Part shown: in pieces, positions 1 through 39,555 of the stretch
How the letters are laid out: each line of letters starts with the position of its first letter
How positions within the stretch are numbered: the first letter of the stretch is position 1
Assembly (NCBI RefSeq): GCF_017592825.1
Contig: NZ_JAGFMD010000015.1
Coordinates: 1-39,555 of the forward strand
DNA from: Roseivirga sp. E12
GTDB lineage: Bacteria > Bacteroidota > Bacteroidia > Cytophagales > Cyclobacteriaceae
Direction of reading: 5' to 3'
Length of the DNA: 39,555 bases
Notes under the pieces: generated by a model
The model's input: only the letters and a program-made list of their open reading frames with translations
Databases searched by the model: none
Told to the model about the DNA's origin: nothing
Program-made: the position numbers and the translations under genes

Positions 1-3000
1 CTTAAGGTTACCGTGAAGATGACATCATCACCAGGAATAGGGTTAGCATTGTCAACCACCTTGCTCATGTTCAGGTCAGCAAACTGCGTATCTACCGTTA
101 CAGTAGATGTATTATTAGCAGTCACCGGATCACCCTGATCGGCAGTAGTTACACTAGCCGTATTGTTATAGCTACCTGTTGCTAATACAGTCGCTACAAT
201 CTCTAATGTCGCGGTTTGGTTGGCTGCAATTGATCCAATATTCCAGATGCCCGTGCCATTGGCATAGCTTCCAAATACTGTGTTATCGGAAACGTAGGTA
301 TATCCGTCAGGCAGTTGGTCAGTGACGGTAACACCTGTTGCAGGATCGGTGCCCTTATTAGTTAATCTTATCGTGAATGTAACATTATCACCAACGTTAG
401 GTGTATCATCAGAGATTGACTTGGTGATTTCCAAATCGGCCGATTGAGCCACAATACTCACACTTGCCGTATTATCTCCTGTGTTAGGATCAAATACATC
501 TGATGCCGTCACTTGAGCAATATTGTTGAAATCGCCAGCTGCTAACACCGTTGCCGACATTGTCAATGTTGCTGACGCGCCATTGGCAAGACTTCCGACA
601 GACCAAATGCCTGTGGTATTGCTATAAGTACCGACACTAGGAGTGATGGTGCCCACAGCATATCCTGAAGGTAATTTATCCGTTACTTCAACACCTGTTG
701 CTGCGGCAGCACTCGGTCCATTGTTAGTCAATGTCACAGTGAAGTTCACTACGTCACCTACATTAGGATTGGAGGCATCGACAGTTTTTGTCAATGCTAA
801 ATCAGCCTGAGGTGGTGCTACCGAAGAAGTAGATTGATCATCTATATTGTCCGGATCTTGCTGATCGACAGTGTTTACAGAAGCAGTATTATCATAGTCA
901 CCAGTAGAAAGTACAGTGGCGATGATATTTAAAGTCGTTGTGCCTGCATTAGCCAGCGTTCCTATAGTCCAAATGCCAGTCTGCGATACGTAAGTACCTT
1001 GTGCCGGACTGGCAGAAATGAAGCTATAACCAGAAGGCAATTGATCTAAAATCGAAAGCCCTGTCGCTTGATCTGTTCCGCTGTTGGTTACAGTCACTGT
1101 GAAAGTCACATTTTCACCCACATTAGCAGAAGGGTTATCAACCGTTTTCACAATGTTGATGTCTGAACTCTGAAGGGTTGGAGTATTGCTTGCCGAATTA
1201 TTCGCTGTATTAATATCAAATTGATCCGAAGCAGTCACCGTGGCCGTATTGGTATAATCTCCACTAGCCAAGACCGTTGCTCTGATAGTAAGAGTAGCCG
1301 TTGCACTATTCGCTAGACTACTAATGGCCCAAACTCCTGTGCCTGCGGTGTAAGTTCCTTGTGAAGCAACCGTGCTTACAATAGTATAGCCGCTCGGTAA
1401 TTGATCAGTGATTTCAACTCCAGTGGCATTGTTAGGGCCATTGTTCGTTGCGTTCACTGTGAAAATCACATCGTTACCAGCATTTGGTGTAGCGTTGTCC
1501 ACAGTCTTAGTGATAGCAAGATCAGCACCTTGAGGTGCTATAGTGGCCGTGCTAGAATCGTTAGTGTTATCAGGATCTGCTTGATCAACAGCACTCACAG
1601 AGGCTGTGTTGGCATAGGTTCCAGTGGATAATACAGTGGCTACAACTTCTAATGCGGCAGTACCTGCATTGTTCAAGTCGCCAATTGTCCAGATACCAGT
1701 TCCAGGAAGGTAAGAACCTCTTGAAGCAGTATGACTTACATAGGTAAACCCACTAGGAAGGGCATCAGCTACGGATAAGTTATTAGCGCCATCAGGACCA
1801 GCATTGCTCACCAAAACAGTGAAAGTTACTTGTTCACCGATATTAGGCGATAGGTTATTGGCCGATTTCGCAATGGAAACATCCGCACTTTGAATACTAG
1901 AGGCAGCAGTAGCGGTGTTGTTTCCAGTGTCCGTATCAAATTCATTGGCGGCCGAGATAGTTGCTGAATTAGTCAATGAACCACTTGATTTAAGTGTTCC
2001 GACTATCTCGATAGAAGTAGATGCGCCATTGGCCAGGCTTCCCACAACCCAAACCCCTGTTCCAGAGGTATAAGTACCCTGAACTGGTGTTGCGCTTACA
2101 AAAGTATAGCCGCTAGGCAGTTGATCAGTCACCTGAATACCTGAAGCACCATCAGGTCCATTGTTGGTTACTGTGATGGTGAAAGTTACGTTGTCACCCA
2201 CATTAGCACCAGGAAGATCTACCGTTTTGGCCAGTTCTAGATCTGCGTTAGCTGGTGTCACAGTTGAAGATGATGAGTCATTAGAGTCGTCCGGATCTAA
2301 CTGGTCTACCGATTGGATGCTTGCTGTATTCTCATAGGTACCTGTGGATAGGACAGTAGCGACAATCGTTAATGTTGCGTTTGCGCTGTTGTTGATCGTT
2401 CCAGCTGCCCAAACACCAGTACCGGAAGTATAGGTACCCTGACTTGGTGTACTACTTACAAGTGTATAACCTGATGGCAGTTGATCAAGAATGTTCACAT
2501 TAGTTGCAGCATCAGGACCAGCGTTACTAGCCGTAATCGTAAACGTTACGTTTTCACCAACATTAGCTGTAGTATTATCAGCGACTTTGGTAATGCTCAA
2601 GTCAGACGTTTGAACAGTAACCGCGGCCGATGCAGTATCGTTTGAATTGTCAGTATCAAAGGTATCGTTACCCGTTACCGTTGCTGTGTTGGTATAAACT
2701 CCAGTTGCGTTGACAGTTGCTCTTACTATCAGCGTCTGAGTACCTCCAGCAGTCACAGTACCCACTGCCCAGACTCCAGTTGTTGTATTGTAAGTTCCAG
2801 AAGTTCGGGTATCACTCACGAACGTGTAGCCAGTAGGAAGGAGGTCAGTTACCTCAACATTGAGTGCTGAGCTAGCTCCATTGTTCGTAGCCGAAATTGT
2901 AAATTCTACTGTGGCGCCAGGCGTTGGAGTACTATTGTCCACCACCTTGGTAATGGCAATATCAGATAGCAATGGCGATACAGATGCACTTGCCTGGTCG

Positions 3001-3702
3001 TTGGTGTTGTCAGAGTCTTGTTGATCTAGTGCAATGACACTGGCCGTATTATTATAGCTTCCTGTAGCATTAACAGTGGCGCGGATCATCAAGGTAGCCG
3101 TTTGTCCACTCGATAGTGTTCCAATATCCCATAATCCAGTACCGGAAGTATACTCTCCAAAGTCTTTTGTACGGCTTACGAAAGTGTAACCCGATGGAAG
3201 TTGATCTTCTACAACAACTCCAGTCGCAACACCAGGGCCATTATTGGTCGCTGTTACCGTAAACTCGACTGTACCACCTACATTTTGAGAAGTGACATCA
3301 ACTGTCTTCGCAATTTCAATGTCAGTCGACTGCGTTGTAATGTTTACGATGGCCGTATTGTTTCCAAGATCCGGATCGAAGTTAGCCGAAGCCGAAATGG
3401 TCGCCACATTTGTGAACCCACCAGCAGCGTTCGCTGTAGCTGTAATTTTTAGCTCAACAGAAGTGCCATTGGCGATATTACCAATACTCCATTCCCCAGA
3501 ATTAACATCATAAGTACCCTGATCTGGTGCCGCACTTACAAAGGTGAAACCTGAAGGTATTTGATCGGTAGCCGCAACACCGGTTGCCAAGTCTGGTCCG
3601 TTGTTAGTCACTATAATAGAGAACTCGACAGTAGCTCCAGTGGCTGCATTTGGTGGTGTTATGGTCTTGGTTACCGCAAGATCAGAGGTAAGAGGAGACA
3701 AA
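1..3702 (-). repeat. DUF11 repeat array, ten full units plus part of an eleventh
   Basis: Within the giant protein, ten units of about 120 residues (about 360 bp) and the start of an eleventh share the core '[22 protein letters not shown]' and 'GTY....GVW..G.L..G..ATL.I.ATV...G.Y.NTA'. The recurring DQLPSGYT codons fall near + positions 310, 680, 1037, 1395, 1758, 2115, 2472, 2834, 3195 and 3555. Units alternate between two types. One ends in FDPDxGNNTA. The other follows a QSxD linker and ends in DQxDPDNTNDxS. DUF11 units are Ig-like domains typical of long bacterial surface proteins. Confidence 0.9.
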
Positions 3703-6700
3703 TTAATATTGATTGTATCATCTTCAATTGAGAACAGTGCTCCGTCAGAAATTCTAAAATTGAAATTCGAGAAATTATTTCCCGAGTTCCCCGAAGGAGG
3801 TACATAGGTTAGGTTACCAGATGCAATGTCAGTGAAGCTGATTACATCTTCATCCGCTACTGGATTTCCATTCAATAGAATTTGTCCTTGAGCAGGAAGC
3901 GAGGTAATTCGGATGTCAGTTGCTGCTGCAGACTCAGGGTCGCTGTAATTAGTCTGGAAGTCGGCCGTTGTGAAAGTATACGGATTGTCTTGTTTGGCTT
4001 CAACTGTTGCACCATCGACAATTGGAGGTTCATTAACATTAGTCACCTCAACAGTGATCGCTGCAGTATCCACTAGATTACCTTCATCTGTTACAGTAAC
4101 TACTAGGTCATACTGATCAATATTCTCAAAATCAAGAAGGGAAGCATTGGCAACTGTAATTTCACCTGTGTCTTCATCGATAGCGAAAATTCCGGCATCG
4201 TTACCGCCTGTGATAGTATATTTTAATGCATCTCCAGCATCAGGATCGCTTGCTACTACGTTATGAACAGTAGTGTTATTTGTGGCGTCCTCGGCCAAGC
4301 TTACTGTGGCATCATTTGCCACAGGAGGATCATTCACAGGAAGAATTTGAATATCAACATCTCCAGTTTCGGTGAACTCACCATCATTGACGGCATAGCC
4401 GAAGTCTCCTGGATCACTCACACCATCATACTGCTCTGGTGCATCATACAATAGCGTAGTTAACTGCAAGGTGGTTAGTGTACTACCAATAGTCACAGGT
4501 GTTCCGTCAGCTAGGGTTACCTCTCCTAAAGAAGGAAGTGACGTAACGGTAATGGTGAAACTGTTCCCAGAATCGCTATCTGTAGGAGCAGCTAATCCAA
4601 GAGGAGTGTCTTGAATATTCTCGTTCATGCTAATGGTATTGCTATCCACCACAGGAGGAACATTTCCAATGTTGAAGATAAATGTACCTGGTGTTAGATC
4701 TTCTGCGCCATCATCGTCAACGGCTGCATAGGTAAATGTCGAAGGGCCATTGTAATTACCACTTGGATCGAATCGGATACCCAATGCTTGTGTCGGAGTA
4801 ATCGAAAGCCCTTGCGTAATGACAGTGCCATCTGCCAGTGTAAGTACACCATGGCTGGCTGCCGGAATGGTCTTGATAATAATCGCAGTTACTGTTCCAT
4901 CACTGTCTTCCGTACTCAGGTTGTCAAGGTCGGTAGGTCCAGCTGAACTAAGAATAGTATTGGCATTTGTAATGTCATTTGACTCTGGTGGAGAGTTTAA
5001 TGTATTGATAGTAAAGGTTGCCGGTGTAGCATCCTCATCTCCATCATTATCCTTGGCAGCATAGGTAAATGAAGTCGTTCCCACAAAGCCAGTAGTTGGA
5101 TCGAAAGTAAGGCCGGCAGCTTCTGTTGGAGTAAGCTCCTGATTTGGTGCTACCGTTGAGCCGTTAGCCAATTTTAATACACCTTCGCTTACCGGAGGGA
5201 CAGTTTTAATAATAAATGCATCTACAGTTCCATCTACATCTGCACCCGTCAAATCATCCAGAGCGGTAGGACCAGCATTACTCTGAATGCCAGCAGCATT
5301 GGTTACATCGTTTGTAGTAGGAGGCGTGTTGCTGACCGGTATTGTAAAGGTTGCTGGAGTTGCATCTTCCACTCCTTGATCGTCTTGAGCTGCATAGGTA
5401 AAGCTAGCATCACCTTCAAACGTAAGTGCTGGATCAAACTTGAGTCCTGCGGCTTGAGCAGTTGTCAATACTTGTCCAACAGTCACTGGTGTGCCATCAG
5501 AAAGTGTCAACACTCCTGAAGCAGCAGTAGGCAATGTCTTAATTACAAAGGCATCTACTGTTCCTTCAGCATCAGCTCCTGTTAAGTCATCAATATCCAC
5601 ACCAGCATCACTGCTCAATATGGTGCCTGAATTAGTAATGTCATCCGTAGTAGGAGGGGTATTACATGCTGAGAATTCGGAAGCGTTTTGGAAGTCAAAA
5701 GTACCTCCAGTGCTTGTTGGGGTGGTATAACCCGCTGTGCTTGTAACTACACCAGTAGTGGCATTTACCGTTGCGGCACCTGTTCCAAGGATGCCGTCTT
5801 TATCCGTATCCGAAAGGCCTGCCTCAAGGCTGTCGAAACATCCATCATTGTCTGCATCCAGTTCTGAAGCATCCACAATTCCATCTCCGTCAGTGTCGGC
5901 TGTAGGTGTGGTAAGTATGCCATTATCGGCCACTGTTTCCAAAGCATCAAATAGTCCATTGGTACCTGATAGCGTGTTGGCATTGTCAATGATCCCGTTG
6001 TTATCTGCATCGGTTTGTCCATGACCAGCTTCGACTAAATCATAAATTCCATCATTGTCACTGTCAAGGTCCAGACTGTTTGGAATTCCATCCATATCAG
6101 TATCCAAGTTGCAACCTGGTCCTCCTGTAACAGTAATCACAAGGTTGTCTATGAGGTTGCCGGTAGCCAATGAGCTACTTGCTGAGCTTGTAGCCTCAAA
6201 CACTATAAATGTCTCTGTTTGACCATCGGGTACAGTATAAGAACCTGTATATGTTCCCCAAGAAGTGTTTCCATCAGTCATTGTGGCTTGTGATACGGCA
6301 CCAGCGACTGTTCCTCCAATTTTGATCAGTGCGGCATCTGTGCCTTCAAGGCCTCTGTGTTGAACCGACCAGGTGATGGTAGTTCCAGGAGCAATAAAAA
6401 CTTGCTGGAAAAGGAATGCATTTTGGGTGGCATTGATCTCAACAAACTGAGAGCCAACGGCAGCGTTGATACCACCATAGCCATTGCGGGCTACTTCTAT
6501 AAGGTTGTCGGAAGCAGTAGTCTGCCATCCGTCAATTGTCGTTTCATTGATTTGGCTATTGGTGCCTGTGATTACTGGAAACTCGAAGCCTGTGTTGACA
6601 ACAGTAAGGCATTCATCTGCATCTGGAATACCGTCATTATCATCATCCAAATCAACGCTATCGGCAACGCCATCTAAATCTGTGTCCAGTGCAACGTTGA

Positions 6701-9700
6701 CTATATAGGTAGCTGGAGTACTGTCCGTTGCGCCATTATTGTCTTTACTTGAGAAAGTGAAAGATGCAGGTCCTTGGAAACCATCCACTGGATCGAACCT
6801 CAATCCATTGGCCTGAGCCACTGTAAGTTCTTGTCCTGCCGTTACAGGCGTGCCATCTGATAGGGTCAATACGCCTTGAGTAGCAGTTGGCAATGTGTTG
6901 ATGATGAAGTTTGTAATTGTCCCATCCGCATCAGCTCCGGTAAGGTTATCAATATCTGTACCTCCTGCTCCAGAAGCAATTGCTGTGGCACTTGTAATGT
7001 CGTCAGTAGTTGGAGGGGTGTTGGAAATGTTGATGGTATAAGTTGCAGGTGAGGCATCCTCACCTCCGTCATCGTCCTTCGCTGCATAAGTGAAAGTAGT
7101 TGGACCATTGTATGTGCCCGTTGGATCGAAGAGTAGACCTGCAGCTTGTGCTGGAGTTAACTCCTGACCAGCTGTCACTGGAGTGCCATCTGCTAAAGTC
7201 AGTATTCCATGTGCTGCATCTGGCAACGTTTTGATTACAAATGATGCAATTGTACCATCACTGTCTGCACCAGTTAAATCATCAATTGCGGTACCTCCAG
7301 CATCACTTTGAATAGCGGTAGCTGAAGTCACATCGTCAGTTGTCGGCAGGTCATTGATGTCATTGACATTAATTGTTATGGTGTGGTTTGTTCCGATTTG
7401 TGTGGCAGCATCACCTGAATCGTCTTTTACTTTAAAATCGAAAGTTGCATAGCTTAAACCATTTTCATCAGCAACCGGCTGATAAGTAAAAAGCGTTCTG
7501 TCTGTGAATTCAGTTTCGTTTGTGATATCAGCAGCTGTAACAGCTACACCATTATAGAATAATGTTCCTTTTGCAGGAAGACTTGCAATAATTACTGCGG
7601 CAAAACTATCGCCATCCTCATCCGCAAAAAAGAAGTCGGTGTTGGCAAATGTCAATGTGCCATCTTCGTCCACACTTACCGTTTTATCTTGACTAGTAGG
7701 AGAGGTGACGACATTATCGAAATTGAGGATCAAACAGGCATTAAAGTCTGCTGAGAAAAGTCTTTCTGGTGGAGAAGTACTTGTTTCACCTGATACACCA
7801 AGGCGGAATTCAACCACCGCTACATCTTCGAACTTAAGGTGAAGCATGTTTCTTGCCTCAGTATTATTAATCCCGCCTAGACCTGTATTATCGCTAGGTC
7901 TAAACACGATAAAAGGCTCTTCGAATGTCCTTGTTAAACGAGTGTTAGACTCTTGGAAGATTTGACCAGACTTGATTCCGACAAACTCCCTTCGGCCGCT
8001 ACTGGATGCATCAATATCAGCAAAAGTCGCTCTAAATTCTGTTTGATCAACTTCGGTGGTAGTTCCAGAGGCCACAAAGGTGAATTTGAAGTCGACATAA
8101 CCCGTGCCATTATTCACGTTCCTGTTAACCACTCTAATACTTGGTTGGAATGCATTCGGCTCACCAAAATCCGATCGGTCAATTTGAGATAGTGTAGCAT
8201 TTTCTACATCTACAATTTCAATCAAGGCATCAACCCCAGTAGTTGTGGTCGTGAACCTATAAATAGCTCCTTCTTGAAGGTCTGTACCCGAAAGGAGGGT
8301 CGATGAGGTAAAGAATTGCGTTGGTATTGTAGAACAAGCAGGTACATTATCAATACCGATGGTGGTAGTGGTGGTATTACTTGTTCCAGTTCCGTCAGTC
8401 ACAGTGGTAGTGACAATTCTGTCCGTTGTCGTTAACGAACTTGCTTCGTTTTTATAAACGATTTGACTAAGCGCCAAAGCGTAGTCGGCTTTGGATGCCG
8501 TTCCACTTAAGGTAGTTACTCCAGTACTTGAATTGTAACTACTGGCTGTGATGCCCGTTGGCAGTGTTCCGAAAGCACTAAGTGTTTCTGATGTACCATT
8601 TGGTCTGTTAGTCAAAGTGATGGTAGCACCCGTTATTTCTACATCATCCAAATCATTTACTGTTGCATCAGTATCTGCAATTGGAATAGCACTTCCTCCT
8701 AGAGAGAAAGTTGTAATATAACCACCAGCTATTGCTGTGGAGTTATTATCAGCATCCAAATCTAGAATAGGAGGGTTACAAACCGCGCTTGCGAATGATA
8801 AGTCACCATCAGCATCAAAAGCAAAGCTTCTTGTACCGCTGGTAAATACACCGCCACTATATGTGATACTGAATGAGGTTTTGCTTACAATATTAACTTG
8901 TACCGCTCCTTCGAGATCGGTAGCTCCTTGGTTTTGGGTACCAGAAAAGCTTAGGTTGGTACCGTTTAGTTGAGCCAAAACATTCGTGCTAGATTCTAAT
9001 GAGAACCCAGCGATTTCGCTTGTGTTGACGGTAATAGTTTCGCCTGGAGTTCCTGAACTTCCATCTAAATCACCTATCAAAAAGGCAAAACTAACGGCTA
9101 TAGGAGTAGAGGTTCCTGTTTCAAAGAACTCATAAAGTAGCGTTACATTGGATTCGGCATTCAGGTTTAGATTGGCATTGTCACCTGAAACATTTAAACC
9201 ATGATTGGTGCTTGCATTGCTTTGCGCGGTCGAAGTCACCTTCATGTCTACTGTGGTAACACCTTGTGTTCCTATTGAAGTGTAGGTTACTGTTTCGTTT
9301 AATCCCGATCCACTAGCACCTGTGGTGGCTGCATAAGTAAAGCTACTATTACCACCAGTACCTACGGCTTCACAACCCGTAAGGCTTGCTGCTGAGAAAA
9401 GGCTAATGGTGGTGGTAGCAGTATTACTATTGTCAGTGCCATCATTCACAAGAACTGAGATGGACCTAGCTGTTAGGTCTGGCGTTCCATCTGTGTTTTC
9501 ATAAACTATTTGAGCCAGAGCAGCTTGATAGCTTGCCAGTGTACCTGAACCGGAAAGGGTGATGACGCCTGTGCCACTATCGTAACTAGTTGCCGTAATG
9601 CCATTAGGTAGAGCACCAAGAACTCTCAGACTCTCATTTACACCATCAGGTCGGTTGGTTAAGGTAATGGTCGCACCTTCGATATTAGTGTCATCCCCAT

Positions 9701-12359
9701 CGGTTATGGCTGCATCTGTATCAGCAATCGGAGATGGGAGAGTGCTAATAGTGAAGCTAGTAGCAAAGTCATTGCCTCCTGCACTACCATCTAAATCTAA
9801 AACTGGAGCAGTGTTTACCTTTGCAACAGATACTATTGAAGTGGCGGATGTACTGTTATCATCACCATCATTCACTACAACTGTGATCAGTCTTGCATCG
9901 TCTTTCGGATCTGAACTTGCATTATTGTATTCTATCTGTTGTATAGCGGTCTGGAAGTCAGCCAAAGTACCAGGTCCTGTAAGCGTGATGATACCAGTAT
10001 TTGGATCATAAGCACTTGCTGTTATACCACCTGGAAGTGCTCCATTAACGGCTAGGCTCTCATCGGCACCATCAAGAATATTGGTCAGCGTAATCGTAAC
10101 GGTTTCGATGTTGGTATCGTCAGGGTCATTAATGGCAATGTCGGTGTCAGCAATGGATACCGCACCTCCACCTTCGGTAAAAGCTGTTGAAAACCCAGTG
10201 CCTCCGGCACTGCCGTCTAAGTCAAGTGTTGGTACTGAATTGACTTTTGTAACAGATATAAGGGAAGTAGCCGTGTTGCCATCTTCAGTACCGTCATTTA
10301 AAACGACAGTAATCGATCGGTCTGTTTCATTAGGGTCTACATCGGTATTGTTGTATTGAATTTGTTCTAGCGCTGTGACGTAATCAGCCTTGGAAGCAGA
10401 GCCAGACAGAGTTAAAACACCTGTAGTGCTATTGTAACTGCTTGCTGTGATACCGCCAGGAAGAGCCCCATTAACGATCAGGCTTTCCAGTGCACCATCA
10501 GGGCGATTGGTTAGCGTAATAGTCGCACTTGCAATGTTCGCATCCTCAACGTCAATGATTGACACATCGGTGTCGGTAATATTAATAGCACCACCGTTTT
10601 CAGTAAAGCTGTTCGCGAAACCTGTACCAGTTCCGCTAGCATCAAGGTCCAACTCAGGTGGTGTATTACATGCCAAAACTGAGGCATCAGTGTTTTTAAC
10701 GATTAAGGTTTGTTCGTATTCTAGGTTCGAAGAACCAACGTTCAATGCAGCCATGGCAGACGGAGTAACAGAAATATCAACCGTTGTTCTGGATCCGCCA
10801 CTTGAGAGAAAAGACACACTAACTATGTAAGATGCACTCGGTCCGTTTTTTAAACCAAAGTGAAGAATAGGTGACTCTTGACTTCCGTGTCCAGATCCAC
10901 CATTTACTTCTTGAATAGGCGATAATATGTTGCCATCACAATCTTTAAGGACCACCGTAGCACCAAGAGCGCTGCGTGTTAGTCCGCCACCTAGATCCAG
11001 CTGGGGTATTACATTGAGGTAGTTATTCGCAAAACCACTTGTCGCTACTTCACCAGAACTGCCAATCAGGTCATTTCTCCAGAGCTGGTTGTTGCTACCG
11101 TTGACGTTTACATAAACATCTAAATCGCCATCATTGTCAAAGTCAACCATGCCAACAGCTTCAACATTATTGCCAACTCTAAGGCCGTTATTGTTGCTTG
11201 GCTGATTGAATAAAAAAGTTCCTCCGGTGGTGTTGTTCAGCATTAGGTAGCTATCACCACTACCGTCTCCGAAGAAGACATCAATATCACCATCATTGTC
11301 AATGTCTCCTGTAGCCATCCCGTCAATTCCAGAGTCGCTCAGGAGGTTGTTATTCGACCTTCTAAATGGGTTAGAAACAACAGCAAAGACTCCAGGCGAG
11401 GTTTGTTGATATAGCGTTGGAGTCCCACTATTAGCATCTGAACCCCAGATAAAGTCAAAGTCTCCGTCACCGTCAAAGTCAGCGGTAACTACGGCTCCTT
11501 TGTTTCCATTACTGGCATCTTCATTGAAGGACGTGTTAACGGTGAATGTACCATCTCCATCATTGATAAACATGTCGTAATTGTTGCTATCTATGCTGGT
11601 AGTATTTGAGTTTCCTTCCTTTCTCGCGATGATATCCATAAAACCATCGTTGTTGATATCAACTACAGCAAGGTAATCGCCAGTATTTGAGCCGTTTTGA
11701 GGTAGGCCTAAGCCACCAGCTCCAGTGCCTGATGCACCAACGCTATTCTGGGTCACCTGATCGAATCGATTGCCAGAGACAGAGGCACCATCATTTTTGA
11801 AAATGTCTATTCCGAAATTGTGACTTTCAATAATCAGGTCTAGGAATCCGTCATTATTGTAATCCATGAAACCCAAACCTTCGGTATTGATGCCGTCAGT
11901 AATACTGGTGATGATTTGAATTCGTGAAAAGGAGCTACCACCATTATTCTGAAAAATGGCAATGTGTCCTGTGGTATTAACAATGAAGTCTGGGTACCCA
12001 TCATTGTTGAAGTCGCCCCAGATAGCCGAACGCTCAGTTTTGGTGCTTTTAAGATTTGGTGCTACGCTGCTAGTAACATCAATAAATACACCATTGTCAT
12101 TTCTTAGTAAATATGATCTTCTTGAAGAGTTGTTATCATTGGTGTTTACGAGTAAATCCAAGTCACCATCAAGGTCGTAATCAGCAAATGCAAAACCACC
12201 GTCTTTGTTACGATTGTTGACATTGGAATCATCAGATCCATTACCAGCAATATCCGTGAAATTCTGTCCAAAAGAAGAAAAGCTCAAAGACAAAAAACCG
12301 ACTAGAGTCAATAACCCCAGTCGGACGTTAAAACATCCGAAGATATTAGCAGCAGCCAT
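1..12359 (-). CDS. Giant secreted repeat protein, 3' end missing (FG-GAP/VCBS, cadherin-like, DUF11)
   Basis: An uninterrupted frame gives 4119 codons from ATG at 12359 to the window edge, with no stop, so the C-terminus is not visible. Residues 1-32 are a signal peptide ending in FSSFGQ. Residues about 40-480 carry seven D.(N/D)DGD.D motifs (FG-GAP/VCBS propeller), followed near 480-505 by an ASPIC/UnbV-like segment with GSGHGSQ and HFGL. About 565-1340 holds four 'LDLD...ADTD' cadherin-like repeats of about 140 residues. About 1668-1890 and 2231-2565 hold 'PPTTDD..G.TYAAKDD' repeats of about 110. About 1890 and 2081-2196 hold DxDxDG calcium-binding stretches. A cadherin-like unit follows near 2673, and DUF11 repeats run from about 2886 to the edge. 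The likely role is a cell-surface or secreted adhesin exported through Sec, and perhaps T9SS, whose C-terminal signal would lie off-window. The start was chosen for its signal peptide. A TTG at 12386 would add a more basic n-region. Confidence 0.93.
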
Positions 12360-12849
12360 GCGTTGTTTAGTTAGTTTCTTTCTCAAGGTCAAACCCTGAG
12401 CCAAGTGTTTAAAAAACCCGTGCAGTGCATTAATATGATGTAATTGTTCCCTTAGAAAGAAAGGGATTCCCGAAATGGGAAATTGATAAGGTGAATCAGA
12501 AAAAGTGCGCGACTAACTTTATCTCTCAATTGCCAACCATAGCAGAACTGCCGGATTACTAGAGCGTTAGCCGATTTATGATGTTTAGGTCAATCAAATA
12601 AAATGAATAACGTTGTTTAATCCAATCTTTTCTTAACTAAAAACCGTTTATGTAAATTATTTAAAAAACCTTTTTTTATATCTGAACGACATGATTGTGT
12701 ATGCGTGACGTTTTGTTGACACTTTGAATCCTTCTATGCTCACACTTCTAGGAGGACCGAGATGATCAAACGTTTGCATCAATCTTTTTGGGACTCCCCC
12801 TGAGGCCCTCGAGTGATTCGTTTACTTTTGAATCTCTTAAATAGGAAAA
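12360..12849. other. Divergent intergenic region, 490 bp
   Basis: This lies between the start of the giant repeat protein (minus) and the glucan phosphorylase (plus). I see no credible ORF, tRNA or inverted repeat in it. It is AT-rich around 12590-12690. A TACTTTTG box at 12823-12830 fits the Bacteroidota -7 element and lies 19 bp before the phosphorylase ATG, but no TTG/TTTG element stands 19-22 bp upstream, so it is only a weak promoter candidate. No matching box was found for the minus-strand gene. Confidence 0.5.
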
Positions 12850-14493
12850 ATGAAATTCAAACACCCTTATAAATTTGGCAAAGGCTATGAGAAATCAGTG
12901 GCTTACTTTTCAATGGAGTTTGCCATTGACCAACCCTTAAAGATTTATTCCGGAGGGCTAGGTTTCTTGGCCGGTTCGCACATGCGAAGTGTCTATGATC
13001 TTAAGCAGAATATGGTAGGTATAGGTATTCTCTGGAAATACGGATACTATGATCAAGTGCGAAAGCATAACAATGAGTTAGATGCACTCTGGCAAGAACG
13101 TCACTATAACTTTTTAGAAGATACAGGTCTCGACTTAGAGGTGAGTGTCAATAATCACCCTGTCAAAGTGAAGGTGTTCTATTTAGCACCTGAAGTATTT
13201 GGAACAGCACCAATATTCTTACTTTCTACGGATCACCCAGAGAACGATCACTTGGCGCAAACGATCACTCATAAACTGTATGATAATAACATCTCTACAC
13301 GGATAGCCCAATACATTCTACTAGGTATAGGTGGTGCGAAATTGCTCGAAGCAATTAATCACAATGTTGAACAGTATCACTTTAATGAAGCGCATGCTTT
13401 GCCGGCAGCTTTCCGGTTGATGGAAAAACTTGGTGATATAGAGAAAGTGAAGGATCAATTGGTATTCACTACTCATACGCCTGTAAAGGCTGGTAATGAG
13501 GTTAATGATCCTAATATGCTGCATAAGATGGGATTCTTTAATGGTTTCTCAATTCGCGAAGTCGAAGAGATGGTGGGTTTTGAAAATGGTATGTTCAACC
13601 ATACACTAGCCGCCTTACGAATGTCAAAAATCTCTAATGCGGTTTCTAAAAAGCATTGTGAGGTTTCCAAAGATATGTGGGGAGCGTTTGATGGTATCTG
13701 CGATATCATTCCTATTACTAATGCACAAAACAAAGCCTATTGGACTGATGTAGAACTTGAAAAAGCGCATCTTAAGAAGGATGATAAGAAGTTCTTGAAA
13801 CGCAAGATTGCTTTGAAAGAAGAGCTATTCGATTTGGTGGCTGATCAGACGGGAAAAATCCTTGATCCTAATGTGCTTACTATTGTTTGGGCTAGGAGGT
13901 TCGCTGGATACAAACGAGCTGACCTTATCGCAAGAGATGTAGAAAGGTTCGAAAGGCTTTTGAATAATAAGGATTATCCAGTACAGATTATTTGGGCTGG
14001 TAAGCCATATCCGCTTGATCATGGTGCAGTGAGTACCTTCAACTGGCTTGTACATTTTACCAGAAAGTATCACAATGCTACTATTCTTACAGGCTATGAG
14101 TTAGGCCTGTCTGCATTAATGAAGAAGGGTTCTGACGTTTGGTTGAACAACCCAAGAATTCCGTTGGAAGCTTCTGGGACTTCAGGCATGACAGCCGCAA
14201 TGAACGGTTCTCTTAACTTTTCTACAAATGATGGCTGGATTCTGGAGTTCGGTGAGCATGGGAAGAATGGTTTCGTAATTCCTGAAGTAGATACTACTTT
14301 GCCAGAAGGAGAGCAGGACCAGTGGGACGCGGATCATATGATGAGAATCCTTGAGGATGAGGTAGTTCCAATGTACTATAAGGATCAAAAATCTTGGGTG
14401 GCCATGAACTACCAGAGTATGGATGATGTGGAGGAGTATTTTAGAGCTTCACGTATGGCAGATGAGTATTATAAAAAGCTATATAATCATTAA
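12850..14493 (+). CDS. Alpha-glucan phosphorylase-family protein (GT35-like), PLP lysine replaced
   Basis: This 547-residue protein resembles the short GT35 alpha-glucan phosphorylases, which release glucose-1-phosphate from storage glucans in the cytoplasm. Recognisable blocks are VAYFSMEFAI and IYSGGLGFLAG (17-42), HFNEAHA (177-183), FTTHTPV (206-212), RRFAGYKRADLI (349-360), IWAGKPYPLDHG (381-392) and NNPRIPLEASGTSGM (433-447). In classic family members the last block continues with the lysine that forms the Schiff base with PLP (GTxxMK). Here residue 448 is Thr (GTSGMTAAMNG). The protein may therefore be a non-classical or inactive member, or may use another residue. No other glycogen gene is adjacent. 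A clear terminator follows at 14522-14550. The family call is firm, but catalytic activity is uncertain. Confidence 0.85.
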   Translation: MKFKHPYKFGKGYEKSVAYFSMEFAIDQPLKIYSGGLGFLAGSHMRSVYDLKQNMVGIGILWKYGYYDQVRKHNNELDALWQERHYNFLEDTGLDLEVSVNNHPVKVKVFYLAPEVFGTAPIFLLSTDHPENDHLAQTITHKLYDNNISTRIAQYILLGIGGAKLLEAINHNVEQYHFNEAHALPAAFRLMEKLGDIEKVKDQLVFTTHTPVKAGNEVNDPNMLHKMGFFNGFSIREVEEMVGFENGMFNHTLAALRMSKISNAVSKKHCEVSKDMWGAFDGICDIIPITNAQNKAYWTDVELEKAHLKKDDKKFLKRKIALKEELFDLVADQTGKILDPNVLTIVWARRFAGYKRADLIARDVERFERLLNNKDYPVQIIWAGKPYPLDHGAVSTFNWLVHFTRKYHNATILTGYELGLSALMKKGSDVWLNNPRIPLEASGTSGMTAAMNGSLNFSTNDGWILEFGEHGKNGFVIPEVDTTLPEGEQDQWDADHMMRILEDEVVPMYYKDQKSWVAMNYQSMDDVEEYFRASRMADEYYKKLYNH

Positions 14494-14521
14494 TCAGGAT
14501 TAAAATTTTTCCTAATATTGT

Positions 14522-14550
14522 ATCGGCAGGCCTAGGTCTGCCGATTTTTT
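14522..14550 (+). terminator. Rho-independent terminator after the glucan phosphorylase gene
   Basis: An 8-bp stem, ATCGGCAG (14522-14529) pairing with CTGCCGAT (14538-14545), is followed by a T-run to 14550. It lies 29 bp after the stop codon and directly abuts the tRNA-like fragment that starts at 14551. Confidence 0.85.
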
Positions 14551-14605
14551 GGGGTATTAGCTCAGTTGGTTTAGAGCGCCCCGACTTGTCGGGGAGGTCA
14601 ATCCG
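14551..14605 (+). pseudogene. tRNA 5'-half remnant 1 with anticodon arm replaced by a hairpin
   Basis: The sequence begins like a tRNA: acceptor strand GGGGTAT, TA, then a D-arm GCTC..GAGC identical to that of the neighbouring tRNA-Val, then G. Where the 17-nt anticodon arm should be stands the perfect 16-nt hairpin CCCCGACTTGTCGGGG (14579-14594), followed by AGGTC, which looks like a variable loop. No T-arm or 3' acceptor strand follows. The acceptor and the AGGTCA segment suggest an Ala- or Ile-type parent, but this is only a guess. It cannot act as a tRNA. Confidence 0.7.
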
Positions 14606-14629
14606 GATGATCTTTTAGATTAGAGTAAA

Positions 14630-14704
14630 GGAGTGTTAGCTCAGTTGGTTTAGAGCACCGCCTTGACAGGGCGGGGGTCGTTGGTTCGAATCCAATACAC
14701 TCCA
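14630..14704 (+). tRNA. tRNA-Val (anticodon GAC)
   Basis: This is a complete cloverleaf. Acceptor GGAGTGT pairs with ACACTCC, the D-arm is GCTC/GAGC, and the anticodon arm is CCGCC-TTGACAG-GGCGG with anticodon GAC (valine). The variable loop is GGGTC and the T-arm is GTTGG-TTCGAAT-CCAAT, with discriminator A at 14704. CCA is not encoded. It lies 24 bp after tRNA remnant 1 and shares that remnant's D-arm sequence. Confidence 0.95.
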
Positions 14705-14867
14705 CTTTTTAATTCCTTGTTTTAAGGTACTTGGTGATTTAACAGGCTTAACTTTTCAAAGTCATTCCATGTTCTTACATAGTCAATTGGCACTAGCATC
14801 ATTGACAGACTATACTCATTTTAACATTTATAATAAGGTTGGCGGAATTCGTATCATAGCTAATCAA

Positions 14868-15125
14868 ATGTCTATTAACTATACCTATATATTAGAATCT
14901 TCTACCAGTGGTCGTTGGTACTATGGCCACAGTGCTAATGTTGAAGAGAGATTGCTACAACATAATGCAGGTCAGAATAAGTCCACTAGAAATAAAGGCC
15001 CATGGACGTTGATTTTTATTCGTGGGTTTGGAAATAAGCTGGAAGCGAATAGATTTGAACTCTACCTAAAAAAGCTGAAGAACAAGAGCTATATAAAAAG
15101 AGAATATGCACAGTATTTTCTATGA
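14868..15125 (+). CDS. GIY-YIG nuclease-like protein, tandem copy A
   Basis: This 85-residue single-domain protein has the GIY-YIG layout: YTYIL (5-9) and WYYG (17-20), Arg28 and His32 in the VEERLLQHN helix, PW at 45-46, and Glu64 in EANRFELYLKKLK as the likely metal ligand. GIY-YIG domains cut DNA in homing endonucleases, UvrC and some restriction enzymes. Small stand-alone ones are common in Bacteroidota with unknown roles. The ATG at 14868 is preferred because the domain begins four residues later. The open frame extends upstream to an ATG at 14769, but that extension has no domain character. The TGA stop is 2 bp before tRNA-Pro remnant 2. Copy B downstream matches at 75 of 85 residues. 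Confidence 0.85.
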   Translation: MSINYTYILESSTSGRWYYGHSANVEERLLQHNAGQNKSTRNKGPWTLIFIRGFGNKLEANRFELYLKKLKNKSYIKREYAQYFL

Positions 15126-15127
15126 TT

Positions 15128-15177
15128 CGGGATGTGGCGCAGTCCGGTAGCGCACCCCGACAGGTCGGGGTGGTCGC
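15128..15177 (+). pseudogene. tRNA-Pro 5'-half remnant 2 with anticodon arm replaced by a hairpin
   Basis: This matches the intact tRNA-Pro at 15440 from the first base: CGGGATG, TG, GCGC D-arm and AGTCCGGTA loop. Then, in place of the 17-nt anticodon arm, comes the perfect 16-nt hairpin CCCCGACAGGTCGGGG (15155-15170). The match resumes with TGGTCGC (variable loop and first T-arm bases) and stops at 15177. The T-arm and 3' acceptor strand are absent, and the GIY-YIG copy B ATG begins 3 bp later. The hairpin has the same CCCCGACnnGTCGGGG form as in remnant 1. Confidence 0.82.
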
Positions 15178-15179
15178 CT

Positions 15180-15437
15180 ATGGTTAAAAACTACACTTAC
15201 ATATTAGAGTCTTCAACAAATGGTAGTTGGTACTATGGTCATAGTATCAATGTTGAAGAGAGATTGCTACAACATAATGCGGGTCAGAATAAGTCCACTA
15301 GAAATAAAGGTCCGTGGTCGTTGATTTTTATTCGCGAGTTTGAAAATAAGCTGGAAGCGAATAGATTTGAGCTCTATCTAAAAAAGCTCAAGAACAAGAG
15401 TTATATAAAAAGAGAATACACAAGGTACTTTCTATAA
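15180..15437 (+). CDS. GIY-YIG nuclease-like protein, tandem copy B
   Basis: This 85-residue GIY-YIG domain protein is 88% identical to copy A, with ten substitutions that spare the YTY, WYYG, Arg28, His32 and Glu64 positions. Retaining these residues while diverging elsewhere suggests that both copies were under selection for function. The ATG at 15180 lies 3 bp after tRNA-Pro remnant 2. The frame stays open back to 15132 through the remnant, but that N-terminal extension (WRSPVAHPDRSGW) is simply translated tRNA sequence and is probably not real protein. The stop is 2 bp before intact tRNA-Pro, as in copy A. A role in DNA cleavage linked to tRNA loci is inference from the arrangement. Confidence 0.85.
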   Translation: MVKNYTYILESSTNGSWYYGHSINVEERLLQHNAGQNKSTRNKGPWSLIFIREFENKLEANRFELYLKKLKNKSYIKREYTRYFL

Positions 15438-15439
15438 TT

Positions 15440-15513
15440 CGGGATGTGGCGCAGTCCGGTAGCGTACTCGTCTGGGGGGCGAGTGGTCGCAGGTTCAAAT
15501 CCTGTCATCCCGA
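15440..15513 (+). tRNA. tRNA-Pro (anticodon GGG)
   Basis: This is a complete cloverleaf. Acceptor CGGGATG pairs perfectly with CATCCCG, and the D-arm is GCGC/GCGT. The anticodon arm is CTCGT-CTGGGGG-GCGAG with anticodon GGG (proline). The variable loop is TGGTC, the T-arm is GCAGG-TTCAAAT-CCTGT, and the discriminator is A. CCA is not encoded. It lies 2 bp after the stop of GIY-YIG copy B, so transcription may read through from the GIY-YIG gene. Confidence 0.95.
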
Positions 15514-15514
15514 C

Positions 15515-15551
15515 AAAATAAAGGGAGTCATTAATGACTCCCTTTATTTTT
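15515..15551. terminator. Bidirectional terminator between tRNA-Pro and the permease gene
   Basis: A long hairpin has the stem AAATAAAGGGAGTCAT pairing with its complement around a short TTA-rich loop. It has A-runs on the left and T-runs on the right, so it can terminate both the tRNA transcript (plus) and the permease transcript (minus), whose stop lies at 15563. Confidence 0.88.
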
Positions 15552-15562
15552 GGTAATCAGAA

Positions 15563-18175
15563 TCAGTCGTTTCTCAGAGAATGAGCGGGGTTAGTTCTTG
15601 CGGTTTTTACAGTTTGAAACCCAATGGTAATGGCTGTGATCAAGAAACAAAGTCCTGTAATCGATAGGAAGGTCAGTATTGAAATATCAACGCTATAGGC
15701 AAAATTTTGGAGCCATTGATCGACAAAATAATAGGCTATAGGAGCGGCAATGATTGCCGCAATCGTGATGAGCAGATAAATCTGTTTTGCCAATAGTTGT
15801 ATGATTTGACCTACAGATGCCCCCAACACTTTCCTGACGCTGATTTCTTTAGTTTTGACCTGTGCCGTATGAGTAGAAAGTCCTAAAAGCCCGAGGCATG
15901 AGATGACAATTGCCAGGATTGTGAAAATTTTGAAGACCTCGGCCATTCTAAATTCTGCCTGATATTGCCGATCTAATCTGTCATCCAAGAATTGATAATT
16001 AAGTGTTTGTTCAGGGTATATCTCTTCCCACATTTTCTCCAACCCAGAAATAACTTGTGCAACTTGAGAAGTCTCAAGTTTGATAATCGCTTTAGAAACC
16101 CAAGGGAAACTTTCCACGGGGGTTAAAACAACAGGTGCCACTTGACTGTGTAAAGACTCGAAATGAAAGTCTTCGGCAATTCCGATTATTTTGCTTTTGT
16201 TCCTTCCCTGAAACTTGTAGTCAGATGAGTTGAGTAGGTCAACTTCCATTGCCTTAGCAAAAGTCTCGTTAATGATAACATGCGATGCCGCACTGTCTAA
16301 CAGGGGATTGAACGTCACGCCTGACTTTATGTCTATGTCGAAAATATCTAAATAGTCATGGTCAACGATGAACCTCTTAAAGCGAAAAGGAAATTGGGGA
16401 CTTCCACTATCACCAAAGAATTCATCACCAGGGGCTTGACCGGCAATTGAAACCTGAAGGACCCCTGGAATTTGCTGAATTTGATTTTTTATCGTTTGGT
16501 AGTTCTTTCGGAACTGCGCGGAGGTACCATTCAATACGAGTACTCGGTCGGGATTGTACTTGAGGGTTGTGTCTTTGACAAAATTCAGTTGGCTTTGGAT
16601 CAATGCAATACCAGCCAAGAGTGCAATTGAGAAAACAAATTGAAATACTACCAGGGTCTTTCTAAGTAGTACACCATTTCTAGAGTGTTCCACTCGACCT
16701 CTTAGGACTCCGGCAAACTTGTGCTTTGAAAGTAATATGGCCGGGTAAAGTCCTGAAATCAAACCTAGTGAAACTACGAATATTAGGATTTTCGCAAGGA
16801 ATGGAAGGTTCGAAGAATAATCAAAGAACAATTTATCTCCCAAGATTTCTTCAAAACCGGGAATGGCTAACTGAACAATTAGGATTGCGAATGGAAGAGC
16901 GATCAGGCAGATGAGGAGAGATTCTAGTAAAAACTGATTGAGCAAACTTCTCTGAGTTGCCCCAGAGACTTTTCTGACTCCGACTTCGAGTCCTCTTAAT
17001 GTAGCCCTCGCACTTGTTAGGTTAATGTAGTTGATTACCGCCAGAGAGATGATCAATATGGCCACAATAGCAAACATATTTATAACACGTTTGTCTGTAG
17101 GAGCGATAATTGAATCAGTTACTTCTGTATCGTACTTGAGCGCTTGAATACTATTCAGAGAATATTCAGCCGCTAAATGTTGGTCGCTTTCCGTATGCTT
17201 TTTCAGTTCTGGAAGTATCTTTTTTGTGACTAATTCAGGTTGGCTCTCGTTTGATAATAGGATATAGATGGGGAGCGATATATAAAAATTGCGCCCAAAT
17301 GATATCTTTTCGTTTTGTCCGGTTACGGTAGACATGGATTTGATAAAGTCAAACTGAATACTGGAGTTGCCAGGTGGGTCTTTCATTAAGCCCACAACTT
17401 CCAAGTCAGTATCCTTCGAGAACTGATCTGCCTTGGCGAGTTTTATTTGTTGGCCTATTGGGTCAGCATCGCCAAAGATGCGTTTAGCTGCTGATTCTGT
17501 AATGACGGCTGCATTGTGCATTGATAGGATGTCTTGCGTATTTCCATCAATTATCTCAAAAGAGAAGACCTTGAAGAAACCTGGGTCAGCAGACAAGAAA
17601 GTCTGATTCAGAACTTCTTTATTCCCCCTTTTTTCAAAGACAACTGCCTCAGAACCCAATGACATTCGCGTGTATGCTTCAATCTCAGGTATGTTGGGCG
17701 AAATGGCGGGCATCAAACTAGAATGAAGTTTCACACTTCTATTAATCAATCCGTTCCTTTCGGAGCTGGACTCCACTCGGTATATACGATCACTGTTTTC
17801 TAAAAAATCATCCTTGATTTGATCATCAATCAAGAAAAGTAGAATGACGAGGCTTCCGGCTAGCCCTAATGCAAGTCCGAATATGTTAATGAACGTGTGA
17901 GAAGGACTTTTCCTAAATGCCCTGAATGCCATTTTGATTTGATAGTAGAACATGTCAATGAATTTTGGTTTTCGATTCTCTTTGTTGTGTAATAGGATAT
18001 ATGGTCGCACGGATCTTAATGCTGTCCAGATATAGATAGCTTTAGCACGTCTTGGCCCCTCTGATTCAAGGTTGTCAAGAAAGTCTTCATAGAGATCGCC
18101 CTCTATTTCTTCTAGTATTTGTTTTCCAGCGAGAAGTCTGAGCAGGAGTAAGGGGAGTTTGGGTGGCCTACTCAA
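15563..18175 (-). CDS. ABC transporter permease, MacB/FtsX type with N-terminal prefix domain (ADOP family)
   Basis: This 870-residue inner-membrane protein begins with a cytoplasmic segment (LLRLLAG...EEIEGDLYEDF, about 8-35) typical of the permease-prefix domain found in PadR-linked permeases. A first membrane helix near 95-117 leads into a MacB-like periplasmic core with SDRIYRVES. An FtsX block follows at about 365-490 (INYINLTSARA, VGVRKVSGAT), then a second periplasmic core, then a C-terminal FtsX block (ISVRKVLGAS) with three helices. Such permeases work with an ATPase encoded elsewhere, in efflux or mechanotransmission, and none is encoded here. It overlaps padR by 4 bp, so the two form one operon. 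Substrate unknown. Confidence 0.9.
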   Translation of the reverse strand: MSRPPKLPLLLLRLLAGKQILEEIEGDLYEDFLDNLESEGPRRAKAIYIWTALRSVRPYILLHNKENRKPKFIDMFYYQIKMAFRAFRKSPSHTFINIFGLALGLAGSLVILLFLIDDQIKDDFLENSDRIYRVESSSERNGLINRSVKLHSSLMPAISPNIPEIEAYTRMSLGSEAVVFEKRGNKEVLNQTFLSADPGFFKVFSFEIIDGNTQDILSMHNAAVITESAAKRIFGDADPIGQQIKLAKADQFSKDTDLEVVGLMKDPPGNSSIQFDFIKSMSTVTGQNEKISFGRNFYISLPIYILLSNESQPELVTKKILPELKKHTESDQHLAAEYSLNSIQALKYDTEVTDSIIAPTDKRVINMFAIVAILIISLAVINYINLTSARATLRGLEVGVRKVSGATQRSLLNQFLLESLLICLIALPFAILIVQLAIPGFEEILGDKLFFDYSSNLPFLAKILIFVVSLGLISGLYPAILLSKHKFAGVLRGRVEHSRNGVLLRKTLVVFQFVFSIALLAGIALIQSQLNFVKDTTLKYNPDRVLVLNGTSAQFRKNYQTIKNQIQQIPGVLQVSIAGQAPGDEFFGDSGSPQFPFRFKRFIVDHDYLDIFDIDIKSGVTFNPLLDSAASHVIINETFAKAMEVDLLNSSDYKFQGRNKSKIIGIAEDFHFESLHSQVAPVVLTPVESFPWVSKAIIKLETSQVAQVISGLEKMWEEIYPEQTLNYQFLDDRLDRQYQAEFRMAEVFKIFTILAIVISCLGLLGLSTHTAQVKTKEISVRKVLGASVGQIIQLLAKQIYLLITIAAIIAAPIAYYFVDQWLQNFAYSVDISILTFLSITGLCFLITAITIGFQTVKTARTNPAHSLRND

Positions 18176-18513
18176 AGGGTGCCTCCTTTCAATTCGCTGA
18201 CCGGAACCAGTTTCCAGAAAGACTCTCTGATTCGTTTGACCTCACAGAGGGCGTCAAAACCTTTTTTCGAAACATCGAAATACCGTTTCCTTTTGCCACC
18301 TCGTCTGGGTGAGGCTTCCGCCAGTTGTGAATCGAGAAACCCCTTGCGTTCCATTCGATACAAGGCCGAGTGTATAGCGCTGAGATTAATTGTTCTGGCC
18401 GTATGTTTTTCTACTTCCTTTCGAATTTCGTTAGCGTATGCCAACTCTCCCTTTAGTACACAGACTGCTAATAACACGACCTCTTCAAATTCACCTAAAA
18501 AACTTCCTTTCAT
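18172..18513 (-). CDS. PadR-family transcriptional regulator
   Basis: This 113-residue winged-helix protein contains EEVVLLAVCVLKGELAYANEI (about 10-30), AIHSALYRMERKGFL (46-60) and a basic wing, RRGGKRKRYFDVSKKG (70-85), all characteristic of PadR. PadR proteins usually repress their own operon. The stop codon overlaps the permease start by 4 bp (ATGA), so the regulator and its likely target are co-transcribed. A 21-bp direct repeat 12 bp upstream of the start is the obvious candidate operator. Confidence 0.93.
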   Translation of the reverse strand: MKGSFLGEFEEVVLLAVCVLKGELAYANEIRKEVEKHTARTINLSAIHSALYRMERKGFLDSQLAEASPRRGGKRKRYFDVSKKGFDALCEVKRIRESFWKLVPVSELKGGTL

Positions 18514-18524
18514 AGCTTAAACAT

Positions 18525-18586
18525 CAATCATATAAATGTAAATAAAATTAGTAATCAATTTTTACCAATCATATAAATGTAAATAA
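18525..18586 (-). promoter_or_regulatory. Direct repeat upstream of padR, candidate operator
   Basis: A 21-bp sequence beginning CAATCATATAAATGTAAA occurs twice without mismatch, at 18525-18545 and 18566-18586 (41 bp, about four helical turns apart). It lies directly upstream of the padR start at 18513. The same-face spacing and position suggest cooperative binding, plausibly PadR autoregulation. The binding itself is inference. Confidence 0.65.
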
Positions 18587-18767
18587 TATAGCTTCTAACT
18601 ATTGATGTATCATAGATTCAAAAAGTTCTACAAGCCTGTCTTTTCGGCTCTCTTGAATGATTCCGGATATTATTTGCTGCACTGAAGATCAAAAAAACTG
18701 CACTTAGGCCTTGTGCATTGTAAAGGGGCAATTGAAACGCTTTATTGACGGTTTGACAAAGACAACG

Positions 18768-20012
18768 ATGAAAAAACAAATCCTATTTCTACTCATTATA
18801 GCTTTGAACTCTTCAGCTTTTTGCCAATCCGATAGCCTTTTGGTGGCAAAGTTAAATCAAGTCAAGATGAGTATCGACTTTTCCCAGGGCAAACTCTCAG
18901 GCAGTGGAGCTGATTTTCTAATCAAAGAGGCCACTGACTCGCACTTTTTACTTTTAGGAGAAAACCATGGTATAGCGGAAGTCCCTGTTTTTACGATTGC
19001 ACTGATGAGGGCTATGGCTCCCAAGGGTTATAAATATTATGCAACTGAAATCGGCCCAGAGACTGCACAGATACTTACAGAAAGACTTAAAACGACAGAT
19101 GTAGATCAAGTTTTCAGTGAATCCTTCAAAAAACACCCTTGGAGTATACCTTTCTTGGCTTGGCAAGATGAGACCGCTATTGTTGCAGAACTCAAAAGAC
19201 AAACTGGTTTGTCTCATAACAATTTATGGGGGCTCGATCAGGAGTTCATTATCTCTGCACGAATGCTGCTTAATAAGTTGATTAAAATAGCTCCTAATAA
19301 TGAGGCCAAAACAGTCGCTGAGTCCTACTACGAAAAAGCCTTGTCAGGATTTGATAAGGCAGTTGAAACCAAAGTGCCATTGGTCTTTATGTCTTCAGCC
19401 ACAGCTGATGACTATAACAAATTGAGAACAGCCTTTAAGGGTTCAGAAGAGGCTCTCAAAATCATTAACGAAATGCAGGAATCTCAGGAGGTTTATGATA
19501 AGCTGATGGTCAAGAGAGTTGGCTTCGAGTCTAATCAGCAGAGAGCAAATATGATGAAGAGAAATTTCATGCATTATTATGATCAAGCGGAAAAACAAGA
19601 GCCTTCACCCAGAGTGATTGTAAAACTGGGGGCTAACCATACTTATAAAGGTTACAACTCTTTGGGCGCTATGGATATTGGGAATTTTGTGCATGAGTTT
19701 GCTGCCTCTAAAAGGCAGAACTCCTTTCATGTATACATCGGGGCTCACAAGGGGCACCTTAATTCTTATAATCTTTTAAGTAAGAGTACTGATGACAAGA
19801 ATAAGGCATTTGACGAATCGGGTGATGATAGATCTGGTGCTTTTTACGAGGCAGCTAATGGAGAAGCTACCCTTTTTGATTTACGACCATTGCGTGAAAT
19901 GATTTTCTATAAACAGGTTAAGAATCTACATCCGAATTTTGTAAAGCTGGTATTTAGCTATGATGCATTTCTGGTGATTCCAGAAGCCACGCCTTCCAAA
20001 CTCTATGATTAG
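18768..20012 (+). CDS. Secreted EreA/ChaN-like protein (GENHG motif)
   Basis: The 414-residue product from ATG 18768 starts with a signal peptide, MKKQILFLLIIALNSSAFCQ. An ATG 57 bp upstream would put a non-signal extension in front and is less likely. The motif LLLGENHGIAE (61-71) with Glu65, His67 and Glu71, then a second acidic block (YYATEIGPE) and a late histidine in KLGANHTYKG, matches the erythromycin-esterase/ChaN/Tiki-like fold. Family members include esterases, proteases and haem-binding proteins. A specific substrate cannot be read from sequence, and antibiotic resistance should not be assumed. It stands 75 bp upstream of a LytS-type kinase gene on the same strand. Confidence 0.72.
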   Translation: MKKQILFLLIIALNSSAFCQSDSLLVAKLNQVKMSIDFSQGKLSGSGADFLIKEATDSHFLLLGENHGIAEVPVFTIALMRAMAPKGYKYYATEIGPETAQILTERLKTTDVDQVFSESFKKHPWSIPFLAWQDETAIVAELKRQTGLSHNNLWGLDQEFIISARMLLNKLIKIAPNNEAKTVAESYYEKALSGFDKAVETKVPLVFMSSATADDYNKLRTAFKGSEEALKIINEMQESQEVYDKLMVKRVGFESNQQRANMMKRNFMHYYDQAEKQEPSPRVIVKLGANHTYKGYNSLGAMDIGNFVHEFAASKRQNSFHVYIGAHKGHLNSYNLLSKSTDDKNKAFDESGDDRSGAFYEAANGEATLFDLRPLREMIFYKQVKNLHPNFVKLVFSYDAFLVIPEATPSKLYD

Positions 20013-20087
20013 TTAGAAGCACTTTGTTACTGATGGTCACCGTTATTCTTCACTCCAATATCATTCTTAATTGTGTAGATTAAAGGC

Positions 20088-21149
20088 ATGAAGCTTCAAT
20101 TTTTGAGTAAAGGGCATGTGCCTATTTGGGTGAAGTTTGTTTTGCCTTTGACGCTCATGTTTTTGCTTTGGTTATCAGCCAATATGGCCAGTTTATATCG
20201 TGAGCCTCCAGGGTTTTCTGGTTATGTATTTTTCTGGTTCTTGACAGTATTAAGCCTCCTTTGGTCGATTGTGGCTCTCATTAGTCGTCAATTAGATATC
20301 AATGTACCATGGCATGAGAATGTTAGAAAACGGGTAATTACCCAAGTCATCCTTGTGACCATTATAGGAGTTGTCTTATTCGATCTGGCTTTTATAGTAT
20401 TGAATTGGATGGAAAACCAATGGTTCAATAAAAACAATCCTTTGGCTTACGTACACCTAGTTTCATCGACACTTATGGGATTGATATTGATTTCGCTAAT
20501 CAATTCACTTCAGGTGGCTTTCGAGCTTAATCATTACAGGCAATCTGCCCAAATTCAATCGGAGAGATTGCAAGTAGAGAACGTCCAATCGCAACTCGAA
20601 AACCTGAAGCAACAAATTGACCCTCACTTTCTTTTTAACAATTTTAGCACGCTTTATAGCCTTATTCATGAAGACCAAGCCAAGGCAGGACAATATCTTC
20701 TAAGACTCTCTGAGGTATATAGAGGAGTCTTGAGTACTACTCAAAAAGAGATGATATCCTTGGCAGACGAACTAAACTTGCTCGATCCTTACATAGACCT
20801 GTTGATAATGCGGTATGGTGCATCTTTGAAAATCGAGAAGAAAATCGAGGAAGTGGAGTTGAATAATTTCATACCTACAATGGCCCTCCAAATGCTAGTA
20901 GAGAATGCCATTAAGCATAACGTCATCGATCATAATTCACCACTAGAATTGGAGGTGACTGTTTCCCAAGGGGTGGCAACTGTGAGTAACAGAATTAGGC
21001 GAAAGAATATCCGGCCAGATGGTGAGAATATTGGCCTTAGCAACCTGTCTAGACGCTCCGTTTTACTGACTGGTAAGGATATCAACATTTCTCAGAACCA
21101 TGGTACCTTCTCCGTTAGTATACCATTGAAGGCCAACAATAACAATTGA
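20088..21149 (+). CDS. Sensor histidine kinase, LytS/YehU type
   Basis: This 353-residue membrane kinase has four predicted transmembrane helices (about 14-34, 46-66, 84-106, 121-145) and a short coiled linker (150-175). The His_kinase block QIDPHFLFNNF has phospho-acceptor His180. The ATPase domain has LVENAIKHN (270-278) as N-box and ENIGLSNL as a short G-box. There is no separate periplasmic sensor domain, so it probably senses a membrane-associated signal. The partner LytTR regulator starts 5 bp after the stop, so the pair is an operon and very likely a cognate two-component system. Confidence 0.93.
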   Translation: MKLQFLSKGHVPIWVKFVLPLTLMFLLWLSANMASLYREPPGFSGYVFFWFLTVLSLLWSIVALISRQLDINVPWHENVRKRVITQVILVTIIGVVLFDLAFIVLNWMENQWFNKNNPLAYVHLVSSTLMGLILISLINSLQVAFELNHYRQSAQIQSERLQVENVQSQLENLKQQIDPHFLFNNFSTLYSLIHEDQAKAGQYLLRLSEVYRGVLSTTQKEMISLADELNLLDPYIDLLIMRYGASLKIEKKIEEVELNNFIPTMALQMLVENAIKHNVIDHNSPLELEVTVSQGVATVSNRIRRKNIRPDGENIGLSNLSRRSVLLTGKDINISQNHGTFSVSIPLKANNNN

Positions 21150-21154
21150 AACTT

Positions 21155-21907
21155 ATGGAAGTTCTTATCATTGAGGATGAACAGGCTACAAGTCGTCAGA
21201 TTGTGAGACATCTGGAATCTTATGGTAGTAAGCTTCAGATATTACAGCCATTGACAAGTGTTAGTGAAACAATCGCCTGGCTTAGCAATAACCCTGAACC
21301 GGACTTGATTTTCAGCGATGTTGAATTAGGGGATGGGTTATGTTTTGAAATTTTCAGTGAGTTGCCATTAAATGTTCCCATAGTCTTTCTAACCGCCTAT
21401 GACAGGTACATGCTGAAAGCCTTTGAAGTAAACAGCATTGACTACATATTGAAACCTGCAAGTGAAGAGCGGATGCATCAGGCAGTGGATAAGTACTTTA
21501 AAAGACACGTTTCATCGAATTACGAATTCGAGTTACATCAATTACTTAAAGAACTGAAGCTCAAAGAACTGAATTATAAGCAGCGGTTTCTGGTCAAGAA
21601 AGGAGCTAAAACGGTTGTGATCAGAATATTTGAAATTGCCTACTTTGAGAAAGATGAGGTGGTTTTTTTGGTAACCAGAAACTCTGGGAAATTTGTCGTG
21701 AATCATTCATTGGAAGAATTGATTTCCATTTTAGACCCTAAGCTGTTCTTCAGAGTTAACCGTCAATGCATAGTGCATGTGGACTGTATCAAAGAAATGA
21801 AACCAGCTATCAATAATCTAAAAATTGCCCTCGAAGGATTCCTCAATTTGGAAATTATTGTAAGTCAAAGAAATGTACCTGCATTTAGAAAATGGCTGGA
21901 ACTCTAA
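21155..21907 (+). CDS. LytTR-family response regulator
   Basis: This 250-residue protein has a receiver domain (1-115) with acidic pair Glu7-Asp8, phospho-acceptor Asp55 in IFSDVELGD, Thr80 and Lys100 (YILKP). A LytTR DNA-binding domain (about 145-245) contains IRIFEIAYFEKDEVVFLV, HSLEELISIL and FFRVNRQCIVHVDCIKEM. The ATG at 21155 is chosen because it begins directly with the MEVLIIEDE receiver strand. A TTG in frame at 21146 overlaps the kinase stop and is less likely. Regulators of this kind bind short direct repeats. A candidate set lies upstream of the next gene. Confidence 0.94.
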   Translation: MEVLIIEDEQATSRQIVRHLESYGSKLQILQPLTSVSETIAWLSNNPEPDLIFSDVELGDGLCFEIFSELPLNVPIVFLTAYDRYMLKAFEVNSIDYILKPASEERMHQAVDKYFKRHVSSNYEFELHQLLKELKLKELNYKQRFLVKKGAKTVVIRIFEIAYFEKDEVVFLVTRNSGKFVVNHSLEELISILDPKLFFRVNRQCIVHVDCIKEMKPAINNLKIALEGFLNLEIIVSQRNVPAFRKWLEL

Positions 21908-22042
21908 AGGTATTTTGAGTGCAAACTCGATAAGTGCCTGTACCCAATGTGTTGGTCATTCATTATCAAAATGATGGAGTCGTTGAACTCATAATGTCCT
22001 GAATACAAGCCAACAAACCGAGCCGAGATACTTTCTCGCTTA

Positions 22043-22082
22043 TGTCTAAATACAGTGTTTTGTCTACATCTTGTCTATGTAG
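22043..22082 (+). promoter_or_regulatory. TGTCTA repeats and an inverted repeat upstream of the beta-barrel gene
   Basis: TGTCTA occurs at 22043-22048, 22061-22066 and 22072-22077 (spacings 18 and 11). The last two overlap an inverted repeat, CTACAT (22064-22069) with ATGTAG (22077-22082). The block ends 64 bp before the ATG at 22147, next to a LytTR regulator gene, so it is a candidate binding site. No transcription data support this. Confidence 0.35.
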
Positions 22083-22146
22083 GCCTCCGGTTTTAGTCAT
22101 TGTAAATCAGTAGTTTAGCGTAAACACACACTTTAACTTTTGAAGC

Positions 22147-22683
22147 ATGAGGAACATTATCTTCACTATTGCTACTTCAGCAAGTCTGCTTGTTTTGGTT
22201 AATCAGCCTATGCAAGCTCAGATTGAACAAGATCAATGGATGATTGGAGCGGTCAGCAACATTTCAGTTCGCTCCACGAGTCGAGATAATTCTAGTGATC
22301 AGAAGAGTCTAAATTTGACTATCAAATTTGGGTACTTCTTCCAGAAGAATTTGGCTGCGGGTCTTGACATTGGCGTGACTCATCTGGAGGTAGGTGGCAG
22401 TTCTTCTACAGATTTCAATATCGGTCCCTTTGCTAGGTATTATTTTAAAGATCGATTCTTTGCCGGAATGGGCTATTCCTTAGTCTTTTTCAATCAAGAA
22501 GCAGATGCTACCAGTCTCACTGACACTGGTGGCTCATTTTCGATGGAAATAGGTTCTCCTATATGGGTGTTGATAGAGAGTCTTTCCATTGAACCAACGC
22601 TGCGTTACAATATTGGAGCTGGCGACTTATTGAAAGGCACAAATAGTCTTTCTCTAAATATTGGTTTTGTGCTTTATTTCTAA
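22147..22683 (+). CDS. Small outer-membrane beta-barrel protein
   Basis: This 178-residue protein has a signal peptide ending in MQAQ (about residue 25). Alternating hydrophobic beta-strands follow (LNLTIKFGYFF, LAAGLDIGVTHL, FNIGPFARYYF, RFFAGMGYSLVFF, SFSMEIGSPIWVL, SIEPTLRYNIG, LSLNIGFVLYF). The C-terminal aromatic residue (VLYF) is typical of outer-membrane barrels assembled by BamA. About eight strands would fit the length, as in OmpA/OmpW-like small porin folds. It follows the LytS/LytTR genes by 239 bp on the same strand and may be a target of that system. Function unknown. Confidence 0.8.
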   Translation: MRNIIFTIATSASLLVLVNQPMQAQIEQDQWMIGAVSNISVRSTSRDNSSDQKSLNLTIKFGYFFQKNLAAGLDIGVTHLEVGGSSSTDFNIGPFARYYFKDRFFAGMGYSLVFFNQEADATSLTDTGGSFSMEIGSPIWVLIESLSIEPTLRYNIGAGDLLKGTNSLSLNIGFVLYF

Positions 22684-22718
22684 TGATTGATATAGGAGTA
22701 AATCCTGAAAACGTGGAG

Positions 22719-22928
22719 TTACTTTCTTTTAAGGTAGCGCAGTCCCAGGTATAGCCCGCCTAGTGCTAAATAAAAAGCTCCAAACCATGCGAAAGTAGAA
22801 TCGGGCTTTTCACTGACTAGGAAGTCATATGCTAATGTGATGAAGTAAGGAATACTTGTAAGGATGAAAAGTGGAACTGCCAGTTTGTGTGCTGGCTGTG
22901 CTTCTACATTTTGAAATTTTTCTTCCAC
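22719..22928 (-). CDS. Small two-helix membrane protein, unknown function
   Basis: This 69-residue protein has two predicted transmembrane helices (about 17-37, LAVPLFILTSIPYFITLAY, and 47-65, FAWFGAFYLALGGLYLGLRY) and a basic C-terminus (LKRK). I do not recognise a family. It sits between a convergent beta-barrel gene and the terminator of the M1 peptidase, and probably has its own promoter. The composition is convincing for a real membrane protein, but its small size leaves doubt. Confidence 0.6.
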   Translation of the reverse strand: MEEKFQNVEAQPAHKLAVPLFILTSIPYFITLAYDFLVSEKPDSTFAWFGAFYLALGGLYLGLRYLKRK

Positions 22929-22997
22929 AGTGTTTAATTGAACTCGCTTGATGAACGCTTAGAGTTCCCATTAGGTTGATTCATTTTTATGAACGGT

Positions 22998-23034
22998 AAT
23001 AAAAAAGCCCTAACCATTTCTGATTAGGGCTTTC
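22998..23034 (-). terminator. Rho-independent terminator after the M1 peptidase gene
   Basis: On the minus strand, a 10-bp stem AAAGCCCTAA/TTAGGGCTTT (23024-23033 with 23004-23013) is followed by a T-run. It lies 20 bp beyond the M1 peptidase stop. Confidence 0.87.
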
Positions 23035-23052
23035 AAAATCATTACTAGTGGA

Positions 23053-25275
23053 TTAGTTCCCGTCTTTTTTGAACTTGTCGAAACGTGAATCTCGCTTATT
23101 CTTAGGAGGGAAAACATTATTTTCCATATCTACATCGGCTAGCTGTTTGAATGGGTCAAATACTACGCTGTCTACTTCCTTGTCTTTGACAAACAGTTTT
23201 GTAACCTGCTTTTCATTCCTTCTCCAGATTTCAGCAGGTATTCTTTCAATCTCTTTGCTACCATCTTTATAGGTCCATTCAATCACCAGTGGCGTAATAA
23301 GGCCTCCATTGTTTTTAAAGGTCATCTGGTAAACGTTCTTACCGGCAAAGCGCTCTCTGATTCCATCGTTATCTACTTCACTGCGGTATTCACTTCCAAC
23401 GTTGCTATCCGTAAGTTTGAATTCTTGCGGCTGTCCGTAGAAAGGATTTCCATCATTCTCGCCAGCATTTGCACCAAGATTACCACTTTGAGCATTCACG
23501 GTTCCTTCAATGCTTTTCTGTTCTCCGGCAACCTTGAACCATTTTACATCTGCAACTTCTACGTCAACATTGTCAGTAGTGTAGAACCATCCTTTCCAGA
23601 ACCAGTCTAAATCAACAGCTGACGCATCTTCCATTGTACGGAAGAAGTCGGCAGGTTTAGGGTGCTTGAATGCCCATCTACGTGCATATTCTTTAAAGGC
23701 CTGATCAAATAATTCTGGACCCATTACTTGCTCTCTTAAAACAACCAATGCCGCTGATGGCTTGGAATATGCCTCAGGTCCAAGTTGCAAAGACTGTTCA
23801 GGGTTTGTCATAATCGGTCTCATAAAATCCTTACTGCCTTTCATGTAAGGAACAATCGCCTCAGGCGAGTTCGAATTGTAAGGCAAGTCAGGATAGTATT
23901 TTTTCATGGTCAAATACTCAAGGAATGAATCGAGTCCTTCATCCATCCAAGCCCACTGACGCTCATCAGAGTTGATAATCATTGGGAAGAAGTTGTGTCC
24001 AACCTCATGTACAATCACATAAACCATTCTGGTTTTAATAAAGTCGTCATAAGTACCGTCAGGTCTAGGTCTTCCAAAATTGAAACAGATCATAGGGTAC
24101 TCCATGCCGATACTTGCTGCATGAACTGAAATGGCTACTGGGTATGGATAGTCGATGGTCATTTCGGAGTAGTTGACCAATGTGTTTACCACAGCCTTAG
24201 TTGACTCTCTTTCCCAAAGTGGATTACCTTCTTTAGGATAGTAAGACATGGCTAATGGCGTGTTGTCACCTACTTTGACGGCTTGAGCATCCCAGATGAA
24301 TTTTCTGGAAGATGCAAAAGCAAAGTCTCTAACATTCTCGGCATGATAAACCCATGTAGATTTTCCGCTGGCTTTTTTCTTTTCCTTAGCCTCGGCTTCT
24401 TTCTGGGTAACTATTATGACAGGCTTGTCGAATGATTTCTTGGCTTGTTCGAAGCGTCTTGCTTCTTGCCTTGTTAAAACATCGCTAGGGTTTTGTAGCA
24501 TTCCTGTTGAGCCAACAATATGGTCCTTTGGGACAGTGATTTCTACCTCGTAATCTCCAAAAGTAAGTGCGAACTCACCTGAACCCATGAATTGCTTATT
24601 CTGCCATCCGTTGAAGTCATCGTAGACAGCCATTCTTGGGTAGAACTGAGCAATGGTATATAAGTAGTTACCATCCTCTTTGAAGTATTCGTATCCTGAT
24701 CGTCCACCAATGACTGCACGATCATTTACATTGTACCACCAGTCAATATTGAAACTAAAACTACTACCACTTGCCAATGGCTCCGGAAGTGTAATTTTCA
24801 TCATAGTTCGGTTAACCAGGTATTGAAGGTCATTGCCATTAGCGTCTTTAACAGCCATTAATTTGAAACCGCCATCAAAGCCAGTATCACCCAAGGCACG
24901 CTGTGCTTGAACAGTTCCTACTTGACTTACTGTTGCTGGCAGACGGGAGGTTCCGGCTTGGCTTCCAAAGCTGTTTTGTTCTCTAACGTTTTGGTCGAGC
25001 TGAATCCAAAGATATCGCAGCTCCGAAGGAGAATTATTGTGGTACGTAACCACTTCAGATCCCGTAATTCTCTGATTTTCATCATCAAGCTCTACTTTGA
25101 TTTTGTAATCAGCTTTTTGCTGCCAATAGGCTGGGCCAGGCTCTCCCGCACCCGTACGATATTGGTTCGGAGTCGGAAGCATGTTATCCATTTGCTCAAA
25201 CTTTCCATTCCAGTTATTCTGACCAAAGGCCACGAAAGAAGAGAAGATGAGTACAAGGCTTAGTATCTTTTTCAT
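23053..25275 (-). CDS. M1-family metallopeptidase, exported
   Basis: This 740-residue protein begins with a signal peptide, MKKILSLVLIFSSFVAFG. An N-terminal beta-domain (about 50-290) precedes the gluzincin core. The substrate-recognition block is GMEYPMICF rather than the classic GxMEN. The zinc motif is HEVGH (423-427) and the third ligand is Glu446 (MDEGLDSF), at the exact HEXXH-x18-E spacing of M1. Aminopeptidases of this family trim peptides in the periplasm or at the surface in Bacteroidota. The C-terminal 150 residues form a beta-rich domain. It is transcribed alone, divergent from the glycerophosphodiesterase gene, with its own terminator. Confidence 0.93.
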   Translation of the reverse strand: MKKILSLVLIFSSFVAFGQNNWNGKFEQMDNMLPTPNQYRTGAGEPGPAYWQQKADYKIKVELDDENQRITGSEVVTYHNNSPSELRYLWIQLDQNVREQNSFGSQAGTSRLPATVSQVGTVQAQRALGDTGFDGGFKLMAVKDANGNDLQYLVNRTMMKITLPEPLASGSSFSFNIDWWYNVNDRAVIGGRSGYEYFKEDGNYLYTIAQFYPRMAVYDDFNGWQNKQFMGSGEFALTFGDYEVEITVPKDHIVGSTGMLQNPSDVLTRQEARRFEQAKKSFDKPVIIVTQKEAEAKEKKKASGKSTWVYHAENVRDFAFASSRKFIWDAQAVKVGDNTPLAMSYYPKEGNPLWERESTKAVVNTLVNYSEMTIDYPYPVAISVHAASIGMEYPMICFNFGRPRPDGTYDDFIKTRMVYVIVHEVGHNFFPMIINSDERQWAWMDEGLDSFLEYLTMKKYYPDLPYNSNSPEAIVPYMKGSKDFMRPIMTNPEQSLQLGPEAYSKPSAALVVLREQVMGPELFDQAFKEYARRWAFKHPKPADFFRTMEDASAVDLDWFWKGWFYTTDNVDVEVADVKWFKVAGEQKSIEGTVNAQSGNLGANAGENDGNPFYGQPQEFKLTDSNVGSEYRSEVDNDGIRERFAGKNVYQMTFKNNGGLITPLVIEWTYKDGSKEIERIPAEIWRRNEKQVTKLFVKDKEVDSVVFDPFKQLADVDMENNVFPPKNKRDSRFDKFKKDGN

Positions 25276-25430
25276 GAGTATGTTAATTCAAATAGGTTTC
25301 CTAAATCTTTGAGGAGGACAATAATACTCATTTACATCGAAAAGAGTAAGCAGATATTGCCTTCAAAGAATATCAATTTGGTAACATGCTTGCCATAGAG
25401 ATTCTTTAATTTGCAGTAAACCCAAAAGAC

Positions 25431-26306
25431 ATGAGATTCTCGCTATCACTTCTTTTCCTTTCCTTTTTCCTATGTGTTGAAGGTCAAGAGTTGGATATTC
25501 AAGGGCATAGAGGTTCACGAGGCCTGATGCCAGAGAATACTATTCCAGCTTTTATAAGGGCCATTGACGAAGGAGTAACCACGCTTGAATTGGACGTGGT
25601 TATTACCAAGGACAAAAAGGTGGTGGTATCTCATGAAGCATATATGTCCTCATCTATATGCTCAAAGCCGGATGGAACAGCTGTCACTGACAATGAGTCG
25701 AAGGAATTGAATATTTATCAAATGACTTATGAAAAAGTCAAGGCCTTTGATTGTGGTTCTCGAGGCAATCCACGTTTTTCTAAGCAACAAAAGATGGCAG
25801 TCGCAAAGCCCCTTTTATCGACACTGATCACTGAAGTAGAGGCCTATTTGGAAGAGAAAAACCTTCCCAAGGTGGTTTTTAATATTGAGATCAAGAGCTC
25901 TCCAAAAGGTGACGACCTCTACCATCCAAGTGTTGAAGAGTTTTCTCAACTGGTCTTTGACTTGTTGAACAATCGCTTGTCTAAGGATCGGTTCACCATA
26001 CAGAGTTTTGATTTTCGGGTTTTGAAGTATTGGAATAAGGCATATCCGAATGTCAGGCTCGTGGCTTTAATCGAAAATAGGAGAGGTGTTGAGTCAAACC
26101 TGAAGGATCTAGGCTTTATTCCTGATGTCTATAGTCCGTATCACATTCTGTTGAACAAGGAGATGGTGGAGCTTTGTCATTCAAAAAATATGAAAGTCAT
26201 TCCCTGGACCGTAAATGAACTCAGCGCGATGAAGAGACTTGCTCAGATGGGAGTGGATGGAATTATCACAGACTACCCTGATAGAGCTAAGGGTTTAGGG
26301 CATTAG
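25431..26306 (+). CDS. Glycerophosphodiester phosphodiesterase, secreted
   Basis: This 291-residue GDPD-family enzyme hydrolyses glycerophosphodiesters to glycerol-3-phosphate and an alcohol. A signal peptide (1-18, LLFLSFFLCVEG) points to the periplasm. Catalytic signatures are GHRGSRGLMPENT (25-37, His26), LELDVVITKD (52-61, metal ligands Glu53 and Asp55) and VSHE (His68), followed by FNIEIKS and the C-terminal strands VIPWTVN and GVDGIITDYPD. The start follows a TTAATTTG sequence that resembles a -7 element but is not a full consensus match. Likely role: scavenging lipid head-group phosphodiesters. Confidence 0.94.
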   Translation: MRFSLSLLFLSFFLCVEGQELDIQGHRGSRGLMPENTIPAFIRAIDEGVTTLELDVVITKDKKVVVSHEAYMSSSICSKPDGTAVTDNESKELNIYQMTYEKVKAFDCGSRGNPRFSKQQKMAVAKPLLSTLITEVEAYLEEKNLPKVVFNIEIKSSPKGDDLYHPSVEEFSQLVFDLLNNRLSKDRFTIQSFDFRVLKYWNKAYPNVRLVALIENRRGVESNLKDLGFIPDVYSPYHILLNKEMVELCHSKNMKVIPWTVNELSAMKRLAQMGVDGIITDYPDRAKGLGH

Positions 26307-26383
26307 AGGGGCGATCGATCATTAATTAGACCTAGATTTCTTTGTTGCTGAGAAGTCCTTATTTTTGGCTTTCCATTTTATAG

Positions 26384-27556
26384 ATGCGCCTTCTAGAAGT
26401 AAAAGACAATCCCACAGAGAAAGAGTTCATTCAGATGGCCGCCCGGCTATACAAGAATGAAAAAAACTGGATTAGGCCGCTGGATAAGGATATCAAATCC
26501 GTTTTTGACCCCGAAAAGAATAAGAACTTTAAGAATGGTGAGGCTATCCGCTGGATACTGAAAGATGATAGTGATAAGACCATCGGTCGTATAGCGGCTT
26601 TTATCAATAATAAGACGGCCAATAGCTATGACCAACCTACTGGTGGGATGGGTTTTTTCGAATGTATCAATGACCAAAAAGCGGCCTTTATCTTGTTCGA
26701 TGCATGTAAAGAATGGTTGGCCGAAAGAGGCATGGAAGCTATGGATGGGCCGATAAACTTTGGCGATCGGAATAACTGGTGGGGCTTGTTGGTAGATGGG
26801 TTTACAGAACCAAACTATCAAATGCCTTATAATTTCAAGTACTATCAAGACTTGATTGAGTCCTATGGCTTCGGTGTTTTCTTTAAGCAATATACTTATC
26901 AAAGGCCAATGGGGAGTGAGGTAGATTTTGCTCCTAGGTTTTACAAGAAAGCCGAAAGCACTCTAAATAACCCTGACTATGAATTCAGGCACATTACCAA
27001 AAAAGAGTATGCCAAAGGACACGAGTATTTTCATGAAGTCTATAACAAAGCATGGGCAGGGCATAGCGGTGTAAAGCCAATGAGTATGCAGCAGGCTAAG
27101 GCCACTTTTAAGATGCTTAAGCCAGTGGCAGATGTTCGGTTGATCTGGTTTGCTTTTTACAAAGGAGATCCTGTCGCTTTCTTCATTTCAATTCCTGAGC
27201 TGAACCAACTGTATAAGCACCTGAATGGAAAGTGGAACTTGCTTAGCAAGTTGAAGTTCTTGTACCTACTAAAAACAGGCACCTGTAAAAAGGGGCTTGG
27301 TATCGTGTTTGGAGTGGTTCCAGATCATCAAAAGAAAGGTGTTGAGGGAGGACTTGTCGTTTCCTATGTCAAAGAACTCGCATGGAAGAAAGGTTTTCAA
27401 TACCACGATATTGAAATGAATTGGATTGGAGATTTCAATCCTAAGATGATGAGTGTAGTAGAGCAAATCGGAGGGAAAATTTTAAAAACACATATAACTT
27501 ATAGAAAGCTCTTTGATGAGAGCAAAGTCTTTGAAAGAGCACCAATTATAACTTAA
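26384..27556 (+). CDS. YghO/GNAT-like acyltransferase family protein
   Basis: This 390-residue cytoplasmic protein resembles the YghO-type group of GNAT-fold proteins. An N-terminal GNAT-like segment includes IRWILKDDSDKTIGRIAAFIN (55-75) and MEAMDGPINFGDRNNWWGLLVDGF (about 116-140). The second half has the acetyl-CoA-loop-like VFGVVPDHQKKGVEGGLVVSY, then NPKMMSVVEQIGGKI and a closing THITYRKL strand. Substrate unknown. A TATTTTTG box lies at 26360-26367 just upstream. The kinase gene starts 7 bp after the stop, so the two are probably co-transcribed. Confidence 0.75.
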   Translation: MRLLEVKDNPTEKEFIQMAARLYKNEKNWIRPLDKDIKSVFDPEKNKNFKNGEAIRWILKDDSDKTIGRIAAFINNKTANSYDQPTGGMGFFECINDQKAAFILFDACKEWLAERGMEAMDGPINFGDRNNWWGLLVDGFTEPNYQMPYNFKYYQDLIESYGFGVFFKQYTYQRPMGSEVDFAPRFYKKAESTLNNPDYEFRHITKKEYAKGHEYFHEVYNKAWAGHSGVKPMSMQQAKATFKMLKPVADVRLIWFAFYKGDPVAFFISIPELNQLYKHLNGKWNLLSKLKFLYLLKTGTCKKGLGIVFGVVPDHQKKGVEGGLVVSYVKELAWKKGFQYHDIEMNWIGDFNPKMMSVVEQIGGKILKTHITYRKLFDESKVFERAPIIT

Positions 27557-27563
27557 TAGAGGA

Positions 27564-28559
27564 ATGAGTAAGAAGTACGATGTATATGGCATAGGTAATG
27601 CCTTGGTAGACTTAGAATTTAAAGTCAATGATCAATTTCTATATGATCATAAAGTGCAAAAGGGGTTGATGACGCTAGTGGATGAGGATACTCAGTTTAG
27701 ATTAATTGGTGCCATTGATAATGGCGATATGAATAGAAAATCTGGAGGATCAGCCGCTAATTCAGTCATTGCCGTAAGCCAATTTGGAGGTAACTCATTC
27801 TATTCATGCAAAGTTGCTAATGATGAGTATGGTGATTTCTATCTGAAGGATATGAATGATGCCGGTGTCGATACAAACCTTGATAAGAAGGAAAGAGAAG
27901 ACGGTGTTACCGGCAAGTGTTTGGTAATGATCACTCCTGATGCTGACCGAACAATGAATACATTTCTTGGTGCCACGACCAATCTGTCGACCAATGAAAT
28001 AGATGAATATGCATTAAAAGATTCTCAATACTTGTACCTAGAAGGCTACTTGACTACTTCGGTTACAGGTGTTGAAGCCATGAAGCTAGGGAAAAAACTG
28101 GCCGAGGACAATGGTGTGAAAACAGCAATTACGCTTTCAGATCCTAGTATTGTACAGTTCTTCAAGGAGAAATTTGTGGATGTCATCGGGGCTTCTGTCG
28201 ATCTACTTTTCTGCAATGAAGATGAGGCCATGTCCTTTACTGGCAAAGACAACCTTGCCGAAGCGCGGGAAGCTATGAAAAGCGAGGCACACAGGTTTGT
28301 GATTACGCAAGGTAGCAATGGTGCTATGATCTGGGATGGCGATACCTTTATTGACATAGAGGCATATAAAGTGAAGGCTGTTGATACCAATGGAGCAGGC
28401 GACATGTTTGCAGGAGCCTTCCTCTATGGAATTACTAATGGTATGACATTTGCATCTGCAGGGAAGTTGGCTAGTATGGCAAGTTCTAAAGTTGTGTCAC
28501 AGTTTGGACCTCGCTTAAAATGGCATGAGGTACAGGCAATTCTACATGACCTAAAATAG
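27564..28559 (+). CDS. PfkB-family kinase, probably adenosine kinase
   Basis: This 331-residue cytoplasmic carbohydrate/nucleoside kinase has the substrate-binding block YGIGNALVDLEF (4-15), GGSAANSVIAVSQFGG (PfkB signature 1) and the anion-hole/catalytic block DTNGAGDMFAGAF (274-286), with catalytic base Asp280. Its overall layout is closest to the adenosine kinase subgroup widespread in Bacteroidota, which makes AMP from adenosine, but ribokinase-like substrates cannot be excluded. It begins 7 bp after the YghO-like gene. Confidence 0.88.
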   Translation: MSKKYDVYGIGNALVDLEFKVNDQFLYDHKVQKGLMTLVDEDTQFRLIGAIDNGDMNRKSGGSAANSVIAVSQFGGNSFYSCKVANDEYGDFYLKDMNDAGVDTNLDKKEREDGVTGKCLVMITPDADRTMNTFLGATTNLSTNEIDEYALKDSQYLYLEGYLTTSVTGVEAMKLGKKLAEDNGVKTAITLSDPSIVQFFKEKFVDVIGASVDLLFCNEDEAMSFTGKDNLAEAREAMKSEAHRFVITQGSNGAMIWDGDTFIDIEAYKVKAVDTNGAGDMFAGAFLYGITNGMTFASAGKLASMASSKVVSQFGPRLKWHEVQAILHDLK

Positions 28560-28635
28560 CAAGTAGCTTTTTGCCCACATATCCGTTTGATATTCCGTTA
28601 GCCATGTGATGAGTTAAACAATCTCATTGCACATA

Positions 28636-28643
28636 TACTTTTG
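28636..28643 (+). promoter_or_regulatory. -7 element (TACTTTTG) before the M16 peptidase operon
   Basis: TACTTTTG fits the Bacteroidota TAnnTTTG consensus and ends 26 bp before the ATG at 28670. The region about 20 bp upstream has only a poor -33 match (GTTA), so this is a moderate call. Confidence 0.5.
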
Positions 28644-28669
28644 TACGAAATTTAAACCGTAAGCATACT

Positions 28670-30034
28670 ATGATTAAGAAATTTAGTTTCCTTATGATGT
28701 TCTGTGTCGCTTTCTCGTTTGCATCGAGGGGTCAGAATATCAAATACGAAGAATTTGACCTAGACAACGGGTTGCATGTAATTCTTCATCAAGACAATTC
28801 AACACCCATAGTTACAGTTTCTGTACTCTATCATGTGGGATCTAAGAATGAGCCAGAAGGCCGTACAGGGTTTGCTCACTTCTTTGAGCACCTTATGTTC
28901 GAAGGTTCTCCCAATATTGGTCGTGGGGAATACTTTAAGATTATAGAAGCAGCGGGTGGTAGTCTTAATGCTAACACATCTCCTGATAGAACTTTCTATT
29001 TCCAGACTTTACCCTCCAACCAGTTGGAGTTGGGACTGTATATGGAGTCAGAAAGAATGCTACATGCGAAAATAGATTCTACTGGAATCGCTACGCAAAA
29101 AGAGGTCGTGAAGGAAGAGAAAAGACAAGGTGTTGATAACCAACCTTATGGTACTATCCTTGAGAAAATGCTGAAAAACGCATATGCTGGGACTAACTAC
29201 GAATGGTCGCCTATTGGAAGTTTTGAAGACATCGATGCAGCTACCGATAAGGATTTCGTAGATTTTTATGAGATCTTCTACGTACCTAATAATGCAACTC
29301 TTTCCATTGCCGGTGATTTTGAAACTGAGGAAGCTAAGAAGCTTATTGAAGCTTATTTTGGTGAGATAAAGAGAGGGACCAAAACTATTCCGAGACCTTC
29401 CATTACTGCACCTAAATTAGACGGGAAAGTTGAGGAAACAGTTTTTGACAATGTTCAGTTGCCAGCTGTCATTCAAGGTTATAGAATGCCACCACAAGGA
29501 ACCGAAGATTACTATGCATTGCAATTGGTTACTCAACTGCTTTCTGGAGGTCAAAGTTCAAGATTTCAGAAGGTACTGGTAGACGAAAAGAGAATGGCAC
29601 TTGGGGTTCAGGTGGTACCACTGGCGCTTGAGAACGGTGGATTGTTTATCAACTTCGCGCTTCCTAATCAGGGATATGAAGTAGGTGACCTAGAAAAGGA
29701 AATGGATATTCTTATCGAAGAGATTAAGAATGATCTTGTTCCTGAAAGAGAGTTCCAAAAGCTGATGAATCAAATTGAGAATAACTTTATCTCAGGTTAC
29801 GGTTCAGTTCAGTCAATTGCTGAGAGCTTAGCCAATTACCATGTGTACTTTGGCGATGCAGAGTTAATCAATACTGAGATTGAGCGCTATAGAAAGGTTT
29901 CTAGAGAAGACTTGATGAAAGTGGCAAAGAAGTATTTCGTGCCAGAGAATAAAGTAGTATTAACCTATAGACCTAAGTCTGAACAAGAAAAGCCAACAGA
30001 GGCGAAAATCAAGAAGGAAGGAGGAAACAACTAA
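28670..30034 (+). CDS. M16-family zinc peptidase, catalytic subunit
   Basis: This 454-residue protein has a signal peptide (1-22, FSFLMMFCVAFSFASRG). The inverted zinc motif HFFEH is at 70-74, with the downstream acidic ligand in EVVKEEKRQ (Glu149 or Glu150), at the usual M16 distance. The C-terminal half holds the second M16 domain with RMPPQGTEDYYALQLVTQLLSGG. Such proteins act in the periplasm on small peptides and usually pair with a non-catalytic homologue. The next gene is that partner, its start overlapping this stop by one base (TAATG), so they are translationally coupled. Confidence 0.94.
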   Translation: MIKKFSFLMMFCVAFSFASRGQNIKYEEFDLDNGLHVILHQDNSTPIVTVSVLYHVGSKNEPEGRTGFAHFFEHLMFEGSPNIGRGEYFKIIEAAGGSLNANTSPDRTFYFQTLPSNQLELGLYMESERMLHAKIDSTGIATQKEVVKEEKRQGVDNQPYGTILEKMLKNAYAGTNYEWSPIGSFEDIDAATDKDFVDFYEIFYVPNNATLSIAGDFETEEAKKLIEAYFGEIKRGTKTIPRPSITAPKLDGKVEETVFDNVQLPAVIQGYRMPPQGTEDYYALQLVTQLLSGGQSSRFQKVLVDEKRMALGVQVVPLALENGGLFINFALPNQGYEVGDLEKEMDILIEEIKNDLVPEREFQKLMNQIENNFISGYGSVQSIAESLANYHVYFGDAELINTEIERYRKVSREDLMKVAKKYFVPENKVVLTYRPKSEQEKPTEAKIKKEGGNN

Positions 30035-32088
30035 TGAAGAAATTTTTAACCCTCGCGCTAGTTTGCCTTGCATTTGGGGCAACCGCGCAGATCGATAGAA
30101 CTAAACTTCCTGAGCCTGCACCTGCAAAGGAGCTTAAGCTAGGAGATTACGAAAAGTTCACCCTTAAAAATGGACTAACAGTAATCGTAGCAGAGAATCA
30201 TAAACTACCAACTATTAGTTGGACACTTTCTCTTAATACTGGACCAGTTACCGAAGGTGATAAGGCTGGTTACTGGGGAATCTATGGTCAAGTGATGAGT
30301 GCTGGAACAACTTCTAAAACAAAAGAAGAGCTAAGTGAAGAGATTGACTTTATGGGCGCTTCAGTGTCGGCAAGTGCTAGTTCAGTATCTGCTTTCTCTC
30401 TATCTAAATACAAGGAGGATGTACTAGATATTATGTCAGACATTCTTTATAATCCTTCATTTCCGCAGGATGAATTTGACAGAGCTATAGAGCAAACGCT
30501 CACTGGTCTGAAACAAGCCAAAGACGATCCGAATGGTATCGCTTCAACTGTAAGAAGCATGTTGAATTACGGTAAAGATCACCCTTATGGGGAAGCGGCA
30601 ACAGAAGAGACCGTCAATAACATCACAATTGATGACTTGAAAGCTCACTATGCCAACTTCTTTAAGCCAAACATAGCTTATCTAATTATCACTGGAGATA
30701 TCACAAAGCGAGAAGCTCAAAAATTGGCTAAAAAGTATTTTGGCGATTGGAAAAAAGGTGATGTTCAGAAAGAGGAGTTTGTTACTCCAAAGTCGATAGA
30801 AGAGACTGTCATTTCATTTGTCGATAGGCCTTCTTCGGTGCAATCTGTAATTAGTATTTCTTATACGGTTGATAATAAGCCTGGTAATGCCGATGCAACT
30901 ACTATCTCGGTTATGAATGAGATTCTTGGAGGTAGCGGGTCTGCCAGACTTTTCATGAATCTTAGGGAAGATAAAGGCTATACATATGGTGCGTATTCTA
31001 GTTTAGGAAGCAGCCGATATAGCGCTTCTTTCAATGCTTCTGCAAGTGTGAGAAATGAAGTGACTGATAGTGCTTTGACTGAGTTTATGAACGAGCTTAA
31101 AAGGATTAGAGAAGCTGAGGTGACTCAAGAAGAACTGGACTTAGCTGTCAATTCTATGAGGGGGTCATTTGCCAGAGGCCTAGAAAACAGAGGAACAGCT
31201 GCGCAGTACGCCTTAAGTATTGAGTTGAACAACCTGCCTGATGATTACTATGCAAACTATCTGAAGCGTTTGGAGGCAATTACAGTCCAAGACATTCAGA
31301 GAGTAGCTCAGAAATACATCAGACCTGACAATGCCAATGTGGTGATTGTAGGTAAAGGAGAGGAGGTCATTGAGTCACTAAGACCTTTTGCACTAATCAA
31401 CTTTTATGATTCTGAAGGGAATCCTGCTGAAGACCCAACCAAAAAGGAGATTGCAGACATATCACCACGAACTATTCTTGACAAATACATAGAAGCGATA
31501 GGTGGTAGAGAAGCTATTGATGGAGTAAGCTCTGTAGTCAACAAGAGTTCGGCTTCACTCTCAATGGGCGGACAATCATTAACCATCGGAAGAGCGGTTT
31601 ATCAACAAGGACCGGACAAGTTTGCAGATGTTCAAACAGTCCCAGTTCAGGGGGATATCTACCAAGTTTATAATTCAGGCGAGTCCTACATTGTAATGGG
31701 AGGGCAAAAGCAATCTCCTCCAGGTCCATTTGCAGACCTAATGAAATATCAGGGCACTCTTTTCGGAGAGAGATTCTATGAAGATATTGGATTCAAGCTT
31801 AGTTATAAGGGTACTTCCAAAGTGAATGGCAAGGAAGCTCACAGAATAGAGGTCAACCTTGGAAGTATGTCAATCAACGAGTACTATGATGTTGAATCAG
31901 GTTTGAAAATTAGAATTGAACTTGGACCTTCAGGAACTATTGACTTGACAGACTATAAAGAAGTGAATGGGGTGAAAATTCCACATGGGTTTGCTCAATC
32001 AGGCGGGCAGTTGCCTGTTACTCTTGAGTTTGCTTCAGAAGAGGTAGTCGTCAATGGAGAAATTGATCCTTCTATTTTTAATAAATAG
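30034..32088 (+). CDS. M16-family non-catalytic partner with a C-terminal lipoprotein-type domain
   Basis: This 684-residue exported protein (signal peptide 1-19, FLTLALVCLAFGATAQ) has two M16 domains over about 20-460. The HxxEH site is replaced by GYWGIYGQVMSAGT, so it lacks zinc ligands. It keeps the RLFMNLREDKGYTYGAYS block of the second domain, which in M16 pairs contributes Arg/Tyr to substrate binding. Residues about 478-684 form an extra domain (YIEAIGGREAIDGV...EYYDVESGLKIRI...VNGVKIPHGF) resembling the LolA/outer-membrane lipoprotein-sorting fold. It forms an operon with the preceding catalytic subunit and has a strong terminator downstream. Confidence 0.9.
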   Translation: MKKFLTLALVCLAFGATAQIDRTKLPEPAPAKELKLGDYEKFTLKNGLTVIVAENHKLPTISWTLSLNTGPVTEGDKAGYWGIYGQVMSAGTTSKTKEELSEEIDFMGASVSASASSVSAFSLSKYKEDVLDIMSDILYNPSFPQDEFDRAIEQTLTGLKQAKDDPNGIASTVRSMLNYGKDHPYGEAATEETVNNITIDDLKAHYANFFKPNIAYLIITGDITKREAQKLAKKYFGDWKKGDVQKEEFVTPKSIEETVISFVDRPSSVQSVISISYTVDNKPGNADATTISVMNEILGGSGSARLFMNLREDKGYTYGAYSSLGSSRYSASFNASASVRNEVTDSALTEFMNELKRIREAEVTQEELDLAVNSMRGSFARGLENRGTAAQYALSIELNNLPDDYYANYLKRLEAITVQDIQRVAQKYIRPDNANVVIVGKGEEVIESLRPFALINFYDSEGNPAEDPTKKEIADISPRTILDKYIEAIGGREAIDGVSSVVNKSSASLSMGGQSLTIGRAVYQQGPDKFADVQTVPVQGDIYQVYNSGESYIVMGGQKQSPPGPFADLMKYQGTLFGERFYEDIGFKLSYKGTSKVNGKEAHRIEVNLGSMSINEYYDVESGLKIRIELGPSGTIDLTDYKEVNGVKIPHGFAQSGGQLPVTLEFASEEVVVNGEIDPSIFNK

Positions 32089-32109
32089 ATTTAGATACAG
32101 AATGAGGGA

Positions 32110-32139
32110 GGTCACTAGTTTTTCTAGTGGCCTTTTTTT
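32110..32139 (+). terminator. Rho-independent terminator after the M16 operon
   Basis: A 9-bp stem, GGTCACTAG (32110-32118) with CTAGTGGCC (32124-32132), closes a TTTTT loop and is followed by seven T. It lies 21 bp after the stop codon. Confidence 0.9.
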
Positions 32140-32287
32140 ATGTTTATTGACTATTAGGGGCTGGCGGCCCTGAAAAGGTAAGCTTACAAAGTCATAAAAA
32201 TGTCGTTCCAAGACAGAAAGAGGCTTTGCTTAACTAAAGTTGTCGTTTTCAGGATTAATTTGTTTAATTTATGGAAACTGACTACGT

Positions 32288-33130
32288 ATGAAAACTCCAC
32301 TCACCCTGAAGCGAGCATTGACTTTCACCGTCTTGCTGCTTACAGTTTTTGTCTTGATATCTATGGATTTAGATACCAAGTCCATCAAAAGTCCCAAAGC
32401 TCAAAGTTCTTCTCCCAACAAAGTCATAGAGCCATCTATTATTAGCTCAACCGACAATAAAAAGGCCTATGATAGTGCTCAATATGTATTGAACGCATAT
32501 CAAGACGCTATTGGTGGTGAACGATGGAAATCGATTAAGACAATGCATAAAACAGGGCTAGTTTCTATGAAGGCAGGTAGTTCAATGGCCCTGTCCTATG
32601 GTAAGGAAATGTATCAGGGGGTCGGAGGCTATCTTCTTGAGGAAATCAATGTCAACGATTCTAAGCTATCTCAAGTGATGCAAGACGGACAAGTCATGAC
32701 GCTGGTCCGTAATAATATCTATCCACAATCAGGGCTAGAAGCCCTTTCCTTTAAAGAACACCTTTTACCAATTGGTAATCTTGATGAGATTAGTTCGCCA
32801 ACTGCTCGATTTATGGGTAGGCATCTAGTGGAAGGAAAATGGGTTTATAAACTTTTCAGAGGCCAACAGCTAGGGCATGATATTTATGAATACTTTGAAG
32901 TCACTTCAAAATTGAAAGTGATGACCTCTCTTGGCAATGGCTGTCATGTCAAGTTTAAGAAGTACAAATCCATTGATGGGCTAAGAATACCAACACTGGT
33001 TGAAACATATTTCAAGGAATTCGAAAGACAGATTTCTTACGAAGTAGAGCAAATTGCTATGAATGTGACAATACCGACATCTCCTATAGATGCGAAGTCT
33101 GTGTCTATTGAGAGCGTAGTTTCAAATTAA
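32288..33130 (+). CDS. Exported protein with an M16-partner-like C-terminal domain
   Basis: This 280-residue protein has an N-terminal hydrophobic segment (about 9-26, ALTFTVLLLTVFVLISM) after basic residues, so it is a signal peptide or anchor. A low-complexity Ser/Lys linker follows. Residues about 65-265 repeat the pattern of the extra domain of the upstream M16 partner: Y.(D/E)AIGG at the start, a central G.W.YKL turn, EYFEVTSKLKV, and IDGLRIPT near the end. It may be a paralogue of that domain released as a separate protein. Exact function unknown, and a role in lipid or lipoprotein binding is inference. It is separated from the M16 operon by a terminator. Confidence 0.72.
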   Translation: MKTPLTLKRALTFTVLLLTVFVLISMDLDTKSIKSPKAQSSSPNKVIEPSIISSTDNKKAYDSAQYVLNAYQDAIGGERWKSIKTMHKTGLVSMKAGSSMALSYGKEMYQGVGGYLLEEINVNDSKLSQVMQDGQVMTLVRNNIYPQSGLEALSFKEHLLPIGNLDEISSPTARFMGRHLVEGKWVYKLFRGQQLGHDIYEYFEVTSKLKVMTSLGNGCHVKFKKYKSIDGLRIPTLVETYFKEFERQISYEVEQIAMNVTIPTSPIDAKSVSIESVVSN

Positions 33131-33154
33131 TCGTGAAACTTAGATTGGCGTGGT

Positions 33155-34840
33155 TCAATTAGTGGAATTGAGCCAACCTTGAAGCAAATCATGCTGATGA
33201 TCACTCAGCGTATTGGATTTTGACAATTGATACACAGAGAAGTGTTCTTCTGTGCTCTGTTTAAGATCCACTTCAATTGATCTTTCAAAACGGTTGATTT
33301 GTAGTTTTAATGAATCAGGGTTTATGTCTCGAGATTCAAAGGGCTTTCCGTTGATCGACTCTATTCTATCACCAATACTTAATCCTTTCTGGGCTGGAGA
33401 ATTCTCAGCTATGTCAGTGATGGTTTGTTCTGATAACTTGAAACCATAGACCCTTTCTTCAATCTTCGTTGATGAGGTCAGTTGGAAGTCCAAACCGAAC
33501 TGAGGTGTCAATTTGGATAGATAATCCTCAAATGGCTGATTTCCTAATATGAGATCATCGAAGTAGGCATTCAGGGAGTCCTCGAAGATCGACTCCGCGG
33601 CATTCTTGTAGTCTTGGAAGGTATAACCCGATTGACTTCGACCATAAAGAGACCACATTAGTCTCATGACATCATCCAGTGACTTGCCATTGTTAAACTT
33701 GCTCCTGATCATCAAGTCAAGGATAAGAGCCGCCAAGGCACCTTCATTGTAGATCGATACTTTTCTTCCAGGGATGCCCTTCTCATAACCATCGAGCCAA
33801 AGGTCAAAGGAAGAATCAGCTACAGAAAGCCCTTTTCTACCTTCGTTTTCATAATGACGCTTGAGCATCTTGTTTAGATCTTCTAGATATTCATCAAGGC
33901 TGTATACTTTGGATCTCACCAAGAAAAGATCTCCATAATAAGTGGTGACACCCTCAGTGACAAAACCAGTCTTATGGTAATTCGCGTTTTGAAAATCATA
34001 AGGAGTCATTTCCACAGGACGAAGTCTAATCACATTCCATGTATGAAACAGCTCATGGGAACTTACACCAAGAAAATCTTTATACCTCGCTCTTTCTGCT
34101 AACTCGCCTGATGGGCCAATAGTGATAACCGTAGAGTTCCAGTGCTCCACACCATGGTAGTGTTTATAGGGAAGGCATTGGAAGAGGAAATGATATTCAG
34201 AACATGGGAACTCACCCATTACATCAATCTGAACTTCGGTGAAACGTTTGAAGTCATTAATTACTTCATTATCTGTTCTAGGCAGGCTCCCCTGTATCCA
34301 TAAATTGAACAAATGTTCTCCTACTTTGTAGGATATTCTTCTGAGTGATCCGCTAGCAAATATTGGACTATCAACCAACCTGTAGTAATTAGGGGAGTAG
34401 AGCTGATGTCTTCCAGCCTTTTCCAGTCCAGACGTTATTTCGTAATGCTCAGGTAAGTCAAAACTGATTGTACTTGGTCGCTCAAGACTTGACTTAGTAT
34501 AAATGCAACAATTAATGGGATTGATGTATAATTGCTCATCATCAAGCCATGAGTTACCCGCATCCATTTCAAATGCGTAGTATTCATAGATGAGGGTAAC
34601 AACTCCTGGCTTGTTGGTTAACCGCCAAGAGCCCTTAGTAGACTTTTTTAGAGCAATTGGCTTGTCAGTTTCGTCAAAAGCATTGATCAAACGAATCCGC
34701 TTGGCGAAATTTTGGATCTGATAGCGTCCGGGTCTCCAATTGGGTAAGAATATTTCTGTATCCGGATTGTCGGCACGAAAAGTTGCTTTAATGATCAGGT
34801 AGTGAGTGTTAGGATTGCTAAAAGAGAAGTGATAGTCCAT
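33155..34840 (-). CDS. M61-family peptidase with PDZ domain
   Basis: This 561-residue protein begins with an M61 N-terminal beta-domain (MDYHFSFSNPNTHYL...FLPNWRPGRYQIQNFAK). The zinc motif HELFH is at 262-266, followed by TWNVIRLRPVEM, and the third ligand is Glu in FVTEGVTTYYGDL. A PDZ domain sits near 480-545 (FKLSEQTITDIAENSPAQKG, DRIESINGKPF). M61 members include glycyl aminopeptidases. No clear signal peptide is visible, so it may be cytoplasmic or use an unrecognised export route. It is divergent from rpmH, with 107 bp between the starts. Confidence 0.9.
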   Translation of the reverse strand: MDYHFSFSNPNTHYLIIKATFRADNPDTEIFLPNWRPGRYQIQNFAKRIRLINAFDETDKPIALKKSTKGSWRLTNKPGVVTLIYEYYAFEMDAGNSWLDDEQLYINPINCCIYTKSSLERPSTISFDLPEHYEITSGLEKAGRHQLYSPNYYRLVDSPIFASGSLRRISYKVGEHLFNLWIQGSLPRTDNEVINDFKRFTEVQIDVMGEFPCSEYHFLFQCLPYKHYHGVEHWNSTVITIGPSGELAERARYKDFLGVSSHELFHTWNVIRLRPVEMTPYDFQNANYHKTGFVTEGVTTYYGDLFLVRSKVYSLDEYLEDLNKMLKRHYENEGRKGLSVADSSFDLWLDGYEKGIPGRKVSIYNEGALAALILDLMIRSKFNNGKSLDDVMRLMWSLYGRSQSGYTFQDYKNAAESIFEDSLNAYFDDLILGNQPFEDYLSKLTPQFGLDFQLTSSTKIEERVYGFKLSEQTITDIAENSPAQKGLSIGDRIESINGKPFESRDINPDSLKLQINRFERSIEVDLKQSTEEHFSVYQLSKSNTLSDHQHDLLQGWLNSTN

Positions 34841-34885
34841 AGAGATAAACAGAATGGATTAAAGCTAAACAATTTCTAACACACG

Positions 34886-34916
34886 TTGGTAAAAAAGAAA
34901 AAGGTGTCTATCTTTG
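34886..34916 (+). promoter_or_regulatory. Promoter of the rpmH-rnpA operon
   Basis: TTG at 34886-34888 and TATCTTTG at 34909-34916, separated by 20 bp, match the Bacteroidota -33/-7 consensus (TTTG, TAnnTTTG) very closely. The -7 element ends 31 bp before the rpmH ATG. Confidence 0.8.
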
Positions 34917-34947
34917 CATTCCTTTTTGAGAGAAAGATAAAGAAACG

Positions 34948-35106
34948 ATGAAAAGAACATTTCAACCTTCGCAGAGAAAGAGAAAAAATAAGCACGGATT
35001 CAGATCTAGAATGGAGTCTGCTAATGGTAGAAGCGTACTCGCGAGACGTAGAGCCAAAGGAAGGCACAAGTTGACTGTTTCTGACGAAGGAAAGCACGGT
35101 AAATAA
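34948..35106 (+). CDS. rpmH: Ribosomal protein bL34
   Basis: This 52-residue, highly basic protein starts [20 protein letters not shown] and continues with [22 protein letters not shown], the full bL34 signature. It is part of the large ribosomal subunit. It is followed 37 bp later by rnpA, the conserved bacterial order. The C-terminus is slightly extended ([10 protein letters not shown]) compared with typical 44-residue bL34, as seen in other Bacteroidota. Confidence 0.97.
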
Positions 35107-35143
35107 TTCTGTGTACTAATGAGGTTTTGTTAACTTAAACCTC

Positions 35144-35563
35144 GTGTCCGGGTCAAATACAACGAATTTGAAATATACTTTCCCTAAGTCGGAAAGACTA
35201 CATAGTAAAAAACTAATCAAGGAGCTTTTTGAGAAAGGCTCCTCTTTTTATTTATACCCCTTCAAAGTTATTTATCTACCGCAAGCAGAGATTGATTCTA
35301 ACCAAGTTCTTATCTCGGTTTCCAAAAAGAAGTTCAAAAAGGCAGTCACTCGAAACTTAATTAAAAGGAAGGTCAAAGAAACTTACCGCTTGAATAAGCA
35401 TCTTCTCACTGACGAATCTTCCACTTTGCCAAAATTATTGATTGGTTATATTTATACAGGAAACGACATTTTGCCTTATCAAACCATTGAGAGCAAACTA
35501 AAGAAATCGCTTCTCCGTTTGAAGAAGGAGTTAAACGACCTTTCGCATAAGGATCAATCATGA
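35144..35563 (+). CDS. rnpA: Ribonuclease P protein component
   Basis: This is the protein subunit of RNase P, which matures tRNA 5' ends. The 139-residue frame carries YTFPKSERLHSKKLIKELF near the start and the RNA-binding helix KKKFKKAVTRNLIKRKVKETYR (65-86) with the conserved RN and KR pairs. GTG at 35144 opens the frame. A TTG at 35168 would give MKYTFPKSERL, the more typical length, and may be the true start. The stop overlaps the next ATG by 4 bp, so it is co-translated with the S41 peptidase. Confidence 0.95.
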   Translation: MSGSNTTNLKYTFPKSERLHSKKLIKELFEKGSSFYLYPFKVIYLPQAEIDSNQVLISVSKKKFKKAVTRNLIKRKVKETYRLNKHLLTDESSTLPKLLIGYIYTGNDILPYQTIESKLKKSLLRLKKELNDLSHKDQS

Positions 35564-37218
35564 GGAAATTTAAGATTAGAAAAATTCAAGCTGCCATTCT
35601 TGGCCTATCCGTATTTTTGCTTTGGTCATTTACTGCTCCACAGAATGACAAGTACTTCGAGATATTGAAGAACCTTGACATTTTCGCAACCATGTATAAA
35701 GAGGTTAATGCCAACTATGTAGATGACATTAATCCGAATACAATTATGGAGGTTGGGATAGATGCCATGCTATCCACTTTAGATCCTTACACTGTCTATT
35801 ATCCAGAAGATCAAATTGAAGATGTTAGAACAGAAAATACTGGTCAGTATGGAGGTATTGGGGCAATAGTGGGTGAGAAGTATGATAAACGAATCATGAT
35901 AATTATGCCCAACGAGGGCTTTGCGGCAGAAAAGGCGGGATTGAAGAGAGGCGATGAAATCTTATCAATCAATGGGATTGATGTCAGACAAGATTATGAC
36001 AAGGCCAGTCTGTATTTGCGAGGTCAGGCCTCTTCTAAATTGGCATTGAAGATTGAAAGGCCTGGTGAGGGAGAACTGGACATTGAAGTCGAACTGGAAA
36101 CTATAGAATTACCAAACGTACCCTACTATGGTATGGTCAACGAGGATGTTGGTTTGATTAAACTTACAGGTTTTACAGATAATGCATCAAAAGAAGTTAA
36201 ATCAGCACTGCGGCAATTGAAGAAAGACGGTGCGGAGAGGATTATCTTAGACCTAAGAGGTAATGGGGGTGGCCTGCTGAATGAGGCCGTCAACATTTCA
36301 AATATTTTCATTGATAAAGGGCAGTTGGTGGTGACAACAAAGGGCAAGCTTAAAGAAATGAATGCTACCTATAAGACTTTGAATACCGGTACCGACTTAG
36401 ATATTCCATTGGCCGTACTCATTAATAGTTCGAGTGCGTCTGCCTCCGAAATCGTTGCAGGCACCATGCAAGACTACGATAGAGGAGTCATCATAGGTAG
36501 AAAGTCATTTGGTAAGGGCCTTGTTCAGCGTACAATGCCACTATCTTATAACTCTCAAATGAAGGTTACAATAGCTAAATACTATACGCCAAGCGGCAGA
36601 TGTATTCAGGCTATTGATTATAGCAATAGAAATGAAGATGGAAGTGTGGGCAAGATTGCTGACTCTTTGCAAACTGCCTTTCAGACTAATAATGGAAGAG
36701 TCGTATTTGACGGAGGGGGTGTTGATCCTGACTTTGGTGTAAACAGAAATAAATTAGCCCCTATAACAATCTCACTTTTGAAGGCTGACCTTTTCTTTAG
36801 GTTTGGAAACGAGTACAATGGAGAAATGCCAGCAGGCCAAGTTGCTTCCGAGATCTCAATCAGTGATGAAGTGTTGAGTGAATTCAAGTTATGGCTGGCA
36901 GGTCAAACCTTGGATTACACATCTGACATTCAAGAAGAAATCGCCCAACTAAGAGAGAAAGCTTCAGAGTTGGGAGAACTTGAAAGAATTCAAAGTCAAC
37001 TTGAAGGTTTGGAATCTGCGGTTGCCAATAACCTTGACAGTGATCTTGAAAATAGTAAAGAAGAAATTAGGCATTTCATAAAAGAAGAGTTTGCTGCAAG
37101 ATTACTCTTGGAAAGAGGAATTATTGAAGCCTCTTTTGAAGTAGATGAAGATGTTAAAAAGGCCATTGAGATATTATCTGATCAAGCTCACTATACTCAA
37201 GTCCTAAGTGGTAACTAG
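35560..37218 (+). CDS. C-terminal processing peptidase (S41 family, PDZ)
   Basis: This 552-residue protease has a signal anchor (about 8-27, IQAAILGLSVFLLWSFTAP) and a PDZ domain at about 85-175 with GGIGAIVG and EKAGLKRGDEILSINGIDV. The S41 catalytic core follows, with nucleophile Ser294 in SSSASASEI and general base Lys319 in FGKGLVQ, exactly 25 residues apart as in Prc/CtpA. A 120-residue C-terminal coiled-coil-rich extension follows. It probably trims exported proteins from the C-terminus. It lies between rnpA (4-bp overlap) and a TauE/SafE gene 6 bp downstream. Confidence 0.95.
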   Translation: MRKFKIRKIQAAILGLSVFLLWSFTAPQNDKYFEILKNLDIFATMYKEVNANYVDDINPNTIMEVGIDAMLSTLDPYTVYYPEDQIEDVRTENTGQYGGIGAIVGEKYDKRIMIIMPNEGFAAEKAGLKRGDEILSINGIDVRQDYDKASLYLRGQASSKLALKIERPGEGELDIEVELETIELPNVPYYGMVNEDVGLIKLTGFTDNASKEVKSALRQLKKDGAERIILDLRGNGGGLLNEAVNISNIFIDKGQLVVTTKGKLKEMNATYKTLNTGTDLDIPLAVLINSSSASASEIVAGTMQDYDRGVIIGRKSFGKGLVQRTMPLSYNSQMKVTIAKYYTPSGRCIQAIDYSNRNEDGSVGKIADSLQTAFQTNNGRVVFDGGGVDPDFGVNRNKLAPITISLLKADLFFRFGNEYNGEMPAGQVASEISISDEVLSEFKLWLAGQTLDYTSDIQEEIAQLREKASELGELERIQSQLEGLESAVANNLDSDLENSKEEIRHFIKEEFAARLLLERGIIEASFEVDEDVKKAIEILSDQAHYTQVLSGN

Positions 37219-37224
37219 CGCTGA

Positions 37225-38037
37225 ATGACTGACTTCCTTTTGTTGTTCATCATGGGTCTTGCCGGGGGATTGCTAGCCGGATTAATTGGTATTGGAGGAG
37301 GTGTAATGTACATCTTGGTACTTCCGTATCTATTAATTGGGATGGGCTTTCCGGAACAAGAAATTGTCCAGTATACTATCGCCAATTCAATCTTCGGAAC
37401 AATGTTCGCTGCCCTCTCGGGCAACATTGCCTTAATTAAAAGAGGAGAGTTCTACTGGAGAGAAGTAGCAGCAATTGGTGTGTTTGGTACTATCTCTTCT
37501 ATAATGGTACTCCACTTTGTTGTTAATACTCCAAACTACGACAAGGAGCTATTTAACTATATAGTAATTGCCTTGATGATATTCATAGCAATTAGGACTC
37601 TTCAGCAGTCAAGTCGATCAAGTGGTGAAGGTGATCAAAAAAAAGTACCGATTATGAGTTTGGGGTTTATTGGGATTGGCGCAGGCTCTGTTTCGGCACT
37701 TTCTGGCCTAGGTGGTGGTACGGCTATTATCCCAATCTTAAACAGTGGACTTAAGATGTCGATGCATAAGGCAAAAGCGATATCTCTTGGCGTAATTTTT
37801 ATCACTGCTTTCTCACTCTCAATTTTCAATTTATTGGAGAGTCCAATGATCAACTTTATGAATCAGAATACAGGATATATAGTTTGGCCTTTGGCTTTAA
37901 TGATCTCGCTTGGTGTAGTGATTGGCTCGCCTTTAGGAGTAATTCTGGCTAGGCGACTGTCCAATAAGCTAATCAGTTATATCTTTGTGCTCTTTGTTCT
38001 GGTTGTGATAGCTGATAAGGCGCTTCAATTGATCTGA
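37225..38037 (+). CDS. TauE/SafE-family anion transporter or exporter
   Basis: This 270-residue inner-membrane protein has about eight hydrophobic helices and the two glycine-rich family repeats: GLAGGLLAGLIGIGGGVMYILVLP (11-34) and SVSALSGLGGGTAIIPIL (about 155-172). The family moves sulfite, sulfoacetate or other small organosulfur anions across the cytoplasmic membrane. The substrate here is not predictable. It begins 6 bp after the S41 peptidase and ends 15 bp before tsaB, within a tight co-directional run. Confidence 0.93.
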   Translation: MTDFLLLFIMGLAGGLLAGLIGIGGGVMYILVLPYLLIGMGFPEQEIVQYTIANSIFGTMFAALSGNIALIKRGEFYWREVAAIGVFGTISSIMVLHFVVNTPNYDKELFNYIVIALMIFIAIRTLQQSSRSSGEGDQKKVPIMSLGFIGIGAGSVSALSGLGGGTAIIPILNSGLKMSMHKAKAISLGVIFITAFSLSIFNLLESPMINFMNQNTGYIVWPLALMISLGVVIGSPLGVILARRLSNKLISYIFVLFVLVVIADKALQLI

Positions 38038-38052
38038 TTTTGACCCTGTATT

Positions 38053-38739
38053 ATGGCATTAATTCTTAGTATAGAAACTTCTACCACCGTATGCTCCGTG
38101 GCGTTGACAAGAGGGAAAGATGTTATAGCGACTCAAAAATTGTTTCTGGAGAAATCTCATTCAAACTTATTGACAGTAATTATTCAGGATTTAATCAAGG
38201 CATGTGGATTTGGGTTGATAGATTTTAATGCTATCGCGATTTCCGAAGGTCCTGGGTCTTATACGGGTCTAAGAATAGGAGTGTCAACGGCAAAAGGTCT
38301 GGCCTATTCATTAGAGAAACCACTCATAGCTGTCAGTACTTTGAAGGCCATGGCTCATGAAGTAAGTCAATATTATACTGAAGATTGTCTATTGGTGCCA
38401 ATGTTGGATGCTAGAAGGATGGAAGTATATACTGCCACTTTTGGAGTTGATCTCGAAAGTATTGATGAAGTCAGAGCGTTAATTTTGGATGAAGAGTCTT
38501 TCAGAGAAACTCTTGCGAGTAAAAAGGTGTTGTTTCATGGTGATGGCGCTGCCAAATTTAAACCATTAGTTCAGGCGATAGATAATGCCAAGTTTATCGA
38601 GAATGTATCACCTTCTGCATGGGCCATTGGACAGTTGGCTTTTGAGAAATATCAAAAGGAACAATTTGAAGATGTGGCTTATTTCGAGCCATTCTATTTG
38701 AAGGAGTTTAAGGCAACTACGCCAAAGGCATTGTTATGA
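38053..38739 (+). CDS. tsaB: tRNA threonylcarbamoyladenosine biosynthesis protein TsaB
   Basis: This 228-residue ASKHA-fold protein has ILSIETSTTVCSVAL (4-18), HSNLL and the signature SEGPGSYTGLRIGVSTAKGLAY. TsaB scaffolds TsaD in making t6A at position 37 of ANN-decoding tRNAs. The metal-binding histidine motif of TsaD is absent, as expected. Its stop overlaps the DUF2480 start by 4 bp, so it is translationally coupled to it. Confidence 0.95.
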   Translation: MALILSIETSTTVCSVALTRGKDVIATQKLFLEKSHSNLLTVIIQDLIKACGFGLIDFNAIAISEGPGSYTGLRIGVSTAKGLAYSLEKPLIAVSTLKAMAHEVSQYYTEDCLLVPMLDARRMEVYTATFGVDLESIDEVRALILDEESFRETLASKKVLFHGDGAAKFKPLVQAIDNAKFIENVSPSAWAIGQLAFEKYQKEQFEDVAYFEPFYLKEFKATTPKALL

Positions 38740-39257
38740 ATGAAGAGATTGTAAATAGAGTTGCTAATAGTCCGATCGTTTCGATTGATCTGGAAGACTA
38801 CTATCATAGTGGAGAAAGGGTTGTTTACGACATAGCGGATAACCTGTTCCAGAGAATGATTCTGAAGGAGAAGGATTTCCGTCAGTTTATAAAAGAACAT
38901 GACTGGACTCGGTATAGTGGAAAGAATATCTCGATTGTTTGTTCTGAGGATGCCATTGTCCCGACATGGGCTTATATGCTGTTAATGACAAAGCTCGAAG
39001 GTGTCGCTAACATGGTGGTGATGGGTTCATTAGAAACCCTTGAGTATGCCATTTTCCAACAAGCACTTTCGAAAGTAGATATTGGTGAGTTGAAAGAGAG
39101 GCCCGTGGTAATTAAGGGTTGTGGAGATTTCCCCATTCCTGAATCTGCATATGTAGAAGTCACAAGGTTGTTGAAACCTCATGTAAAGAGTCTTATGTAT
39201 GGTGAACCATGCAGTACAGTACCTCTATATAAGAAGTCTAGAACGCCTAAAAACTAG
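38736..39257 (+). CDS. DUF2480-family protein
   Basis: This 173-residue soluble protein belongs to a family I recognise as typical of Bacteroidota. The N-terminal IVSIDLEDYYHSGERVVYDIADNLF (14-38) and the central DWTRYSGKNISIVCSEDAIVPTWAYMLLM are characteristic, and the tail is MYGEPCSTVPLYKK. Two cysteines (Cys129 in KGCGDFP and Cys159 in GEPCSTVP) could bind a metal or Fe-S cluster, but this is not established. The biochemical role is unknown. It is coupled to tsaB by an ATGA overlap. Confidence 0.88.
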   Translation: MNEEIVNRVANSPIVSIDLEDYYHSGERVVYDIADNLFQRMILKEKDFRQFIKEHDWTRYSGKNISIVCSEDAIVPTWAYMLLMTKLEGVANMVVMGSLETLEYAIFQQALSKVDIGELKERPVVIKGCGDFPIPESAYVEVTRLLKPHVKSLMYGEPCSTVPLYKKSRTPKN

Positions 39258-39555
39258 GCCCTCAATTAGTTAGAAAATTCTTTAAAAAATGTATGACTAA
39301 AGCTTGGTCAGAACCGATTAAGCTCAGTACATTTGCAACCCGTTTGAATGGAACGGAGACAAGTGTTGAGGTAGTTAAAAAAGAATTGAAAATAATTTTT
39401 ATTTAGTTGTTTTCAATTCAAATATAATTTTTACCTTTGCAGCCGCTTCGGGGATGAGAGTTCTTGGGGTTATGAAAAGGGAGCATCAAAAGTGGTGTTT
39501 TTCTAGATTGGGAGAAGGGGTTTTAGGGCCTTTGATTTCAACGTTTACTGCGAGG
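39258..39555 (+). promoter_or_regulatory. Non-coding 3' end of the window with a strong promoter; downstream gene off-window
   Basis: TTG at 39407-39409 and TACCTTTG at 39432-39439 (22-bp gap) form a good Bacteroidota promoter within a very AT-rich block (39370-39430). The 116 bases after it contain no convincing ORF and change sharply in composition (GC-rich GCAGCCGCTTCGGGG, then a G-rich stretch). This fits an untranslated leader of a highly expressed stable RNA or ribosomal operon, but that is inference. No clear terminator was found after the DUF2480 gene. Confidence 0.6.

Follow-up and report, generated by a model that had tools for sequence, protein, structure and literature searches.

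The two displaced tRNA halves in the window (the whole stretch of DNA analysed, 39.6 kb) probably belong to a tandem array of a tRNA-linked GIY-YIG element, in which SegB-like, isotype-tied genes would duplicate their tRNA, and the spare tRNA copies would become targets of dispersed, mobile palindromes with a tendency to lodge in DNA stem-loops. The duplication of the unit, the isotype ties, the presence or absence of palindromes at matching places and the preference for stem-loops are supported by sequence comparison. The case in the window is one instance of an arrangement that recurs in many related bacteria, and palindromes of the hairpin's family also fill RNase P RNA arms and terminator-like stems in related bacteria.

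Layout of the window locus

On the + strand, a tRNA half with CCCCGACTTGTCGGGG, the intact tRNA-Val(gac), GIY-YIG copy 1, a tRNA-Pro half with CCCCGACAGGTCGGGG, GIY-YIG copy 2 and the intact tRNA-Pro(ggg) follow one another (Table 1), where the start codon of copy 1 was picked by homology. The first-pass annotation had placed the hairpin CCCCGACnnGTCGGGG at the site of the anticodon arm in two displaced tRNA 5' halves, which we could confirm with an exact match in each; at the second half the 16-nt hairpin stands in for the 17-nt anticodon arm of tRNA-Pro, CTCGTCTGGGGGGCGAG. The assignment of this second half to tRNA-Pro was likewise borne out, with one difference over its 27 nt. Of the Ala/Ile parentage proposed for the first half, the likeness to tRNA-Ala holds, which is the best match over the first 28 nt, but 21 nt are also identical to positions 7-27 of the adjacent tRNA-Val(gac), so that by sequence the parentage is ambiguous between tRNA-Val and tRNA-Ala.

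Table 1. Features of the tRNA/GIY-YIG locus, in window coordinates.
Feature	Position	Strand	Remarks
Displaced tRNA 5' half (acceptor 5' strand and D-arm), Val/Ala/Ile-like	14551..14578	+	sequence GGGGTATTAGCTCAGTTGGTTTAGAGCG
Palindrome CCCCGACTTGTCGGGG replacing the anticodon arm	14579..14594	+	no mismatch
Variable-loop remnant AGGTC	14595..14599	+	by eye
Intact tRNA-Val(gac)	14630..14705	+	ARAGORN and Rfam
Small GIY-YIG nuclease gene, copy 1	14868..15125	+	85 aa from ATG at 14868; PF01541 E 2.6e-16
Displaced tRNA-Pro 5' half, 27 nt	15128..15154	+	intact tRNA-Pro positions 1-27 save T to C at position 26
Palindrome CCCCGACAGGTCGGGG replacing the anticodon arm	15155..15170	+	no mismatch
Variable-loop remnant TGGTCGC	15171..15177	+	2 nt before ATG of GIY-YIG copy 2
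Small GIY-YIG nuclease gene, copy 2	15180..15437	+	224/258 bases identical to copy 1
Intact tRNA-Pro(ggg)	15440..15514	+	ARAGORN and Rfam

When the window was scanned with ARAGORN and Rfam for a full cloverleaf, neither half was called as a tRNA, leaving the intact tRNA-Val and tRNA-Pro as the only calls. A terminator reading of the two window hairpins was rejected, since no T-run or A-run lies beside either of them. We additionally observed that a frame (15132-15437, MWRSPVAH...) stays open from an ATG within the tRNA-Pro half, across the palindrome and into the GIY-YIG gene; the same open frame runs from tRNA-Pro half through palindrome to GIY-YIG at L051:2998-3321, and at L052 the corresponding frame seems, by eye, to hit a stop.

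Small GIY-YIG genes and their tRNA neighbours

Both window genes scored above the cut-off for PF01541, and a search of NCBIfam gave no family for the window protein. Compared with sequences of solved structure, copy 2 matched two UPF0213 proteins first (best E 1.1e-10) and then SLX1 (E 0.0037), and the active-site residues Y7, Y18, G20, R28, H32 and E64 are invariant in all 22 of a hand-picked set of 22 tRNA-linked proteins. Searched alone against genome contigs, the window protein matched two loci only, both adjoining tRNA-Pro. Five GIY-YIG matches in its own genome each adjoin a tRNA together with pieces of that tRNA which carry palindromes; two are those at tRNA-Pro in the window, and the others stand at tRNA-Asp, tRNA-Ala and tRNA-Asn. 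For five others of its small GIY-YIG genes (L076, L132-L135), no tRNA or piece was found within 400 bp. Among 160 distinct small GIY-YIG ORFs, from loci chosen by best score and not randomly and with counts inflated by tandem copies and common ancestry, 69 lie no more than 400 bp from a tRNA or displaced piece (functional tRNA 51 and/or displaced piece 60). A second class of 91 has no tRNA within 400 bp (L073-L080, L132-L135 and others); an Rfam scan of 20 loci for a link of such tRNA-less genes to an RNA family returned one unrelated sRNA match.

Isotype labels on the GIY-YIG tree, which are those of the nearest feature and of which a few are doubtful (Phe, Cys), required 20 changes compared to 37.1 after shuffling, a value as low being reached by none of 200 shuffles with one row per locus and isotype. 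With tandem copies included (67 rows), 20 changes stood against 47.1. Leu and Ser each form one clade, and a Met clade of five rows spans genomes of five families, on a tree built from short alignments in which deep branches are unsure. The GIY-YIG lineages are tied to tRNA isotype, as would be expected of a SegB-like, free-standing homing endonuclease situated at its target gene; location is what was tested here, and from it we infer the target. Tandem tRNA-nuclease units hold two GIY-YIG copies in the window, five at L051, four at L136, three at L137 and two at L138.

The tRNA-Ala(ggc) gene, which is present once each in 18 of 19 genomes of the genus, allowed the states of one locus to be compared, with scars scored by eye over about 170 bp upstream and 520 bp downstream. 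A GIY-YIG gene occupies 7 of these 18 loci, in five genomes 3' of tRNA-Ala with palindrome-bearing pieces (G000, the genome of the window, and G098, G113, G111, G105) and in two as a member of another clade 5' of it (G114, G057). Six genomes carry a palindrome-bearing scar without GIY-YIG (G101, G103, G106, G102, G099, G110), those of G099, G106 and G110 being imperfect, and five have neither scar nor GIY-YIG (G107, G108, G109, G104, G100). Comparison of the congeners thus reveals three states of the tRNA-Ala gene, namely empty, occupied and a scar without GIY-YIG. By eye, the terminators behind the functional and the displaced tRNA-Ala stand in reversed order in G103 and G101 (L267, L266 and L270 being the loci compared, the last in G111), as if copies had recombined. 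At the locus of the window itself, G098 has one GIY-YIG gene and no displaced Pro half within 400 bp, where G000 has two with one half between them, and the upstream half of G098 carries a D-arm palindrome that is absent from G000. Further palindrome-bearing tRNA scars were seen by eye in the window's genome at L233 (C11:1126243), L216 (C11:1263221), L236 (C22:190348) and L306 (C22:415576); no GIY-YIG gene lies in about 3 kb around the first three or in the 456 bases examined at L306, which sits at a contig end and looks, by eye, like a tRNA-Val scar.

Palindromes in tRNA pieces, RNase P RNA and elsewhere

Displaced tRNA pieces were collected as 129 rows with at least one 24-bit match, of which 78 were kept for having at least 18 nt matched and lying either at the Ala locus or no more than 400 bp from a GIY-YIG ORF, an earlier chain list having been dropped as too lenient because of its many chance 8-mers. 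An internal or abutting palindrome was found in 55 of the 78 pieces and none by that rule in 23, some of which may be chance matches (e.g. L078 Phe, L117 Cys), while the imperfect palindromes of L282 and L189 were missed by the rule. With a simpler rule, the same for controls, 58 of the 78 pieces held or abutted a GC hairpin, whereas 200 random placements at the same loci averaged 6.8 and never exceeded 15. A specific insertion or replacement product, as the first-pass annotation had proposed, is therefore well supported in the neighbourhood of GIY-YIG genes, over several isotypes and families. The anticodon arm accounts for 39 of the 71 hairpins that could be placed, the D and T arms for 12 each and Leu/Ser pieces for 8. 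Those of the anticodon arm come from the isotypes Ala, Asn, Asp, Met, Pro and Val in nine groups of genomes, and where both flanks could be measured (31 of 39), 6-21 nt are missing and 15-20 nt present; for palindromes of the CCTGCC type, 9 of the 10 cases that could be measured show a loss of 0 nt. Arm sequences vary with lineage: the genus has CCCCGAC and TCCCGA, Maribacter (L052) has TCCCGCC and a Cytophagales MAG (L051) CCACGCC, while tRNA-Met pieces from other families show TCCGCC and TCCGGC. By a looser rule, hairpin density is 2.02 per kb beside tRNA-linked GIY-YIG genes and 0.17 per kb at Y1 loci. At L020, a duplicated terminator appears by eye to have kept its stem foot, with ATCCCGACATGTCGGGAT now at the top.

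Within the window, three matches to the hairpin were found at up to 3 mismatches, where 0.40 were expected and 4 of 100 shuffles reached three; the third match lies within the intact tRNA-Val. Its core CCCGACNNGTCGGG of CCCGACNNGTCGGGG occurs at 18 sites in the own genome, compared to 0 for the reversed control. Two of these are the tRNA halves and two belong to RNase P RNA; the other 14 are followed by a T-run or preceded by an A-run (9 show both) and look like terminators, although one of them (L008) is part of a conserved element and no plain terminator. The hairpin is therefore not special to tRNA halves. The broader pattern CCCGAN{2,8}TCGGG gave 73 sites compared to 19 for its reversed control, and of 57 distinct broad sites compared, 31 have a T-run after or an A-run before. 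A wide scatter without a link to tRNA halves had been named in advance as the outcome that would speak against an insertion product. The outcome was mixed, in that the palindromes are scattered but a link to tRNA genes exists: 8 among 50 listed of the 73 broad sites, representing 5 distinct loci, lie within 400 bp of one of 37 tRNA genes, in 0.58% of the genome, with L233, L216 and L236 among these neighbourhoods. In the own genome, for the 50 sites listed, the palindromes are enriched beside tRNA genes.

As judged by eye, other broad sites fall within another dispersed repeat (GTCATTGCGA / GTCATTCTGA type) or close to tRNAs. This repeat seems, again by eye, to hold CCCGA..TCGGG palindromes in its interior, with own-genome loci at L285, L286, L292, L294, L295, L296, L302 and L312. 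L284 and L307 of the same genome are terminators with a GGCCCCG-type stem, in whose loop the palindrome CCCCGAAACTTCGGGG seems to sit as judged by eye. A large palindrome expansion was observed in G116, from another family of the same order, which has 190 copies of TCCCGANNNNTCGGGA against 0 for the control.

The two RNase P RNA sites are helices in the RF00010 alignment, which we take to be P3 and P9. A [CT]CCGA..TCGG[AG] hairpin is present in 16 of 37 rnpB genes and the reversed control in 0 of 37; these genes were taken without regard to the palindrome from 39 genomes, with one gene not anchored and one omitted, and four rnpB genes picked for their palindrome (L063, L067, L068, L072) were excluded from the count. 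The rnpB gene of L068 holds five palindromes, and the position varies by genus between P3, P9, P12 and arms further 3'. The same hairpin is contained in an element of ~150 nt conserved in three genera (L008:1436-1600, that is G000:C22 about 102386, and L070 and L064 from other genera of the family), which follows the pattern GACAAG.TTTG...CTGTTA.CCT...CGAGGCCCCGACNNGTCGGGGTGAGG...TTCAC.CGGTATT. Rfam gave no match around L008, L064 or L070 at E 0.05, and the element is perhaps an undescribed structured RNA.

Origin of the palindromes and relation to known systems

We propose a model in which a small, isotype-tied SLX1/UPF0213-like GIY-YIG nuclease adjoins a tRNA gene and, from what sequence comparison indicates, the [tRNA-GIY] units have been duplicated, with one tRNA copy remaining functional and the rest turning into displaced halves. 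By analogy to phage SegB, cuts of the nuclease at the tRNA gene would drive this duplication. The displaced copies would then gain short palindromes of a dispersed, lineage-specific family (arms e.g. CCCCGAC, TCCCGA, TCCGCC, CCTGCC), which, to judge from their positions and from empty and filled places, enter sequence able to form a stem-loop or replace its top, be it in anticodon, D and T arms, terminator stems or RNase P helices. Insertion may take place at breaks or extruded hairpins of the spare tRNA copies, while selection would purge the same event from the working tRNA. A part of the GIY-YIG enzyme in moving the palindromes would be conjectural, since the number of palindromes shows no correlation with that of PF01541 matches across 19 genomes of the genus (Spearman 0.18, p 0.47), and many of them are remote from GIY-YIG genes. 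More tentatively, and with doubts that outweigh our confidence, one could see here a new kind of mobile DNA in Bacteroidota, in which palindromes of 15-24 nt without a transposase of their own invade the loops of stem-loops, swap the apical part and spread via breaks made by small, SLX1-like, isotype-specific GIY-YIG nucleases, so that within one genome the same stem would come to be shared by terminators, spare tRNA copies and helices of RNase P RNA.

Other explanations have to be weighed against this model. The halves could be functional RNA, the upstream tRNA half serving as promoter or leader of the GIY-YIG mRNA and the hairpin blocking tRNA processing or charging or controlling translation of the nuclease. 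The GIY-YIG start codon lies 2 nt past the tRNA-Pro variable loop in the window and about 5 nt past it in Maribacter (L052), the fold of the Pro half has an energy of -22.3 kcal/mol, palindromes affect the anticodon arm more often than any other, and the accessible part of PMC2988022 reports RNA hairpins that restrain translation in T4 segB and further homing endonucleases of phages. However, the fold z-scores of the two halves are just -1.29 and -1.26, palindromes also occur in displaced 3' halves downstream of the GIY-YIG gene (L018, L019, L020), D and T arms are affected too, and scars remain where the GIY-YIG gene is absent, which renders a functional RNA unlikely. A tRNA-mimicking RNA without an anticodon, which the first-pass annotation had also considered, does not stand as the main reading: kindred palindromes are found in D and T arms, terminator-like places and RNase P helices, and their arms vary between lineages. 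Convergent selection for very stable hairpins, by which a CCCGA..TCGGG stem would arise repeatedly wherever a strong stem-loop is wanted, agrees with the runs at 31 of 57 broad sites and with the tolerance of peripheral RNase P stems for many paired sequences. We consider it improbable, since the reversed pattern, equal in composition and pairing, is rarer in each comparison made above (the core, the broad pattern and rnpB), dead displaced tRNA pieces have no evident need for a stable stem, and clean insertions free of loss differ from base-by-base convergence.

Short and dispersed palindromes would equally be expected if a Y1 (RAYT/IS200-type) transposase moved ordinary REP elements and the GIY-YIG genes and tRNAs were bystanders, and Y1 matches are present in 14 of 19 genomes of the genus, with 2 matches in the own genome. 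Against this, no hairpin starting with the arm motif was found at 24 Y1 loci, where the looser rule gave the low density stated above, and TCCCGANNNNTCGGGA sites are present in four of the 5 Y1-less genomes (G057 14, G100 9, G099 7, G102 7), the fifth, G113, being incomplete with 0. GTAG or CTAC lies within 8 nt of 2 of 57 own-genome sites, where 3.2 are expected, the GTAG near the second window hairpin belongs to tRNA-Pro, and palindrome and Y1 counts are uncorrelated (Spearman -0.08). RAYT/Y1 was consequently rejected as mobiliser, the 24 loci giving no support and the GTAG tag being absent, and this origin is about as improbable as convergence. Random decay or assembly error could be suspected in a draft genome of 35 contigs with the window as a single 39.6-kb contig, but we regard it as having next to no chance: two different parents carry identical hairpin arms, like structures occur in independent assemblies and other families, and in the separately assembled congener G098 a comparable half, with CCCCGACAAGTCGGGG, precedes tRNA-Val (L081).

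The duplicated, isotype-tied GIY-YIG units with palindromes in their spare tRNA copies link two puzzles, the tiny GIY-YIG genes adjoining tRNA genes and the identical stems in unrelated structured RNAs. If the exchange of hairpins is true, essential RNAs, RNase P RNA among them, can have their peripheral helices swapped by mobile DNA, which would bear on variation in RNA architecture, and the isotype-tied nucleases would offer a natural set of candidate tRNA-gene-specific cutters. With its empty, occupied and scar states, one tRNA locus in one genus makes the cycle testable.

UPF0213 nucleases, which we take to be YhbQ-type, and SLX1 share domain size and active-site motif with the window proteins, and SLX1 is named structure-specific; to our knowledge, neither is known as a tRNA-linked tandem element. 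Fungal mitochondrial double-hairpin and GC-cluster elements are GC-rich mobile hairpins that enter RNA genes, but they are organellar, and we know of no isotype-tied GIY-YIG duplication for them. In the open-licence literature searched, we found no description in which isotype-tied chromosomal GIY-YIG arrays occur with palindrome-filled tRNA copies while RNase P helices carry the same palindromes.

Each of the two components is of a known kind, the short dispersed palindromes according to the accessible part of PMC3733652 and the tRNA-linked homing endonucleases of GIY-YIG type according to that of PMC13096335. REPtrons combine GTAG REPs with RAYT transposases (PMC3733652, accessible part), and REP elements resemble the present palindromes in being short, dispersed and present in many copies; the latter differ in having no GTAG tag, in the lack of an arm-motif hairpin at the 24 Y1 loci and in lying also within stem-loops of RNA genes. 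Rickettsia palindromic elements are likewise mobile palindromes entering genes, but the same part of PMC3733652 describes them in protein-coding genes, with RPE-1 being longer, whereas the palindromes here span 15-24 nt and occupy tRNA pieces, RNase P RNA and terminators. SegB, a free-standing GIY-YIG homing endonuclease of T-even phages, cuts in tRNA genes and is required for tandem [tRNA-segB] repeats, according to the accessible parts of PMC13096335 and PMC2988022, and both systems feature a GIY-YIG gene adjoining tRNA genes and tandem tRNA-nuclease units. SegB is phage-borne, and those parts of PMC13096335 and PMC2988022 report no favoured isotype and do not mention palindromes in tRNA copies, whereas the Roseivirga element is chromosomal, encodes a protein of about 85 aa, is tied to isotype and is accompanied by palindrome-filled spare tRNA copies.
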